A stretch of DNA of 64,000 bases from a bacterium (lineage in GTDB: Bacteria > Hydrothermota > UBA3073 > JACQXS01 > JAQTXJ01). The stretch is taken from assembly GCA_028716385.1 (NCBI GenBank), contig JAQUPX010000002.1, positions 354,756 to 418,755 of the forward strand. Direction: 5' to 3'. The position numbers and the translations under genes were made by a program. Of the stretch, positions 1 to 64,000 are shown in pieces; positions within the stretch are counted from its first letter, which is position 1; each line of letters starts with the position of its first letter. The notes below the pieces were generated by a model. It searched no databases. It was not told the origin of the DNA and worked only from the letters and a program-made list of their open reading frames with translations.

Positions 1-1069
1 TGATGTTAAGCCCCACTTCTACAAATAATTCAACAGGAAACGTTGAAAACACAATATCATTGACAGCAAGTGCATTAAGTTCAAGGTTTATTTTAGGCGG
101 GTTCTTTTTCCCGGATATTTCTTTATGCGCCAGTTTCGCCCATTCTGACTTGGCTTTTGTTTCAAGTGTTTTCTCTTTTGCAAATGCTTTCTTTTCTTTT
201 TCTATTTCCTTACTAGATAAGAAGCCTGCAGAAAGCTGAAGTACATAGTTTGCAGTTTTAAAATAATTAACAGGACGAGTTTTAATTTTATCTTTAATTC
301 TTAATGTTTCTAATGCAATTTTCTTACCTAATCTTTCAACTTCCTTAAAAGAATTAGTAACTCCGGAAATCGGGTTTATATTTGCGGAAGCTCCCGTTAT
401 AAACAATGCAGGCACACCGGTGTTTTTTTCTATAAAATCCGTTGCAAAAGCAGGATAATCTCCTGATATATGCCGATTTTCGGGACCAAGAATAACGGGA
501 TGACAGGAATAATTTACAATTAAAGCAATAGGTTTTCCCGCAGTAGTATCAATTTTTATAACGCTTAATTCCGTATCTATCGGACCGGTGGGATTTTCTC
601 CAATAATCATTTCTTTGCCTTTCTTTTCCCGCCTGTTGATTCCTATCTGTACTTTCCCTTTGCCAATACCGATAACGGCTTCTTTTTTCTTTTTATCTGC
701 CGAAGATACACAGGTTGCGATTTTCTCTTTTAATGAATTTATATATTTGGGATCAGGTTCTCCGCATTTCCTTAAGAATACGGTAGCAGGACCTGAGTGG
801 GTATGTGTAGCAAAGATTATGATATTTTCTTTTTTAATGCCGCATTCTTTTTCTATTTTACTCTTAATGTCTAATGCCAGTTTTTCGTTTACTGCCAACA
901 GGTCGCAATTAACAATAAGATTGATTTTCCCTTTATAGTCAATTACCAATGCCTTGGCAAAAAGCTTACTATGCACTCCGACCGAACATCCCTCTCTTGC
1001 GACAAACCCCTGTAAATCTAATCCAACGGGAGGAGTGATATCTATTTTAGAAACTCCGATTTTAAACAT
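1..1069 (-). CDS. Neutral/alkaline ceramidase-like protein, 3-prime end cut by window edge
   Basis: The minus strand reads open from an ATG at 1069 to the left edge (about 356 residues visible). The N-terminus VSKIDITPPVG and the zinc-binding THTHSGP motif (residues 88-94) are typical of the neutral/alkaline non-lysosomal ceramidase N-terminal domain. NYSCHP near residue 190 and GASANINP near residue 228 match the third histidine and the catalytic-serine region of that family. Known members hydrolyse the amide bond of ceramide; many bacterial relatives have unknown substrates. No signal peptide is visible, so this copy may be cytoplasmic. No clear Shine-Dalgarno precedes the ATG, but no alternative start fits the conserved N-terminus better. 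The C-terminal domain is outside the window. Family fairly certain, substrate unknown. Confidence 0.85.
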   Translation of the reverse strand, partial: MFKIGVSKIDITPPVGLDLQGFVAREGCSVGVHSKLFAKALVIDYKGKINLIVNCDLLAVNEKLALDIKSKIEKECGIKKENIIIFATHTHSGPATVFLRKCGEPDPKYINSLKEKIATCVSSADKKKKEAVIGIGKGKVQIGINRREKKGKEMIIGENPTGPIDTELSVIKIDTTAGKPIALIVNYSCHPVILGPENRHISGDYPAFATDFIEKNTGVPALFITGASANINPISGVTNSFKEVERLGKKIALETLRIKDKIKTRPVNYFKTANYVLQLSAGFLSSKEIEKEKKAFAKEKTLETKAKSEWAKLAHKEISGKKNPPKINLELNALAVNDIVFSTFPVELFVEVGLNI

Positions 1070-1101
1070 AATTAAATAAAACTTAACATAAAAACAAACT
1101 C

Positions 1102-1146
1102 TGTCAATTCAAAAAGATTGACATTATTTTTTTTTTGAATTAAGAT
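1102..1146. promoter_or_regulatory. Divergent promoters between ceramidase-like gene and GHL10 gene
   Basis: On the plus strand TTGACA (1118-1123) is followed after 17 bases by TAAGAT (1141-1146), a good sigma-70-type promoter for the gene at 1261. On the minus strand TTGACA (1107-1102) is followed after 16 bases by TAAGTT, plausible for the gene at 1069. Prediction from sequence only. Confidence 0.5.
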
Positions 1147-1191
1147 GCCACTTTAATTGCTTATAGGAAACAGGTATACTAACAGAAAAAC

Positions 1192-1204
1192 CCCGCAAAG
1201 CGGG
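1192..1204. repeat. CCCGC-AAA-GCGGG hairpin in 5-prime leader
   Basis: A short perfect inverted repeat (5 bp stem, 3 base loop) lies in the leader of the GHL10 gene. Similar C3GC/GCG3 hairpins precede the genes at 5538 and 10047 and follow the gene ending at 13751, so it belongs to a dispersed family. There is no T-run, so it is not a terminator. Confidence 0.6.
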
Positions 1205-1260
1205 ATAACATAGAGTAGAGTAATGTTTATGAAGAAACAAACTCTAACTAAGGGGGGAAG

Positions 1261-2913
1261 ATGAAGAAAGGGCTTTTTTTGTTTTTAATTCTTATGGTTG
1301 CTTTATCGCCTAAGAATATTTTTTCACAAACACCTAAAACACCAAAGGTTGAAGGCAGGGCAATCTGGATACACCCAACAGCCGATTTACAGGATATGGA
1401 ATCCGTAAAAAGTCTTGTTGCTAATTGTAAAAAAGCAAATATAAATTTAATAATTCCGTGTATGAAGCTTTATGGAAAGGTTTTATGGGATAGCAAAAAA
1501 TTTTCAGGAGCTATTCCCGATGATTTCAAAAAGAAATTCGAACAGGGTTTTGACCCATTAAAAGAACTAATAGCAGAATCCCACAAAAACGGTATTCGTG
1601 TCCACGCATGGTTATGCGATTTTACGGATGAAGCAAATTTGCCTGCATACAAAGAACACCCGGAATGGGCAATGCTTAATAAAGACGGGAAACCTACCAC
1701 ATCGGAATTTCTAACTAATAATACACCATATTTTATCTTATGGATGTGTCCGGCACAAAGAAAAGGATATACTGACCAGTGGTTAATTCCTATGATAGAA
1801 GAAATAGTAACTAATTACGACGTTGACGGAATCCACCACGATTACATAAGATACCCAGGGGACGTTTCGCCTGACGGTTATTGTTTTTGTGATTACTGTC
1901 TTGAGAATTTCTTAAAATATAATCATCTTTATTATGAATGCAAACCCGATACGCAGATTGAGGCCGTCCAGAAATTACCTATCTGGATATCAAACTGGTC
2001 ACAGGACAACACGATTAAACCTGCCAACTGGAATAAAATGACCAGAGCCGAAAAAGTAGATTTCATTTTCAAAGGAAGCTCAATGAAGGGTGGTCCGGCG
2101 GATTTGAATTATTTCTATTATGAATACAGATGCGACCAGATTACGAAATTTGCCCGTGAAGCATGGGAAGCAGCGCACAAAATAAAACCGAACATACAAT
2201 TTTCGGCAGCCGTTTTCAAGAATCCTGCTCTCAGCGGAAGAAACATAGGACAAAGATGGACGGATTTTGCGCCATACGTTGATATCGTTATGCCTATGGC
2301 TTATAAGAGTCACTTTGCAGGAGATTTGCCGACATTCCAGAAGTTTTTAGGGGAATATACAAGATACAGCAACAAATGGTGTGAAGGCGTAACGAATATA
2401 TCTATGGGAATTGATATCGCTTATATTTACGGTGACATAGGCAAACCCATATACGATATAAGAAAAAGCTTAAAGAATATGAAAGAAAAGAAAACCGATG
2501 AAATGGAAGCGATACAAAAAAACTTTAAAGAAATCCATAAAAACTTAGTCAAAGTAGCACCTGCATTGGATAAAGAAATAAGCATAGGTATAAAGAATTT
2601 AGCGGAAAAAGATACGATAAAACTCAATCAGATAATCGACAGTTTGGATGCCAAAGTTGCGATTCTGTTAACAAATGCGCCAAAAGGGTTTTATCCTGAA
2701 GAAATATTGACAAGCACAATAAAAGCCGTGCGCGATGGCGGTGGAAAAGGACTTGTAGTCTTTTGCGCATATGATGTTACTCGCTGTAATCTCTGGGACG
2801 CTTTAGCCAAGGCATTTAACGAACCAAGCATAGACCAGGATTTGGCAAACCCGGTAAAAGGTGTAAACATAAATACGGTAAGAGAATTGGAAAAACTGCA
2901 GAAAAGCAAATAA
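1261..2913 (+). CDS. Secreted family 10 glycosylhydrolase-like protein (GHL10/DUF187)
   Basis: A 550-residue protein with a clear signal peptide (residues 1-23, ending FSQ). The mature part starts with GRAIWIHPTA and has the GHL10 TIM-barrel pattern: parallel strands with LIIPCMK, GIRVHAWLCDF and, at residues 188-199, VDGIHHDYIRYP, the family's conserved active-site strand. FSAAVF and DIVMPMAY follow as later barrel strands. The family resembles glycoside hydrolases and is thought to act on polysaccharide or peptidoglycan; the substrate here is unknown. The C-terminal 130 residues are lysine-rich and helical, with no T9SS tail, so it is probably periplasmic. The start is supported by a strong GGGGGG ribosome site just upstream. 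A terminator lies 25 bases after the stop. Confidence 0.85.
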   Translation: MKKGLFLFLILMVALSPKNIFSQTPKTPKVEGRAIWIHPTADLQDMESVKSLVANCKKANINLIIPCMKLYGKVLWDSKKFSGAIPDDFKKKFEQGFDPLKELIAESHKNGIRVHAWLCDFTDEANLPAYKEHPEWAMLNKDGKPTTSEFLTNNTPYFILWMCPAQRKGYTDQWLIPMIEEIVTNYDVDGIHHDYIRYPGDVSPDGYCFCDYCLENFLKYNHLYYECKPDTQIEAVQKLPIWISNWSQDNTIKPANWNKMTRAEKVDFIFKGSSMKGGPADLNYFYYEYRCDQITKFAREAWEAAHKIKPNIQFSAAVFKNPALSGRNIGQRWTDFAPYVDIVMPMAYKSHFAGDLPTFQKFLGEYTRYSNKWCEGVTNISMGIDIAYIYGDIGKPIYDIRKSLKNMKEKKTDEMEAIQKNFKEIHKNLVKVAPALDKEISIGIKNLAEKDTIKLNQIIDSLDAKVAILLTNAPKGFYPEEILTSTIKAVRDGGGKGLVVFCAYDVTRCNLWDALAKAFNEPSIDQDLANPVKGVNINTVRELEKLQKSK

Positions 2914-2937
2914 TTCAACCGAATACAAAATCAAAAG

Positions 2938-2973
2938 AAGTGCGGAAGATAAAATTCCGCACTTCTTTTTTTA
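2938..2973. terminator. Intrinsic terminator between convergent genes
   Basis: A 9 bp stem AAGTGCGGA / TCCGCACTT with an A-rich loop is followed by a run of T. It sits between the convergent genes ending at 2913 and 2993. On the minus strand the A-rich left flank gives a poorer T-run, so it mainly serves the GHL10 gene. Confidence 0.85.
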
Positions 2974-2992
2974 CTGTAACAAAAATAAAAAC

Positions 2993-3835
2993 TTAATTAT
3001 CTTGAGAATCAGATTTTTGGGAGTTTATGTGAAGGAATTTCCCTGTCAGCTGAAAGCCTACTGGAAAGCCTATAACCATTCCTGTAAGTCCTCCGCATAA
3101 TACTCCAAAGCTTGTCGCTGTGGGAAATGATCCCTCATCCGGGTTGGCACCAAGTATTTCAGTCAAAAATATTGCCGACGAGGTTATAAAAGCTCCTCCA
3201 CAAAGCCCTAAGATACCACCTACACCTGCTCCGCCGAACTGCAAAACTATATCTGTAAAAGAAGAGTTTGTCGTACGAGATTCAAATTTAAAATCTTTCC
3301 ACATGTCCGGCAAACTAAATCCTACGGTTAAATATAAAGACTTAGAAGGGAACTTAGTCAAAAGAACGGTATCGGAATAAATAGTGCTTCCTTCAAAGCT
3401 GCCATTGAAATATCCCATAGAAGCCCTAAAAAAAGAAAAAGCTGTAATCCCTATTCCTGTACGAAAATAAGAATAAGAAGAAAGGTTGATTATACACCAA
3501 TCGTACCTAGAAAAGGGTTCTATTGCCCATTTATTTACACAAAAATACCCATACAAATTAAATTTTTTATTAGTATTTAAAAGCAAATATGTATTTATTG
3601 GAAAAAGTTCCATACTATATTTCCCACCAGTTAACGGACCTTCCGAAGGTATTCCGGGAAATTTTTTTAATTCTACACTGCTTGTACCGACAAGTAAATG
3701 TTTTGTCCCTATTCCGAAGCTAAAACAATGAATATCGAAGAAATCAGGACTTAAATCAACTGATAAAGGAGTAAAATAATATTTGCCTTCTATGCTTGAA
3801 ATAGAGAGGAGCAATAATAATTTTAATGCAGCCAT
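2993..3835 (-). CDS. Hypothetical exported protein, beta-rich with glycine-rich hydrophobic C-terminus
   Basis: 280 residues, not recognised. The first 17 residues (MAALKLLLLLSISSIEG) look like a short signal peptide. The middle is rich in alternating aromatic and polar strands, as in outer-membrane or cell-envelope beta proteins. The last 90 residues hold two glycine-rich hydrophobic stretches (GAGVGGILGLCGGAF and GVLCGGLTGMVIGFPVGF) that could be membrane hairpins. There is no T9SS tail. No convincing ribosome site precedes the ATG. It stands alone on the minus strand, convergent with the GHL10 gene. Function unknown. Confidence 0.65.
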   Translation of the reverse strand: MAALKLLLLLSISSIEGKYYFTPLSVDLSPDFFDIHCFSFGIGTKHLLVGTSSVELKKFPGIPSEGPLTGGKYSMELFPINTYLLLNTNKKFNLYGYFCVNKWAIEPFSRYDWCIINLSSYSYFRTGIGITAFSFFRASMGYFNGSFEGSTIYSDTVLLTKFPSKSLYLTVGFSLPDMWKDFKFESRTTNSSFTDIVLQFGGAGVGGILGLCGGAFITSSAIFLTEILGANPDEGSFPTATSFGVLCGGLTGMVIGFPVGFQLTGKFLHINSQKSDSQDN

Positions 3836-4024
3836 AGTTATTTATTTTTAAGATAAAAGTGATAGTTGTCAAGAAGTTTATGGGAAGAAGAAGATTGCCG
3901 GTAAGACATTAAATCTGCCTTAGGCGAGATCTACGATATGACGAAATTTCTTCTTTTCTGCCTAACATAGAACAGGCATAACTGTTCCCTACGATATCTA
4001 ATATTTTGACAAATTGTAGGAGCA

Positions 4025-4039
4025 TCCGCCTGAGGCGGA
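4025..4039. repeat. TCCGCCTGAGGCGGA dispersed palindrome
   Basis: A perfect 15-base palindrome with a single central base, in the intergenic region between 3836 and 4100. An identical copy lies at 52234-52248 and variants occur at 13792-13806 and 32168-32182. A related element at 3914-3929 (TCTGCCTTAGGCGAGA) and a GAACAG/CTGTTC repeat at 3970-3987 sit in the same spacer, which otherwise holds nothing recognisable. Confidence 0.75.
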
Positions 4040-4100
4040 CTACCTACCCAACTTTTTTTAATTGTTTTCTAAAAAAGCAAATGCCAAGATCTGTGAAAGA

Positions 4101-5288
4101 CTATTTGGATTTAAGGCGAATATCGGGGAAAGTGGTTAGTTTTTGTCTACATATCCATGCGGAAACGGTATCGGGGATGTATCCTTCTTTTCGCGCAACT
4201 ATATAATAAAAAGTAGAATCCGTTTTTCTGTTTCCTGCCCACAAACCGCAGTGATAAACTCCTTCCCTATTAGTTCGTTTCTTGCTTCGTATAAGCGTAT
4301 CTTTTGATACTCTCCCTATGCCAAAACAAGAAATAAAAACACTGTCCAGAGGTTGATGGGATTGGTTATACACTTTGCCTTCGCCTTCACCGAGATAAGG
4401 ATAATATATCGTATCCAGCAAAGCCGTAATATGGTTATTATCCCACTTATCCCTTGGTGTATTAGAAGTAACTACCCAGGGACCCGCAAAAAGAATTATC
4501 CCGTTAATATCTCCATTGTCGTATCTATTGAGAAGAGTTTTATACATATAATTCAAACAACCCGGGGATGTCCATCCATAATCATTGTTTAATATATAAA
4601 CACCGAAATTGATTTCTTTTCCCGGGAATTTAGAATGAAATTTATCTATGGACTGGTCAGTATATTTTGAATAAGCATTCTGGTTATATATCCACAAATT
4701 AATACCATCTATATAAGGGGCGAATTTAGTTGAAAGCTTTTTTCTACCGGGATATATAACGACAAACATTTTAAGTTCAGGCGTAGTTTCAGGCGTATTG
4801 TGATAAACGACACCCGCAGAATCAACGTATTTTCCTCTAAGAGCGTCTCTGATGTCGTGAACAACCGATGTATCAAGCCCCTCAAAGTCATCAATATTTA
4901 CCCCATATATCTGACCGTATATTTTTGACAATCTTGAAAATCTTGCAGCTCCCTGAATCATACCGGGAGGCGATTTAGGCATAAAAACATTAGTATCCGA
5001 CGGGACATTAATCACCCCGTTTTCACTCGGGGGCAGTATAACTCCGGTATATCTTTCTATATTCCATTTCTCACAAGCACTGTCAATCCAGTTTTTAAAG
5101 GTCAATCCACCGTCACCGGGTCTATTTACATTCCAGAAATCCCCAAACTTGAAAGCATCCTGCACATAAGTACTTTCCGGAATACCAGGCGCATTAAAAA
5201 CAACGCCGTTACTTGAGCACCATATTCCAAGAGGGCCAACAGGTTTTTGCAAAGCATTTACACAAAATAAGACAAAAAATATATTCAT
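4101..5288 (-). CDS. Unknown secreted protein, paralogue of the gene at 15613
   Basis: 395 residues with a short signal-like N-terminus (MNIFFVLFCVNALQ). The body (about 20-300) alternates strands and helices like a TIM-barrel hydrolase: YGVNIDDFEG, FVVIYPGR, YIDGINLWIYNQNAYSKY, INFGVYILNNDYGW and GIILFAGPW resemble successive barrel strands with acidic and aromatic residues at their ends. A carboxypeptidase-regulatory-like beta domain follows (about 310-395; KVYNQSHQPLDSVFISC). The protein is strongly similar over its whole length to the 402-residue product at 15613. Not assigned to a named family; a carbohydrate-related role is only a guess. It is transcribed divergently from the C25 protease gene. 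Confidence 0.75.
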   Translation of the reverse strand: MNIFFVLFCVNALQKPVGPLGIWCSSNGVVFNAPGIPESTYVQDAFKFGDFWNVNRPGDGGLTFKNWIDSACEKWNIERYTGVILPPSENGVINVPSDTNVFMPKSPPGMIQGAARFSRLSKIYGQIYGVNIDDFEGLDTSVVHDIRDALRGKYVDSAGVVYHNTPETTPELKMFVVIYPGRKKLSTKFAPYIDGINLWIYNQNAYSKYTDQSIDKFHSKFPGKEINFGVYILNNDYGWTSPGCLNYMYKTLLNRYDNGDINGIILFAGPWVVTSNTPRDKWDNNHITALLDTIYYPYLGEGEGKVYNQSHQPLDSVFISCFGIGRVSKDTLIRSKKRTNREGVYHCGLWAGNRKTDSTFYYIVARKEGYIPDTVSAWICRQKLTTFPDIRLKSK

Positions 5289-5315
5289 ATTTTCTTAACC
5301 CACTATTAAAGATTG

Positions 5316-5399
5316 TTTATAATATGAAATCTTGATTGTCAATATTTGTTTTGGTTAAAACCCTTTTTTTATTGACACTTGTATTTTAAATTATATGTT
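5316..5399. promoter_or_regulatory. Divergent promoter region shared in design with 16822-17259
   Basis: Plus strand: TTGACA 5372-5377, 16-base spacer, TATGTT 5394-5399, for the C25 protease gene. Minus strand: TTGACA at 5342-5337 with TATAAA at 5321-5316 after 15 bases, for the gene at 5288. The motif ATTGACACTTGT plus flanks recurs at 17118-17129 upstream of the gene at 17260. Confidence 0.55.
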
Positions 5400-5488
5400 G
5401 CCTTTAGAGAGAAAAAGTTGATTTTTTGGACTTTAAAAGCAACGAAATCCGTCTAAAAAACGGGGAATAAAAACAACGAAAACATTGG

Positions 5489-5508
5489 ATTCCCGCTTTC
5501 GCGGGAAT
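5489..5508. repeat. ATTCCCGC-TTTC-GCGGGAAT hairpin
   Basis: A perfect 8 bp inverted repeat with a 4-base loop, 29 bases before the C25 protease start codon. It belongs to the same family as the hairpins at 1192 and 10020 and has no T-run. Confidence 0.75.
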
Positions 5509-5537
5509 GACAAACAGAGAAGGATGGAGGAGATTAT

Positions 5538-8500
5538 ATGAAAAAGATAATTTTTTTAGCAGCGTTTTTCTTCTGCATAAGCGCAGGAGCAGAAGTTATA
5601 AAGTTTGATTACGTTTTCCAAAAGCCTAAAGTAGAAAAAGGCAAATCCGTCGGAGAAAGCGCCCGTATTTCAATGCAAGATCTGAAAGAGTGGTCAGAAC
5701 CGGGCAAACCCGTTTTACCATTCAAATCGGTAAATATTCTTGTCCCTTATGGCAAGAAAGTTATGGGTATTAAGTTTATCCCCCAGGAAGCAGAAACAAT
5801 CAATGGATACTATAATGTCGAGCCCGGCAGTCCGATAGCTCCTACTTTTTCAAGCAATATAAAAATAAATACCGTAAAAGATTATAAAATTTATTCCCAA
5901 TCATTTCCCTATCCTGAGAAAATATCGTCACCTTACATCGTTCAAAGGCTTTCAGGGTATGACGTATTGATTTGCAGATTATATCCTGCTCAATATATTC
6001 CTAACGAAGGGAAATTATTTTATTATAAGAATATACGCATAGAAGTAACCTTATCAGATAACTTCACAATCGCAGACGAGCAGAGGAAAATGCTTCTTTC
6101 AAACAATCAAACCCTTACCAGAGTGAAAAATATGGTAGACAACAAAAATATTTTATCATCATATTCTTACGGATTTGGGATTTTCAATTCAAAAACATCC
6201 CAGCCCTATGATTACATAATTATAACCAATGCGGCTTTGAAAGACAGTTTTCAAAGGATTGTAAACTGGAAGATTTCAAGAGGTTTAGAAGCGCACGTAT
6301 TTACTACGGACTCAATATATGCAAATTTTACCGGAGTAGACAACCAGGAAAAAATCAGAAATTTCATAAAAGACTGTTATACAACGTGGAGTGCAACAGC
6401 GCATCCGCTAAAATGGGTAGTTCTTGGCGGGGATGAGGATGTTATTCCCATCAGGGGATGTTTTGGGTGGTCCACCGATGGCACAATTGCATTTTTAGAT
6501 TCTACTATGCCCTGCGACCTTTATTATTCGGGACTTGACGGAAACTGGGATACCGACGGTGACGGCGTTTATGGAGAAGGAGACATATCAGGCGGAGGAA
6601 CGGGAACGGCAGGCGAGGAAGCAGATTTGCTTTCCGAAATTGCAGTCGGAAGAATTACAGTAGATAATCCCGAAGAAGCACATAATTATATAAACAAACT
6701 ACTCCATTGCGAAAGTACACCTGACGCAAATTATCTCAACCAGGCTCTTTTTGTAGGAGAGCAGTTAGATGCCTCTACCACGGGGGGAATGAAAAAAGAT
6801 GGGGTAGCTTATCTTATGCCGCAATGCAACATAACACGATTATATGAACCGGAAATGGGAACAGGCATAGTGCTCGACAGTATTGAATCCCGTCTGAATG
6901 CAAATCCTTATATCGTAAACCATCTGGGACATGCCAACTGGAATATAATGTTTGGTGGATGGGGAGGCGTACATTCATTAACAAATACTGAATATTTCCT
7001 ATTGTATTCACAGGGGTGTTACACTAATGCTTTTGATAATGCTACCTCCGGGAGTGGAGGCGCATTTTCTGAAAACTTTATATTTGCTGAGCACGGCGCA
7101 TTCGCATACATAGGAGATTCAAGATACGGATGGTATGGAGTAGGTAGTAACGAAGGCCCCGGGGAAAAATTTGACAGGGAATTTATTGATGCCTTATTCA
7201 CGGAAAAGATAACTAACTTAGGAAACGCATTACAGGATGCGAAAGAAGATTTATCATCTTCAATATCGGCTACAGGAACTATGAGGTGGTGTTATTTTGA
7301 GCTTAACTTTTTAGGCGACCCGGAGACACCTATTATAATCGAATATAGCGCTCCGATTGCAAACATATCTTCAATTCCAAAGAACTATGGCACTACAGGA
7401 ATAATAGGAACTGCCAAAGCAGGAGATATGGCGGGAGCAACTTTTCTTAATTACCACATAGAATATGGACTTGGGACAAATCCTTCCGTATGGGTTCCCA
7501 TATCGGATACGTTTTATACGCCCGTAACGGATGATACTCTTTGTTATATTGATACAAGAATATTACCCGAAGATTCTACCGTCACCATAAAACTTGTTGT
7601 TAAAGATTCAACGGGCAGGACAACAAACTCAAGAGTATATTTCCAGGCTAAAAATTGTGAAGTAGCTCTAATTTACGTAAAAACATGCGCCGAAGGAGAT
7701 ACAATACTGGTATTGGGCTGTGCCGCCGGGAAAAACTTTACCAGCTATGTAGTTGAATCAAAAGGTACGGGAGGATGGGATACCGTAGGAATGATGCATT
7801 TTAAAAATGGCGGGACAAGTGAAGTCTTATGGGATACTCTTGCCTTATGGAACCTTGACGGATTTAATACCGGGACATATACTGTCAGATTAACCGTAAA
7901 CGGAACAGATACTTTTTATGCACAGACCGGTAACCTTCTCGTTGATAATTGTCTCCTTATGACGCCAAAGAATGGAGACGTTCTCAGAATGGATCACCCT
8001 GTATATATTATGGGAAATGCAGCACACCCAAATTTCACATATTACAATATCAAATACGGATTAGGCACTGCGCCTACAAGCTGGGATACGTCAGGAATTA
8101 TATTAGATAGCGGCGGTACTCTCCCGGTCAGGAGAGGAATGCTTGGAACGTTAAATCCTGCCAATATGATACCTGACACGACTTATACACTTAGATTATA
8201 CGTAGGGTCAGAAGGATCAGACCAAATCCAGGTAAGGTTTCAACAATTTTTTCTCACGGGATGGCCCATACAGTATCACGGAGGATGTAATTCCCCGGTA
8301 GTATATGACATTGATAGGGTAGATAACGATTTGGAGGTTTTTGTTACCGTTTCGAACGGATACTGGGTTTTTGGTTCCGGCGGGGCTACCGAATGGTGCG
8401 CAGGTCCAGATACGTGTATGCTTACCGAACCTTCCATAGGAAACATTGCTAATTATTATGAGGGTTTTGACGAATTTGTCATGGCAAGTAGCGATTCTCT

Positions 8501-9794
8501 TTTTGCAATACATTATATATCAGGAATGTTGGGTAAATGGAAGCCCGTTATAGGTTTCCCTTTACCGATACCAGGCATAAAAAATAGTCCTCCGGTACTT
8601 GCACAAATAGACACTACGGAATGTCTGGAAATAATTCATTGTTCTTCAAATGACAGTATATATGCAATATCCGGCAGCACACAAACCCTTTCGGGATGGC
8701 CAAAGTACGCTCCCGGGATTCTTACTGCTGCGGTTGGAAATTTAGATTCGGATTCTTTAATGGAAATAGTATTTGGAGACAGTACGGGTAAGATATGGAC
8801 AGTAAACGGTGACGGGTCTTCGCTTCCCGGTTGGCCTGTTACTTTAGACGGCAAGGTTCTGACACCTACTCTTGGCGATATAGACAAAGACGGGGAACTT
8901 GAAATAGTCGTTGCCACATCAGAAAAACTATACGTTCTAAAAAAAGATGGGACCGTCTTCACAGGCTGGACTCCTATACCCATAGAAATTGGGTTCAAAC
9001 CGGGAGTATTCCAATCGCCCACATTAGGAAACTTAGATAGCGATTCTCTTCTTGAAGTTGTTATTACAACTTTCTGTGGTGAAGGCTCAATTATTTCCGT
9101 ATTTAACCAGGACGGGACTTTTGTTCCGGGTTGGCCTGATACAATTTATATGAATCTGGCAACGTCTCCAATTATCGGAGATATGGATGGGGATGCCGAG
9201 CAGGAAATTATAGTAAATACTGTTTCGGGAATACTTTATGCATATAATACGGATGGAACATTTGTCACGGGGTATCCGCGCGGGATATTAACTCAAGTTT
9301 GGGATGGAGTAGAAAGTCCTGCAGGAACTTTTGCTGACCTGAATAAGGACGGGCATATGGATGTAATATGGTGCAGTAAATATTATACTTTTGCATTTAA
9401 TACAAGAGGGGGCAATCCACAACTCAGTGACTGGCCTACATATAAGCACGATGTAAGGCATACGGGATGTTACGACTTTAAGATGCCTGTAGGCGTGGAA
9501 GAGCAGCCACCTTCGTTAGCGCCATGGGTTGGTAAACCTTTACCAAATCCATTTAAAGGAACTACTTTACTTTCGTTTTCAGTCCCAAAAGTAACAGCAG
9601 TTAAAATAAACGTATTTAATCTTGCCGGACAGAATATAAAAACTTTATTGGATGAAAAAGTAAAACCGGGGTTTCATTCCGTTAATTGGACAGGGAAAAA
9701 CCAAAACGGGGAAAAGGTTCCCTCCGGTATATACTTTATTCGCGTAAAAGGTATAGGCGATATTACAACAAGAAAAACGGTATTATTGAGGTGA
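5538..9794 (+). CDS. Gingipain-like C25 cysteine peptidase with VCBS-type repeats and T9SS tail
   Basis: 1418 residues. Order: signal peptide (1-18, ending SAGA); C25 propeptide-like region (about 20-190); peptidase C25 domain (about 225-610) beginning YDYIIITNAALKDSFQRIVNW. The gingipain catalytic pair is visible: His465 in NHLGHANW and Cys494 in SQGCYTNAFDN. Ig-like beta domains follow (about 615-910), then FG-GAP/VCBS-like repeats (about 930-1310) with DIDKDGELEIV-type acidic loops that may bind calcium. The T9SS type A tail covers about 1335-1418 (PNPFKGTTLLSFSVP ... GIYFIRV). The family cleaves proteins after Arg or Lys, and gingipains are T9SS substrates on the cell surface; specificity here cannot be read. 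GGAGGAG before the ATG supports the start. It is probably monocistronic. Confidence 0.92.
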   Translation: MKKIIFLAAFFFCISAGAEVIKFDYVFQKPKVEKGKSVGESARISMQDLKEWSEPGKPVLPFKSVNILVPYGKKVMGIKFIPQEAETINGYYNVEPGSPIAPTFSSNIKINTVKDYKIYSQSFPYPEKISSPYIVQRLSGYDVLICRLYPAQYIPNEGKLFYYKNIRIEVTLSDNFTIADEQRKMLLSNNQTLTRVKNMVDNKNILSSYSYGFGIFNSKTSQPYDYIIITNAALKDSFQRIVNWKISRGLEAHVFTTDSIYANFTGVDNQEKIRNFIKDCYTTWSATAHPLKWVVLGGDEDVIPIRGCFGWSTDGTIAFLDSTMPCDLYYSGLDGNWDTDGDGVYGEGDISGGGTGTAGEEADLLSEIAVGRITVDNPEEAHNYINKLLHCESTPDANYLNQALFVGEQLDASTTGGMKKDGVAYLMPQCNITRLYEPEMGTGIVLDSIESRLNANPYIVNHLGHANWNIMFGGWGGVHSLTNTEYFLLYSQGCYTNAFDNATSGSGGAFSENFIFAEHGAFAYIGDSRYGWYGVGSNEGPGEKFDREFIDALFTEKITNLGNALQDAKEDLSSSISATGTMRWCYFELNFLGDPETPIIIEYSAPIANISSIPKNYGTTGIIGTAKAGDMAGATFLNYHIEYGLGTNPSVWVPISDTFYTPVTDDTLCYIDTRILPEDSTVTIKLVVKDSTGRTTNSRVYFQAKNCEVALIYVKTCAEGDTILVLGCAAGKNFTSYVVESKGTGGWDTVGMMHFKNGGTSEVLWDTLALWNLDGFNTGTYTVRLTVNGTDTFYAQTGNLLVDNCLLMTPKNGDVLRMDHPVYIMGNAAHPNFTYYNIKYGLGTAPTSWDTSGIILDSGGTLPVRRGMLGTLNPANMIPDTTYTLRLYVGSEGSDQIQVRFQQFFLTGWPIQYHGGCNSPVVYDIDRVDNDLEVFVTVSNGYWVFGSGGATEWCAGPDTCMLTEPSIGNIANYYEGFDEFVMASSDSLFAIHYISGMLGKWKPVIGFPLPIPGIKNSPPVLAQIDTTECLEIIHCSSNDSIYAISGSTQTLSGWPKYAPGILTAAVGNLDSDSLMEIVFGDSTGKIWTVNGDGSSLPGWPVTLDGKVLTPTLGDIDKDGELEIVVATSEKLYVLKKDGTVFTGWTPIPIEIGFKPGVFQSPTLGNLDSDSLLEVVITTFCGEGSIISVFNQDGTFVPGWPDTIYMNLATSPIIGDMDGDAEQEIIVNTVSGILYAYNTDGTFVTGYPRGILTQVWDGVESPAGTFADLNKDGHMDVIWCSKYYTFAFNTRGGNPQLSDWPTYKHDVRHTGCYDFKMPVGVEEQPPSLAPWVGKPLPNPFKGTTLLSFSVPKVTAVKINVFNLAGQNIKTLLDEKVKPGFHSVNWTGKNQNGEKVPSGIYFIRVKGIGDITTRKTVLLR

Positions 9795-10019
9795 GGGAAA
9801 AACTGTAACTCATAGTAATTAATGGTAATTAAGGAGTAATTAATTGTAACGGATAGAAAACACAGAAAAAAAAGAACAAAAATTATATCAACGAATGGAC
9901 ACGAATAAACGCGAATCACGAATAAACATAAATTCCGAAGAAGATTCGGGACTTTAATAAAGAAAAGAGTTTTTACAGAAGAGGACACAGAGTAGGATTC
10001 AATTCTCTTTTATTGAATT

Positions 10020-10037
10020 TTCCCGCAAAAGCGGGAA
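10020..10037. repeat. TTCCCGC-AAAA-GCGGGAA hairpin abutting the ribosome site
   Basis: A 7 bp perfect stem ends at 10037 and the Shine-Dalgarno run AGGGGG of the next gene starts immediately after it (ATG at 10047). The spacer 9795-10046 otherwise holds only AT-rich low-complexity sequence. Confidence 0.75.
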
Positions 10038-10046
10038 GGGGGAAAA

Positions 10047-13000
10047 ATGGTGGGTTTAATAATATATCTTTTATTAGGGGTAACAAATAGTTTTCATACA
10101 CAAAGTAAGTTACCACCGGTTCACGTTGTAGAAAAGAAAGGTGAAAGACCAAAAGGTGATTATCCTATTGACGTGGTTTATCAAGGTAACAGCGAGGTAG
10201 ACATAACTCTAGGGGTTATTTATTTATGGCCTATGGATTATGAAATCCTGCGTGATGGGGTAAGAATCGACTATTTTCTTAGAGATTCCGGTGGCGATTG
10301 GGCATATAGGGATACAACCGCATCTCCCGGTACTTGTACTTACCAGGTAAAAATGTACTGGCCGGGCACTGACTCCCTTGATGCAGCAACTGATCAGGTT
10401 ACTGCTCACCCCGGACAGGCAAGCGGAGTTATCAGAAAAACCACAGTATGGAAAAAATCAGCAAGCCCTTTCCTTGTAAGTGGCAGTATCTCCTGGTATC
10501 CTCAGTTGAAAGGGATTCAAATACAACCCGGATGCACTTTAAGAATAGAAGCCGGTGTTAAGGTTCACTTTGATAAAGATTATTCCATAGGAATGTTCGG
10601 AAGTGTGTTTACTGCTACCGGGACGCAAAATGATATGATTATATTCGAAGGAGACGGGAAAATGGGTGACTGGGCAGGAATAACGGCGGACACTTCCCGT
10701 ATAAATTTCAATTGGGTGCAACTAAACGATGCAAACAAAGGATTATTCTTTGGGAGAAATAATACGGTTACCATTAGCAACTCCTGGTTCTGGAATGATT
10801 CTGTTGGGATTTACAGTCAATATGGAAACACCTCTTTATCTTTTTCAAATGGATTTATCGGAGATTGTGATTACGGAATGTACTGTATGGGAAGCTTTTC
10901 ACCACAGATATCTTCGAGCGAATTTGCATATAATACTTGCGGAATCTTTGCTATGGAGGATGCTTCTCCTGTTATAACCGGCAGTAATTTTTGTGGAAAT
11001 AAAAGCTACGCTATAGCAAATACTTCTCCTGCAAAGCTATCCGCCAAAGATTCCTGGTGGGGATATCCAAGCGGGCCGAAAGCCAACAGCAATCCAAAAG
11101 GAGAAGGCGAGAAGTTATCGGGAGACGTTGATTTCCAGGGGTTCAAAACTTGTCCTTACGATTTATCGACACTGCCTCTCCCCGACTTCAGAGTAGACAC
11201 GGTAATAGTAACACAAATAATCGACAGCGCCGACCTTTTTGCAGCCAGACCAACGGTAGTAAGGGTATTTGTTTCACCCGGGCAAAGCAAAAGCGTAGAT
11301 TTTCCATCATTTGGAATACAAGTCTGGCTGGGAGGGTATCCCTGTGTGCCCGACCCTAAGCCTGATTCGGTAAAATACAAAGGATGCTGGGATAAAATAA
11401 AAGAAGTCAGAAAGGGCTTAAACTCGGTTAATTGTTTTATCAGTGATATAAACGGACTGCCCGCCACAGCCTGTAGTTCAGATGTAACGGTTAAAATAAC
11501 ACCGGCTTTGGGTGATGAAAGGGACGATACGGAAAACAACGAGGATACTGTTAAAGTAGGTTTTAAAGCCCCTGCGCCCAAATGGAGAATTTACTATACC
11601 GCATTACGTGTAGGCGATTGGTGGTCAGATGGTTCCGGTCCGGCATCATCGGTGATAGAAAAATTTGCTGCGGATAATGAAGATTTTCTTGAAGGGGTAT
11701 TTCCAATAAAATTCGAATCTACATTCCGCGGGTATTCGGTTCGCTGGCTTGCCTTTACGCAAACAGGAGCAATATCCTATCTTAAAACTTACCTCGCCCT
11801 TACGTCGGGCAATGCTTTTGCCATTGGAATCGTACCGAGAGATTTTTTAAATGGCAGCGTTGGCACTATGGCTTATACTTCCGTGGGACTTTATCACTAT
11901 ACTGCGCTCATCGGTTACAGAACCGATTTCCAGGACGATTCATGGGGAACTGCACACGAGTTGGGACATAGTTTTGATCTCGCAGATGAATATTACGAGA
12001 AAACTCCTCCCCCACCGGATGGAAATCCTAACTGGGATTGTGTCCGTAAACCTGACGGGCATATGGCAACAAACGGATGGTGGGTAAACAAGAAAAAAGA
12101 CGGGTGCATATATAATGTTTATCCTAATGATACTGCCAGCAAGTTCAACAATGTATATAGTTTTATGGGAAACACTCTCCCGATAAAGCACTGGATACCA
12201 AGATGCGATTACAATGCTTTATATACTGCGATTTTAGCAGCTAAAAAAGAAAAATCGGCAACCAACAGATTACTTGTAAATCTTTCCATATACAAAAACG
12301 ATTCGGTATTCGCTTTGCCCTTTTATGAGATTGGAAACGGCGCAACAGATACGGGCACAGTTGGAAATTATAGCCTTGAGTGTTTGAATGTAAGCAATAC
12401 GACGCTATCCAGCGTTAAATTCTCTGCTCCTTTCTGGGAAATGGATACTACGGCAGGGGTTGAAGTCTTTTCCAATTGTGTTGTTCTTGAATATCCTGCA
12501 GGGACAAAGAAAATAGTCTTAAAAAACAACTCCAACATTATATTTCAAAGCACCATCAGCACTAATCCTCCTTCGGTAGACCTTATTTCTCCAAACGGAG
12601 GGTCCATAGGAGACAGCGTAAAGGTTATATGGAGCGGAAGCGACCTTGATGGGGATAATTTGTTATATGCATTATTTTCAAAGGGAAGCGACAATGACTG
12701 GGCGCCTATTGCATTTAACATAGAAGACACTTCGTATATGGTAGATGCACATTTACTCGGAAGCACTGCAAAGTTCAAAGTAACTGCAACGGACGGTATT
12801 AACAGCGCATCGGATTCTTCAGGTTCATCTTCCAGCGTACAAAATAAAGCACCTTTTGTATTTATAAGCGTACCTTCCGACAGTTTAAACTTTTCGCACA
12901 ACCAGATAGTCGCATTATCGGGCAGCGCAATCGACCCGGAAGAAAAGACTCTACCGGAATCTTCGCTTGTGTGGGTTTCAAATATAGATGACACAATCGG

Positions 13001-13751
13001 ATTCGGAAATTCAATAAATAAGACATTATCCGTTGGAACGCATAACATATCTTTTAGCGCAAAAGACAGCGGAGGACTTGTAAGCAGTGATGCCATTACA
13101 TTGTTCGTAGTATCGGATACGCTTACGGATGTTTATTTAACAGGTAACGACATAACGACAAGCGAGTCTCCCATACTAAATGACACCTGCTGGATTAACT
13201 GCACAGTGAAAAACACTTTAAGAGATGCAAACTGTATTGTATCAATATATCTAAATGGGTTGGATTCGTTGCATTTACTTAATAGCAATAGCATATTTAT
13301 AGAAGCAAACAAGTCTGCAATATTAAGCGCAATGTGGGCACCACAGGCAATGGGAAATGATACGATATGGGTTAAAGTTTCCGGGGTTAGTCCGTCTGAA
13401 AGTAATACGTCAAACAATATCGCATCGAAAGTCTTTACGGTAATAGCCGTAGAAGAGAAACCTCTAGTTCCTGTTGTTCTTTACTTGAATCAGAACTATC
13501 CAAACCCGGCATACAATTCGACTTTTATAAAGTTTTCCGTTCCATCAACGGAAAAAATAAGTTTAAAAGTATATGACATATCCGGCAAGTTAGTAAAAAC
13601 AATAGTTAACGGCGAATATAAACCCGGGTATTATACCGTGCAATGGAATGCGGATAACGATTATGACAGGAAACTATCGAGCGGAGTATATTTCATAAGG
13701 TTACAAAGCAATAAGAAAACTTTCACGCGGAAAACGGTGATTCTGAAATAG
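10047..13751 (+). CDS. M64 (IgA-peptidase-like) metallopeptidase with beta-helix domain and T9SS tail
   Basis: 1234 residues. N-terminal hydrophobic export signal (about 1-17); fibronectin-like beta domain; right-handed parallel beta-helix (about 150-335; NNTVTISNSWFWNDSVGIYS); CARDB-like segment (about 370-490). The zinc peptidase domain (about 500-740) contains AHELGHSFDLADEYYE, with zinc ligands His637 and His641, catalytic Glu638 and a downstream Asp, as in peptidase family M64. Two or three Ig-like domains follow (about 830-1130), and the T9SS type A tail is at about 1145-1234 (LNQNYPNPAYNSTFIKFSVP ... GVYFIRL). M64 members include the Clostridium ramosum IgA protease; the substrate here is unknown. 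The ATG has a strong AGGGGG site directly downstream of a hairpin. With the C25 gene upstream it makes a pair of secreted proteases. Confidence 0.9.
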   Translation: MVGLIIYLLLGVTNSFHTQSKLPPVHVVEKKGERPKGDYPIDVVYQGNSEVDITLGVIYLWPMDYEILRDGVRIDYFLRDSGGDWAYRDTTASPGTCTYQVKMYWPGTDSLDAATDQVTAHPGQASGVIRKTTVWKKSASPFLVSGSISWYPQLKGIQIQPGCTLRIEAGVKVHFDKDYSIGMFGSVFTATGTQNDMIIFEGDGKMGDWAGITADTSRINFNWVQLNDANKGLFFGRNNTVTISNSWFWNDSVGIYSQYGNTSLSFSNGFIGDCDYGMYCMGSFSPQISSSEFAYNTCGIFAMEDASPVITGSNFCGNKSYAIANTSPAKLSAKDSWWGYPSGPKANSNPKGEGEKLSGDVDFQGFKTCPYDLSTLPLPDFRVDTVIVTQIIDSADLFAARPTVVRVFVSPGQSKSVDFPSFGIQVWLGGYPCVPDPKPDSVKYKGCWDKIKEVRKGLNSVNCFISDINGLPATACSSDVTVKITPALGDERDDTENNEDTVKVGFKAPAPKWRIYYTALRVGDWWSDGSGPASSVIEKFAADNEDFLEGVFPIKFESTFRGYSVRWLAFTQTGAISYLKTYLALTSGNAFAIGIVPRDFLNGSVGTMAYTSVGLYHYTALIGYRTDFQDDSWGTAHELGHSFDLADEYYEKTPPPPDGNPNWDCVRKPDGHMATNGWWVNKKKDGCIYNVYPNDTASKFNNVYSFMGNTLPIKHWIPRCDYNALYTAILAAKKEKSATNRLLVNLSIYKNDSVFALPFYEIGNGATDTGTVGNYSLECLNVSNTTLSSVKFSAPFWEMDTTAGVEVFSNCVVLEYPAGTKKIVLKNNSNIIFQSTISTNPPSVDLISPNGGSIGDSVKVIWSGSDLDGDNLLYALFSKGSDNDWAPIAFNIEDTSYMVDAHLLGSTAKFKVTATDGINSASDSSGSSSSVQNKAPFVFISVPSDSLNFSHNQIVALSGSAIDPEEKTLPESSLVWVSNIDDTIGFGNSINKTLSVGTHNISFSAKDSGGLVSSDAITLFVVSDTLTDVYLTGNDITTSESPILNDTCWINCTVKNTLRDANCIVSIYLNGLDSLHLLNSNSIFIEANKSAILSAMWAPQAMGNDTIWVKVSGVSPSESNTSNNIASKVFTVIAVEEKPLVPVVLYLNQNYPNPAYNSTFIKFSVPSTEKISLKVYDISGKLVKTIVNGEYKPGYYTVQWNADNDYDRKLSSGVYFIRLQSNKKTFTRKTVILK

Positions 13752-13771
13752 TGAAAGGGAAAATCTCACCG

Positions 13772-13806
13772 CCCCGCAAAATGCGGGGTAATCCGCCTGA
13801 AGCGGA
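13772..13806. repeat. Tandem palindromes CCCCGCA/TGCGGGG and TCCGC/GCGGA
   Basis: Two adjacent inverted repeats just after the M64 gene: a 7 bp stem with an AAA loop (13772-13788), then TCCGC-CTGAA-GCGGA (13792-13806), a variant of the 4025 palindrome. Confidence 0.7.
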
Positions 13807-13851
13807 CCGAACGCAGAGAGCGGAGAGAATAAAATAAGAATTGTAAGTCCA

Positions 13852-13882
13852 ACCCTTAGTTCGCCTAAAGCGGACTAAGGGT
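13852..13882. terminator. Long imperfect hairpin, possible terminator of the M64 gene
   Basis: ACCCTTAG and CTAAGGGT flank a TTCGCCTAAAGCGGA core, giving a stem of about 14 bp with two mismatches followed by CTATTTATAAA. The T-content is weak. It looks like a dispersed palindrome that may also terminate transcription. Confidence 0.45.
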
Positions 13883-14016
13883 CTATTTATAAAAATTTAG
13901 AACAGATAGAATCTATACGGATTAGAAATCAGATTTATTCCTTTTTATAAAAATAAGTTGCAAAATTGTTTTAAGAGGCTATTATTCCACAATTAAAATA
14001 CAAAAGGGGGAAGATT

Positions 14017-14847
14017 ATGAATAGATTGATAGGAGCATTGTTTCTTTTGGGGGTATTTTCTACAAATGTTTTTGCTGATGATGAACTTATAAAATCGAAC
14101 AATCCCGATATTAGTTTTACATATGAAAAAGGATTTATCGGCGTATTAGGCCATACAATTCAGTTTGGTATAGATGGGAGCGAGATTAATTACGTAAAAG
14201 AAGCAGGACAGGATGTATTATTGCCTTATGAGCGTTACACGGCGGAAATCAATTTCAAGAAAAAACATTCGCTCATACTTTTAGCCCAACCTTTTGACCT
14301 TTTAACGACAGAAATCTTAAGAAGAGACATTACGATTGATTCTATGTTATTTCCGAAAGGCACGATAGTAGATTTTAAGTATGGTTTTACTTTTTATCGT
14401 ATCAGTTATTTGTATGATTTTAAGAATGGAGACAAAGAATTTGCGTTAGGATTGTCATTTCAGATAAGAAATGCCGACATTGTTTTCAGTTCAGAAGACA
14501 AATCTTTATTTAAAAGGAATAGTAATATCGGGCCTGTTCCAATATTAAAATTCAGGGGAAAGATACCTTTCAAAAATATATACTGGTTAGGCGCTGAGTT
14601 AGATGGATTCTATGCATCCGGGAAATATATAACCGGAAGCAAGAACGATTTTGAAGGAGCCATTCTTGACTGTTCAATACAATCGGGAGTTAACCTGAAT
14701 AAACACCTGCAAACCTTTTTGAACACACGATATATAGGCGGCGGAGCTAAAGGGAATGAGAATAATCCTAATCGGCCGGGAGGAGGTTATACTAACAACT
14801 GGTTAAAAACATTGGCTCTTTCGGTTGGTTTAACATATAAGCCGTAG
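14017..14847 (+). CDS. Hypothetical outer-membrane beta-barrel-like protein
   Basis: 276 residues with a good signal peptide (1-20, ending VFA) and a strong AGGGGGAAG ribosome site. The mature chain is almost entirely predicted amphipathic strands (HSLILLAQPFDLLTT, FTFYRISYLYDF, KEFALGLSFQIR, LALSVGLTYKP) separated by turns, and ends in an aromatic/basic strand, as expected for a barrel of 8-12 strands. No T9SS tail and no named family recognised. It is likely to sit in the outer membrane; function unknown. Confidence 0.75.
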   Translation: MNRLIGALFLLGVFSTNVFADDELIKSNNPDISFTYEKGFIGVLGHTIQFGIDGSEINYVKEAGQDVLLPYERYTAEINFKKKHSLILLAQPFDLLTTEILRRDITIDSMLFPKGTIVDFKYGFTFYRISYLYDFKNGDKEFALGLSFQIRNADIVFSSEDKSLFKRNSNIGPVPILKFRGKIPFKNIYWLGAELDGFYASGKYITGSKNDFEGAILDCSIQSGVNLNKHLQTFLNTRYIGGGAKGNENNPNRPGGGYTNNWLKTLALSVGLTYKP

Positions 14848-14899
14848 TGTTAAGATTGCAGCAAACTCCGAATACAGAGAAGGAAACGCGGTACAAAAT

Positions 14900-15577
14900 C
14901 TATTTATTACGACCGAGAATTTTTAAAGCAATATCTCTGTTCTGCAAAGCATACACATCTTTCGGGTTTATCTTGATTGCCTTATCATAACAAGGAATCG
15001 CTTCTTCATAACGTCCGAGTTTTGCTAAAGCAATGCCTTTGTTGTACCAGGCACTGGCATATCCCGGGATTATCTTTATTGCCTCATCGTAACAACAAAT
15101 TTCTTCTTCGTAACGCCCAAGTTTTCCTAAAGCAGTGCCTTTATTATACCATGCAATCGCATATCCCGGATTCATCTTTATTGCCTCGTCGTAACAAGAA
15201 ATTTCTTCTTTTGTGCGGCCAAGCTTTCCTAAAACAGTACCTTTGTTATACCAAGCCAGAGCATCTTTCGGGTTTATTTTGATTACCTCATCATAGCAAT
15301 GAAGTTCTTCTTCGTTACGTCCAAGCCTTCCTAAAGAAACACCTTTGTTTCCCCAGGCAGTGGCATATTGCGGGTTTATTTTAATTGCCTCATCGAAGCA
15401 GCAAATAGCTTCTTCAATACGGCCAAGATTTCCTAGAGCAGTACCTTTGTTATACCAAGCCCTGGAATCTTTCGGGTTTGTCTTAATTGCCTCATCAGAA
15501 TAACGGATTTCTTCTTCGTAAGGATTAATATTGGAATTACCGGATTTCTTTTTTCCAAAACCGCTAAATATAGACAT
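14900..15577 (-). CDS. Tetratricopeptide repeat (TPR) protein
   Basis: 225 residues made of six 34-residue TPR units (about 22-222), each close to AWYNKGTALGKLGRYEEEI followed by CYDEAIKINP. The units are nearly identical at DNA level too, giving a period of about 102 bases. There is no signal peptide, so a cytoplasmic protein-protein interaction scaffold is likely. A short ribosome site (AAGGT) precedes the ATG. It starts 35 bases upstream of the stop of the 15613 gene's coding frame, that is, it lies downstream of that gene on the same strand and may be co-transcribed with it. Partner unknown. Confidence 0.85.
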   Translation of the reverse strand: MSIFSGFGKKKSGNSNINPYEEEIRYSDEAIKTNPKDSRAWYNKGTALGNLGRIEEAICCFDEAIKINPQYATAWGNKGVSLGRLGRNEEELHCYDEVIKINPKDALAWYNKGTVLGKLGRTKEEISCYDEAIKMNPGYAIAWYNKGTALGKLGRYEEEICCYDEAIKIIPGYASAWYNKGIALAKLGRYEEAIPCYDKAIKINPKDVYALQNRDIALKILGRNK

Positions 15578-15612
15578 AAATTACCTTAACATCTGACATC
15601 CATTAAGAAGTA

Positions 15613-16821
15613 TTATTTAGATTTAAGAATAATATTTGGAAAAGTGGATAGTTTTTGTCGGGGGACCCAGGCGGAGACAGTATCGGGGATGTAACCTTCT
15701 TTTCGAGCGACTATATAATACAAAGTAGAATCAGTTTTTCTGTTCCCTGCCCACAGACCTAACTTATACGCTCCTTCGGAGTTGGTACGTTTCTTGCTTC
15801 GTATAAGCGTATCTTTTGAGACTCTTCCTATGGAAAAGCAGGAAATGAAAACGCTGTCCAGAGGTTGGTTGGACTGGTTATGAACTTTGCCCTCTCCCTC
15901 ACCAAGGTAAGGGTAATATATCGTATCCAATAAAGCTATAATATGATTGTTGTCCCATTTTTCCCGAGGAGTATGCGGCATACCTATCCAATACCCTGCA
16001 AAAAGAATTATTCCGTTAATATCACCGTCGTCATACCTATCGAAAAGATGCGTATACATATACCTGACGCTTTGAGGACTTTGCCAGCCGTAATCGTTGT
16101 TTATAAGATAAATTCCACAGGTAATTTCTTTGCCGGGGTATTTCGAACGGTATTTGTCTATGGCTTTGTCTATATATTCATAATAAGCATTCTGGTTATA
16201 TATCCATAAGTTAAAACCATCCACATAAGGAACATATTCGGACGCAATTCCAAATCTGCCCGGATATAAAACGGTAAAAAACTTGAGGTCGGGAGTAGTT
16301 TCGGGTGTGTCGTGATGAACTACACCGGCGGAATCTATGTATTTCCCTTTTAAGGCGTCGCGGATATCCCGGACGCTTGCCGTATCAAAACCACCCCTGT
16401 CGGAAAAATCGTCAATATCTATGCCGTATATCTGACCGTAAATTTTTGATAATCTTGACATTCTTGCGGCTCCCTGCGTAATACCGGGGGGCCAATTAGG
16501 TGTCAAAAGTTGTGTATCCAAAGGTAAATTAAGAACGCCACTCATATACGGAGGTCTTATAATCGCTACAACTTTTTCTACATTCCATTTTTCGCAGGCA
16601 TTATCGAGCCATTCCTTAAAAGATAATTTTCCTTCCGTCGGCACATTCAAAAACAAATACTCGCCAAACTTGAAAGCATCCTGAAAAGGAGTTTTTTCAG
16701 GAACACCCGGAGCGCTGAAAACGGAGTCGTTGTATACACCCCATAATCCGAGGGGACCGACAATCCTGTGCAAACTATCGGGAACGTTTATAAAGAAACT
16801 TAAAATTAAGAGTATGTTCAT
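15613..16821 (-). CDS. Unknown secreted protein, paralogue of the gene at 4101
   Basis: 402 residues, collinear with the 395-residue product at 4101 along the whole length (shared YGQIYGIDIDDF, TPETTPDLKFF, DGFNLWIYNQNAY, NDYGW, NGIILFAG, PREKWDNNHI). Short N-terminal export signal, a barrel-like body, then the same C-terminal carboxypeptidase-regulatory-like domain (about 315-402; KVHNQSNQPLDSVFISC). The last 90 residues are almost identical between the copies while the N-terminal third differs more. It probably arose by segmental duplication that included the divergent promoter. Function unknown; a hydrolase-like fold is inferred from pattern only. Confidence 0.75.
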   Translation of the reverse strand: MNILLILSFFINVPDSLHRIVGPLGLWGVYNDSVFSAPGVPEKTPFQDAFKFGEYLFLNVPTEGKLSFKEWLDNACEKWNVEKVVAIIRPPYMSGVLNLPLDTQLLTPNWPPGITQGAARMSRLSKIYGQIYGIDIDDFSDRGGFDTASVRDIRDALKGKYIDSAGVVHHDTPETTPDLKFFTVLYPGRFGIASEYVPYVDGFNLWIYNQNAYYEYIDKAIDKYRSKYPGKEITCGIYLINNDYGWQSPQSVRYMYTHLFDRYDDGDINGIILFAGYWIGMPHTPREKWDNNHIIALLDTIYYPYLGEGEGKVHNQSNQPLDSVFISCFSIGRVSKDTLIRSKKRTNSEGAYKLGLWAGNRKTDSTLYYIVARKEGYIPDTVSAWVPRQKLSTFPNIILKSK

Positions 16822-17259
16822 ATTTTATAAAAAAATACTTATAAGAAGAAACTACGATTGTCAATATTTAATATTAGGAGAAAAACCAACAACCTGCCAC
16901 AAAAGCACTAAAACACAAAGTAAAACCACACGAAAAAGAGAAAGTTTTCGGGGGGGAAAAAAATAACAGAAAAACAGATAGAGTACACAAAGAATAGAAA
17001 ACAACATTAAACCACGAGATTCCCACACGATTTACACAGAAACAGAAAAAAAGGATAAAATTTAACAGGGACTTGAAGAGACTGGTACGAGAATAAAAGA
17101 AAAACAGGAGGTTTTTTATTGACACTTGTGTTTTAACTCATATATTGTCTTTTTTGGAAAAGGGGGAAGGGTTTTAAAACAGTATATCAGAAGACCAGAG
17201 TATCAGTTGGCAGAATATCAGAAAATCAGTAGAGCAGATTGGAAGATAAGGAGGGAAAG
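16822..17259. promoter_or_regulatory. Intergenic region with divergent promoters
   Basis: 438 bases without a gene. Plus strand: TTGACA 17119-17124, 16-base spacer, TATATT 17141-17146, driving the gene at 17260. Minus strand: TTGACAAT near 16862 with TATAAG 15 bases on, driving the gene at 16821. Both match the arrangement at 5316-5399. The remainder is AC-rich low-complexity sequence (repeated ACACAGAAA-like words) with no other signal seen. Confidence 0.5.
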
Positions 17260-18777
17260 ATGAGAACATATTTATCCATATTATTATCAATATTTGCTAT
17301 AACTTCGACACAGGCGAAAGAAAAAGTTGTCGCTAAAACAGAAGTTAAAGAGTTAACAAAGGAACAGGTATATTCAACACTGAAAGCCGCTCACGACTGG
17401 TACACAATGGAAAATTACGTAATGTCCGCTAAATACTTTGACGATGCCGCTAAATACATAAAAGACGAGCCCGGAGAGTTATACGATGCAACGTGCTCAT
17501 ACGCGCTGGCAGGACAAAAGAAAAAAGCCATTGAAACATTAAAAAGCGTTATCGGGACGGGTTGGGATAATTATGACCATATAAATAAAGATACGGATTT
17601 AAATAGTCTCCGTGAAGAACCTGAGTTTAAGGCGCTTATGGATACGCTGCTTAATAAAATAAAAGCCTCCGAAAAGAAACGCGCTTTCTGGAGAAACCCG
17701 GGCGAAAAGACAAAAATCGGGGGAAAAGAGTTTGAAGTTGTCGGCGTTCCCGGTGATACGGTTCCAATGACGGCAGCTCGTGTGCTTAATTTACAGGTAT
17801 TCAATGATGAAATTTATTTGGGTTACGGGGACGGAGTAAATAATATGGGGCCTGTTGCAATTATGTCCTTCCAGCCGGATAAAGGGAAATGGAACTATCA
17901 TTTTATGGCTCAGGAACACGCAATAGTAAATTTCCGTCAAATCGGGGATGAACTATATATTATGGGAGGAAAACCCTGGGAAGGGTTTACAAGCAGAAAT
18001 TTCAACCGCAATTTTGAATTCGGAAGTATTTTCAGGTTGTTTAAGAACGGTAGTTTTGTCAAATATCACAGCATTCCAAGAACTTTGAACGTACAGGACG
18101 TTGCAAAATTAAACGATAAATTCTTCTGCACCGCAGGAACAGCAAATGAAGACTGGTCTCAAAATTTAGGATGTATTTATGAAAGCAAAGACAACTGCGC
18201 AAGCTGGAAACCGGTATACAATTTAGAACCGCTGAAAGACAAAACAGTCCGTGCAAACTCTATGAAGGAATTTAACGGCAAAGTATATGCTTTCGGGTTT
18301 TCATTTTTTGTTCCTAAATTTGGAGAGCAGGTATTCGTCCCCGATGCTTTTGGAGAGAAAGAAGCAATGGTGTACGACGGTAAAAATTGGTCAAAAGAAA
18401 ACATAATTGCCGAACCGGGCGTGATAATGGTTACGGGAGCGGAAGTTTTTAATAACCAGCTTATAATGAATGTCGGGTTTTACGATATTCCGCCACAGAG
18501 AATTTCAAAATTATATGCGTATACCGGAAAAGGAAAAGCAGTAAAAGTATTCGACGGCGAAGAGTTGATGATTGACGATATGTTCATAGCGGATGGGACT
18601 CTTTATCTTTTACTGAATAAGGAAGAAAATCGGGCGATAGTAAGCACAAAGGACTTAAAAGATTTCAAAACTATTTTAGAATTCCCGAAAGAAGTGGGAG
18701 TATCGTGTCTTGCAGTGCATAAAGGTTATGTTTATCTTGGAACGCCAAGGGGAAGCGTATTGAGAGCGAAGATGTGA
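17260..18777 (+). CDS. Exported TPR-like plus beta-propeller-like protein
   Basis: 505 residues when started at the ATG at 17260, which has a GGAGGG site 4 bases upstream and begins the signal peptide MRTYLSILLSIFAITSTQA; a TTG at 17239 would give seven extra residues and is less likely. Residues about 30-145 are helical and TPR-like (YDATCSYALAGQKKKAIETL, then LREEPEFKALMDTLLNK). Residues about 160-505 are repeated beta strands (NDEIYLGYGDG, GDELYIMGG, NGKVYAFGFSFF, HKGYVYLGTPRG), likely a propeller. There is no sorting tail, so it is probably periplasmic. Role unknown. Confidence 0.75.
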   Translation: MRTYLSILLSIFAITSTQAKEKVVAKTEVKELTKEQVYSTLKAAHDWYTMENYVMSAKYFDDAAKYIKDEPGELYDATCSYALAGQKKKAIETLKSVIGTGWDNYDHINKDTDLNSLREEPEFKALMDTLLNKIKASEKKRAFWRNPGEKTKIGGKEFEVVGVPGDTVPMTAARVLNLQVFNDEIYLGYGDGVNNMGPVAIMSFQPDKGKWNYHFMAQEHAIVNFRQIGDELYIMGGKPWEGFTSRNFNRNFEFGSIFRLFKNGSFVKYHSIPRTLNVQDVAKLNDKFFCTAGTANEDWSQNLGCIYESKDNCASWKPVYNLEPLKDKTVRANSMKEFNGKVYAFGFSFFVPKFGEQVFVPDAFGEKEAMVYDGKNWSKENIIAEPGVIMVTGAEVFNNQLIMNVGFYDIPPQRISKLYAYTGKGKAVKVFDGEELMIDDMFIADGTLYLLLNKEENRAIVSTKDLKDFKTILEFPKEVGVSCLAVHKGYVYLGTPRGSVLRAKM

Positions 18778-18792
18778 GTCCTTTTCACCGCA

Positions 18793-18854
18793 GAGCCCTG
18801 CAAACTGGATAAGAAGTTCTAAACAAAGATAAGAGTTTCTAAGAAATTCCTAAA
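18793..18854. repeat. Intergenic repeat related to 50682-50740
   Basis: The words CCTGCAAACTGGATAAGAAG and AAGAGTTTCTAA recur in the same order as at 50682-50740 (CCTGCAAGCTGGATAAGAAA ... AAGAGTTTCTAAA). It appears to be a partial copy of the leader-type repeat described at 50632-50772. The rest of the 18778-18942 spacer holds nothing recognisable. Confidence 0.55.
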
Positions 18855-18942
18855 GTCAGCAACTATTTTGGAAAAATGTGTGAGTATATTATGAAAGCCA
18901 ATTTATCAAAGTAATTGTCCTGCAAGTATCAAAAGATTTCTT

Positions 18943-19431
18943 TTAAGAGTTAAGTTTCCAGAGTGCAAAATTCAGAACTGAAGCAAGACTAACCCACAGA
19001 ATATAGGGTATTAGAAGTATCCCTGCCGGAATTGATATCTTGAAAAAATTCAGTATTGTCAGCAAAATTGCAATCCACAAGAATATGATTTCAAAGAACC
19101 CTGCGATTGGAAGTTTCAGTCCAAAAAATAGAAAAGACCATAGAATATTTAGAAGTAGTTGTATAAGGAAAATGCCAAGCGCAATTCTGACCTGTGATTT
19201 TTTTATTCCTTCACGCCATATAAGGAATGCAGATATTCCCATAAGCAAGAAAAGCGTTGTCCATACCGGAGCGAAAACCCAGTTTGGCGGACTAAACGAT
19301 GGTTTTTCCAGAGTTTTATACCATGTTGATATTGAGGGAGTCGTAAAAATTGCGCCAATAATACCTGCAAGTTGACAAACGATTATACTTATTATCAATT
19401 TTAGTCCGTTATTCAATTTAATATTTTTCAT
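18943..19431 (-). CDS. tspO: TspO/MBR family membrane protein
   Basis: 162 residues from the ATG at 19431, chosen because GGAGGG lies 4 bases upstream; an ATG at 19443 sits before that site and is less likely. Five hydrophobic transmembrane segments and the family signatures are visible: KPSFSPPNWVFAPVWTTLF after helix 1, ALGIFLIQLLLNILWSFLFFG in helix 3, and a final PYILWVSLASVLNFALW. TspO proteins bind porphyrins and related ligands and are linked to stress or tetrapyrrole handling; the bacterial role is not uniform. It is a single gene convergent with the propeller gene at 17260. Confidence 0.93.
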   Translation of the reverse strand: MKNIKLNNGLKLIISIIVCQLAGIIGAIFTTPSISTWYKTLEKPSFSPPNWVFAPVWTTLFLLMGISAFLIWREGIKKSQVRIALGIFLIQLLLNILWSFLFFGLKLPIAGFFEIIFLWIAILLTILNFFKISIPAGILLIPYILWVSLASVLNFALWKLNS

Positions 19432-19503
19432 ATCGCCCTCCATTTATTATGATAATTTTTTATTTCTTTTTAGTTAGAACAATGTAAATGTTTTTCGTAA
19501 AGA

Positions 19504-19911
19504 TTAAGTAGACAATTTAATATTCCCATCTCTATCCTGTTCTATCTTCGCACCATCTTGTCCTATTATTTGTCCGACATGTCCAGTCTCAATAGAACTT
19601 TTATTAGTTTTGCTTGTACTATTATTTTTTAATGTGAATTTAGTACCCTGTGAACTATTTATTGTTATTGATTCTGAAGCATAAATTTGCGATCCAGAAA
19701 TATTTATATCTCCATTTTGTGCCAAGAAATCAATAATGTTATTAGCTTTTATAGATGCATTTTCAATATTAAGACGCGAAGATATTTCTGTTGTTAATTC
19801 TTCTTTAGTATATGCTGTCTTTTCTTTAGTGAAAAAGCCTTTAACTACATCGTAAATAACGGATGAAGATAAGTTAATTCCGAGTTCCAATAAGAGTTGC
19901 TCTAGTGTCAT
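19504..19911 (-). CDS. Hypothetical small protein with beta-helical C-terminus
   Basis: 135 residues, not recognised. The first 65 residues are helical with repeated acidic/Thr content (TLEQLLLELG, YTKEELTTEISSRL). From about residue 70 short regular strands follow (GDINISGSQIYASESITI, GTKFTLKNNS) and then a conserved-looking GHVGQIIGQDGAKIEQDRDGNIKL, suggesting a small beta-solenoid. There is no signal peptide. It is divergent from the ParB-like HTH gene. It could be an accessory or element-encoded protein. Function unknown. Confidence 0.6.
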   Translation of the reverse strand: MTLEQLLLELGINLSSSVIYDVVKGFFTKEKTAYTKEELTTEISSRLNIENASIKANNIIDFLAQNGDINISGSQIYASESITINSSQGTKFTLKNNSTSKTNKSSIETGHVGQIIGQDGAKIEQDRDGNIKLST

Positions 19912-19938
19912 AGCGTTTCAATTTTAAAATTATTTTTT

Positions 19939-20034
19939 ATGAAGAAAAAATATCTTCCCGAATTTAAAACTCCCCAACAGCAGAATAACGAGCGAAAATT
20001 CATATCTATGGTTCAAAGATTACATCCGATTTGA
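19939..20034 (+). CDS. Short ORF directly upstream of HTH gene (31 residues)
   Basis: ATG at 19939 to TGA at 20034, product MKKKYLPEFKTPQQQNNERK plus 11 residues. It ends four bases before the next ATG. It may be a remnant of a larger gene or a leader peptide; no clear ribosome site. Low confidence that it is a real gene. Confidence 0.3.
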   Translation: MKKKYLPEFKTPQQQNNERKFISMVQRLHPI

Positions 20035-20038
20035 ATAT

Positions 20039-20383
20039 ATGCAAGGAAAAAAAATATTACGGGTAGGATTTCCACCTCTTGAAGACTTCAAAAAAAATCT
20101 TTATCTTAACCCAATGCAACTGGCATTAGAGTACAAAAAATGCATTACGGATGAACAGATGGATTCCCAAACAAAACTTGCTAAGAAGTTCGGCGTATCC
20201 CGAACTCGTATAACACAGATATTAAATCTATTGAAACTGGCACCTGAAATCCAACAATATATCTTGACTCAAAATAACCTGAACATTACAGAGAAAAAAC
20301 TACGGGCACTCACCCAAATAAAAGATAAAAAACTACAAAGTAGTAAATTCCAAGAACTACTGCACAATTTACAACATAAATAA
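20039..20383 (+). CDS. Small ParB/Spo0J-type helix-turn-helix protein
   Basis: 114 residues. The central part (about 28-85) reads LALEYKKCITDEQMDSQTKL then AKKFGVSRTRITQILNLLKL, a good helix-turn-helix followed by the LAPEIQQYI helix, as in the ParB/Spo0J HTH domain. The ParB N-terminal nuclease fold and CTPase motifs are absent, so it is an HTH-only relative. Such short proteins often accompany recombinases or mobile elements; none lies next to it here. It probably binds DNA in the cytoplasm. It has no obvious ribosome site of its own and may be coupled to the short ORF before it. Confidence 0.7.
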   Translation: MQGKKILRVGFPPLEDFKKNLYLNPMQLALEYKKCITDEQMDSQTKLAKKFGVSRTRITQILNLLKLAPEIQQYILTQNNLNITEKKLRALTQIKDKKLQSSKFQELLHNLQHK

Positions 20384-20419
20384 AAAATACAATCTTATCC
20401 CCCCTTATTATAGTAACAT

Positions 20420-20496
20420 TAAAATATTGACAAAGATTGGTTTCGAGAATATTTAAGTGTAAAGATATTTGTTGATGAAATTAATTTGGAGGAGAA
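20420..20496 (+). promoter_or_regulatory. T9SS-cluster promoter element, copy A
   Basis: TTGACA (20427-20432), 17-base spacer, TATTTA (20450-20455), then an inverted repeat AAGTG-N6-TATTT (20455-20470) overlapping the expected start site, then the leader words TTGTTGATGAAAT and the GGAGGAG ribosome site. Four further copies lie at 24897, 26338, 30294 and 57552 (minus strand). Confidence 0.75.
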
Positions 20497-21978
20497 ATGA
20501 AAAAATATCTTATGTTAGTTGCTTTTACCATAATTTTCGTATTTTGCACACAACTAAATGCAGACACATGGGCAAAGACTTATGGTGGAACAGGTGATGA
20601 CTATGGCAATTCAGTCCAGCAAACTAAAGATGGCGGATTTATCATTGCAGGAGAGACGAAATCTTTCGGGACAGGCAGAAATGATGTCTATCTAATTAGG
20701 ACAAATTCTTCTGGCGATACTGTGTGGACAAAAACTTTCGGTGGAACTTCTTGGGATGTAGGCTCTTTAGTTCAACAGACTCAAGACAGTGGTTTTATCA
20801 TTGCAGGATGTACACACTCTTTCGGAGCAGGTAACGAAGATGTCTATCTCATCCGGGCAAATTCTTCAGGAAATACACTCTGGACTAAAACTTTCGGTGG
20901 AACTTATGATGATTATGGCTGTTCGGTTGCCCAATGTTCAGATGGCGGATTTATCATTGCAGGTTCTACATTCTCTTACGGAATAGCAGGCTACGTCGAT
21001 GCCTATCTGATTAAGACAAATTCTTCAGGAGATACTGTGTGGACAAAAACTTTCGGCGGAACTGACGCTGATTGGAGCTATTCAGTTCAACAGACTTCTG
21101 ATGGAGGATTTATCATTGCCGGAACGACATACTCTTTCGGGGCAGGCACACCAGATTCTTCTAATGTCTATCTGATTAAGACAACTTCTTCAGGAAATAC
21201 ACTCTGGACAAGAACTTTTGGTGGGACTTCCAATGATGAAGGTTATTTTGTTCAACAGACCTATGATAGTGGTTTTATCATTGTAGGATATACATACTCT
21301 TTCGGAGCAGGTGATGAAGATGTCTATCTGATTAGGACAAATTCTTCAGGAAATACACTCTGGACTAAAACTTTCGGTGGAACTGGTCCTGATTGCAGCA
21401 ATTCAGTCCAGCAAACTAAAGATGGCGGATTTATCATTACAGGATGGACATACTCTTTCGGGGCAGGTGATGAAGATGTCTATCTAATTAGGACAAATTC
21501 TTCAGGAGATACACTCTGGACTAAAACTTTCGGTGGAACTGGTCCTGATTGCAGCAATTCAGTCCAGCAAACTAAAGATGGCGGATTTATCATTACAGGA
21601 TGGACGGACTCTTTCGGGGCAGGCTATAGGGATGTCTATCTAATTAAAACAGATTCTCTCGGCATTGCTATCGAAGAATCCTCCTCTCAAAATTGGAGCA
21701 AAGCTACATTTCGCCTTGGCGGGACCGCATTAGAAATCTCCAAAAACCCCTTCTCTCAATCAACAGTCATTAAGTATTTCATACCCATTAGAACTCGAGT
21801 GATATTAAGTGTTTACGACATTTCCGGAAGTTGTGTGAAGACATTAGTGAATGGGGAGAAAGAAACGGGAACTTATAGTATTGGTCTCAATGCAAAAGAA
21901 CTAAAAGCGGGCATATATTTTGTGAGACTGACAGCAGGCGGGGATAAAGAGACGAAGAAGTTGGTGTTGATGAAGTAA
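20497..21978 (+). CDS. T9SS cargo protein of GGFIIAG-type periodic repeats
   Basis: 493 residues. Signal peptide (1-22, ending LNA), then about seven repeats of roughly 56 residues (25-385), each near TKTFGGTGPDCSNSVQQTKD followed by GGFIITG, DVYLIRTNSSGDT and LW; this is the pattern of secreted propellers related to delta-60/SBBP repeats. A linker SSQNWSKATFRLGGTALE contains a recoded repeat (21683-21726). The T9SS type A tail runs from about 410 to 493 (KNPFSQSTVIKYFIP ... KKLVLMK). It has a close paralogue at 54482. The repeats are also near-identical at DNA level. It is first gene of a unit with the kelch gene 12 bases downstream. It is probably a surface or secreted binding protein. Confidence 0.85.
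   Translation: MKKYLMLVAFTIIFVFCTQLNADTWAKTYGGTGDDYGNSVQQTKDGGFIIAGETKSFGTGRNDVYLIRTNSSGDTVWTKTFGGTSWDVGSLVQQTQDSGFIIAGCTHSFGAGNEDVYLIRANSSGNTLWTKTFGGTYDDYGCSVAQCSDGGFIIAGSTFSYGIAGYVDAYLIKTNSSGDTVWTKTFGGTDADWSYSVQQTSDGGFIIAGTTYSFGAGTPDSSNVYLIKTTSSGNTLWTRTFGGTSNDEGYFVQQTYDSGFIIVGYTYSFGAGDEDVYLIRTNSSGNTLWTKTFGGTGPDCSNSVQQTKDGGFIITGWTYSFGAGDEDVYLIRTNSSGDTLWTKTFGGTGPDCSNSVQQTKDGGFIITGWTDSFGAGYRDVYLIKTDSLGIAIEESSSQNWSKATFRLGGTALEISKNPFSQSTVIKYFIPIRTRVILSVYDISGSCVKTLVNGEKETGTYSIGLNAKELKAGIYFVRLTAGGDKETKKLVLMK
21683..21726. repeat. In-frame repeat encoding SSQNWS.AT.RLGG, copy 1
   Basis: About 44 bases match 47278-47235 (minus strand) with few differences; both sit in the linker between the repeat domain and the T9SS tail of otherwise unrelated proteins. 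The core CGCCTTGGCGG is palindrome-like. Confidence 0.7.
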
Positions 21979-21990
21979 GAAGGGGGAAAA

Positions 21991-24723
21991 ATGAATAAAT
22001 ATTTTAAATTGTTTATTACAGTACTGTTGTTTGAAAATATTGTTTCTGTGAGTGGACACGAGTGGAGCGAGACGGGAAGTCTTATAAACGCAAGAAAAGG
22101 TCATAATGCCGTATTACTCACAGACGGTAAAATAATAGTATTAGGGGGGTATCCTCCGGCGCATGACAATTATGAGATTTTTAATCCTGCCACCGGAACG
22201 TGGTCTGCACCACAGTTATTACCAAAATCAAGTCCTGGTGGTCATAGTTTAGGACTTTTGCTTTATGATGGTAGAGTATTATACGCTACTTCTCCGGTAG
22301 GATGGTGGCATTACAGACCAAGAACCAACGACTGGGATACATCTGCTATTGACCCCGGTTGGTCGACTTTACGCTGTTATACTTTACTTTATTCTGGCGA
22401 TGTGGTTGCATTTTATGATCATAGTTGTACGTTACTTTATAACGACAATGATACAAGAACTCTCCTACCTGATTGTGGTCAGGACCATAAAAATGCAGCA
22501 GAGGTATTACTTTCATCTGGCGATGTACTTATATGTGGGCATGGTTTATCCACAGGAAGTGAAACTGGTGTGAGATGTGACCTTTATAACCACGTTATAC
22601 ATACATGGACACAAGTAGCCAATATGCAAGATGTCAGATATAAACTTAATGCTATATATCTTCCACCCGAATATGCTCCTAATAGAGTATTGGCAGTGGG
22701 TGGTGGGGGTGGAATAACAAGTGAACGTTATAATGAAGTAGCTAATTCATGGGCATCAACAAGTAGTTTAACTTATGGGAGAGCAGTTTCGACAATGGCA
22801 TTATTACCAGAAGGTAAAGCATTAATAATTGGAACACAGGGAATTACTGATGGAAACAAATGTGAATTGTATGATCCTACAACCCAGTTATGGAGTATTA
22901 CTGATACAATGAAATATCAAAGAAGCCATAATTCGTCAGTAATTTTACCGACAGGGAAGGTTATTACTATTGGTTCATTTGACGACTCTATAGGAAGCCG
23001 TATCCCTGAAATATACGACCCGACAAACGGGCAATGGCAAACCAGAAAGTCTTTAAATACTGCTCGCTGCGCAGCAACGGTAACTATGTTACCAGCCAAC
23101 TGTTCAACAAATGTTCTTATAACGGGCGGAGAAGATGGAACTGGAGCACTTAGTTCCTGTGAATTATATAATTATAGCAATCTTAACAGCGTTGCCTACA
23201 CAGGAGCTCTTAATACTGCAAGAACTCATCATACAGCAAATTTACTAGCTCCTGCATTACAGCAAGTTCTTGTTGCAGGCGGTAGAAATGGCGCAGCAAT
23301 TAATACTTCTGAAATTTATAGTATGACAACAGGAACATGGTCTTATACTTCAGGAGCAATGAGTACTGCAAGGTTTGACCACAGCGCAACGTTATTAGGA
23401 GATGGCAGAGTATTGGTAACGGGTGGAGAAGGGGGAAGTTATTTAAACAGTTGCGAAGCGTATAATACCGGAGCCGGGACATGGTCATCGGCAGGAACAA
23501 TGACAACGGCAAGAGCAAGACACAGCGCAGTTTTATTGCTTAATGGAAACATAATGGTAATCGGAGGAGAAACATCAGCAGGGACTCCGACGGCTACCTG
23601 TGAAATCTGGAATGGAACCAATTGGACAACCGTACCGGCAGCATCAATGGCAACTGCACGAAGTTTAAATACGGCAACATTATTACAATCGGGTAAAGTG
23701 CTTGTAGCGGGAGGAATGGGAGCAGGCGGAACGGCATTAAGCAGTTGTGAAATATATGATCCGACAACAAATACGTGGACAGCAGAAACGCCTTTATCCG
23801 TAGCCCGTTATGCACATAATACAAGTATATTATATTCAGGATTAATATTAGTATCCGGTGGAACGGATGGAACAAGTTATTTTAACTCTTGTGAACTATG
23901 GGATCCTGCAGTATGCAGCCCAACAACGGGATTACATGCATGGAAGACGGTTCCCGGAACACTTGCCAATACAAAAGCTTATCAGGCGTCCGTTCTTATA
24001 CCGATAGACAAGCCATATATACTTTCAATAGGTGGAAAAAATGCAGGTTATTTGAATGCCATCGAAAGATTTGACATAGGGTTAGGGTATTTACCAAGCT
24101 GGCAATCAAGAATAACAAATTATCCATCGGTAACCGCAATAAGTGACTCGATGAATATAACCGGTTCATTATTCAGAGGCATATCTCAGGCAGACGGCGG
24201 AAATCATTGTCACGTTGCGTCAAACGACCATCCAATCATATCGTTAGTAAGAGTAGGCGGTGGAAACTGGCAGGGGAATGGTGGCGGAGAAATATTAACT
24301 ATGCCAATGAGTTCTGAGTGGGATACGATGCATACGACAGTGCACCCAGTGATTGCTGATATACAAGGCTATTATAGATTATGGTCCATAGTAAACGGAA
24401 TACCTTGTAAGTGGCATCCCCCGCTTCAAAGTATAGACGAAGACAAGACGTATAAATCGTCGGAAATAAAGATATATCCGAATCCTGGAACTAAGGAAAT
24501 AAATTTTGCTTTTAACAATAACGCATCCAATGTAAGCATAGATATATATGATTTAAGTGGAAGAACTGTAAAGAGTTTGAATGTACCCGAAAATAAGGGA
24601 ATGAATACATTGGTATGGGATGGAAAAGACGCGAACGGAAAGAAAGTAAGCACAGGAATGTATTTTTACAATGTGCGTGGAGACGGGATTAGCCAGAAAG
24701 GCAAATTTATAATACTCAAATAG
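21991..24723 (+). CDS. Kelch/galactose-oxidase-like T9SS cargo protein
   Basis: 910 residues. Signal peptide (about 1-23), then many kelch-type repeats (about 25-720) with the pattern R..H.A.LL..GKVLVAGG ... CEIYDPTTNTW, enough for two propellers. Residues about 725-820 (AISDSMNITGSLFRG, NHCHVASNDHP, MPMSSEWDTMHTTV) resemble the galactose-oxidase-like early-set domain (DUF1929). The T9SS tail is at about 830-910 (IKIYPNPGTKEINFAFNN ... TGMYFYNVRG). Copper ligands typical of active galactose oxidases were not identified, so it may be a non-enzymatic adhesin or carbohydrate binder. It is the second gene of a unit with 20497 and has a GGGGG ribosome site. The tail differs in sequence from the neighbouring tails. 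Confidence 0.85.
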   Translation: MNKYFKLFITVLLFENIVSVSGHEWSETGSLINARKGHNAVLLTDGKIIVLGGYPPAHDNYEIFNPATGTWSAPQLLPKSSPGGHSLGLLLYDGRVLYATSPVGWWHYRPRTNDWDTSAIDPGWSTLRCYTLLYSGDVVAFYDHSCTLLYNDNDTRTLLPDCGQDHKNAAEVLLSSGDVLICGHGLSTGSETGVRCDLYNHVIHTWTQVANMQDVRYKLNAIYLPPEYAPNRVLAVGGGGGITSERYNEVANSWASTSSLTYGRAVSTMALLPEGKALIIGTQGITDGNKCELYDPTTQLWSITDTMKYQRSHNSSVILPTGKVITIGSFDDSIGSRIPEIYDPTNGQWQTRKSLNTARCAATVTMLPANCSTNVLITGGEDGTGALSSCELYNYSNLNSVAYTGALNTARTHHTANLLAPALQQVLVAGGRNGAAINTSEIYSMTTGTWSYTSGAMSTARFDHSATLLGDGRVLVTGGEGGSYLNSCEAYNTGAGTWSSAGTMTTARARHSAVLLLNGNIMVIGGETSAGTPTATCEIWNGTNWTTVPAASMATARSLNTATLLQSGKVLVAGGMGAGGTALSSCEIYDPTTNTWTAETPLSVARYAHNTSILYSGLILVSGGTDGTSYFNSCELWDPAVCSPTTGLHAWKTVPGTLANTKAYQASVLIPIDKPYILSIGGKNAGYLNAIERFDIGLGYLPSWQSRITNYPSVTAISDSMNITGSLFRGISQADGGNHCHVASNDHPIISLVRVGGGNWQGNGGGEILTMPMSSEWDTMHTTVHPVIADIQGYYRLWSIVNGIPCKWHPPLQSIDEDKTYKSSEIKIYPNPGTKEINFAFNNNASNVSIDIYDLSGRTVKSLNVPENKGMNTLVWDGKDANGKKVSTGMYFYNVRGDGISQKGKFIILK

Positions 24724-25101
24724 ATTAACAAATACTAATAATAAGCCCTTTTCGGGATCGCTTGTCCGGATAATTTTTATCGTTGGTGTTGGAGATGCAA
24801 TTCACCCTATATTGAATTTGAGGTAGAGAAAGATATAGTAATGGTGTAGTCTCCCCTATTTGGTAGTTTTTATCCCCCGTTTAGTATAAAATTTCACCCC
24901 CAATTTTTTGATTCACCGAAGGAATGAAAAAAGTTGGCATTAAAGATTGACAAAGATAGGTTTTGAGAATATTAATTGTCCGTGTTAGTTGGAATATAAT
25001 TATTGGGGTTTTTGAAAAAGGAAAGAGTTTTGCACTTGCTGGTTGAATCCAGCGAGAAGACAGTTGAATTTTATCCGGTAAAATGCCGGAAAGGAGGAAT
25101 T
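24724..25101 (+). promoter_or_regulatory. Intergenic region with T9SS-cluster promoter element, copy B
   Basis: 378 bases without a gene. From 24897 it matches the long form of the shared element (AATTTTTTGATTCACCGA, GAAAAAAGTTGGCATTAAAG), with TTGACA 24947-24952, 17-base spacer, TATTAA 24970-24975. After that the leader diverges from the other copies and includes CCGG-TAAAATG-CCGG just before the GGAGG ribosome site. No terminator with a T-run was seen after 24723. Confidence 0.65.
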
Positions 25102-26325
25102 ATGCATAAATTTATGTTTGGTTTTTTAACGTTAGTTTGCCCCTGCTTGCTCGGGGCTGCCGATTCCCTCAACATCCATTTGGTAGGATATTCCGACAAA
25201 CCCTGGATTTCGTGCGATGTGAAGGTTTTAGACCCTTATGCTTATATTGCAAGCTATAAAGGCTTTTATATAATGGATATTTCAACGCCATCAAACCCGG
25301 ATTCCGTCGGTTCTTATACATATGGTACTTATAGTTTGATGCAGGGAGTGGCAGTTGTAGGTTCTTACGCCTATGTTGTTAGTAATGACTCGGGACTAAC
25401 AATAATAGATATTTCAACGCCATCAACTCCAACCAAAATAAGTTCTTGTAATACACCCGGTGAAGCTTTCAAAGTGGAAATTGCAGGTTCTTATGCTTAT
25501 GTAGCGGACGGAGATTCGGGATTAAGGATAATAGACATATCAACACCGTCAAATCCTTTTGAAGCTGGGTTTATAGATACGATTGGTATTATTTGGAGAA
25601 TGACGATGTCCGGTTCTTATGCATATACTTGCGGAAACGGGCTTAGAATCATAGATATTTCCACTCCGGCTAATCCGGCTGAAACAGGTCTTTATCCTGA
25701 AAATACCGGAGATGTGGCAGTGTTAGATACCATTGCTTATGCTACAACCGGGAACATATTAAAAATAATAAACGTGGCTGACGCATCCAATCCAACTCTG
25801 ATAAGTTCTTGCACTACTTCGGGAGATTGGGGAAGAGCAATAGCAGTCTCAAGTGACTATGCCTACATTGCTACTTCTAATGGACTGCATATGGTGGATG
25901 TATCAGATCCTCTAAATCCGACGGAGGCAGGCTATTACGAAAACGAGCAGATTGGATATACTAATGACATAACTGTATCGGGACAATACATTTATCTTGC
26001 GGACAGCGCAGGACTGCATATTTTCTCAAACTTGTTAGGAGTTGAAGAAACAGAAAAGAAGAACGTGGAAAGAATAAGCATTATGAACAATCCTGTGCAC
26101 TGTGGATACATAGATATCAGGCTACAGATGGAGAATTCCGATAATTTGAGCTTGAGTCTTGTAGACATTGCTGGCAGGAAAGTAAAAGAATTTCAATTAG
26201 ATAGGCTGAATAGGAGCAAAGACATGGTCAGACTTTCGGTAAAGGATGTGGAAACTGGAGTATACTTCATAACTGACAGAAAGAATAGAGCCAATAGATA
26301 CAGCAAAGCAGTGATAATTAAGTAA
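25102..26325 (+). CDS. LVIVD-repeat propeller with T9SS-like tail
   Basis: 407 residues from the ATG at 25102, chosen because AAAGGAGG is 6 bases upstream and the signal peptide (MHKFMFGFLTLVCPCLLGAA) starts there; a TTG at 25003 would add 33 residues and bury the signal. Residues about 20-310 are LVIVD-type repeats of about 42 residues: GSYAYVADGDSGLRIIDIST followed by PSNP. The tail (about 325-407; INNPVH-type start, SLVDIAGRKVKEF, TGVYFIT, SKAVIIK) is a divergent type A sorting domain. The family is found on surfaces of T9SS and other bacteria with unknown ligand. It is transcribed from its own copy of the shared promoter. Confidence 0.82.
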   Translation: MHKFMFGFLTLVCPCLLGAADSLNIHLVGYSDKPWISCDVKVLDPYAYIASYKGFYIMDISTPSNPDSVGSYTYGTYSLMQGVAVVGSYAYVVSNDSGLTIIDISTPSTPTKISSCNTPGEAFKVEIAGSYAYVADGDSGLRIIDISTPSNPFEAGFIDTIGIIWRMTMSGSYAYTCGNGLRIIDISTPANPAETGLYPENTGDVAVLDTIAYATTGNILKIINVADASNPTLISSCTTSGDWGRAIAVSSDYAYIATSNGLHMVDVSDPLNPTEAGYYENEQIGYTNDITVSGQYIYLADSAGLHIFSNLLGVEETEKKNVERISIMNNPVHCGYIDIRLQMENSDNLSLSLVDIAGRKVKEFQLDRLNRSKDMVRLSVKDVETGVYFITDRKNRANRYSKAVIIK

Positions 26326-26337
26326 TAGAGCAAAAAG

Positions 26338-26408
26338 TATAAACAAAGATAGGTTTTGAGAATATTGAGTATAAAGATACTTGTTGATGAAATAAAGTAG
26401 GAGGCAAG
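26338..26408 (+). promoter_or_regulatory. T9SS-cluster promoter element, copy C (degenerate -35)
   Basis: The same order as the other copies, but the -35 box is TAAACA (26340-26345) instead of TTGACA; 17-base spacer; TATTGA 26363-26368; inverted repeat GAGTA/TACTT; leader TTGTTGATGAAATAAAGTAG and GGAGG. It begins only 12 bases after the stop of the LVIVD gene. Confidence 0.65.
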
Positions 26409-28523
26409 ATGAAAAAATATATAAAGTTATTTTTTACTGTTTTTGTTTTTACCGCAATTGTCTCTAACAGTTTTGCGCAATACCCGGACTGGAAAAACTA
26501 TACGAATGGAAATGGTGTTAACGCTGTTATCAGACAAGGGAATAAAATATGGGTTGGAACAAATGGCGGGTTAGTATATATAGATACGACCACAGGAGGT
26601 GCAGAATTTTACAACCATGCAAATTCAGGTTTGCCTATTAACAATATTACTGCTCTTGCAGCGCAAGGAAACACAATATGGATTGTAACATATTATTCCG
26701 GATTAACAAAATTTGATGGGGCTAACTGGGCTACATATACCACAAGTAATTCTACAATACCCTCTAATTATATTACTGCTCTTGCAGTGGAAGGGGACAC
26801 AATATGGATCGGAATACAGAATGAGGGGTTAGCAAAATATGATGGTACAAACTGGACTGTTTATAATACAGGTAATTCCGGTTTACCCGATAATAGAGTT
26901 TCTTTGATAGCAATAGAAGGAACAACAAAATGGATTGAAACCAGTGGCGGATTAGCAAAGTTTGACGGGACTAATTGGGTTATATATAGGACAAATAATT
27001 CCGGATTGCCGGATAATAATGTTACGTGTATTTCAATAGAAGGGTCAACAAAATGGATTGGAGGGGCTAATTATGGTCTTGCGAAATTTGATGGAACAAA
27101 CTGGACTGTATATAATACAAGTAATTCGGGGATACCTGCGAATATTATCCGTGACCTTGCAATAAATGGCTCTACAATATGGGTTGGAACAAACAGCGGC
27201 TTAGGAAAATTTGACGGCACAAACTGGACTGTTTATGATACGAGTAATTCGGTATTGCCTTCTAATAATATTGGGAAAATGGCAATAGGAGGAAACAGTT
27301 TATGGATTGGAGTGTTATATAATGAAGGCTTAGGAAAATTTGACGGTACTAACTGGACAGCATGTAATACGAGTAATTCGGGAATGCCTAATAATGGTGT
27401 TTATGATATTGCATTAGAAGGGGGAACGAAATGGATCGGAACCGGTGGCGGGTTAACAAAGTTTGATGGGACAAACTGGACTGTTTACAATACGGGTAAT
27501 TCGGGATTGCCGAATGATTGGATTACTGCTCTTGCTATGGAAGGTTCAACAAAATGGGTGGGAACAAGTTGGGGTGGAGTTGCAAAATACGATGGCGCTA
27601 ACTGGACTGTTTATAATAGTAGTAATTCAGGATTACCTTACAATGAAATTACATGTATTGCAACAGAAGATTCAATTAAGTGGATTGGAACAAGTGGAGG
27701 TGGATTAGCAAGGTTTGACGGCACAAACTGGACAGTGTATACTGTGGATAATTCAGGATTGCCGGATGACAGCGTCCTTGCCATTGCAGTAGAGGATACA
27801 ATAATATGGGTTGGAGCAACCTGGGGTGGATTGGCAAAGTTTGACGGGACGAACTGGACGAATTATAATACGAGCAATTCGGGTTTGCCTTATAATTACG
27901 TGTGTGCGATAGCAATAGAAGAAACCATAAAGTGGGTTGGAACAAGTTATGGCGGATTAGCAAAATTTGATGGGACTAATTGGACCGTTTACAATACAAG
28001 CAATTCGGGGTTGCCCGGTAATTATGTGATTGAGATAACTATAGATGACTCTATAAAATGGATTGGAACTTATGGCAGCGGATTGGCAAAATTCGACAAC
28101 GCAAGTTGGACTATTTATAATAGGGGTAATTCAGGGTTGCCGTACGACAATGTTAATGCTATAGCAATAGAAGATGGAACGAAATGGATTGGGACCGGGG
28201 ATGGATTAGCAAGTTATACACAGGTCGCCATCGAAGAATCCACAATCCCGAATCCTGCAATCCAAATTCCAAAATTAACCATATCTCGAAACCCATTCAT
28301 TAAATCAACAATTATAAAGTATCAAATACCTGCCACAAGTAAAGTTTCGTTAGCCATTTATGATATTTCCGGCAGTTGTGTAAAGACTTTAATTAATGAA
28401 GAAAAGTCCGCCGGTACCTATACCACAACTCTTACCGCAACCGACCTAAAAACAGGAATATATTTTGTGAGACTGGCAGCTGGTGGGGATAAAGAAACAA
28501 AGAAGTTGGTGTTGATGAGGTAA
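26409..28523 (+). CDS. Two-component-regulator-propeller-like T9SS cargo protein
   Basis: 704 residues. Signal peptide (1-24, ending SFAQ), then about fourteen repeats of about 42 residues (25-605) near TKWIGTGGGLTKFDGTNWTV followed by YNTSNSGLP and N.ITALA.EG. This is the W.GT..GL..YDG..W pattern of propellers found in extracellular sensor regions and in secreted proteins. No kinase follows, so it is a stand-alone propeller. The T9SS tail covers about 620-704 (SRNPFIKSTIIKYQIP ... KKLVLMR). Its paralogue is at 48526. The DNA is correspondingly periodic (about 120-130 bases). Its ligand is unknown. The gene at 28551 follows by 27 bases. Confidence 0.87.
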   Translation: MKKYIKLFFTVFVFTAIVSNSFAQYPDWKNYTNGNGVNAVIRQGNKIWVGTNGGLVYIDTTTGGAEFYNHANSGLPINNITALAAQGNTIWIVTYYSGLTKFDGANWATYTTSNSTIPSNYITALAVEGDTIWIGIQNEGLAKYDGTNWTVYNTGNSGLPDNRVSLIAIEGTTKWIETSGGLAKFDGTNWVIYRTNNSGLPDNNVTCISIEGSTKWIGGANYGLAKFDGTNWTVYNTSNSGIPANIIRDLAINGSTIWVGTNSGLGKFDGTNWTVYDTSNSVLPSNNIGKMAIGGNSLWIGVLYNEGLGKFDGTNWTACNTSNSGMPNNGVYDIALEGGTKWIGTGGGLTKFDGTNWTVYNTGNSGLPNDWITALAMEGSTKWVGTSWGGVAKYDGANWTVYNSSNSGLPYNEITCIATEDSIKWIGTSGGGLARFDGTNWTVYTVDNSGLPDDSVLAIAVEDTIIWVGATWGGLAKFDGTNWTNYNTSNSGLPYNYVCAIAIEETIKWVGTSYGGLAKFDGTNWTVYNTSNSGLPGNYVIEITIDDSIKWIGTYGSGLAKFDNASWTIYNRGNSGLPYDNVNAIAIEDGTKWIGTGDGLASYTQVAIEESTIPNPAIQIPKLTISRNPFIKSTIIKYQIPATSKVSLAIYDISGSCVKTLINEEKSAGTYTTTLTATDLKTGIYFVRLAAGGDKETKKLVLMR

Positions 28524-28550
28524 ATTAAGAAATAGTCGGAGGACTGATTA

Positions 28551-29387
28551 ATGAGAGGGATGTTTATTTTTGCCACTTTGTTTTTATGTGCTGCTATGAG
28601 CATGGGGAGTAAAGAGAAGTTTTCGGAGGGATTGGCTAATCTGCCCAAAGAAGAAGCTTTAGACAGTTTGAAAATTCTGATAACCATGAGACTGAAAGAA
28701 CCTCCGAGACAGCTCTTTCCCATTATAAATATGGATAGTGTTATAAGGGATATTTTTGTTAAGTATAATGGAAAACGTTGGGAAAAACATTATCCTAAAA
28801 AAGTAGTAGATATCCTGAAACCCGTATTGGAATCTTTTCACCATTTTTTCTGGATTCAGCGTTCTCATGTAAAAAAAGATAATGGTGGAGGAACATATAG
28901 CGAACTTGAACCCCGGGATTCTATTAATAAGTTTCCTGAGAGCATATTAAAATACGGCAAAATATTACAGCCCATTCTTCTTTATTGTCCGGTTGACAAA
29001 AATTTGGATAGTTATCTTATTCCCGTAACATTTAAAGATACGTTGGTATTACTCGGTTCTTTTTTAGCAGATTTGCATAGAGAAAATAGAATAAGCTACT
29101 TCTATGAGCCTATAGATTCTTATTTAGCTAGATTGGACTCTATAAAAGCGGATTCTATAATGCGTGATTCGTTATCTTCAAACGAAAGAATAGTATCTAA
29201 AAAACTTTTTGCGATGATACCTGATTTGTGGGGTTTTCTTGTAGAAAGGACTAATGGAAAAAATATAGACAGCGTGATATACTTACTTCCTCCCGTTACT
29301 AAAAAAATATATAACATGGCTGATATTAAGGATTGGGATTCCGTTAGAGCCGATGTGTACCGAATGAGAAGTCAGGAGAATAAATAA
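28551..29387 (+). CDS. Hypothetical exported protein
   Basis: 278 residues, not recognised. A signal-like N-terminus (MRGMFIFATLFLCAAMSMGS) is followed by a mostly helical chain with many charged residues and repeated DS pairs (NMDSVIRDIF, LDSIKADSIMRDSL). There is no T9SS tail, so it is probably periplasmic or a lipid-independent envelope protein. A GGAGGA ribosome site precedes the ATG. It lies 27 bases after the propeller gene and is probably its operon partner. A short hairpin AATTCCC-GGCA-GGGAATT (29387-29404) overlaps its 3-prime edge. Confidence 0.7.
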   Translation: MRGMFIFATLFLCAAMSMGSKEKFSEGLANLPKEEALDSLKILITMRLKEPPRQLFPIINMDSVIRDIFVKYNGKRWEKHYPKKVVDILKPVLESFHHFFWIQRSHVKKDNGGGTYSELEPRDSINKFPESILKYGKILQPILLYCPVDKNLDSYLIPVTFKDTLVLLGSFLADLHRENRISYFYEPIDSYLARLDSIKADSIMRDSLSSNERIVSKKLFAMIPDLWGFLVERTNGKNIDSVIYLLPPVTKKIYNMADIKDWDSVRADVYRMRSQENK

Positions 29388-29404
29388 ATTCCCGGCAGGG
29401 AATT
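29387..29404. repeat. AATTCCC-GGCA-GGGAATT hairpin at gene end
   Basis: A perfect 7 bp stem with a 4-base loop overlapping the last base of the preceding gene. No T-run follows, so it is at best a weak terminator. The remaining spacer to 29652 holds nothing else I can support. Confidence 0.55.
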
Positions 29405-29652
29405 ATAGTGTTAACAGTCAGCGACAATTGGAAAAAATGGGGTAAAAGTTAATGGAGACATTTTGAGGCTCAACCTTAACATTTCCCGGACCGCGCTTAT
29501 GGACCTGTGTCCGTTCAGTTGCTAATTTACAACAACCTAATTTTTTACTGTAATCCTCTTAAATTATTTACTATTTCCACATTAAAGTATTCTATCTTCA
29601 CCCGGACATAATCTGTTGTGCTCTATAAAAAAATCTTTTTTCTTATTTCATT

Positions 29653-30048
29653 TTATTGCTTTTTATTTGAATATAGTTTCAGATTATTTTTTACCGAATT
29701 AAGCAATTCTTTCACCTGAAAAGGTTTAGCAATATACTTGTCAACTCCCGCCTCTTTCCCTTTTTCCCTATCCGAAGGCTGAGTTCTTGCAGTAAGCATT
29801 ATTACGGGACAAGATTTCCACAAAGGTTCACTTTTTACCCGCTTGCATAATTCCAAGCCATCCATTGCCGGCATCATCATATCGGAAATTACTAGGTCGA
29901 TTTTATCTTTTTTCATTATACTTAATGCTTGTTTACCATCTTTTGCTAACTTAACGAGGTAACCAGTTTTCTCCAGATGAAACTGCAACAGAGTAAGTAT
30001 ATTGGAATCATCATCTACGACTAATATTTTCTCTTTTTTCTCTTTCAT
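29653..30048 (-). CDS. Single-domain response regulator
   Basis: 131 residues from the ATG at 30048, chosen because the receiver domain starts right after it (MKEKKEKILVVDDDSNIL); a GTG at 30129 would add an atypical basic extension. Receiver features: DDD acidic pocket, phosphoacceptor Asp in VISDMMMPAMDG, the conserved Thr in MLTART, and the Lys in YIAKPF. There is no output domain, so it works as a CheY/Spo0F-like phosphorelay or protein-interaction switch. No histidine kinase lies in the window. It is convergent with the gene at 28551. A clear ribosome site is not seen. Confidence 0.93.
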   Translation of the reverse strand: MKEKKEKILVVDDDSNILTLLQFHLEKTGYLVKLAKDGKQALSIMKKDKIDLVISDMMMPAMDGLELCKRVKSEPLWKSCPVIMLTARTQPSDREKGKEAGVDKYIAKPFQVKELLNSVKNNLKLYSNKKQ

Positions 30049-30430
30049 ATTTATATATGGCTTCAAGAATCTTTTATATGATAAAAATAATCCTTTCTTT
30101 GTCAATAATTTATTCGTGAAACATTTCACAAAAATTATAATTCAAAGTTCATAAATTAGCATACAACAATGAAACATGAGAGTTAAGAAATATTTACACG
30201 ATTTCTAATCCAAAAAGCCCAAAAACCGTAAACATAAATAGGACTTGAATTCCTCATAGTTTTATAGTTTTTTAATCTGAAGTTGGAACAAAGTTGACAC
30301 AAGATTTTATATCCTCAATTTTTTGATTCACCGAGTTAATGAAAAAAGTTGGCATTAAAGATTGACAAAGATAGGTTTTGAGAATATTTAAGTACAAAGA
30401 TACTTGTTGAGGAAATAAAGTAGGAGAAAA
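30049..30430 (+). promoter_or_regulatory. Intergenic region with T9SS-cluster promoter element, copy D
   Basis: 382 bases without a gene. From 30294 it carries the long shared element: TTGACAC, AGATTTTATATCCTCAATTT, TTGATTCACCGAG, AAAAAAGTTGGCATTAAAGA, then TTGACA (30362-30367), 17 bases, TATTTA (30385-30390), inverted repeat AAGTA/TACTT (30390-30405), the common leader and AGGAG. 30049-30293 must also hold the response regulator promoter, which I could not place. Confidence 0.72.
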
Positions 30431-31690
30431 ATGATGAAAAAAGGTATAATAATTATGATGGTGGTGGCATTGGGCATTGGAACTGACCGAGCAAGTGGTT
30501 TAGTGTCAGTAATTGATACCATAACTGTCGGTAGTTCTCCTCGTGGCATCTGTGTAAACCCGACCACAAATAAAATTTATGTAGCAAATAGTGGTAGTAA
30601 TACTGTTTCGGTAATTGACGGGACAAATGATTCGGTAGTCGTTACAGTAGCCGTTGGGGTTTGGCCTTTTGATGTTTGTGTAAATCCGACAACAAATAAA
30701 ATCTATGTGCCAAATCGTAGTGATAATACCGTTTCGGTAATTGACGGGACAAATGATTCAGTTGTTGCCGTAGTCCCTGTAGGAGTTGATCCTTGGGCTA
30801 TATGTACAAATCCAATAACAAATAAGATTTATGTGACAAATTATGATCCGTTTTCTGGTACGGTTTCAGTAATTGATGGAACAAATAACACAGTATTTGA
30901 TACAGTAACGGTCGGTTCTCGCCCTTATGGGATATGTGTAAATCCGAGCACAAATAAAATCTATGTGACAAATGGGGGCATGGGCATTCTTTCAGTAATT
31001 AATGGGACAAACAATTCGGTTATGCCTACCGGAGATGTCGGGTTTTCCCCTTATGGGATATGTGTAAACCCGGGCACAAATAAACTTTATGTGGCAAATG
31101 AGCATAGCAAGAATGTTTCGGTAATAGATGGGACAAATAATTCAGTACTTGCTACAATATCCGTTGGGTTTTGGAATAAAGCAATATGTATAAATCTAGT
31201 AACAAGTAAAATCTATGTGACAGATGTCGATAGTAATAATATTTATGTAATTGATGGAGCAAATAATACAGTAAAACAAACAGTGCCGATGAAAGAAGGG
31301 CACCCGGAAGGAATTGCAGTTAATCCGCAGAACAATTTGGTGTATGTGAGTTGTCGTGCTACCGGTAAAGTTTTGGTGTTTAGTGATGATGGGATAGAGA
31401 TAGAAGAAAATGCGGATGGTGGTGGATTGCGGGTTGCGGAATTAAAAATACTAAAGAATTTGTTTAGCAGTTCAACTACTATAGTTTATTCACTCCCTTT
31501 TGAGACTAAAGTTTCATTGGGAATTTATGATTTATCCGGGCGATGTTTGGAGACATTAGTAAATGAAAAAAATGGGAAAGGAAATTATAGCATAAGTCTA
31601 AATGCAAAAGAGTTAAGGACTGGAATTTATTTTTTAAAGTTTATAGCCGGAAATTATAAAGAAACAAAAAAGTTGATTTTAATGAAGTAG
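30431..31690 (+). CDS. YVTN-type propeller T9SS cargo protein
   Basis: 419 residues. Signal peptide (about 1-22), then about seven repeats of about 44 residues (25-320) of the YVTN family: GICVNPTTNKIYVANSGSNT followed by VSVIDGTN. This is a seven-bladed propeller of the type seen in archaeal surface-layer and bacterial secreted proteins. The T9SS tail is at about 335-419 (LKNLFSSSTTIVYSLP ... GIYFLKF ... KKLILMK). Its larger paralogue is at 52334. AGGAG lies 5 bases before the ATG at 30431; a second ATG follows at once. It is the first gene of a unit with the FISUMP gene 8 bases downstream. Confidence 0.87.
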   Translation: MMKKGIIIMMVVALGIGTDRASGLVSVIDTITVGSSPRGICVNPTTNKIYVANSGSNTVSVIDGTNDSVVVTVAVGVWPFDVCVNPTTNKIYVPNRSDNTVSVIDGTNDSVVAVVPVGVDPWAICTNPITNKIYVTNYDPFSGTVSVIDGTNNTVFDTVTVGSRPYGICVNPSTNKIYVTNGGMGILSVINGTNNSVMPTGDVGFSPYGICVNPGTNKLYVANEHSKNVSVIDGTNNSVLATISVGFWNKAICINLVTSKIYVTDVDSNNIYVIDGANNTVKQTVPMKEGHPEGIAVNPQNNLVYVSCRATGKVLVFSDDGIEIEENADGGGLRVAELKILKNLFSSSTTIVYSLPFETKVSLGIYDLSGRCLETLVNEKNGKGNYSISLNAKELRTGIYFLKFIAGNYKETKKLILMK

Positions 31691-31698
31691 GGAGAAAA

Positions 31699-32988
31699 AT
31701 GAAAATAATTACAGTATTTTTTTTGTTGGTTTTTGCGACAACACAAACCTATGCGCAGAATTATCAAATCAGTTTTGCAGGAACAGGCTCAAGCACGAGT
31801 GTTGATTCGGTAAAAGTAGAAAACCTGACACAATGCACAGATACAATCCTTAGCGGAAGCGATACATTGCACCTCACAAACATAGGAATAGCCGAATCGG
31901 AATTGAATCCTCTTAAAGATAATCATATAAACATCTATCCGAACCCGATGACAGGCAATTGTTCCATAGATTTTGAGGCCATTGTCCCGGGCAAAACAAC
32001 TCTTAAACTGTATGACATAACAGGAAAAAGAATTTTGCAAACGCAGGAATTATTATCAAAAGGACACCATACTTACAGTCTGAGCGGACTTAGTAGCGGC
32101 GTATATCTTTTGAAAATAAAGTCGGAGAACTATTACTATATGGCGAAAATAGTAAGCAATAATTTAATCTGTCTGAGGCGGACTGAAATAAGATATGTTG
32201 GGGTAACACCGGGCATAAATAAACAAAACACAGCTTCAAATACAATAAAGACGAAAAGCAGAAAAAGTGACAAATCAGTAATTAATATGCAATATACAAC
32301 AGGCGACAGATTGAAGATAACGGGGAAATCGGGAATTTACCGCACCATCTTTATGCTTGTTCCAACCCAAACTCAAACAGTAACTTTTAATTTTATTGAC
32401 TGTACGGATGCAGATAGTAATCATTATGCGGTAGTGCAAATAGGCACACAAGTATGGATGGCAGAAAACCTTAAAACTACTAAATATCGCAACGGCACAA
32501 GCATACCCAATGTCACTGACGGCGCTCAGTGGGGTAGTTTAACAACCGGAGCATATTGTAATTATAATAACATTCCGGCTGAATGCGATACTTATGGTCA
32601 TTTGTATAATTGGTATGCAGTAGCAGACATTCGTCATATATGTCCTGTTGGCTGGCATGTACCTTCTGATAATGAATGGACAATTCTTACTGACTATTTG
32701 GATGGGGAGGCTGCAGCAGGCGGGAGAATGAAAGAAAATTGTACAACACTTTGGGCAGGCACTAACACCGGTGCAACCAATGGAAGTGGATTTTCGGCGC
32801 TTCCGGGTGGTTCTCGTAGCTGTTACGATGGTGTGTCCTACGATATGGGACTCTACGGTTATTGGTGGTCGGCTGTGGAGTGCGGTCCAAACGCATGGGA
32901 CCGTTACCTGGGCTATCATGACGTTGATGTGCACCGTTACTACGACTTAAAGGAGTATGGTTTTAGCGTCCGCTGCGTTAAGGATTAA
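31699..32988 (+). CDS. FISUMP-domain protein with internal T9SS-like tail
   Basis: 429 residues. Signal peptide (1-20, ending TYAQ), a short beta segment, then a sorting-tail-like module in the middle (about 72-155: INIYPNPMTGNCSIDF, LKLYDITGKRI, SGVYLLKI). The C-terminal half (about 235-429) is a Fibrobacter succinogenes major paralogous domain: QIGTQVWMAENLKTTKYRNG, GHLYNWYAV, CPVGWHVPSDNEWTIL, GGSR, WWSA, FSVRCVKD. FISUMP domains are surface-associated and of unknown molecular function. An internal rather than terminal tail module is unusual and could instead act as an anchor-like spacer. A degenerate palindrome (32168-32182) lies in the coding sequence after the tail module. The ribosome site is GGGAG. 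Confidence 0.85.
   Translation: MKIITVFFLLVFATTQTYAQNYQISFAGTGSSTSVDSVKVENLTQCTDTILSGSDTLHLTNIGIAESELNPLKDNHINIYPNPMTGNCSIDFEAIVPGKTTLKLYDITGKRILQTQELLSKGHHTYSLSGLSSGVYLLKIKSENYYYMAKIVSNNLICLRRTEIRYVGVTPGINKQNTASNTIKTKSRKSDKSVINMQYTTGDRLKITGKSGIYRTIFMLVPTQTQTVTFNFIDCTDADSNHYAVVQIGTQVWMAENLKTTKYRNGTSIPNVTDGAQWGSLTTGAYCNYNNIPAECDTYGHLYNWYAVADIRHICPVGWHVPSDNEWTILTDYLDGEAAAGGRMKENCTTLWAGTNTGATNGSGFSALPGGSRSCYDGVSYDMGLYGYWWSAVECGPNAWDRYLGYHDVDVHRYYDLKEYGFSVRCVKD
32168..32182. repeat. Degenerate TCCGCCTGAGGCGGA copy inside the FISUMP gene
   Basis: TCTGTCTGAGGCGGA differs from the intergenic palindrome by two C-to-T changes and is read in frame at the junction between the tail module and the linker. 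Confidence 0.55.
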
Positions 32989-33045
32989 TTGACCTTTTAA
33001 TTTTTTCCTCTTGCCAAGTATCAAAAATAACTCTAAAATTCTCTT

Positions 33046-33297
33046 ATGTTTATTAACTTCATCACCCTCCAAGATATCCAGAAAGGAACACACGAAGAAA
33101 ACAGGATGGTCATAATCCAGTGCAGAAACTGTAAAGACCAGAAAATCGGCAATAACATAGACTGGGTGAAAGATTGCATACGAGACCCGGGGCACTATTC
33201 TCTACATAAGTGTCCGGGTTGCAAGGTGGAGACGAAACTGAAGAATACGGATATAAAGAAAATTAAAGAGGTGCTGGGGGGAGAGAAGATTGTGTAA
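33046..33297 (+). CDS. Small putative zinc-ribbon protein
   Basis: 83 residues with two CxxC knuckles (IIQCRNCKDQK and HKCPGCKVE) about 30 residues apart, the spacing of a zinc ribbon, and a basic C-terminal helix. No ribosome site is obvious before the ATG at 33046; an ATG at 33106 (20 residues shorter, MVIIQCRNC) keeps the whole ribbon and is a possible start. It lies between the T9SS cluster and the restriction-modification genes and might be the first gene of the island. Function unknown. Confidence 0.5.
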   Translation: MFINFITLQDIQKGTHEENRMVIIQCRNCKDQKIGNNIDWVKDCIRDPGHYSLHKCPGCKVETKLKNTDIKKIKEVLGGEKIV

Positions 33298-33341
33298 AGG
33301 GGTATGGACTTTAGTATTTTTTTATTACTTTTTAAAACCAT

Positions 33342-33370
33342 TTGACTTTTCCTATTCCCGTTTTAATAAT
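33342..33370 (+). promoter_or_regulatory. Predicted promoter of the restriction-modification operon
   Basis: TTGACT (33342-33347), 17 bases, AATAAT (33365-33370), 30 bases before the start codon at 33400; GAGAGG precedes the ATG. Confidence 0.45.
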
Positions 33371-33399
33371 ACAACAACATTTCAAAGAGAGGTCTAATT

Positions 33400-35442
33400 A
33401 TGCCAAATAAAATAACATTAATTTCCATTTTAAAAGATTCTCAATACAATCTTTCTCTTTTTACACCCAAAGAAATTGCACTACTGGAAGAAAAAATTTC
33501 TGAGAGAGAAGGCAAGCCTTATATCAAGTGTATTATTCGGGATAAAGAGGTTCAGTTAAAACCTGAAGAAGTTGTTCGTCAACTTTATACAGTAAGATTG
33601 ATTAACTATTATAGCTATCCTAAATCACGCATTAAGTTTGAACATGCAGTACAGTTTGGCAGACAGACAAAGTTAGCCGATATTGTTGTTTTTGATAAAG
33701 ACCGACCAACTGTTGAATATATTATTGTTGAGGTTAAAAAGCCAAAACTCAAAGATGGAAAAGAGCAACTAAAAAGCTATTGCAATGCCACCGGCACTCC
33801 TATTGGAGTATGGACAAATGGTGGACAGATTTCTCATTATAACCGCAAAGACCCTAATTACTTTGAGGATATTACTGATATTCCAAAGGTCAACCAGACA
33901 CTTGAAGATATTATAAAAGAACGATTCACGTGGCGAGACCTTGTCATCAAAGATAAAATTCCTAATGAAGGAAAATCGCTTAAGACAATTATTACCGAAA
34001 TGGAAGACGAAGTCCTTGCCAATGCCGGAGTTGATGTATTTGAAGAAGTCTTTAAGCTTATCTTTACTAAGTTATACGATGAAACTGAAAGTAAAACTGA
34101 TAAAACCGTTATGGATAGAATCGTAAATCGTGAACTGAAACCTTCTGAAATTGGCGATTTTGAGTGTTTAAAAAAAGTATTACAAGGTATTGACGATAAA
34201 GATTTTAGGATACTTGAATTCAGAAATACCGGACAGTCCGAAGGCGACTTAAAGAAAAAAATACAAAAACTCTTCGACGATGCTAAAGGAAAATGGCAAG
34301 GCATATTCCCAGATGAAAGCAAAATTGACCTTTCGCCCTCTCACCTTTCTATATGTATCTCAAGCCTTCAGAATGTAAAATTATTTAATTCTAATTTACA
34401 GGTTATTGACGAAGCGTTTGAATATCTTGTAGGTAAGACATCAAAAGGCGAAAAAGGACAATATTTCACACCACGCCATGTAATAGATATGTGCGTTAAA
34501 ATGCTTAATCCCCAAAAAGGGGAATATATGATTGATACTGCCTCCGGATCCTGCGGGTTTACAGTTCATACCATCTTTCAGATTACCGGGCATCTCTTTG
34601 AAAATACAGAAATTTCAAAACAAGAAAAAGAGGATGTCCTTAAGATCTTTGGTATTGATTTTGATGAAAAAGTTGTTCGTGTTGCCCGTACGCTTAATTT
34701 GATTGCTGGAGACGGCGAAACAAATGTTTTACACCTTAATACTCTTGACTATGACCGTTGGAATGAAACAATAGAAAACAAAGGCTGGTATTCTATCTAT
34801 GGCAATGGCTTTAAGAGGTTTGAAAAACTTAGAAAAGATAAAGATGGCAATAAAGAATTTAAATTTGATATTTTAATGGCAAATCCACCTTTTGCCGGTG
34901 ATATAAAAGAATCTCGCATAATCCATAAATACGAGCTTGGCTATAATGAAAAGAACAAACCCAAGCCTAAGGTTGGACGGGATATTCTCTTTATTGAACG
35001 CAATCTTGATTTTATCAAACCTGGTGGGAGAATGGCAATTGTCTTACCGCAAGGAAGATTTAATAATACCTCGGATAAAGATATTCGAGAATATATAGCA
35101 GATAAAGCAAGAATATTGGCAGTCGTGGGATTGCATAATAACACCTTCAAACCCCATACTGGCACAAAAACAAGCGTCTTGTTTCTTCAGAAATGGGACG
35201 ATAAAGTATGCCCCCAAAAAGACGATTATCCTATCTTTTTTGCCGTATCCGAGAAATCAGGAAAAGATAATTCAGGGGAGTGTCGCTATGTCTCGAACAG
35301 TGATGGCAAAAATAAGTTGGACAAATACGGACATTTTATTATTGACCACGACTTGCATAATCATAACGGAGAACTTTCTGACGGTATTGCCGAAGCATTT
35401 ATCAACTGGGCGGAAAAAGAAAAATTAAGTTTTTGGAAATAA
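33400..35442 (+). CDS. Fused HsdR-N-type nuclease and N6-adenine DNA methylase
   Basis: 680 residues. The N-terminal domain (about 45-175) matches the type I restriction HSDR_N pattern with a PD-(D/E)XK core: LADIVVFDKD, then IIVEVKKPKL with Glu111 and Lys113, and YCNATGTPIGVWTNG. The middle and C-terminal parts form an HsdM-like methylase: a helical region, FEYLVGKTSKGEKGQYFTPR near residue 345, AdoMet motif DTASGSCGF (379-387), FGIDFDEK, and catalytic NPPF (495-498). No SF2 helicase/translocase domain is present, unlike true HsdR. The product probably methylates adenine and may cut DNA together with the specificity subunit 3 bases downstream. The architecture resembles BcgI-type (type IIB) enzymes or methylases with an R-like N-terminus; cleavage is inferred. 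Confidence 0.88.
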   Translation: MPNKITLISILKDSQYNLSLFTPKEIALLEEKISEREGKPYIKCIIRDKEVQLKPEEVVRQLYTVRLINYYSYPKSRIKFEHAVQFGRQTKLADIVVFDKDRPTVEYIIVEVKKPKLKDGKEQLKSYCNATGTPIGVWTNGGQISHYNRKDPNYFEDITDIPKVNQTLEDIIKERFTWRDLVIKDKIPNEGKSLKTIITEMEDEVLANAGVDVFEEVFKLIFTKLYDETESKTDKTVMDRIVNRELKPSEIGDFECLKKVLQGIDDKDFRILEFRNTGQSEGDLKKKIQKLFDDAKGKWQGIFPDESKIDLSPSHLSICISSLQNVKLFNSNLQVIDEAFEYLVGKTSKGEKGQYFTPRHVIDMCVKMLNPQKGEYMIDTASGSCGFTVHTIFQITGHLFENTEISKQEKEDVLKIFGIDFDEKVVRVARTLNLIAGDGETNVLHLNTLDYDRWNETIENKGWYSIYGNGFKRFEKLRKDKDGNKEFKFDILMANPPFAGDIKESRIIHKYELGYNEKNKPKPKVGRDILFIERNLDFIKPGGRMAIVLPQGRFNNTSDKDIREYIADKARILAVVGLHNNTFKPHTGTKTSVLFLQKWDDKVCPQKDDYPIFFAVSEKSGKDNSGECRYVSNSDGKNKLDKYGHFIIDHDLHNHNGELSDGIAEAFINWAEKEKLSFWK

Positions 35443-35445
35443 GAC

Positions 35446-36846
35446 ATGCAAATTTCAGTTGTAAATAAAAGCGCATTAGTAGGCGATTTAAGACTTGACG
35501 CGGAAGCTTATCTCCCTTTGTTCTTTGACATTGAAAGACACGTAAGAAGACATACTTGCACTACTTTAAAAAACGAATCCTCTTTATTTGTAAAAGGAAT
35601 TTTTGATATAAAAGCAGAGTGTTATTTGGAAAAAGGAGGCGTGCCTTTTGTTAGAATTGGCAACTTAAAAGACATGCTCATTTCTGAGAATGATATTATA
35701 AATATACCCGAAGAAGAAAACAATAAAAACAAAAAAACATATTTAAAAAGAGGAGACATTATTCTTTCAAAAACTGCATATCCAGCTGCTTCATTTGTAA
35801 ATTTGGGACATTGTAATACTTCTCAAGATACGATTGCCATAAAACTAAAAAATAATTCAAAAATCAATAGCCATTTTTTGGTTTTATTTTTAAATTCAAA
35901 ATACGGTTTCTTGCAAATGAAAAGATGGTTTACTGGTAATATTCAAATGCACCTAAACCTAACTGACAGTAAAAACATTGAAATTCCAATTTATGAGAAG
36001 AACTTTCAAGAAATAGTGAAAAAAATATTTGAAAAAGCAATAAATCAAATTGAGTTATCAAAAAAACTTTATCGGCAAGCAGAGCAAATACTTCTTTCTG
36101 AACTTGAGCTTTTGGATTGGAAACCAAAGCATCGACTTTCGTTTGCTAAGAAATTTTCAGAGACAAAATCTGCTGACCGTATAGACGCCGAATACTTTCA
36201 ACCTATGTACGAGGAGACAGTAAAGCACATAAAACAATATAAAAACGGTTATAAACTCTTAGGCGAACTTATAAAAATTAAGGGCAAAAACTTTCTACCT
36301 AAAAGCAATATGATTTATAAATACATTGAACTTGCAAATATTTCTACAAATGGAAATATCACTGGTTTTACAGAAGCATTAGGGAAAGACTTACCGACAA
36401 GAGCAAGACAAAAAGTAAATACAGGTGATATTATTGTTTCCTCTATAGAGGGGTCTCTGTCCAGCATTGCATTAATAGCCGACAATCTTGACAATGCGTT
36501 ATGTTCGACTGGATTTTTCGTTATCAATTCCGATGTGATAAATAGCGAAACAGTGCTTGTACTATTTAAGTCTATAGTTGGGCAACTGCAGTTAAAAAAA
36601 GGATGTTCTGGTACAATTCTTACAGCAATTTCTAAAGATGAATTTTTAAAAATTGTTTTACCTAATGTATCAAAGGTTCAAGATGAAATAAAATCAAAAA
36701 TTACAGAAATGTATAATGCTAAAAGGGTATCCCAAAAGCTTCTCGACATTGCCAAACGTGGAGTTGAGCTTGCAATTGAGCAAAGTGAAAGTGAAGCCGA
36801 AAAATGGATAAAAAATGAATTAGCAAAACTTGAAATTAATTTATAG
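35446..36846 (+). CDS. Restriction-modification specificity subunit (HsdS-like)
   Basis: 466 residues with the two-halved layout of type I/IIB specificity subunits. Half 1 (about 1-225) has RLDAEAYLP, GGVPFVRIGNLKD, KRGDIILSKTAYPAA, QDTIAIKL and a conserved helix. Half 2 (about 230-466) has RIDAEYFQPMYEE, KYIELANISTNGNITGF, VNTGDIIVSSIEGSLSSIAL, CSTGFFVINS and a second helical region ending LAKLEINL. Each target-recognition domain would read one half of a bipartite DNA site. It starts 3 bases after the methylase stop, so it is translationally linked to it. The target sequence cannot be read from here. Confidence 0.88.
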   Translation: MQISVVNKSALVGDLRLDAEAYLPLFFDIERHVRRHTCTTLKNESSLFVKGIFDIKAECYLEKGGVPFVRIGNLKDMLISENDIINIPEEENNKNKKTYLKRGDIILSKTAYPAASFVNLGHCNTSQDTIAIKLKNNSKINSHFLVLFLNSKYGFLQMKRWFTGNIQMHLNLTDSKNIEIPIYEKNFQEIVKKIFEKAINQIELSKKLYRQAEQILLSELELLDWKPKHRLSFAKKFSETKSADRIDAEYFQPMYEETVKHIKQYKNGYKLLGELIKIKGKNFLPKSNMIYKYIELANISTNGNITGFTEALGKDLPTRARQKVNTGDIIVSSIEGSLSSIALIADNLDNALCSTGFFVINSDVINSETVLVLFKSIVGQLQLKKGCSGTILTAISKDEFLKIVLPNVSKVQDEIKSKITEMYNAKRVSQKLLDIAKRGVELAIEQSESEAEKWIKNELAKLEINL

Positions 36847-37004
36847 ATTACTATGCAAAACACCGCTTATTCAAACTTGATAAATTCATCAATTACGCTG
36901 ACAAAAAACTCCAAACCGACAACAAAATTAACACCCCAGCCTATAAACTTTATAACCTAACCGGCAACGAAAAGAAAATAATAGAAAATATAGGAGAAAA
37001 TTAA
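36840..37004 (+). pseudogene. Remnant 3-prime end of a restriction-modification gene
   Basis: The spacer after the specificity subunit stays open in another frame for 54 codons with no usable start: FIDYYAKHRLFKLDKFINYA, then KKLQTDNKINTPAYKLYNLT and GNEKKIIENIGEN, stop at 37002-37004. The end pattern (LYNLT..E..II) resembles the C-terminus of type IIG/Eco57I-like and related methylases (usually LYGLT.EE..I). The stop overlaps the ATG of the next gene by one base (TAATG). It is either a decayed gene end or a tail lost from the upstream gene by frameshift. Confidence 0.5.
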
Positions 37005-37798
37005 TGTGTTCCATAAAAGATAAAGATATAGATTCATTGAATTCCGACGCCATAATTAAAAAGAATTTTCTTTACAAATATGAAAAGAGTATGCAATTTT
37101 TTCACTCAGAATTGACTTTTTTGAATATAAATATCTATATACTTGAGCAAATTTTTAACTTTCCACACAAGTTATTTATTGGAGATTCTTACGATTCAAT
37201 CTTTTTACCCTTTGTTGTGAAAAACTTTTTTGATATGAGTCTCTTGATTGTTACAAGATTGGTTACGGATTCTGACAAAAAAACGTATAATATTATTCGT
37301 TTTAGAGATAGTATTAAAGATTTTATAAAACCAGAATATAAACAGAGTTTTCAAGACCGACTAAAAAAAGCAGGGGTTGATACTGAAATTGAAATTGAGG
37401 ATATATTAAAAAGAGCTAAACCCTTACGTAACAAGAGGATTGCACATGTAGAGCAAGGGAAGGCAGAACTTAATATGCAAGGAATGTTGGGGTATCAAGT
37501 AACTTTTGAAGAATTGAAAAAACTTAGGGATAAGTTGAATTCTCTTTTAGAAGCATTGTCTTTTAATGTTGACCGTTTGTTTTTACCAATTTCCTACAGT
37601 GATAAAGTTCAACATCCTAAAGGAGACAATAGAACTGACATAGAGAGAATATTGGATTCTATAGCAAGAGAAAGTTCTTTATTTAATATGCCGGAGAAAC
37701 ATTCTCAATTGTGGCCACATCATCGGCAAAAAATGACTACCAAACAAATAGAATTACTCAATAACTATAGAAAGAAGCTTAAATTCCCGGAAGTATAA
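37004..37798 (+). CDS. HEPN (AbiU2-like) domain protein
   Basis: 264 residues, all helical. RNKRIAHVE at 142-150 carries the HEPN-type R-x5-H signature (Arg142, His148) in the form seen in the AbiU2 HEPN family, preceded by the family-like FFDMSLLIVTRLVTDSDKK segment. HEPN proteins are often RNases that act as toxins or abortive-infection effectors in defence islands; RNase activity here is inferred. The ATG overlaps the stop of the upstream remnant frame and GGAG lies just ahead. It is followed 24 bases later by another HEPN-like gene. No antitoxin-type partner is obvious directly beside it. Confidence 0.75.
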   Translation: MCSIKDKDIDSLNSDAIIKKNFLYKYEKSMQFFHSELTFLNINIYILEQIFNFPHKLFIGDSYDSIFLPFVVKNFFDMSLLIVTRLVTDSDKKTYNIIRFRDSIKDFIKPEYKQSFQDRLKKAGVDTEIEIEDILKRAKPLRNKRIAHVEQGKAELNMQGMLGYQVTFEELKKLRDKLNSLLEALSFNVDRLFLPISYSDKVQHPKGDNRTDIERILDSIARESSLFNMPEKHSQLWPHHRQKMTTKQIELLNNYRKKLKFPEV

Positions 37799-37822
37799 AC
37801 CTACCGGATAGTTTATTTTAAA

Positions 37823-39511
37823 ATGAATGACAGAGGAACAAATAATCCAATTATAAAATATCTCTCTACCGATGATTTTATTAACTATTGTAAGGCAAAT
37901 AGAGTTGATATTTCTGATGATACATTGGAAACTTATGAAAAATATGGTCTTTTGATGCCTCTTTATCGCTTGATATTTCCTGAAGAATATATTAAGGAAA
38001 GATATGAATGTGAAAAAAACTCCAGTTATCAAGAGGAAATAATAAAGCTTATAAAAGAGCACAATAGCAAGGTTGAAAAGGCAAAACATGAAAAAGATGA
38101 ATTAAGTGCCCTTGAAGAAAGTAGTAACTCTAAGTGGAAACAGGTAGAATCACTAATTAACGCAAGGAGTAAATCCAATATAATGATAGGTAAAAATCTC
38201 GAAGATGTTATAAAAGACGGACACCCTTTAGATATTGAATTTCAGAAACAGAATCCATGTCTAAAAGTTCCTGATAAAAAAGGGTTTCGTCCATGGAAAG
38301 ACTATGAAATTGTAATAGAGGGCAGTGAAGAAAATTTTGCGGAGCATTATTATGCTTCTTGGCAAATATTTTTAGTAGAGGAGTTAAATGAATTATATAT
38401 ATATACAAAAAATTGCCTAAGTAATGAAAAAAGAGGAAGCACATATGTTTTTACTGGAAATATTAGAAATTCAAAACTTCTCAAATATTCGGATTGTTTT
38501 CAAGCAGTTTCAAACTTTCGTATGCTTCAACAAGTTATATGGGGAGTTACAGAGGAAAAAGCAAATGAACATATAAGTGAAGACGAAAGGGATAAGAATT
38601 ATTCTGAAAGAATAAAAGAATTTGCAAAAATTGAATATAGCAAACAGTCTAAAGAAAACTGGATAAACTTCATTCGTAAATTAGTTGAATTATATGATCA
38701 TTACGAAAAGCTTGATAAAAATAAGCTTTTGCAAGAACTAAAAATATTTCTTAGTGATACTGTTAATATGATTATAATAGCAAGGGGGATAGAGTTTAAA
38801 ACACTATGCGTTGAATACGCTAGTCCCAATATATATGGAACTGGAACAGTTTTTTACACTAAAGGATTAGAAAGAATTTTCCCTATAGAGGAAAAACAAG
38901 TAAAAGAAAAGGCACTTCGTATAGTACATTCCTATATTAAAGAGATAAACGAAGGGTTAACTCAAAAACTACCAGAGGATTTTCATAAACAAATAGTATC
39001 TGAAATTATTGGACCAGAAAATATTCTATTGCTGACTCATCTCCATGAAATTGAAGATTTATGGTTTAATCGCACATCTTATTGGGAAGGCACATTTTGG
39101 GCACACCTTCGTTCTTTTGTAATTGGTATAGAAGATATTGCCAAGCAACTATTTCCTCCTCTTCCTGAAGAAGAAAAGAGAAAAAAAGATTGGTACTTGA
39201 GTGATGCGATTAAAAAAGCATTTCCAGAATATAAAAAATGGAAAAATGAATACAACAGTAAAGTCAATACCCCTGAAGAATTTATTAGCAAAATTAAGGA
39301 TATTTTTAGTAGAAAAGACTTCTTTACTGATTCAAACCCTTTATGTAGGTATCACTTGCTTATTACGCATCTTACCCGTAATTTTGTTAGTCATAACATT
39401 AAAATGCCTTCTGCTATGGCGGGTTCTTTATTTATAGAAACATATAAATGCCTGATATTAACATTAGTAAGCTTTTGTACTCGATATTATCTAGAAAATC
39501 CAAACAACTGA
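37823..39511 (+). CDS. Large protein with C-terminal HEPN-like motif
   Basis: 562 residues, family not recognised. Residues 1-150 are highly charged and partly coiled coil (KVEKAKHEKDELSALEES). The middle is helical (PWKDYEIVI, WQIFLVEELNELYIYTKN), and the last 110 residues contain LTRNFVSHNI with Arg519 and His524, an R-x4-H HEPN signature, at the end of a domain with the helical pattern expected for HEPN (RYHLLITHLTRNFVSH). This resembles long defence-island proteins that carry a HEPN toxin at the C-terminus. No ribosome site stands out before the ATG at 37823. RNase function is inference. Confidence 0.7.
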   Translation: MNDRGTNNPIIKYLSTDDFINYCKANRVDISDDTLETYEKYGLLMPLYRLIFPEEYIKERYECEKNSSYQEEIIKLIKEHNSKVEKAKHEKDELSALEESSNSKWKQVESLINARSKSNIMIGKNLEDVIKDGHPLDIEFQKQNPCLKVPDKKGFRPWKDYEIVIEGSEENFAEHYYASWQIFLVEELNELYIYTKNCLSNEKRGSTYVFTGNIRNSKLLKYSDCFQAVSNFRMLQQVIWGVTEEKANEHISEDERDKNYSERIKEFAKIEYSKQSKENWINFIRKLVELYDHYEKLDKNKLLQELKIFLSDTVNMIIIARGIEFKTLCVEYASPNIYGTGTVFYTKGLERIFPIEEKQVKEKALRIVHSYIKEINEGLTQKLPEDFHKQIVSEIIGPENILLLTHLHEIEDLWFNRTSYWEGTFWAHLRSFVIGIEDIAKQLFPPLPEEEKRKKDWYLSDAIKKAFPEYKKWKNEYNSKVNTPEEFISKIKDIFSRKDFFTDSNPLCRYHLLITHLTRNFVSHNIKMPSAMAGSLFIETYKCLILTLVSFCTRYYLENPNN

Positions 39512-39590
39512 GAGTCTCTGCTCTTGGAGATATTAGGCAAGAAGTTTATTTGGTAGATATGTTCGGATATAAGAATTAGGTAAAATAAAA

Positions 39591-40292
39591 ATGAATTTAG
39601 ATTGGATTGTGTCGAAAATTAAGATAGCAGAACAACTTAATAGTGGCGAATGTAATGGAGGGTATCCCGAGGGAATAATTATCTTATGTAGTATCATAAA
39701 TGCTATTTCTTCTAATTTATGGCCGAATAGTGAAGAACACAAGCAGGTAGATAAAAAACGTTTTATAGAATTACTTGTTAAATATTCTGATGCCACCTTG
39801 AACGCTAATTTTATTAGTTTACGCATATTATATCAGGATAAGATTGATAATGGAGATTTTGATTCCGCTGATTTATTATTAAATTATTTTCCATTACTTA
39901 ATTCTAATGAATACTTTAGTAGAATTTTAGCAGGACAGGATATTGACAAAGCTGATACGGATATTAAAGCTATACTTCCAAGTCTTTTATTAAAAGACAT
40001 TAGAAAATATAGCTATGCTTGTCTTTTTTACACTCAAGTAAGATGCGGATATTTTCATGAATATAATCTTAACGGATTGGCTGATGATTATCCTATGTCT
40101 ACAAGAGAAGTGCCGGTAAGTTACACTAATCAACTTGTTACAAAAAGTGGTAAAAAGATTCATAGAATATACTTTAGTTTTGATTGGGTAAAACAAATAA
40201 TAATATCTGTTTTAGAGAAAAAAACAATAATAGATACACTTGATAAAAATAAAACCTTGCCTTATCCTGATAAATGGTGGATAGAAGGTTAA
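39591..40292 (+). CDS. Small HEPN-like protein
   Basis: 233 residues. LFYTQVRCGYFHEYNL (Arg151, His156) is an R-x4-H motif in a helical context, close to the RNxxxH type of HEPN nucleases. The first half (EGIIILCSIINAISSNLWPN) is helical, the C-terminal part carries a short beta element (KIHRIYFSFDWVK). It is the third consecutive gene with such a motif. Annotated homologues, if any, cannot be checked here. The ribosome site is weak (AGG). It may be co-transcribed with 37823, 79 bases upstream. Confidence 0.65.
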   Translation: MNLDWIVSKIKIAEQLNSGECNGGYPEGIIILCSIINAISSNLWPNSEEHKQVDKKRFIELLVKYSDATLNANFISLRILYQDKIDNGDFDSADLLLNYFPLLNSNEYFSRILAGQDIDKADTDIKAILPSLLLKDIRKYSYACLFYTQVRCGYFHEYNLNGLADDYPMSTREVPVSYTNQLVTKSGKKIHRIYFSFDWVKQIIISVLEKKTIIDTLDKNKTLPYPDKWWIEG

Positions 40293-40295
40293 CTA

Positions 40296-40325
40296 TTGAC
40301 CAACTGTATTCGGCTTTTTTATAAT
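40296..40325 (+). promoter_or_regulatory. Strong sigma-70-type promoter for the PD-ExK gene
   Basis: TTGACC (40296-40301), 18 bases, TATAAT (40320-40325), 40 bases before the ATG at 40366. This is the best consensus match in the island and suggests that the next gene is transcribed independently. Confidence 0.65.
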
Positions 40326-40365
40326 AATTGGATAGTTGAGAGTTCTTGCTCTCATTGGAGGGAAT

Positions 40366-41421
40366 ATGGCGATCATAATTTCAAAAAACGGTAAAGATGC
40401 GAAAAAAATAGACGAGTCAAGCTTTGACAAAGAAGATTATTTGCAGGAATATATTCACAACAATCCGGAAACTCTTCCTCTCTATGAGATTGAAGAAGAC
40501 ATTAGATTGCTGATTGTAGCAAGAGAATTTCCAACGGATACCGGACCAATTGATGCATTGGGAATTGACAAGGAAGGAGAGATATACCTAATAGAAACAA
40601 AACTCTATAAAAATCCCGACAAGAGGCTTGTAGTCGCTCAAGTTCTGGATTATGGAGCGTCTTTATGCTATAATGTTAAAGATTTTGATGATTTTATAAG
40701 AGTTATAGATAACCATATTAATAAAAAATTTAGTATAAATCTTAATCAAAAATTAAAAGACTTTTTTAATATTAATGATGAAGAAACGGGAGAACTTATA
40801 AAGAATATAAAAAGCAATTTAAACGATGGAAATTTTAAGTTTGTAGTCTTGATGGATAAGCTTTCAGGTCGATTAAAGGATTTAATTAACTTTATGAACC
40901 GGAAAGCTAACTTTAGTATTTTTGCAGTAGAAATGCAGTATTACAAATATGAAAGTTATGAAATTATGATTCCCAAATTATATGGCGCAGAAGTAAAAAA
41001 AGAAATTGCTTCCGGGACCGGGAATAGACTAAAATGGGATAAAGAAAGTTTCTTCAAAGATGCTAAAAACAAATTAGATACGACACAATTAGAAGCAGTA
41101 AACAAATTATATAATTTCTCAAAGGGGCAGGCAACAGAAATAAGCTGGGGAACAGGTATTAATAGAGGTTCTTTTAATCCGAAATTCTCTAATATTAGTA
41201 AATGTTCATTATATACTGTTTATTCTGATGGTACACTTGCAATTAATTTTGGATGGCATGCTAAAGAACTTCAGGACAAGTATGCTACGGAATTATCAAA
41301 ACTTAAAGGGATTGAAATCCCAAAAGATTATGCTGATAAATGGCCTGGCATTTCAATTGAAAAATGGCAACCTGTTGTAGATGAATTTATCAGAATAATA
41401 AAAGATATAACAAGGGTGTAA
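40366..41421 (+). CDS. PD-(D/E)XK nuclease-like protein (NucS/DUF91-like N-domain)
   Basis: 351 residues from the ATG at 40366, chosen for its GGAGGG site; a TTG at 40336 would add ten residues. The first 130 residues form a PD-(D/E)XK core: GPIDALGID (Asp63), then IYLIETKLY (Glu77, Lys79) and AQVLDYGASL, the order D...ExK...QxxxY of NucS-like and RecB-like nucleases. A helical linker follows, and the C-terminal 120 residues (FSKGQATEISWGTGINRGSF, YSDGTLAINFGWHAKE) look like a separate DNA- or ligand-binding domain. The catalytic set appears intact. Probable role: cutting DNA in defence, by inference from context. Confidence 0.75.
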   Translation: MAIIISKNGKDAKKIDESSFDKEDYLQEYIHNNPETLPLYEIEEDIRLLIVAREFPTDTGPIDALGIDKEGEIYLIETKLYKNPDKRLVVAQVLDYGASLCYNVKDFDDFIRVIDNHINKKFSINLNQKLKDFFNINDEETGELIKNIKSNLNDGNFKFVVLMDKLSGRLKDLINFMNRKANFSIFAVEMQYYKYESYEIMIPKLYGAEVKKEIASGTGNRLKWDKESFFKDAKNKLDTTQLEAVNKLYNFSKGQATEISWGTGINRGSFNPKFSNISKCSLYTVYSDGTLAINFGWHAKELQDKYATELSKLKGIEIPKDYADKWPGISIEKWQPVVDEFIRIIKDITRV

Positions 41422-41493
41422 TTAGTAATGTTACACCTTTGTTTTTATTCACTTCGTGAAAAATAATGGTGGTGCAAATCTCTCGATTAAATC

Positions 41494-41520
41494 TTGACAA
41501 AATATCGTTCCATATATAAA
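41494..41520 (+). promoter_or_regulatory. Predicted promoter of the ATPase/HD pair
   Basis: TTGACA (41494-41499), then TATAAA (41515-41520) after 15 bases; spacing is short, but the -35 is perfect and GAGGAG lies before the ATG at 41542. Confidence 0.45.
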
Positions 41521-41541
41521 TCATTTTGATGAGGAGAATTT

Positions 41542-43608
41542 ATGAAAAATAATAAACAGAAGAATAAAGAGATTGTTATTAGTGTCGAATCACGTAAAGG
41601 GGGTGTTGGCAAAACAACCGCTGCACTATGCATGGCACGATTATTACTACAAAATAATTATAAAGTACTTTTCTTAGATCTTGATATAACGGGCACTAAT
41701 GCAGCAGATTTTGAATCATCGTTATTTTGGAAAGAAAATATCTTCATTATTCAAGAACCTACTAAACAAAAAACAAGTCAACCAGTCAATCTCATTGAAT
41801 TATTTGACAATACATTTATGAGTGGCAAACCTATTCCCCCATTTACAATGGAAAAGTCTTGTGAGGACTTGCAAATTGATCCTACAAAAGTCAACATAAT
41901 AGGCTCCCAAATATACAAAATAAACAGTAAAACCGATATTTCTATTGAGCATCCGGGAATACTCTTTGATGATTTATATTCTTTTTGGTTGTTAGAGTTT
42001 ATTAAACGAATCATAAAAAATTTTGTGAATATTTCAAAATTTAAGAAGGTGGCAATTATTTTAGATAATTCTCCCGGCTATGTTGGTATTTCTCCGGCTA
42101 TTCAGGAATGGCTGACAGATTGTGGTCCTGATTATAGTAAATTTTTATTCGTAACTTCTCTTGACCCCCAAGACTTACATGCATGTGGAGAAGCAACTAA
42201 ATCAATTCATAAGTTGTATCAGGAAAAATGGGATACAAGGTCTATATTTATTAATATGAGCAATAAAAGTAAAGGCAAGGGAAAGAATAGCATTATTATC
42301 AAAAATAAAAGACAAGAAGCTTTTTTTATGAGGTTGGCAACAAATTTTGATTCGTTACCTTTTTATGAGGATTCCTTAAGGCAGAACACAAAAGGTCAAA
42401 TATTCTGTGAGCATCCTTCTCAATATATATCAACAATTATTAATCGTGTTCCGAGAGCTATTAAAACCGGAGACCTTGCATATAATAAGAGTATTCTTGC
42501 ACAACTTCTTTTTGAGGGGGAAAACGAACAAGTTAATCGTGAAAAGATGATTTTTTATGATGAATATCTTGAGCACCAGTTTTTTTCGCAGTATTTACAA
42601 CAAAAACGAAGAATAAGTAACGGGCGTTTCCATAAACTTATTGATACTTTTGAAACATCTGAGAGGGAATTGCGAAAAGTTTACAGAAACGAGAATAAAT
42701 TAACAAGTCCATTTGAGATAGATATTGAACATTATGGATACTTTAAGCAACTTGCAACAACGAATAATATTATAATCCATGCCCTTACTGAATTTGATAA
42801 TGCTGGGTTAAAGTATCTGTCTAATCTTATTCATGATGAATGGTTGCCTACTAGTATTGTCCCAAAATTTCGACGTGCTTTAGAAGATATGTTGCGAGAA
42901 AGCGAGTTCCCTTATTTCGACAGTTCTGCTACCGATTGGAATAATTATCAAACACATATATTTAGAGAAGATTTTCGTAAACATCTACATCACATTCCAG
43001 AGGTAGAAATAGAGAATAAACAAATAGCAGATAAATTTATAAATCTATTATCAAATATTGTATTTCTGTCACTGCCGATGCATTTATGGCATTCTCCTTT
43101 TCAAAAAGAATTGTTTGAGTTATTCACTGCTGTTATTATTTTTGAGATAAAACACTGGGTAAAAAGGGAAGAGAAATATACTGAAAAATTTAATATAGCG
43201 CGTTTTCTGGCTCAGGAATCTATTTCTGAAAAAGAAATGGATATGTTAGGGGAATATCGCTTTTTAAGACACTATAGAATGAGAGAAGAAAATGTAAGTT
43301 TTGTAGATTTTTATAAAGTCTGTACTTCTACACAAGCAAGATTAATTGATTTCAGGGAAGATTCTATATTTTTACTACGGTTGTTTCACGGCATGATAAC
43401 ATATAATGAAAAGGGAAAAGAAAAGGGAGAAAGCGTGTTATTCCCATTTGTTAAAGGTATCGCGGAAGATGTTATTGTAAACAAGTCGGTAAGTCATGAG
43501 GAAGAACAAAACAGAATAGCAAAAGCGTTTCAAGCAGCAGAATATTTTAAAGAATTTAATGCGGCATTAAAAGGGGTTTTGAAAAAATGGGAGAGCGTTG
43601 ATGAATAG
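41542..43608 (+). CDS. ParA/MinD-like ATPase with large unknown C-terminal domain
   Basis: 688 residues. Residues 1-250 are a SIMIBI ATPase: deviant Walker A KGGVGKTT (19-26), strand VLFLDLDITGTNAADFESS, switch-II/Walker B-like ILDNSPG (Asp175), and LFVTSLDPQDLHACGEATKS. The remaining about 430 residues match no family I know: mostly helical and charged, with FRRALEDMLRESEFPYFDSS and LPMHLWHSPFQKELFELFT. It is far longer than partition ParA (about 250-400), no parB or centromere repeats are adjacent, and the following HD gene overlaps its 3-prime end, so plasmid partition is unlikely. A sensor or switch ATPase in a defence module is the inferred role. Cytoplasmic. Confidence 0.75.
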   Translation: MKNNKQKNKEIVISVESRKGGVGKTTAALCMARLLLQNNYKVLFLDLDITGTNAADFESSLFWKENIFIIQEPTKQKTSQPVNLIELFDNTFMSGKPIPPFTMEKSCEDLQIDPTKVNIIGSQIYKINSKTDISIEHPGILFDDLYSFWLLEFIKRIIKNFVNISKFKKVAIILDNSPGYVGISPAIQEWLTDCGPDYSKFLFVTSLDPQDLHACGEATKSIHKLYQEKWDTRSIFINMSNKSKGKGKNSIIIKNKRQEAFFMRLATNFDSLPFYEDSLRQNTKGQIFCEHPSQYISTIINRVPRAIKTGDLAYNKSILAQLLFEGENEQVNREKMIFYDEYLEHQFFSQYLQQKRRISNGRFHKLIDTFETSERELRKVYRNENKLTSPFEIDIEHYGYFKQLATTNNIIIHALTEFDNAGLKYLSNLIHDEWLPTSIVPKFRRALEDMLRESEFPYFDSSATDWNNYQTHIFREDFRKHLHHIPEVEIENKQIADKFINLLSNIVFLSLPMHLWHSPFQKELFELFTAVIIFEIKHWVKREEKYTEKFNIARFLAQESISEKEMDMLGEYRFLRHYRMREENVSFVDFYKVCTSTQARLIDFREDSIFLLRLFHGMITYNEKGKEKGESVLFPFVKGIAEDVIVNKSVSHEEEQNRIAKAFQAAEYFKEFNAALKGVLKKWESVDE

Positions 43609-44950
43609 TCTCAATTTTTCCCTGCGAAACTATAAATATGGAATAAAAAAAAGACATTATGCTCCACCGAAATTACGATGTCCTTATTATGAAATAGACC
43701 CCGTTGTATACAGAAATTACGAAACCACAAATAAAATAAAAGTTAAACTATCTAAAGCATGGCGCGAATTACATAAACGTACGGGAGAAAGTTATTTCAG
43801 CGAGACCTATCCACTTCAGGCAAGAACTCTTGATTACTCTGCGAAGGCTTTTCCTTCGTATCGTTTCATTTTGCCTGAAGTAATTAAAGAGGATTGGCTC
43901 GCCATAGTAGATTGGGATAAATACCAACGTGACCATACTCTTCATCAATCACTTTGCGGATATGTTGTTCTGAAACTGCTAGACAATCTGACATTGCCTG
44001 ATGGGAAGTTACTTCTCGACAGATGCGTGGAGCAAATTCTGAATTGGCAAGGCACAGCATATATCCGGGATTTTCTTATTGATTGTGGAATGAATGAAGA
44101 TGATGACTTATTGAAGAAAAAAGATTTTGCTCGTATAGTCTGGCGCACCTTTTTTCGAGAAGCTGCATATATAGCAGCAATTTTTCATGATATAGGATAT
44201 CCATGGCAATATGCTGAACGTATACAAGGGAATCTCGACAAGTTAAATACCCCTGCTATTAAACAGAATCAAAGTGCCAAGCAAGTTATAGATATGTTCA
44301 GTCATCGGCTATTATTTCATGCAATGAATGGTTATAAAAAAGTAGATGCCGCATGTCCGTCAACTTGGCAAGAAAAGCTAATTCAAATAACAGATGTGGC
44401 ACTTTCAAAGACACATGGTTTGCCTGGTGCTCTGGGTTTTCTCTATCTGAATGATTGCGTTAGACGCTATCCCCCTACTACACAATCTCCATTAAATTTA
44501 CTGTGTGTTGAATGGACGGCAGTTGCTATTATGATGCACGATATGCGTAAAATATATTGGGGACAAAAAATTTCAACAATACCCGAGAATCCGTTTTTAA
44601 GATTAAGCTTTGATAAAGATCCTTTATCTTCACTTTTGACACTGGTTGATGTTATTCAGGAATTTGCCCGACCTACAGTCAAGTATGATGTTTCCGCTTC
44701 TTCGAAAACTAAGAAGAAAAAACCAAATAAGTTGATAACTTTAGAGTATAAAGAAGATTGTCATGCTACAAAATTAAAAATTGATAAAAACGGCGTCTTA
44801 ACGCTCTGTTACCAAATGTGTAACGGTTCAGCAAGGGCAATTAAACGAAAGTTTTTGCTAGATGATAAACGTGAATATTTTGACACTCAGTATGGGTATC
44901 TTGACATGAGCAGTATTGGTATCAATGATGTACAGCTTACTGTTTTCTAA
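43601..44950 (+). CDS. HD-domain protein coupled to the ParA-like ATPase
   Basis: 449 residues from the ATG at 43601, which has GGGAG 7 bases upstream and overlaps the last 8 bases of the ATPase gene. RDHTLHQSLCGYVVLKLLDN and, at His196-Asp197, IFHDIGYPWQYAERI give the H...HD arrangement of metal-dependent HD phosphohydrolases; a later IMMHDMRKIYWG may supply a further ligand. HD proteins hydrolyse nucleotides, cyclic dinucleotides or nucleic acids. The C-terminal about 130 residues (KKKKPNKLITLEYKED) form an unknown beta domain. The overlap suggests a complex or a switch-effector pair with the ATPase. The reaction cannot be read from sequence. Confidence 0.75.
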   Translation: MNSLNFSLRNYKYGIKKRHYAPPKLRCPYYEIDPVVYRNYETTNKIKVKLSKAWRELHKRTGESYFSETYPLQARTLDYSAKAFPSYRFILPEVIKEDWLAIVDWDKYQRDHTLHQSLCGYVVLKLLDNLTLPDGKLLLDRCVEQILNWQGTAYIRDFLIDCGMNEDDDLLKKKDFARIVWRTFFREAAYIAAIFHDIGYPWQYAERIQGNLDKLNTPAIKQNQSAKQVIDMFSHRLLFHAMNGYKKVDAACPSTWQEKLIQITDVALSKTHGLPGALGFLYLNDCVRRYPPTTQSPLNLLCVEWTAVAIMMHDMRKIYWGQKISTIPENPFLRLSFDKDPLSSLLTLVDVIQEFARPTVKYDVSASSKTKKKKPNKLITLEYKEDCHATKLKIDKNGVLTLCYQMCNGSARAIKRKFLLDDKREYFDTQYGYLDMSSIGINDVQLTVF

Positions 44951-45326
44951 CTATTTAACAAGCTACAAATCTTTTCTTTTTTCTCATATATATCTTTAAT
45001 CTACAAGAAGTTTTCAACCTTCTCTGTTGTCCCTTTAGCAAGAAATCGTAGACAAGAACAGAAAGATAAACGCAAAACATTTTCCCCGTAACGCAGTAAA
45101 ATAATCCCTGTATAAAAAAAGATAAGATTAATACCTCTATTTCATACAGAAACCGTTCCTTTTCTGTATGAAGTTGGACTGCTTTTCAAGGTGTATCAAT
45201 CGAAAGCATCCTTTTAGGATAGGTTTAAGAGTTCGAGTTTTGGAGGAGCAATGAGATTCTGAACATCTGTTCAAACTTCTGCCAACAAAAAAACTCTTTC
45301 CAAAACGATGAGAAGGACTTATTTAT
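44951..45326. other. Gene-free junction between defence island and convergent T9SS operon
   Basis: 376 bases between convergent genes. The only structure seen is a perfect 12 bp inverted repeat (45141-45172). No terminator with T-run, tRNA, or coding frame of note was found. Confidence 0.5.
45141..45172. repeat. Perfect 12 bp inverted repeat
   Basis: TTCATACAGAAA (45141-45152) and TTTCTGTATGAA (45161-45172) with an 8-base loop CCGTTCCT. No T-run follows on either strand. It lies at the right edge of the defence island. It could be an operator, an element end or an unusual hairpin. Confidence 0.8.
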
Positions 45327-46925
45327 CTATTTTATCAATATCAATTTCTTCGTCTCTTTGAATGTTCCTGCTGTAAGTCTCACAAAATAAATGCCGCTCT
45401 TGCGAATATTGGGAGTGAAGGTATAATTACCTTTGTTTAATACACCAGTATAAACAATCTCTTTCATTCTCCCGCATAAGTCGTAGATAGTTAATAGTGC
45501 ATTAGTACACTCGTTATTAGGGACGGAGAGATAAATCTTATCTTTTATAATCTTCAAATCCGCATTTCCACCTGAGGAGGATCTTCGACCTGAATCCGAA
45601 TTTTCTTCTATCCCTGGTCCCGTATATTTACAGACCCAGACTTTAAGTGTTTTAGGACTGGCATAATTTGAAAACATAATTTCATTACACCCATCCCCGT
45701 TGACATCTCCGGCATCTGCCACTTGCATTCCTATTGTTTGCAGACTATCTGAACCTATTGCATAAGCCTCTGCTGTAGTGTCAAAAGAATTCCCCCCCAG
45801 ATAAATATAAACTTTCCCTTTCAACAAAGCACCAAACGGGTAAGGATAACTGTCTGCGCCAATAACCAATATTTTTGCACCAGACAGATTCGCTTTTTCC
45901 AATCCTGCAACCGCCTCTCCGTATCTTGACCTATTTGCATAGTACTCACCACTAAAAATCATATCTTCTCCGCCATTCATCGGATTTCCACCCCAATACC
46001 CATAAACCATATCGTGAACATTATCAAGCGGGTCTCCTACAAATGCATCATCATAACCATCATCGTTTAAGTCCGGAGTCAACGCAATTGCTGCTCCAAA
46101 AAAATCCCCTGCTGATTTACCAAGCATTTCAACATCAGGAATTGTATCCATCAAATTTTCACCATAGTAAATGTAAGTCTTGCCTTGATATGCCCATGTC
46201 CCACCATTACCAGAATATCCTACTGCAGATATAAGCAAATCATCATACCCATCATCGTTTACATCATAGCCACCTTTTACAAAGCCTCCAAAATTACCTC
46301 TTCCTATTTCTTCGCAGTGCAAAGTAATGTCCGGGATTGCATCCGGTGTGGGTCCACCGAAAAAAATATCTACTTTCCCGCCCCCGCTATTCCATGTATA
46401 ATCTGGAATTACCCAATCATCATATCCATCTCCATTTAAATCTCCACATCTTCCGCTTGCATCACAACTACTTCCGGATTCTACGCTTAAATCAGCAATA
46501 GTATCCATTATAGTACTTCCGTAGTATATTCTTGTATGCGCTCCTCCCATTACTATTATATCATCAAATCCATCCCCGTTTATGTCTCCTATTTCTATAT
46601 TCTCTCCAAAACGCCATCCATATCTATCTTCTATCTGTTCTTTAATAATTAAATCAGGAGTTTTATGAAGTGATAATCCTCCATAATAAATCGCCACACA
46701 GCATGATGTATCTTCCCCTAAAAGTCCTCCTCCTACAACAATATCACTATATCCATCCCCGTTTATGTCTCCACTTGCAATTGCAAGTCCAAAAACCCCC
46801 GACATATTAGTATCCGGTGCCGATAGCTCCGCTACCAATTCTAAATTATGCAGTTCTAGTGCATATAAGAGGTTATTTATTAAAAGTCCTGAAATTATAA
46901 GAAATGTTTTTATAAATATTTTCAT
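45327..46925 (-). CDS. FG-GAP (integrin-alpha-like) repeat T9SS cargo protein
   Basis: 532 residues. Signal peptide (about 1-22), then about seven FG-GAP/VCBS-type repeats (25-440) with the motif GDINGDGYSDIVVGG and DLNGDGYDDWVIPD, whose Dx(D/N)xDG loops bind calcium in integrin-like propellers; IYYGG phrases join them. The T9SS tail is at about 450-532 (ADLKIIKDKIYLSVPN, TIYDLCGRM, GIYFVRLTAG ... KKLILIK). It probably binds surfaces or sugars; ligand unknown. It is the last gene of the minus-strand operon, 47 bases after the beta-helix gene. Confidence 0.87.
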   Translation of the reverse strand: MKIFIKTFLIISGLLINNLLYALELHNLELVAELSAPDTNMSGVFGLAIASGDINGDGYSDIVVGGGLLGEDTSCCVAIYYGGLSLHKTPDLIIKEQIEDRYGWRFGENIEIGDINGDGFDDIIVMGGAHTRIYYGSTIMDTIADLSVESGSSCDASGRCGDLNGDGYDDWVIPDYTWNSGGGKVDIFFGGPTPDAIPDITLHCEEIGRGNFGGFVKGGYDVNDDGYDDLLISAVGYSGNGGTWAYQGKTYIYYGENLMDTIPDVEMLGKSAGDFFGAAIALTPDLNDDGYDDAFVGDPLDNVHDMVYGYWGGNPMNGGEDMIFSGEYYANRSRYGEAVAGLEKANLSGAKILVIGADSYPYPFGALLKGKVYIYLGGNSFDTTAEAYAIGSDSLQTIGMQVADAGDVNGDGCNEIMFSNYASPKTLKVWVCKYTGPGIEENSDSGRRSSSGGNADLKIIKDKIYLSVPNNECTNALLTIYDLCGRMKEIVYTGVLNKGNYTFTPNIRKSGIYFVRLTAGTFKETKKLILIK

Positions 46926-46972
46926 TGCTTTTTGTTTTTGAGAACAGCCGGTTTTATCCAGTAAGAATTTTT

Positions 46973-48478
46973 TTATTTCATCAAAACCAATTTCCTCGTC
47001 TCTTTGAATGTTCCTGCTGTCAGTCTCACAAAATATATTCCTGTTTTTAGGTCTTTTGCGTTCAGGGTTGTGGAATAAGTGCCGGCGGGTTTCTCGCCGT
47101 TAGCCAATGTCTTTATGAGTCTACCGGTTAAATCATAAATTGCAAGAGAGACATATCGAGGTTGGGAAACCTCTCCCACAGTATAACTAATAACTGTAGA
47201 TTTAGAGAAGGGGTTTTGGGAAATGGATAATTTTGGTCCGCCAAGGCGAGATGTCGCTTCGCTCCAATTTTGAGAGGAAGGTTCTTCGATAGCGATTAAT
47301 GAGTCGGAAATGAAGGGTTTATAGTAAACTATTCCTTTTGAAGAGTCATCATAGAAGTCCCGGATTTTTGCATCAATGATATTAGTATCATTTGTTCCCC
47401 AGTAGTTATAACGGGCGTCCACGCTGTCCGTGCTGTCATTATAAATGGCACAATATTTAGCATAAATATTGGTACTGCAAATAACGACATCATATCCTGA
47501 ATTGTAGATGGAAGGGTGGGTAGTATCATAAGACAACCCGTCATCAATTATTGTGTTGTTTTTAATTGTTACCCGGGAACCGGTATTTTCAATATTATTT
47601 CCCTTGTGCCACATATTACAATCATTATAAGAGATAAAGTTATGGGCGATAACGACGGAATCGTGAGAATTACATATCCCGCCGCCATAGTTATGTGAAA
47701 CATTATTTCCTATGATAGTAGCCGGTCCACCATTAATTATCCCCCCACTACCGTTTCCACCATCCGATGTTATGTTGTTGTTCATTATAGTAGCTTTGCC
47801 CACATTGTGTATACCGCAACCATTATTGGACATTGTATTGCCTGTTATTATAGCTTCTCCCATATCCCAATTCCAAATCCCTCCGCCAGCTTCAAAGTGG
47901 TCAGCATTGCCAGATATAATATTATTTGTTATGAACGCATGACCGGCGTTAACAATCCCGGCATAGGATGTCCAATTATCACAAACACTATTGTTTGTAA
48001 TAATAATTGTTCCCGAGTTCTTAATACCGCTGAGAAGGCTGGTTTGTCCTAGATTGTCTTGTATAGCACAATACCCCACATAAACGGAGTCATCGCTTTG
48101 ATTATAAACTGCCGTTTTTGCATGTTCAATCCTGCAGTATTTCAAACTGCATTTTGCGGCCGGGCTAATCGTTATTACGCCCCAACCGTAGTTTGTTGTG
48201 TTTCCGGTAATAATGATTGAGTCATTTACTGTTCCTATTGCGTTTAAAGTCCCGTTTATTGTTATATCTGCGCTGCTTATAACTGTGACACCGGGGTCAA
48301 TTTTTAAAGTTACAAGGGTATCAACTGTAAGAGCACTTGTTACGACGTACGGACTGCCTGTCGTATCCCAGACAATATTTGTAGTGATATTTCCGCTGAC
48401 ATAAGTAGTATCTGCTTGGAGCAACATTCCGGAAAGCAATCCTAATATTCCAGCACTAATTAATAATATTTTTTTCAT
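46973..48478 (-). CDS. Right-handed beta-helix T9SS cargo protein
   Basis: 501 residues. Signal peptide (1-22, ending LQA), then a parallel beta-helix (about 30-390) with regular N-rich turns (TIIITNNSVCDNWTSYAGI, ATIIGNNVSHNYGGGICNS, VTIKNNTIIDDG), a fold common in polysaccharide lyases and phage tailspikes; no catalytic residues could be assigned. The linker encodes SSQNWSEATSRLGGPKLSIS, the second copy of the repeat at 21683. The T9SS tail (about 415-501) contains a palindrome-derived insertion (VGEVSQPRYVS; 47158-47173). GGAGGC precedes the ATG. It lies in the middle of the minus-strand operon. Confidence 0.85.
   Translation of the reverse strand: MKKILLISAGILGLLSGMLLQADTTYVSGNITTNIVWDTTGSPYVVTSALTVDTLVTLKIDPGVTVISSADITINGTLNAIGTVNDSIIITGNTTNYGWGVITISPAAKCSLKYCRIEHAKTAVYNQSDDSVYVGYCAIQDNLGQTSLLSGIKNSGTIIITNNSVCDNWTSYAGIVNAGHAFITNNIISGNADHFEAGGGIWNWDMGEAIITGNTMSNNGCGIHNVGKATIMNNNITSDGGNGSGGIINGGPATIIGNNVSHNYGGGICNSHDSVVIAHNFISYNDCNMWHKGNNIENTGSRVTIKNNTIIDDGLSYDTTHPSIYNSGYDVVICSTNIYAKYCAIYNDSTDSVDARYNYWGTNDTNIIDAKIRDFYDDSSKGIVYYKPFISDSLIAIEEPSSQNWSEATSRLGGPKLSISQNPFSKSTVISYTVGEVSQPRYVSLAIYDLTGRLIKTLANGEKPAGTYSTTLNAKDLKTGIYFVRLTAGTFKETRKLVLMK
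47158..47173. repeat. GAGGTT-GGGA-AACCTC palindrome inside T9SS tail
   Basis: A perfect 6 bp inverted repeat within the coding sequence, at the same place in the tail (before IYDLTGR) where the genes at 50782 and 52334 carry different palindromes. Confidence 0.65.
47235..47278. repeat. In-frame repeat encoding SSQNWS.AT.RLGG, copy 2
   Basis: Minus-strand counterpart of 21683-21726, in the linker of the beta-helix protein. Confidence 0.7.
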
Positions 48479-48525
48479 CTTGCCTCCAGTTATTAAATCA
48501 AATATTAAATATCAAAAATCAAATA

Positions 48526-50772
48526 TTATTTTATAATTGTAATTTTCTTTGTTGTTTTAAATGTTCCAGTGGTCAGTCTCACAAAATATATTCCTGTTTT
48601 TAGGTCATTTGCGGTGAGGGTTATATTATAAACACCTGCAGGTTTCTCTTCATTAATTAATGTCTTCGCACAACTGCCGGAAATATCGTAAACACTTAAT
48701 ATCACTCGAGTTCTAACGGGTATAAAATACTTGATAATTGTTGATTTAATAAATGGATTTTGTCCTATTTCTAATTTTGAATTTTGGAGTGGGGATTTTG
48801 GATTGGAGGATTCTTCAATGCCTACAAAACTATACACTGAGATCCCCTGTCCATCAGTACCAACCCATACATTACTTCCTTCTATTGCAAGAGCAGAGAC
48901 ACAGTTAGAAGACAAACCTGAATTTGAGGTATTGAAAACAGTCCATGTTGTGCCGTCAAACTTTGCTATACCACCACCAGAAGTTCCGACCCATTTATTG
49001 TTTCCTTCTATTGCAATGGCATTGACACCGTTATCAGGCAAACCTGAATTTGAAGTATTATAAACAGTCCAGTTCGTCCCGTCAAATTTCACAAGACCAT
49101 TAGTGGCAATCCAGACATTACTTCCCTCTATTGCAATAGCCTTGACATAGTTAGAAGGCAAACCAGAATTTGAGGTGTCATACACAGTCCAGTTAACGCC
49201 GTCAAACTTTACCAAGCCACCACCATAAAAAAGATAACCCCACGTGGCAATCCAGATATTACTTCCTTCTATTGCAATGGCATGGACATCATTATCGGGT
49301 AAACCGGAATTTAAGGTGTCATACACAGTCCAATTTGTGCCGTTAAACTTCGAAAGACCATTCGCGCCAACCCAGACAGTACTTCCTTCTATTGCAAGAG
49401 CTTGAACATAGTTAGAAGGCAAATCAGAATTTGAGGTGTCATACACAGTCCAGTTTGTGCCGTCAAACTTCGCAAGCCCACCAACCCAAGTGCCAACCCA
49501 GATATTATTCCCTTCTATTGCAAGAGCATGGATTCCATTATAAAGCAAGCCCGAATTGCTCGTATCATAAATTGTCCAGTTTGTACCATCAAAATTAACA
49601 AGACCATTAGTGCCAATCCAGACATTGTTTTCTTCTATTGCAAGTTCAGAAATATGGTTATCCGGCAACCCGGAATTGGACGTGTTGAAAGCCGTCCAGT
49701 TAACACCATCAAACTTTGCTAAGCCATTATAAGTTCCAACCCATTTTATGCTGTCGTCTATTACGATTGAATAAACCCGGTTATGCGACAAACCGGAATT
49801 TAAGGTATCATAAACAGTCCAGTTTGTCCCGTCAAACTTCGAAAGACCATTCGCGCCAATCCAGACAGTACTCCCTTCTATTGCAAGAGCTTGAACACTG
49901 TTAGAAGGCAAATCAGAATTTGAGGTGTTAAACACAGTCCAGTTGGTTCCATCAAACTTTGCAAGACCACCATGAGTGCCAATCCAGATATTACTTTCCT
50001 CTATTGCAATAGTCCTGACATAGTTATCGGGCAACCCTGAATTTGAGGTTTTGTAAACAGTCCAATTAGTTCCGTCAAACTTTGCAAGCCCATTACAAGT
50101 TCCAATCCAGATACTACTGTCTTCTATTGCAAGAGCATTGACTGCATTATAAGGCAAGCCTGAATTTCCCGTGTTATATACAGTCCAGTTTGTCCCGTCA
50201 AACTTCACAAGACCACGATCATCAGTGCCAACCCAGATATTACTATCTTGTACTGCAATAGCATAGACGGTCCCGGTTTGATACGCATACTCGGTCCAGT
50301 TTGTACCATCAAACTTTGTAAGACCATACGCGCCAATCCAGACAGTGCTACCTTCTATTGCAAGAGCAACGACCCTGTTATAATTATAAGGCAAACCCGA
50401 ATTTGTATGGTTATAAAATGTCATTTTCCCGGTAGTTTTGTTCATTTTTACGAGTCCACCACCTTGAGTTCCAATCCATAATTCATTACCGCTATCAGCA
50501 ATAGTATTAACTTGTTGTCCATTGGTATAACTAGTCCATCCCGGGTATTGGGCATTTAGTGTTGCTGTGAGAAAGGCAGCAAATATTATTACTTTTAATT
50601 TTTTTTCGCCTTCCGCCAAACAACGGGCGGACAGGGAGGCGGATTTCCAACCAACTAATTTTGGATACCCTGCAAGCTGGATAAGAAACTCTAATGGCAT
50701 TGCCAAAGAGTTTCTAAATAATCTTCTAATCCGCCTTTGGCGGAAAGAGATTTTAATCGTTTCACTCAACAT
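48526..50772 (-). CDS. Two-component-regulator-propeller-like T9SS cargo protein, unusual N-terminus
   Basis: 748 residues from the ATG at 50772, which has AGGGG 6 bases upstream. The first 50 residues come from an intergenic-type repeat (MLSETIKISF ... YPKLVGWKSAS); the true export signal KKLKVIIFAAFLTATLNAQ lies at 58-76. A TTG at 50619 (residue 52) would place it correctly but lacks a ribosome site. About fifteen propeller repeats follow (77-645; VWIGANGLSKFDGTNWTVYD), then the T9SS tail (about 660-748; GQNPFIKSTIIKYFIP ... KKITIIK). It is a paralogue of 26409. If translation starts at 50772 the signal peptide is buried, so either TTG is used or export is impaired. Confidence 0.82.
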   Translation of the reverse strand: MLSETIKISFRQRRIRRLFRNSLAMPLEFLIQLAGYPKLVGWKSASLSARCLAEGEKKLKVIIFAAFLTATLNAQYPGWTSYTNGQQVNTIADSGNELWIGTQGGGLVKMNKTTGKMTFYNHTNSGLPYNYNRVVALAIEGSTVWIGAYGLTKFDGTNWTEYAYQTGTVYAIAVQDSNIWVGTDDRGLVKFDGTNWTVYNTGNSGLPYNAVNALAIEDSSIWIGTCNGLAKFDGTNWTVYKTSNSGLPDNYVRTIAIEESNIWIGTHGGLAKFDGTNWTVFNTSNSDLPSNSVQALAIEGSTVWIGANGLSKFDGTNWTVYDTLNSGLSHNRVYSIVIDDSIKWVGTYNGLAKFDGVNWTAFNTSNSGLPDNHISELAIEENNVWIGTNGLVNFDGTNWTIYDTSNSGLLYNGIHALAIEGNNIWVGTWVGGLAKFDGTNWTVYDTSNSDLPSNYVQALAIEGSTVWVGANGLSKFNGTNWTVYDTLNSGLPDNDVHAIAIEGSNIWIATWGYLFYGGGLVKFDGVNWTVYDTSNSGLPSNYVKAIAIEGSNVWIATNGLVKFDGTNWTVYNTSNSGLPDNGVNAIAIEGNNKWVGTSGGGIAKFDGTTWTVFNTSNSGLSSNCVSALAIEGSNVWVGTDGQGISVYSFVGIEESSNPKSPLQNSKLEIGQNPFIKSTIIKYFIPVRTRVILSVYDISGSCAKTLINEEKPAGVYNITLTANDLKTGIYFVRLTTGTFKTTKKITIIK
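50632..50772. repeat. Leader repeat with start codon, copy 1
   Basis: On the minus strand the segment begins GGGGATTAAAATGTTGAGTG, contains a CCGCCAAAGGCGG palindrome, AGAGTTTCTTATCCAGCTTG and CCAAAATTAGTTGGTTGGAA, and ends with the palindromic GGCGGACAGG area. It shares its beginning, CTTTGGC/CATTAGAG words and CCGAAATTAGTTGGTCGGAA with 52234-52323; part also recurs at 18793. Confidence 0.65.
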
Positions 50773-50781
50773 TTTAATCCC

Positions 50782-52227
50782 CTATTTCATCAATATTAAT
50801 TTTTTTGTTAGTTTAGTGTTGCCAGCGGTTAGTCTTACAAAATATATTCCAGTTTTTAGGTCATTTGCGGAGAGAGTTGTGGAATAAGTGCCGGCGGGTT
50901 TTTGTTCGTTAATTAATGTCTTTACAAGTCTACCCGATAAATCGTAAATCTGCAAGGAACAGTCCCGACTGTTCCCTACGGAGAAGGAAATAATTGTTGA
51001 TTTAGAGAATGGGTTTTGGGAGACGGACAAGTTTGGATTTTGGAATGCGGATTGCGGATTGGAGGGGGATTCGACTCCTTGGAAAGAAGCATATTTAAAT
51101 ATAAGGTAATCCGGGTCCCATTCATTATTACAGGTTGAACCAGCAATTATAATATTTCCCGACTTATCTATTACTACAGCATTCCCATAATCAAAACGTT
51201 TAATAGCAATGGTATCTCCCCATAAGATATTTCCGGAAGAGTCGTATTTTATTGTTAAAACATCATATACAACATCATAGGTAGGAGCGCAAAACCCCGT
51301 AATTATTATATTGTCATTATCATCTATTGCTACACTTTGTGCTATATCTGCAAGCCCACTATTTAAAGTATCTGTCCACAAAAGATTACCCAATGAATCA
51401 TATTTAATAGTAACCCAATCCCAATACATAGATGTCCCGGGAACATATGAACCGGTAATTATGATGTTTTGTGTGCTATCAATTGCTATTCCGCAAGCAC
51501 TACAATCACTTCCGGGATTATCATTAACCGGGTATATATTATCCCACAAAACATTCCCATTCTGTGAATATTTCATTGTAAAAAAGTGAGCCGTATTAAT
51601 GGAACCGCCATAAATTGAACCTGTAATCACTATATTTCCGGAATTGTCAATTGCTACGCCATAAGCTCTGTTATTTGTACTATCACTAATTGTATCTGCC
51701 CACAAAATATTACCCGCTGAATCATATTTTACCGTCAGACAACCGGTTTTCCAATTAGCGTAAGAGTACCCGGTAACTACTATATTATTCCACTTGTCAA
51801 CAGCTACTGCCGTAGCATAACACGTATCCCCTTTATTAACGGTATCTTTCCATAAAACATTTCTTGCAGAATCGTATTTAACAATAAAATAATCAAGACT
51901 CCCGTTGATGTATGAAGTGCCGACAATTATTATATTCCCTGACCTGTCTATTGCTATTCCCGAAGCTTTATCTTCTCCACCATTATTTATCGTATCTCTC
52001 CATAAAACATTGCCTCCGGAATCATACTTTACCGTAAAAAAGTCATATTCCCCATTGATTTTAGAATACCCCGTAACTAATATGTTATTATTTTTATCAA
52101 TAGCCACTCCGTTTGCGACATCTTCATTTCCGTTATCAATCGTATCAAGCCAAGCTATTTGATATCCTTCAGCCCGCAATAGACTACCGAATAAAAATAC
52201 GGATACACAAAAACATAACTTAAACAT
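50782..52227 (-). CDS. SBBP-like repeat T9SS cargo protein
   Basis: 481 residues from the ATG at 52227 (MFKLCFCVSVFLFGSLLRAEG, a good signal peptide; GGCGGAAGAA upstream comes from a palindrome arm). An in-frame ATG at 52323 with AAGGAG would add 32 repeat-derived residues and is less likely to make the exported form. About seven repeats of about 50 residues follow (25-385): GNILWADTISDSTNNRAYGV, then AIDNSGNIVITG and FTVKYDS, the SBBP/delta-60 pattern. The T9SS tail is at about 395-481 (SQNPFSKSTIISFSVG, then GNSRDCSLQIYDLSGRLVKT, KKLILMK) with a palindrome inserted at 50956-50975. It is the fourth gene of the operon by position. Confidence 0.83.
   Translation of the reverse strand: MFKLCFCVSVFLFGSLLRAEGYQIAWLDTIDNGNEDVANGVAIDKNNNILVTGYSKINGEYDFFTVKYDSGGNVLWRDTINNGGEDKASGIAIDRSGNIIIVGTSYINGSLDYFIVKYDSARNVLWKDTVNKGDTCYATAVAVDKWNNIVVTGYSYANWKTGCLTVKYDSAGNILWADTISDSTNNRAYGVAIDNSGNIVITGSIYGGSINTAHFFTMKYSQNGNVLWDNIYPVNDNPGSDCSACGIAIDSTQNIIITGSYVPGTSMYWDWVTIKYDSLGNLLWTDTLNSGLADIAQSVAIDDNDNIIITGFCAPTYDVVYDVLTIKYDSSGNILWGDTIAIKRFDYGNAVVIDKSGNIIIAGSTCNNEWDPDYLIFKYASFQGVESPSNPQSAFQNPNLSVSQNPFSKSTIISFSVGNSRDCSLQIYDLSGRLVKTLINEQKPAGTYSTTLSANDLKTGIYFVRLTAGNTKLTKKLILMK
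50956..50975. repeat. GGAACAGTC-CC-GACTGTTCC palindrome inside T9SS tail
   Basis: A perfect 9 bp inverted repeat in the coding sequence, followed by CTACGG. A related GAACAG/CTGTTCCCTACG repeat lies between genes at 3970-3992. Confidence 0.75.
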
Positions 52228-52233
52228 ATTTCT

Positions 52234-52323
52234 TCCGCCTGAGGCGGATTTCCGACCAACTAATTTCGGATAAAAATCTCTAATGGCTGTCGCCAAAGAG
52301 CTTTTAATCACTTCGTTCAACAT
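52234..52323. repeat. Leader repeat with start codon and TCCGCCTGAGGCGGA, copy 2
   Basis: Shares its order of words with 50632-50772 (GAGATTAAAATGTTGAACG at the start, CCGAAATTAGTTGGTCGGAA near the end) and finishes in the perfect palindrome at 52234-52248, whose right arm abuts the ATG at 52227. Confidence 0.7.
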
Positions 52324-52333
52324 TTTAATCTCC

Positions 52334-54469
52334 TTATTTTATAATTGTAATTTTCTTTGTTGTTTTAGAGATGCCGGCGGTCAGTCGTACAAAATAAATT
52401 CCTGTTTTTAGTTCGTTTGCGGAGAGGGAGATGGAGTAAGGGCCGGCGGGTTTTTCGCCTTTAGCCAATGTCTTTATAAGTCTACCTGTTAAATCGTAAA
52501 TCGCAAGGCTAAAGCCTTGCCCTACATTTGCGGGTAGATAGTAATTAATAATTGTAGATTTGGAGAATGGGTTTTGACTTATCCTGAGCGAAGTCGAAGT
52601 GGAAGTGGAATTGGGGGATTCCTCTACTCCTAACGCATCATTAAGTACCCATACTGCTCCATCATAGAAAGAACCTGCATAAAGATAGTTATTCGCGGTA
52701 TTTAGCGCTATCGCTTTTATGCAGTCACCGACAGTTATTTGTCCCATAATACTATTGGTAGCGCCATTTATTGCATAAATATCAGCATTTACATTAAACT
52801 TCCCGGCGTATATTCTATTAAGGGAAGGATTTACTGTTATTGTATGAAGAAAGACTCCTACTTGTATAGTATCTACGATATTATTGCCTACACCATCAAT
52901 TACGGAAATATAACCGGGGTCAATACAGCCTGCATAAATGTAATTAGTAACGGGGTTTATTGAAATGTCATATCCACCATATTTAAGTACTGTCGTATCT
53001 ATTACACAATTTGTTGCTCCATCAATTATAAAAATGCTATCATTATATAAAGCATAAAGACGGTTAGTAACAGTATTTATATCCAATGCTATAGCTATGG
53101 GACCCTTCACCGGTATTACGGCAATAATTGAATCGCTACCCGTATCCATTACCTTTATATTACTGACCGTAGCAATATATGCACGACCGGTAATGGAATT
53201 AACACAAATCACTGATGGGATATTATCCATAATACCGGTAATACTATCGGTTGCGCCATCTATTATGTCTATTCCGTCACCGCAATCAACGTAAATCTTA
53301 TTCCTGATTGAGTCAACGCTTATATCGTTGATGCCCATATCGGTGGATATTCTCTTCAATATTTTATTGGTTGTTCCATCAATTACAAAAAGATTTCTAC
53401 CGTATCCATCTCCAACATAAATACGATTAGTATTGGAATTTATCCCTATATCTCCCCATATTTTGCAGCCAACTACTATTGAGGTGTCAACAGAGCAGGT
53501 ATTTCTATTTATTACAGAAACGCTGTTGTTCTCTCTATTTACCACATAAACATAGTTAATTGCCGGGGTAGCGCAAATTCCACAGGGAAAATACTCAACA
53601 CCTATTGTATCAACAACGGAGTTGGTAGTTCCATCAATTACATAAACCTTATTATTAGATAGACTTGTCACATAAATATAATCCGAATCGGCTGTTAGGG
53701 CAGAAAGCGTAGAATCAATTTCTATGGTGGCTACAACTGAATCAGTGCTGTCATTTATTACGGAAATAGTAGTGGTATCATAATTTGACACATAGACATA
53801 ACCGGTAGAAGGGCTTACTGTAACTCCTATAGGTCTTTTGCCCACGTTAATAGTATCCATAAGCGAATCGGTCAAGGCATCTATTACAAAAACCTCATTA
53901 GTATTGCAACTTGTTACATAAATTTTATTAACTTTTAAATCTACAACAATACCTTCTATTGCATCTTCCTCATCTCCGGTTGATATCTTTTTTATGAACG
54001 AGTTAGTAATACCATCAATTACACAAACGGAGCCATACCCATCTGTTAAATAGATACGATTGGTATTTGGATTCACTGCAATGCTTCGCCAGTCTTCAAT
54101 GACTTGCTCGGGATCGGGAAGTGATATCGTTGTTAGTAGCGTATCGGAATTGCCGTCAATTATGGAAACTCCATCATTGCCTAAAACATAAATACGGTTA
54201 TTACTATTATTAATTGCAATGCTGTAACCTTCCCATATATTCGGTATTACACTGATAACCGAATTGGAGAGGACATCAATAACAGACACATTGTTAGTTT
54301 CGTAATTCACTATATATGCTTTGTTGGTATTAGGATTTAAAGCAACTGCCGTAGGTCGTATTCCATTTCCTGCTTTTGGCGCAATACGTATAGTGTCTAT
54401 AATTTCAATCTGGGCAGAGCCGATTGTTGATATGAAAATTGCAAGTAATCCAAATATTAACTTTCTCAT
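52334..54469 (-). CDS. Double YVTN-propeller T9SS cargo protein
   Basis: 711 residues. Signal peptide (1-19, ending GSAQ), then about fourteen YVTN-type repeats (25-610; VAVNPNTNRIYLTDGYGSVC, VIDGTTNSVVDTI), enough for two seven-bladed propellers. The T9SS tail (about 625-711) is preceded by a linker STSTSTSLRISQNPF, whose DNA contains CCTGAGCGAAGTCGAAGT, and carries a palindrome (52503-52520) read as PANVGQGFSLAIYDLTGR. It ends KKITIIK. It is a paralogue of 30431. GAGGGG precedes the ATG; 12 bases separate it from the upstream gene, so co-transcription is likely. Ligand unknown. Confidence 0.87.
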   Translation of the reverse strand: MRKLIFGLLAIFISTIGSAQIEIIDTIRIAPKAGNGIRPTAVALNPNTNKAYIVNYETNNVSVIDVLSNSVISVIPNIWEGYSIAINNSNNRIYVLGNDGVSIIDGNSDTLLTTISLPDPEQVIEDWRSIAVNPNTNRIYLTDGYGSVCVIDGITNSFIKKISTGDEEDAIEGIVVDLKVNKIYVTSCNTNEVFVIDALTDSLMDTINVGKRPIGVTVSPSTGYVYVSNYDTTTISVINDSTDSVVATIEIDSTLSALTADSDYIYVTSLSNNKVYVIDGTTNSVVDTIGVEYFPCGICATPAINYVYVVNRENNSVSVINRNTCSVDTSIVVGCKIWGDIGINSNTNRIYVGDGYGRNLFVIDGTTNKILKRISTDMGINDISVDSIRNKIYVDCGDGIDIIDGATDSITGIMDNIPSVICVNSITGRAYIATVSNIKVMDTGSDSIIAVIPVKGPIAIALDINTVTNRLYALYNDSIFIIDGATNCVIDTTVLKYGGYDISINPVTNYIYAGCIDPGYISVIDGVGNNIVDTIQVGVFLHTITVNPSLNRIYAGKFNVNADIYAINGATNSIMGQITVGDCIKAIALNTANNYLYAGSFYDGAVWVLNDALGVEESPNSTSTSTSLRISQNPFSKSTIINYYLPANVGQGFSLAIYDLTGRLIKTLAKGEKPAGPYSISLSANELKTGIYFVRLTAGISKTTKKITIIK
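52503..52520. repeat. GCAAGGCT-AA-AGCCTTGC palindrome inside T9SS tail
   Basis: A perfect 8 bp inverted repeat followed by CCTAC, at the same position in the tail as the palindromes at 47158 and 50956. Confidence 0.75.
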
Positions 54470-54481
54470 AATACCCCTCCT

Positions 54482-55927
54482 TTACTTCATCAACACCAAC
54501 TTCTTTGTTTCTTTAAATGTGCCTGCGGTCAGTCTAACAAAATACACCCCTGTTTTTAGGTCTTTCAGATTAATACTGTAACTCCCCGCCTCTTTCTCTC
54601 CATTTATAAGTGTCTTAACACAACTACCGGAAATGTCGTAAACACTTAATATCACTTGAGTTCTAACGGGTATGCAATACTTGATAATTGTTGATTTAAT
54701 AAAAGGGTTTTGTGAGATTTCTAATTTTGTATTTTGAGTTTTAATATTTGAGTTTTCTTCAACCGCTGTTTCTTTCCCCAGCCGAATCAGATAGACATCA
54801 GAGCCGCCTGCCCCGAAGGAGGTTGTAATGCCTACAACGATAAAACCACCATCAGAAGTCTGTTGAACTGAGCATCCATCATCATACTTAGTTCCACCGA
54901 GAGTTTTAGTCCACAAAGTATCACCTAAAGAATTTGTCCTGACGAGATAGACATCACAAGAATCTGATATGCCTGCCGCGAAAGAGTTCGTAGTTCCTGC
55001 AATAATAAATCCGCTATCGCAAGTCTGTTGAACTGAATTACCATAATTACAAACTCCTCTGCTGTAAGTTCTTGTCCAAATGGTATCTCCGGAAGAATTT
55101 GTTTTAATGAGATAGACATCATCATTCCCTGTCCCGAAAGAGGTTGTAGCGCCTGCAACGATAAAACCGCCATCTTTAGTCTGTTGAACGGAATTACCAC
55201 AATCACCTTTAGTTCCGCCGAAAGTTCTTGCCCACAGCATACCGCCTGAAGAGTCTGTTCTAATCAGATAGACATCTCCCCCGGTAGAGGATGTATAACC
55301 TGTAATAATAAAACCGCCATCTGAAGCCTGTTTAACCGAATAACCATAATCATCAAAAGTTCCCCCATAACTGTTAGTCCAGAGCAGAGCGCCTGAAGAG
55401 TTTGTTTTAATCAGATAGGCATCATTATAGCCTACTCCAGATAGTGTCACTTCTGCAATGATAAACCCGCTGTCTTGAGTTTGTTGAACTGAATTGCCAT
55501 AATCATCAAAAGTTTCGCCAAAAGTTCTTGTCCAGAGAGTGTCACCCGAAGAATCTGTCCTAACCAGATAAACATTAGAAAAATTAGGTGTGTTTACTCC
55601 AAAAGAGCACGTAGAGCCTGTAATGATAAAACCACCGTCAAAGGTCTGTTGAACTGAAAGCCCCCAATCACCATTAGTTCCGCCGAAAGTTCTTGTCCAG
55701 AGGGTATCACCTGAAGAATTTGTCTTAACCAGATAGACATCCAAATCGCCCGCCCCGAAAGAGTATGTCCATCCTGTAATGATAAAACCGCTATCAGAAG
55801 TCTGTTGAACGGAATTGCCATAATCATTACTATTGCCCCCATAAGTTTTTGTCCAAAGAGTATCGGGTGCGGATGCAAATAAGTTTGTTCCTGTAAGGAT
55901 AATTAATACAAGCAAATATTTTTGCAT
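54482..55927 (-). CDS. T9SS cargo protein of GGFIIAG-type periodic repeats
   Basis: 481 residues. Signal peptide (about 1-19, ending FASA), then about seven repeats (22-385) near LWTRTFGGTNGDWGLSVQQT, then FDGGFIITGST, SNVYLVRTDSSGDT. It is the counterpart of the protein at 20497, to which the repeats are very similar. The T9SS tail is at about 400-481 (SQNPFIKSTIIKYCIPVRTQ ... KKLVLMK), two residues shorter than its neighbours in the strand before GVYFVRL. It begins 8 bases after the upstream stop. It is probably a secreted or surface propeller of unknown ligand. Confidence 0.86.
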   Translation of the reverse strand: MQKYLLVLIILTGTNLFASAPDTLWTKTYGGNSNDYGNSVQQTSDSGFIITGWTYSFGAGDLDVYLVKTNSSGDTLWTRTFGGTNGDWGLSVQQTFDGGFIITGSTCSFGVNTPNFSNVYLVRTDSSGDTLWTRTFGETFDDYGNSVQQTQDSGFIIAEVTLSGVGYNDAYLIKTNSSGALLWTNSYGGTFDDYGYSVKQASDGGFIITGYTSSTGGDVYLIRTDSSGGMLWARTFGGTKGDCGNSVQQTKDGGFIVAGATTSFGTGNDDVYLIKTNSSGDTIWTRTYSRGVCNYGNSVQQTCDSGFIIAGTTNSFAAGISDSCDVYLVRTNSLGDTLWTKTLGGTKYDDGCSVQQTSDGGFIVVGITTSFGAGGSDVYLIRLGKETAVEENSNIKTQNTKLEISQNPFIKSTIIKYCIPVRTQVILSVYDISGSCVKTLINGEKEAGSYSINLKDLKTGVYFVRLTAGTFKETKKLVLMK

Positions 55928-55935
55928 AGTTTTCC

Positions 55936-57414
55936 CTATTTCATTAAAATTAACTTCTTAGTTGTTTTAAATGTGCCCGCCGTCAGTCTCACAAAATATA
56001 TTCCTGTTTTTAGTTCGTTTGCATTCAGGGTAATATTATGGCTCCCAGCCGGTTTTTCTTCATTTACGAGTGTTTTTATACAACTGCCAGAAATATCGTA
56101 AACACTTAATATCACTTGAGTTCTAACGGGTATGCAATACTTGATAACTGTTGATTTAATGAATGGGTTTTGGGAGATTTGTATATTTGCATTTTGAGTT
56201 TTGATGTTTGAGCTTTCCTCTATTCCTATGCTATCCGGGGACATAAAACTGCCGTAAATATTAAAGTCTCCCGTTCTGTGATCCGCCCAGACAAGAAGAG
56301 TTTTGCCTGCGCCCGTTGCAAGGGAGGGAGTAATTTTAGAGACGGAAGAACAATTTATATATCCCGAATCAATTATTGCTCCAAACGTATCAATTATCGC
56401 TCCGTATAAGTTAGTACCTTGCCATACTGCTATGAATTTACCATCCGAATATGTGCAGGCAGGCCAACTCTGAGCAGAGCCCCCATTATTTATTATTGTA
56501 GGTAAAGAGTCAATTGGTTTTCCCGAATCGGAAAGAATGGTATACCAAATTTCATTATACTTTTCCGAAATAAGCAAATAACGGCTACCCGAAAACGCCA
56601 ATTCTCTTGGTTTATCAGAATATCCGTAACTACTCATATCGTTAATCTTAAACGTATCTAATCCCGTGGTGTCATAATATAGACTATCTTCAAAAAAACG
56701 TCCTACTACAGAAGAATATCCGCAATCCCATACTCCCAACATTTTTTCTCCATTCCAGATACCGGTTAAAGCGTTTCCTATGTTCATGGAGTTAATTCCA
56801 AAAAAAGCTTTATCAGCAAATTGAGTACTAAAAGCGCTATCGGTTAACGCTAATATACTTCCGTCATAGCCACCCTCAAAGATATACTGCCATTCGCTGT
56901 TAATAAATAAAAAGAAATGATTTTTTCCATATATAACGGTTGGAACGCCTATACAATTAAGATAGTCGAAGTTGCCAAGTTTATAGCCAGATACAAATTT
57001 AGGTATGCTATCCATTATATTTCCATTCTTGTAAAATCTCAAAACACCGGCATTTTTAAATGCACTGCCTGATGGTTTTATTGTATCTATATCTATATCA
57101 ATATTAAAAGCTACACACCCTGCACTATCTCCGAACGCCACTGAAGGCATTGTATAACCAGTGTCCGGCAGGCTTGCGAGTAGTATTCCATTCGTATCCA
57201 AGAGCACTCCGTTTGGGGTTATTCTTGCCCCGTAAATTTGAAAAGTTCCGCTTCTTTTATCTGCCCAGACGGTCCAGAAATTAGTTCCGTCAAACGCAAC
57301 ATCAGGATAAAGCTGGTCGCTGTCCGCAACGGAAATCGCAAAATCCTGCGCATTAAGATTCTGAACAAAAAGAGAAAACATTACAAAAAAACAGAGAAAA
57401 CATTTATTAAGCAT
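55936..57414 (-). CDS. T9SS cargo protein, first gene of the minus-strand operon
   Basis: 492 residues. Signal peptide (1-22, ending LNAQ). Residues 25-380 contain DVAFDGTNFWTVWADKRSGT and IYGARITPNGVLLDTNGILL, repeated as LVWADHRTGDFNIYGSFMS near residue 385; this is the pattern of secreted propeller-like proteins with F.VVW.D.R repeats. The T9SS tail is at about 400-492 (SQNPFIKSTVIKYCIPVRTQ ... KKLILMK). The ribosome site GGGGGGAAAG precedes the ATG, and the shared promoter element (copy E) lies directly upstream. The repeats are less regular than in the other cargo proteins. Function unknown. Confidence 0.84.
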   Translation of the reverse strand: MLNKCFLCFFVMFSLFVQNLNAQDFAISVADSDQLYPDVAFDGTNFWTVWADKRSGTFQIYGARITPNGVLLDTNGILLASLPDTGYTMPSVAFGDSAGCVAFNIDIDIDTIKPSGSAFKNAGVLRFYKNGNIMDSIPKFVSGYKLGNFDYLNCIGVPTVIYGKNHFFLFINSEWQYIFEGGYDGSILALTDSAFSTQFADKAFFGINSMNIGNALTGIWNGEKMLGVWDCGYSSVVGRFFEDSLYYDTTGLDTFKINDMSSYGYSDKPRELAFSGSRYLLISEKYNEIWYTILSDSGKPIDSLPTIINNGGSAQSWPACTYSDGKFIAVWQGTNLYGAIIDTFGAIIDSGYINCSSVSKITPSLATGAGKTLLVWADHRTGDFNIYGSFMSPDSIGIEESSNIKTQNANIQISQNPFIKSTVIKYCIPVRTQVILSVYDISGSCIKTLVNEEKPAGSHNITLNANELKTGIYFVRLTAGTFKTTKKLILMK

Positions 57415-57420
57415 CTTTCC

Positions 57421-57552
57421 CCCTATTTATTTCATCAACAAGTATCTTAATACTTAAATATTCTCAAAACCTATCTTTGTCAATCTTTAATGCCAACTTT
57501 TTTCATTCCCGCCTGTGAATCAAAAAATTGAGGGGATAAAATCCTGTGTCAA
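57421..57552 (-). promoter_or_regulatory. T9SS-cluster promoter element, copy E
   Basis: On the minus strand: TTGACACAGGATTTTATCCC, AATTTTTTGATTCACAGGCG, AAAAAAGTTGGCATTAAAGA, then TTGACA (57483-57478), 17 bases, TATTTA (57460-57455), inverted repeat AAGTA/TACTT (57455-57440) and the leader TTGTTGATGAAATAAATAGG. It is nearly the same as copy D at 30294-30430 and drives the operon 57414-45327. Confidence 0.75.
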
Positions 57553-57611
57553 TTGGAAACAAAACCAAGCTTATAATTGGAAAATGTTTTAACAATTTTG
57601 GGAAAGAGATG

Positions 57612-58298
57612 TTAATTGTATGCTCCATGCCGTTCCTTTAGGATATAGTGTACGGTTGAGGCATAAAAGGATTTACCTCCGGGGGACTTATAACCTTCAT
57701 GGTTTAATACTTCTGCAATTTGAGAATAAGAATACTTGCCGCTCCGCCTAAGTCTCCTGATTTTTTCTAATACAGGGAAACTATTGTTTTTAACAATTAT
57801 ACCATTCGTAACATCGTACCCGAGACCAGGTTTGCCCATCCATTCACCTTTTTCTTTCTTATATCTTAATGCTTCTTTTGTCCGTTCTCCTATTAATTCC
57901 CTCTCCAAAGCTGAAAGAGCGCCCATCAGCGTAAAGAAAAATCGCCCCTGCGCTGTTGTGGTATCGATACTCTCGGTTATCGAATGAAAAGTTATATCTC
58001 GTTCGCGAAATAGTTCAATTAAAGCAAGCAGATCCCTTGTCGACCTTGATAGTCTATCCAGTTTATAGACAATAACATGTTTTACCCCATTGTCGCAGTG
58101 ATTTAGTAAAGCTTGCAATCCTTCTCTTTTCATATTTTTACCAGACACTGAATCTGATAAAATCGTAAGGGACCGAAGGTTTTTTAATTTTGCATAGGTT
58201 TCTATTTGGTCCCTCTGGGCATCGAGAGAGAGTCCTTCTTTTTCTTGCTCCGCCGTGGAAACTCTTATATATCCTACAGCTTTGATTGGTTCATTCAT
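57612..58298 (-). CDS. Serine recombinase (resolvase/invertase family)
   Basis: 228 residues. The N-terminal resolvase domain (about 6-145) starts AVGYIRVSTAEQEKEGLSLD with catalytic Ser14 and has the family's VYKLDRLSRSTRDLL, ITESIDTTTAQGRFFFTLMG and ALERELIGERTKEAL. A short C-terminal helix-turn-helix follows (SYSQIAEVLNHEGYKSPGG, then STVHYILK). Its length suits a resolvase/invertase rather than the large serine integrases. It is expected to cut and rejoin DNA at short inverted sites. Last gene of the 63666-57612 operon, one base from the upstream gene's stop. Recombination sites were not identified. Confidence 0.95.
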   Translation of the reverse strand: MNEPIKAVGYIRVSTAEQEKEGLSLDAQRDQIETYAKLKNLRSLTILSDSVSGKNMKREGLQALLNHCDNGVKHVIVYKLDRLSRSTRDLLALIELFRERDITFHSITESIDTTTAQGRFFFTLMGALSALERELIGERTKEALRYKKEKGEWMGKPGLGYDVTNGIIVKNNSFPVLEKIRRLRRSGKYSYSQIAEVLNHEGYKSPGGKSFYASTVHYILKERHGAYN

Positions 58299-58299
58299 T

Positions 58300-58839
58300 T
58301 TAGTTTTCGACTATTTGCACCCAGTGCATCTTATCAATATACCTATTGGGCACCGATGTTTTAATTCCTTTGTCGCTTTCTAATTCAATATATCCGTCTT
58401 TAACAGCAATAACAGTTAAAACACTTTGTGGCGGGAATTCCTTATCTCCATCTACTAATGTCCCCAACAATTTATACCTATCGCCAATTTTAATCATAAT
58501 AGTACTTTCTTTTATTATTTCAGGATGAGTTGCAAGGTATTCTTTAAATTCAGGGTCAGACTCAAAAAACTTAGGATTACAGGCAAGTTCATTTACAATA
58601 AATTCAGGCCGCTCCCTGACATACTCTCTAACCCAAGGATTGTATTTTATTGCTTCTTCAAGATTACGATAACCTGCTCCCCCCATAAGGTTTTCAAAAG
58701 TTTTATCCCGGACTTCTTTGAGTAGCTCAACTAAAGGCCGATGCCGTAGTTCATTAAATCTACATTTATCAATTTCTAAAAGCCCGCAGATTTGTAACCA
58801 TAGCTCTTCTTCGGTTTCTTCTCGTTTATTGTTTGCCAT
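58300..58839 (-). CDS. Hypothetical protein upstream of the recombinase
   Basis: 179 residues, not recognised. The first 110 residues are helical and acidic (WLQICGLLEIDKCRFNELRH), with repeated short helices of about 17 residues (NPWVREYVRERPEFI, NPKFFESDPEFKEYLATHPE). The last 65 residues look like a small beta barrel (IKIGDRYKLLGTLVDG, LTVIAVKDGYIELESD, KTSVPNRYI). There is no signal peptide. GGGGG precedes the ATG. It is tightly linked to the recombinase (stop and start one base apart). Confidence 0.75.
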   Translation of the reverse strand: MANNKREETEEELWLQICGLLEIDKCRFNELRHRPLVELLKEVRDKTFENLMGGAGYRNLEEAIKYNPWVREYVRERPEFIVNELACNPKFFESDPEFKEYLATHPEIIKESTIMIKIGDRYKLLGTLVDGDKEFPPQSVLTVIAVKDGYIELESDKGIKTSVPNRYIDKMHWVQIVEN

Positions 58840-58850
58840 TTTTACCCCCT

Positions 58851-59345
58851 TTAAGAGTTACAAAACCAAACAACCTTTCCACCTAAATAAACCGCTTTCT
58901 CATTGCAATAAGCGGTTCTATATAAAAATTTAAGTAATAGATATAGTGTCATTTTTATAAGTTCATCCCTTTGAGACATTTTTCCCATGTCTTTTAATCC
59001 AGGGGGAAGAGGCAACAACTGCTTATTTACCCAGTTATAGTATTTTTTTAAGTATGGCATCTGCTCCTGATACCGAATTGATAAATCTTCTTTGCATTCC
59101 CACATTAACTCTGTAAGGAATTGTAATCTCCCTAATGCTCGCTTATATTCGAAGTACTTTCCCTTAAACCTTGTTAAATGTTGGTTAAATATACTCGGTT
59201 CAAATTTGTTGATTGAATGAGTCATTATTTCAAGAAAAGAGCAAAATTCTTCTAAGTATGCTTCAAAAGTCTTACTCGTCTCTTCTCCGAATGACATACT
59301 CTTTTTCTTTAAAGATAAATTCTCCGAAAAGTATTTTTTCTCCAT
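58851..59345 (-). CDS. Hypothetical helical protein
   Basis: 164 residues, not recognised. It is mostly helical (KTFEAYLEEFCSFLEIMTHS, YKRALGRLQFLTELMWECKE) with a proline-rich turn LLPLPPGLKDMG. The start at 59345 is preceded by a strong AGGGGGG site and overlaps the previous gene by 74 bases; an ATG at 59297 would cut the overlap but has only a weak site. It is part of the 63666-57612 operon. Function unknown. Confidence 0.65.
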   Translation of the reverse strand: MEKKYFSENLSLKKKSMSFGEETSKTFEAYLEEFCSFLEIMTHSINKFEPSIFNQHLTRFKGKYFEYKRALGRLQFLTELMWECKEDLSIRYQEQMPYLKKYYNWVNKQLLPLPPGLKDMGKMSQRDELIKMTLYLLLKFLYRTAYCNEKAVYLGGKVVWFCNS

Positions 59346-59481
59346 CCCTTTCCCCCCCTAACATTTCCAAAACCTCTGCGAGAACAGAAAATAGTTTTTC
59401 CCTATAATTTTCTGCTACTTTTACATGTTCTTTTATCCGTTCCCCATATTTTCTTTCCCAATCAATGTTATTGTTGTCCAT
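59272..59481 (-). CDS. Small hypothetical protein
   Basis: 69 residues, charged and helical (WERKYGERIKEHVKVAENYR) ending in a short beta hairpin (ILFGEFIFKEKEYVIRRRD). AAGGT lies upstream of the ATG. It starts 6 bases after the stop of the preceding gene and its end overlaps the next gene, typical of a compact element operon. Function unknown. Confidence 0.6.
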   Translation of the reverse strand: MDNNNIDWERKYGERIKEHVKVAENYREKLFSVLAEVLEMLGGERDGEKILFGEFIFKEKEYVIRRRDE

Positions 59482-59487
59482 TCTCAG

Positions 59488-59925
59488 TTACCTTATCTGG
59501 TTTTCTATCGCCTTTTTATATCTTGTTAAAAAAATTTCTAATTTTAATACTGTTTCTTTAGATAACAACTTTTTTGCTTTTTCAAATACATTGCGAGTCA
59601 AAAGCCTTCCATTGTAGTTTGCTATAAGAACTTCCAGCTGAATATTTTGTAATATATAATTATTAGAAATAAACCAACTATTGTCATTATTGAAATTAAA
59701 TTGTACTTCCAGGTAATCCCAATTTTTATGCTTCCCTCCATATCGGATGCGGATCCATCCAGCTCTCATTAGCCCCTCTCTCGTCTTTAGCTTATCTTTT
59801 ACTTTGTATTTATCTAAAATTCTCCCGTTTGAGCTAATCCAATCTTGATGCGTATCCATATCCGGGACAAAAAATATTTTTGAATCAGGTGCAATCCAAT
59901 AACGCGCTATCATTTCATCTTTCAT
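59488..59925 (-). CDS. Hypothetical protein
   Basis: 145 residues, not recognised. The N-terminal half reads as strands (IARYWIAPDSKIFFVPD, GWIRIRYGGKHKNWDYLEVQ), the C-terminal half as helices (NVFEKAKKLLSKETVLKLEI). Short proteins beginning with a tyrosine- and serine-rich RYWIAPD-like strand occur in mobile elements. The start overlaps the previous stop by 4 bases (ATGA), indicating translational coupling. Function unknown. Confidence 0.72.
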   Translation of the reverse strand: MKDEMIARYWIAPDSKIFFVPDMDTHQDWISSNGRILDKYKVKDKLKTREGLMRAGWIRIRYGGKHKNWDYLEVQFNFNNDNSWFISNNYILQNIQLEVLIANYNGRLLTRNVFEKAKKLLSKETVLKLEIFLTRYKKAIENQIR

Positions 59926-60389
59926 TTATCCTCCATTGTTTCTTTCGCCCAGGCTATCTCTGTTTTTCTAATTACCTTATCCATGCGTCCGAGAGACTCA
60001 GGAATATTAGCCACCAATCTGTTTAATGTTTTGTCTGTGAAATATCTTTTTACTATTTTATTTCTAAACTTCCCACCCCCTCCGGAGATAAAACAGTCGC
60101 TCAAAACTCTTTCCAGCGACTCAAGTTCAGAGATAACTGCTTCAAAAACTTCGGTCTCTTTTGGATAGTTTATCTGGGTGTAACGCTGCCGAATTACTGA
60201 GTTCAAAAAATCTATATAGCCCTGTATATCAAATACCGCTCTTTCTATGGTTTTTCTTGCTTCCTGTGTGGTTAGGTTTTGAATATTATTAGAATCTATC
60301 AATCTCATCACTTTTTGTAAATTATCCGCCCGGGCAGACCAAGCAGTATCAGTCAGTGTAGCACCCAAAAACACAATTTTCACAGACAT
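59922..60389 (-). CDS. Hypothetical protein
   Basis: 155 residues, not recognised. It starts with a short strand (SVKIVFLGATLTDTAW) and continues as long helices (TQEARKTIERAVFDIQGYID, EVFEAVISELESLERVL). A glycine patch GGGGKFRNKIVKRYF lies near residue 105. A GGAG ribosome site precedes the ATG. It ends in a 4-base overlap with the next gene. Function unknown. Confidence 0.72.
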   Translation of the reverse strand: MSVKIVFLGATLTDTAWSARADNLQKVMRLIDSNNIQNLTTQEARKTIERAVFDIQGYIDFLNSVIRQRYTQINYPKETEVFEAVISELESLERVLSDCFISGGGGKFRNKIVKRYFTDKTLNRLVANIPESLGRMDKVIRKTEIAWAKETMEDK

Positions 60390-60417
60390 TTATTATCTCC
60401 TTATCTTTAGTGATACT

Positions 60418-61047
60418 TTATCTAAACCGAAAAATAGCCCTAACTATTTCGTCCTCATTTGTTGGCAGGGATTTATAGAGTTTCATTATCTTCTTTTTAT
60501 ATCCCTCAATAGTTTTTTTATACTGTAAAATGCGTTCCGGAGATTCGTTCTTGCTTATAGCTAATTCCATATTTTTTTGAGTAGCCGCAATTATTCTTTC
60601 AATTCCTTTTTCCTGTCCCCGTACTCCCGCTAAAAAATCGTATTTCCTTTGTTCGTTATTATACCCAACGACAAATTTATCCCAATAGTTCCACTCGGCT
60701 AATATTTTTTCAGTAGAAGTGTCAAAGCATTTATATTTATCAGGATTAATTTTAAGAACAAAAAGCTCAGCTTCATATTTAATAGCCAATTCTCTTGCAA
60801 GTGCATAATCTGACGGACTAAGAAATCTTGTTGAATAAATTTTGCCCAAAACCTGTATTATATGGGGGCGGGGAATTTTTGGAGTACATTTAGTTCTGTC
60901 TATTTTACCGAAGAAGTCACTTGCCAAATCGCTACCCCGTTCAAGATTTGTTAATTTGTCCAAATCTTCTTGCCAGTACGGTATCCATGCAGGTTGTGCG
61001 TTACTAATATGAAGCATATCAAATAAGTCAAATATCATATTGCTCAT
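60418..61047 (-). CDS. Hypothetical protein
   Basis: 209 residues, not recognised. WIPYWQEDLDKLTNLERGSD near the N-terminus is followed by KIPRPHIIQVLGKIYSTRFL, a mixed alpha/beta part with YEAELFVLKINPDKYKCFD, and a helical end (GIERIIAATQKNMELAISKN). It lies 28 bases from its neighbours on either side in the same operon. No signal peptide, no metal motif. Function unknown. Confidence 0.72.
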   Translation of the reverse strand: MSNMIFDLFDMLHISNAQPAWIPYWQEDLDKLTNLERGSDLASDFFGKIDRTKCTPKIPRPHIIQVLGKIYSTRFLSPSDYALARELAIKYEAELFVLKINPDKYKCFDTSTEKILAEWNYWDKFVVGYNNEQRKYDFLAGVRGQEKGIERIIAATQKNMELAISKNESPERILQYKKTIEGYKKKIMKLYKSLPTNEDEIVRAIFRFR

Positions 61048-61074
61048 TTTAATTTTAGCCGAGTTTCATCATTC

Positions 61075-61461
61075 CTAACCATTTCTTCGCCTTTGAGAAT
61101 TTTTACAACTTTGTATTATCTTTGATACTTTAGCTTCCAGTTCAGGTCTTATTTCTTGAACAATATCTAACATATCGTATTCCCGTGAAACAACAAAATC
61201 CTCAGCTATGCGAATAAAAGTCGGCATAGATAGCACAGTATGGACAATATAATAGACTGGCTCGCTTGCGTCTAACTCGGTAATCCAGTATTCTATCTTT
61301 TCCAACGTTTCAATCTCTTTTAGTTCCTCTTCCAGCCTTTTTACTAAAGCCCTTAATTTGCTTGATTGCGGTTCTCTGAATTCAATCTTCTTGAAATCGT
61401 TGAAAAGCGCCCACGTCTGATGCCCTTTGTCCCCCTCTTTGTAAAAATGCTTAGATTCCAT
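61075..61461 (-). CDS. Hypothetical protein
   Basis: 128 residues, not recognised. The chain is helical, including a coiled-coil-like RALVKRLEEELKEIETLEKI, then WITELDASEPVYYIVHTVLS. The ATG overlaps the 3-prime end of the zinc-finger gene by 11 bases, and GGAGG lies upstream within that gene. Function unknown; probably a partner of its operon neighbours. Confidence 0.7.
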   Translation of the reverse strand: MESKHFYKEGDKGHQTWALFNDFKKIEFREPQSSKLRALVKRLEEELKEIETLEKIEYWITELDASEPVYYIVHTVLSMPTFIRIAEDFVVSREYDMLDIVQEIRPELEAKVSKIIQSCKNSQRRRNG

Positions 61462-62188
61462 TTTCCTCCTTTGCCCCTGCCAGACAAAGCCCGGAAGTTT
61501 TGTTTTTTATAGGACTTTGCTTGCGTACATATATCCCAATGCTTTTAGAAAACTGATATGCCCCGTCAATAAGTAACATTACTTCATCGTGTTCTTTTAG
61601 AGTCTCAAGACATATCTTTTTTATTTCTTGTAACCCACTATTGGGAGTACCACAGGTCGAGCTGTCTATCAATCTCCCACCACAGAAATTATCCAATTCA
61701 ACATTGTTTATGTACTCGAGTTCTTGCTTGTAATAAGTACCTTCAACCGGGATAAGGTGTTTACAGCGTTGGATTTGTTCAACTGTTAATTTTTCTATAT
61801 CTTCCTTTTTTAACCAATTGCCGGGATTGGCGATTGCTCGCTTAAGAGCACAATTCAAGCACAAATGACCATTCTCTTCATCCCAAGTATCATATCGCTC
61901 CCATGTATAATTCGTTATCATCCACCGGTTACAGCTATCGCAGTAAAAATAACTATCATCGTTGTCATGGATTTTCCCTTCTTCATCGCATTTTTTACAA
62001 ATAAAAATCTTACCCTTCGGAACATTTGAAAACACATCGAAGTAATCAACAAATGTCGTCGCTTTCCTCGTCCCGCAGAATTCACAAACTTTTCCTCTCA
62101 ATATCTGCTTAGCGGTCTTTTTCTTTTCGGATTTTCTCCTCGCTATAGCCTCATTATTTAATCGTTCTATGCTGGGCAAACACCACAT
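61451..62188 (-). CDS. Zinc-ribbon protein of unknown role
   Basis: 245 residues with several cysteine knuckles in the first 110: VCEFCGTRKA, FICKKCDEEG, YFYCDSCNRWM and HLCLNCALKR, enough for two zinc ribbons; a further CKHLI/CGG pair lies later. The last 100 residues are alpha/beta without cysteines in CxxC form except near FCGGRLIDSSTCGT. Such a layout suits nucleic-acid or protein binding in a mobile-element regulator, but no family is recognised. AGGAGG precedes the ATG. It overlaps the next gene by 11 bases. Confidence 0.75.
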   Translation of the reverse strand: MWCLPSIERLNNEAIARRKSEKKKTAKQILRGKVCEFCGTRKATTFVDYFDVFSNVPKGKIFICKKCDEEGKIHDNDDSYFYCDSCNRWMITNYTWERYDTWDEENGHLCLNCALKRAIANPGNWLKKEDIEKLTVEQIQRCKHLIPVEGTYYKQELEYINNVELDNFCGGRLIDSSTCGTPNSGLQEIKKICLETLKEHDEVMLLIDGAYQFSKSIGIYVRKQSPIKNKTSGLCLAGAKEENGI

Positions 62189-62205
62189 TTTATTCGCCTC
62201 CTTTG

Positions 62206-62361
62206 TTATTCAACTGTAGCTGTTATTTTATCTCCGTGGTACTCATATTCTATCAGTTCTTTGGTCGCATTAATTTCGCCTTGCATATACCCGTCCACAC
62301 TAATTCTTGCCCGTTCTACTTCATGTTGATTCTTAAAAACAATCCACTTGGCATCTTTCAT
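62206..62361 (-). CDS. Small hypothetical protein (51 residues)
   Basis: An ATG at 62361 overlaps the stop of the preceding gene as ATGA; the product begins MKDAKWIVFKNQHEVERARI and ends YEYHGDKITATVE. Strand-rich, too short for a family assignment. The overlap and the tight packing of this operon support it as a real gene. Confidence 0.6.
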   Translation of the reverse strand: MKDAKWIVFKNQHEVERARISVDGYMQGEINATKELIEYEYHGDKITATVE

Positions 62362-62744
62362 ACTGCCCCCGCTTTTGGGTTTTTGTGCATTAGAACTAAT
62401 TCGTCCGATGCCTCACCTACAGGAGTAAACCCACCCAATACAATACCCGCTTCATCATAGCTCCAGAATATTTCTTGCCCTTTATAACCATTGCCATTAG
62501 CAGTATGACCTTCTGTTATAACATTGCCGAAGGCAGACTCCAAGGCTCTTACCGTGGAGCTGTTCTCACAGGGGACTGATTCAATAGTATGGGTATCACT
62601 ATCTTCTATTAACAGAAATCCCAGTCCACTGAGCCAACTCCCGCCGAAGCCCCGGATTTTGCCCTTGTAAATTTCCGCCTTATAAACTTCCGTAACGTGA
62701 TGACCATGAGATTGTACCCTCACAGCCGAGCAATGCTTATTCAT
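62358..62744 (-). CDS. Hypothetical protein
   Basis: 128 residues, not recognised. The chain is glycine- and strand-rich (KIRGFGGSWLSGLGFLLIED, NGYKGQEIFWSYDEAGIVLG) with an early SHGHHVTE cluster that could bind a metal. It overlaps its upstream neighbour by 8 bases and its downstream neighbour by 4. Function unknown. Confidence 0.7.
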   Translation of the reverse strand: MNKHCSAVRVQSHGHHVTEVYKAEIYKGKIRGFGGSWLSGLGFLLIEDSDTHTIESVPCENSSTVRALESAFGNVITEGHTANGNGYKGQEIFWSYDEAGIVLGGFTPVGEASDELVLMHKNPKAGAV

Positions 62745-63666
62745 TCTTATCTCCTACAGGACTCCGGCGAGAGTGCCCGTTATCTCCTTCGTTCTTTTTC
62801 TTATCCTGCTTCCCGATTTCTTTACCTATCACTAACTCCATATTCTTTGCCTTTTCACCGAATATCGTTTCAATCATCTTCTGGATATTTGCACAAGCTT
62901 TATAGCTCTCGGCTTCAGGGTCTTTCTTGCTTAAACCATAGTATTCCCCATCAAACCCTGCCATAATTTGACTTGCTCCGTATTCCGGGTGGTTTTTAAA
63001 GTCCTCGGGTTTAATTGCCCGGCAGAATTCACTGACAGACCAAAGACACCGGGGTGGGTAATACTTACTCTTATATTTTTGACTTATTTCATAGTACTCT
63101 TTGGCGGAAGATTCTAATTTAGCTAACAATTCAGTATCTGTATTATAAGCCGGGTCCCATTTCCTTGTCATCCACCATCCGATATCTCTCGCAATCTTAT
63201 CCTGATTTGGTCGGGCATGCCCTTGTTCTATAATGATAGGACAGATTAAATACTCTCCTTCATCCCTTAAATCTATCAAGCAACTAACTTTTTTGCTAAC
63301 CTCAGCAAGCGCACCCGTAATTATCGCTGCATTCAATTCATTCCCCCCGACTTTACAGAATCCACCTAATTCTTTCTGCCATTGGGGGTTATGCAGTGAT
63401 ACCAATTTTTCTTTAACTAACTGAAAATTAATGTCAACAGGGTGCATTCCTTCTTTCTGCAACTCCTCATATCGGGCATTTACTTTGTCCCAACTACTCT
63501 TGGTTTCCCAGTTTGGATAAATCCCAACACTTAAATCAAATGTTTCGCAGGTCCATTCACAAGCTGTATCAGCGGTTTTATCTATTGCATACATAATCTT
63601 TAAATCCTGTATATCGAATAATTGTTTGCCTTTTGGCAGTATATTCCAATGTAAAGTTCTTCCCAT
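62737..63666 (-). CDS. Hypothetical protein, first gene of recombinase operon
   Basis: 309 residues, family not recognised. Features: MGRTLHWNILPKGKQLFDIQ at the N-terminus, several tryptophans and conserved-looking FCKVGGNELNAAIITGALAE, then LICPIIIEQGHARPNQDKIA and a helical WWMTRKWDPAYNTDTELLAK. The last 30 residues are basic and disordered (KKKNEGDNGHSRRSP). The start is well supported by AGGAGG. It opens the nine-to-eleven-gene operon ending in the serine recombinase. Function unknown. Confidence 0.75.
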   Translation of the reverse strand: MGRTLHWNILPKGKQLFDIQDLKIMYAIDKTADTACEWTCETFDLSVGIYPNWETKSSWDKVNARYEELQKEGMHPVDINFQLVKEKLVSLHNPQWQKELGGFCKVGGNELNAAIITGALAEVSKKVSCLIDLRDEGEYLICPIIIEQGHARPNQDKIARDIGWWMTRKWDPAYNTDTELLAKLESSAKEYYEISQKYKSKYYPPRCLWSVSEFCRAIKPEDFKNHPEYGASQIMAGFDGEYYGLSKKDPEAESYKACANIQKMIETIFGEKAKNMELVIGKEIGKQDKKKNEGDNGHSRRSPVGDKNE

Positions 63667-64000
63667 TTCCTTGACCTCCTACATACTAGATCGTTTTGGG
63701 GGGGAGATCCGCCGGGTTTTTCTTTTAATTCTTAAATTTACCACAAAAATAAAGGGTTTTCAATTCGGGGATAAAAAACCTAATACCTTACTATTTCACA
63801 AATTTACATACTAACTTACAATTTGCTCAATGTATTGAGTAATTTGATGGATTATTTAAACAGACAATAAAAAAGCCCTCCCGATTGCTCAAGAGGGCTT
63901 AATTACTTTATTTTTACTCAAAAATTAGATTCTATAATCAACTAAAAAGAAAAGGGGGCACTTTTTCTTGACTAAAAGAAAAATAGAGTAATTGTAATTG
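63667..64000. promoter_or_regulatory. Upstream region of the recombinase operon
   Basis: 334 bases without a gene. Minus-strand promoter: TTGAAA (63763-63758), 17 bases, TAAATT (63740-63735), 69 bases before the ATG at 63666. Upstream of it lies an imperfect palindrome centred near 63831 (AATTTGCTCAAT-GT-ATTGAGTAATTT), a possible operator, then the terminator at 63868-63900. The last 100 bases show nothing else. Confidence 0.55.
63868..63900 (-). terminator. Intrinsic terminator facing left
   Basis: AAGCCCTC / GAGGGCTT stem; on the minus strand the second arm is followed by TTTTTTATTG, so it would end a minus-strand transcript arriving from beyond the right edge of the window. Confidence 0.75.

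Follow-up and report, generated by a model that had tools for sequence, protein, structure and literature searches.

Are palindromic repeats inside genes debris, or raw material for proteins? This old question is raised by three genes in a 64,000-nucleotide stretch of a Hydrothermota genome (assembly GCA_028716385.1, contig JAQUPX010000002.1; hereafter the window). A preliminary description reported that the T9SS tails of these genes carry three different palindromes, inserted in frame at the same loop, and likened them to the palindromic elements that spread into genes and are tolerated in Rickettsia. A domain that is repeated at least 150 times in one genome is a natural replicated experiment, with several REP families, REP-free controls and a second species, in which tolerance, replacement and cassette exchange become directly testable. 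The reading we favour, with a probability of roughly 75%, is that GTRG-headed REPs lie in frame in the beta2-beta3 turn of the tails, that type C reflects repeated arrival, and that types A and B are older cassettes that have moved among tails. A DNA hairpin would then code for a protein beta-hairpin.

Palindromes in the window

All three palindromes were recovered, at the site where sister tails read xIPVRTQVILSVYD (Table 1). The arms of type B (GAGGTT/AACCTC) occupy 47158-47173, and its head and a 3' extension widen the element to 47153-47179. The arms of type A, GGAACAGTC/GACTGTTCC, span 50956-50975 with a head that reaches 50979, and those of type C, GCAAGGCT/AGCCTTGC, span 52503-52520 with a head that reaches 52525. 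A scan for perfect hairpins in the window alone overlooked type B, with its 6-base arms. Read in the coding direction, each element opens with GTRGG in the identical phase, GTR GG. Reverse-complemented, the CCTAC that had been noticed after two of the palindromes becomes a GTAGG head, and the third element has GTGGG in its place. The relative noticed near 3970 is real and intergenic, and is a degenerate copy of type A.

Table 1. Features of the window discussed in the text
Feature	Position	Strand	Remarks
T9SS type A sorting domain with cassette B	46976..47239	-	TIGR04183 39.3 bits (cut-off 23 bits), PF18962
T9SS type A sorting domain with cassette A	50785..51039	-	predicted 7-strand fold, cassette at strand 2-turn-strand 3
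T9SS type A sorting domain with cassette C	52337..52597	-	TIGR04183 33.9 bits
Palindrome-free sister tail (CIPVRTQVILSVYD)	54485..54733	-	canonical reference
Palindrome-free sister tail (FIPVRTRVILSVYD)	48529..48783	-	
Type B REP cassette GTGGGAGAGGTTTCCCAACCTCGATAT (VGEVSQPRY)	47153..47179	-	in T9SS tail, gene 46973-48478
Type A REP cassette GTAGGGAACAGTCGGGACTGTTCC (VGNSRDCS)	50956..50979	-	in T9SS tail, gene 50782-52323
Type C REP cassette GTAGGGCAAGGCTTTAGCCTTGC (VGQGFSLA)	52503..52525	-	in T9SS tail, gene 52334-54469
Degenerate intergenic type A REP GTAGGGAACAGTTATGCCTGTTCT	3969..3992	-	model E about 1
Type D palindrome TCCGCCTGAGGCGGA, intergenic	4025..4039	.	
Type D palindrome upstream of gene 50782	52234..52248	.	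probably before the true start codon

The host domain and its turn

The three proteins end in matches to the T9SS type A sorting domain of 33.9-49.2 bits, against a curated cut-off of 23 bits. Modelling the tail had been proposed as a check on whether the loop is exposed. The AlphaFold model of tail A is confident (mean pLDDT 90) and has the seven-strand beta-sandwich of this domain, in which residues 14-21 make up strand 2 and residues 25-32 strand 3. It places the REP codons at residues 21-28, where they run from the last part of strand 2 through the turn into strand 3. The model of the canonical tail has an identical topology. The best PDB matches of the tail model include solved T9SS CTDs (8glj, 8glk, 8qb1), and the single match that passes an E of 0.001 is a DUF3244 protein. 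Scores, fold and PDB neighbours agree with the known T9SS type A CTD (TIGR04183, PF18962); the difference is that REP DNA encodes the predicted turn between strands 2 and 3 in a minority of tails.

The loop measures 11 residues in 107 of 134 parsed tails. It keeps this length with type A, where eight canonical codons are replaced, and measures 14 residues with type B and 13 (the window tail) or 23 with type C. The canonical turn sequence that gives way is xIPxxxKVSLx. The cassettes are thus mostly block replacements of canonical turn codons and not pure insertions, so that of the in-frame insertion originally described, the common loop and the intact frame hold and the insertion itself mostly does not. 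Their edges are block boundaries; the gradual intermediates that the preliminary description had named as evidence against its view were not seen at the cassettes. Five of the six reading phases of type A are open. Type C has only three open phases, of which the observed phase is the sole one in the sense direction.

Census and chance expectation

The genome (3.27 Mb in 25 contigs) encodes at least 150 T9SS type A tails, a lower bound, like all our tail counts, from 150 scored among 406 candidates. Most tails are without any such hairpin. At least 13 carry type A (five), type B (five) or type C (three, one of them broken by a fourth palindrome), and the loop, the strand and the reading phase of these tail copies are all identical. 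A genome-wide catalogue had been suggested, and it bears out the clustering: the exact pattern GGAACAG(N2-6)CTGTTCC occurs five times, always in T9SS tails at this loop, and the same is true of all five matches to GTGGGAGNGGTT(N2-6)AACC. Reversed-pattern controls for the exact A, B and C patterns gave no matches.

In a 537 kb sample of the genome GTAG stands before GC-rich hairpins 16 times, where the median tetranucleotide does so three times; this is a raw count, not normalised for tetranucleotide frequency, in which GTAGGG and AGGG overlap and a few A-rich heads have higher scores. A covariance model of GTAG followed by a 9-pair hairpin finds about 55-60 GTAG hairpins in the genome, mostly intergenic. 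Those within long ORFs are five type A and two type C copies in tails, and three in-frame copies in other proteins. By a rough calculation, good to the order of magnitude only, four of seven separate origins would fall in the loop by chance with a probability of 2e-8, where all 406 tail candidates were counted at 33 bases each, 88% coding was assumed and the count of origins rests on judgement. The exact-arm patterns had also suggested that type A is confined to tails, an idea we dropped when the covariance model and the relatives revealed dispersed forms.

Identity of the elements

On the evidence of their sequences, we assign A, B and C to REP families of the GTAG/GTRG-headed, RAYT-associated kind. 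Each is a short, perfect or near-perfect hairpin behind an unpaired GTAG or GTGG, and each has multiple dispersed intergenic copies, those of type B being in relatives only and not in its own genome. The genome also holds two RAYT genes, which score 103 bits and 78.8 bits against NF047646 (REP_Tyr_transpos), the second 1.2 bits under the cut-off of 80. GTAG hairpins, whose stems differ, flank both genes. Since the heads of these flanking REPs are GTAGC or GTAGG and their stems are unlike those of A and B, the RAYTs are linked to A and B by kind and not by stem sequence.

The type A sequence GTAGGGAACAGGCATGCCTGTTCCCTAC is dispersed in genome G023 (21 copies) and intergenic in G001, the second species of the genus, and G000 has a near-copy. 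Dispersed relatives of type B (GTGGGAGNGGTTTCCNAACCNCGATA and GTGGGAGNGGTTTCCNAACCNCGAtAw) are mostly intergenic and occur in G043, G102, G013 and others. Type C (GTAGGGCAAGGCTTTAGCCTTGC, small loop variants included) is present in 12 of 40 genomes of the phylum, namely its own, with an intergenic copy, and 11 of 39 others. Between dispersed and tail copies the stems covary: in A both sides have changed at three pairs, and one B pair takes the forms AU, GC, CG, GU and UG. This covariation exceeds that of shuffles and of slid controls, and two of the double changes fall within tails. Some A and C copies lie in the same phase within other predicted ORFs of G004, G005 and G006, so that in-frame entry is general in the phylum.

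The GTAG superfamily of REPs is well described. Its members have a palindrome of 20-40 bases, an unpaired GTAG head and variable stems, are mostly intergenic, and flank RAYT genes in so-called REPtrons (Di Nocera et al. 2013, PMC3733652). The elements described here agree in palindrome and head, stem variability, intergenic bias and RAYT flanking, and type C is very similar to the 23-nt REP of S. maltophilia, which has an 8-bp stem (PMC3733652). Some GTAG REPs are also known inside ORFs, and different REPs occupy about the same recB site in two Xanthomonas species (PMC3733652). However, the reported intragenic copies lie in unrelated proteins, often of DNA repair (PMC3733652), whereas here several families share one turn of one domain, with cassettes that are independent of the downstream tail DNA. 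Our literature search found no paper linking T9SS and palindromes. Intragenic REPs are known; several REP families at one secretion-signal turn, swapped as cassettes, are new in the literature searched.

The palindromic elements of Rickettsia, the RPEs, reportedly described by Ogata and Claverie, are the likeness drawn earlier. As summarised in PMC3733652, they too are palindromes that lie in frame inside coding genes and are tolerated. The same summary files the short RPE-4 and RPE-6 under a CGTC superfamily; the heads of A, B and C are all GTRG and none has the CGTC tag. The earlier comparison survives as to dispersal, entry into genes and tolerance at a turn, with GTRG-headed REPs in place of RPEs.

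Spread among tails

The cassettes are more alike than the tails that hold them. Pairwise identity is 0.92 for A (seven tails) and 0.98 for B (eight tails); in the flanks it is 0.77-0.89 over the adjoining 18 upstream bases and 0.5-0.8 beyond. Among codons for the same residue, 0.94 are identical inside cassettes against 0.52-0.75 outside. A tree of combined upstream and downstream tail DNA is weakly resolved, and we used a downstream-only tree with clade tests, which rest on 165 columns of short tails. These reject a single clade for the A tails (p=0.026) and for the B tails (p=0.006), and the cassette labels on the downstream tree are not more clustered than shuffled labels. Downstream, the three tails of the window agree at 77-81%, and yet their cassettes are B, A and C. 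The passenger does not predict the cassette either: one passenger family occurs with different cassettes, and unrelated passengers with one cassette.

Five tails of G001 carry A or B, again at this loop and in this strand and phase, and both cassettes therefore predate the split of the two species. In G000 and G001 every B is restricted to tails, as are the tail variants of A (with TCGGGA, TCGCGA and TCGTGA cores), which would not be expected of a REP that transposes freely, so that most of the spread was probably from tail to tail. A and B are not jumping freely within their own genome today. Type C looks like the repeated arrival of a dispersed REP: its two intact tails have nothing in common upstream of the GTAG of the REP, where the loops are unrelated. 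A search of the whole G001 genome found no exact type C, given which it is probably lineage-specific. No clean matched empty site for A, B or C was found in G001.

A probable route follows. A REP of this kind, an unpaired GTRG head with a hairpin of variable, covarying stem, would be processed as single-stranded DNA by RAYT-type HUH transposases (for the biochemistry of TnpA-REP see PMC8266576), and the two RAYTs of the genome may have mobilised A, B and C. Dispersed REPs would have landed in the beta2-beta3 turn more than once, in frame and in one orientation. They would be tolerated there and kept, since the peptide that this phase yields (VGxxxxCSL, VGxxSQPRYVSL or VGxGFSLA) is a strand-turn-strand suited to the site. 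For A and B, residence in tails would go back beyond the divergence of the two sampled species; the tail forms of both would afterwards have been passed around as loop cassettes, with recombination between paralogous tails the most likely means. We suppose this tolerance to be neutral and not a matter of function. That the REPs instead serve as exchangeable secretion-signal loops, moved by RAYT strand transfer or hairpin-promoted gene conversion in an ongoing surface diversification, strikes us as unlikely.

Competing explanations

Could each cassette type have entered one tail once, and spread by whole-tail duplication? A constraint on the peptide or on the mRNA hairpin could preserve the likeness of the cassettes even if nothing had moved recently, in both species the tail forms of A and B occur in tails alone, and the A tails have about 12 upstream bases (ATTTCCTWCTCC) in common. 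We nevertheless consider a single entry improbable in view of the clade tests, the unclustered labels, the near-sister tails with different cassettes and the return of type C in tails with unrelated upstream loops. It is somewhat harder still to credit that selection acts on the hairpins as signals in RNA or DNA, placed close to the 3' end of the gene (for mRNA stability, attenuation or transposase binding), and that the turn only tolerates them. The covarying stems, with one pair in B and three in A, and the conserved synonymous codons are what such a signal would leave; the covariation, however, extends to the dispersed copies between genes and could come from a diversity of source REPs or from hairpin-templated repair, most tails are hairpin-free, and no common non-coding position is evident other than the protein turn.

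Rare chance matches had been raised at the outset as what might undo the whole case. Loop sequences do vary and short palindromes arise in any genome, but identical blocks of 22-27 bases turn up repeatedly in tails, between genes and in different genomes, the controls gave zero matches, and chance can be set aside with near certainty. REPs that entered the turn repeatedly, with A and B then moving among tails, remain our preferred account.

Palindrome D and other repeats

A fourth palindrome, type D (TCCGCCTNAGGCGGA), is a bare 15-base palindrome with 92 copies genome-wide, several of them in T9SS tails. We looked for a GTRG head here as well and rejected it: GTAG precedes only 3 of 32 copies, and no flank is conserved. 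Type D supplies the sole cross-species present/absent pair, C5:20042 of the own genome against C11:10460 of G001, in which a block of 16 bases stands for 7 and the loop DNA flanking both sides is nearly identical. In the third C tail (C7:119683-119716, locus L094) D replaces part of the left arm of the REP and stays in frame (VGSASGGFSLAIYD), giving the layout GTAGGG-TCCGCCTCAGGCGGA-TTTAGCCTTGC.

Longer loops, for example at C1:184059, C5:20042 and C11:10460 of G001, hold simple direct repeats such as CTCTCAACTCTTAACTCTCAACTC or GACCACTGACCACCGACCACTGACC, and thus the same turn accepts non-palindromic repeats too. Whether dispersed repeats account for every odd loop was asked with 12-mer counts, which support this for D and a few others, and not for most REP-free loops. 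In another loop, the tail at C6:116754 of the own genome has the peptide ICHSERSEESNGIR, apparently the in-frame product of one more short dispersed repeat.

The linkers before two of the window tails (52575-52600 and 47227-47275) read STSTSTSLR and NWSEATSRLGG and look like translated short repeats (..CTTCGACTTCGCTCAGG.. and ..CGAAGCGACATCTCGCC..). At 50620-50772 and 52234-52323 a related non-coding repeat (..GGCGGATTTCC[AG]ACCAACTAATTT[TC]GGAT..) precedes a signal-peptide-like start. Given this shared upstream repeat and the later start, the listed ORF starts of two of the tail genes are probably too early.
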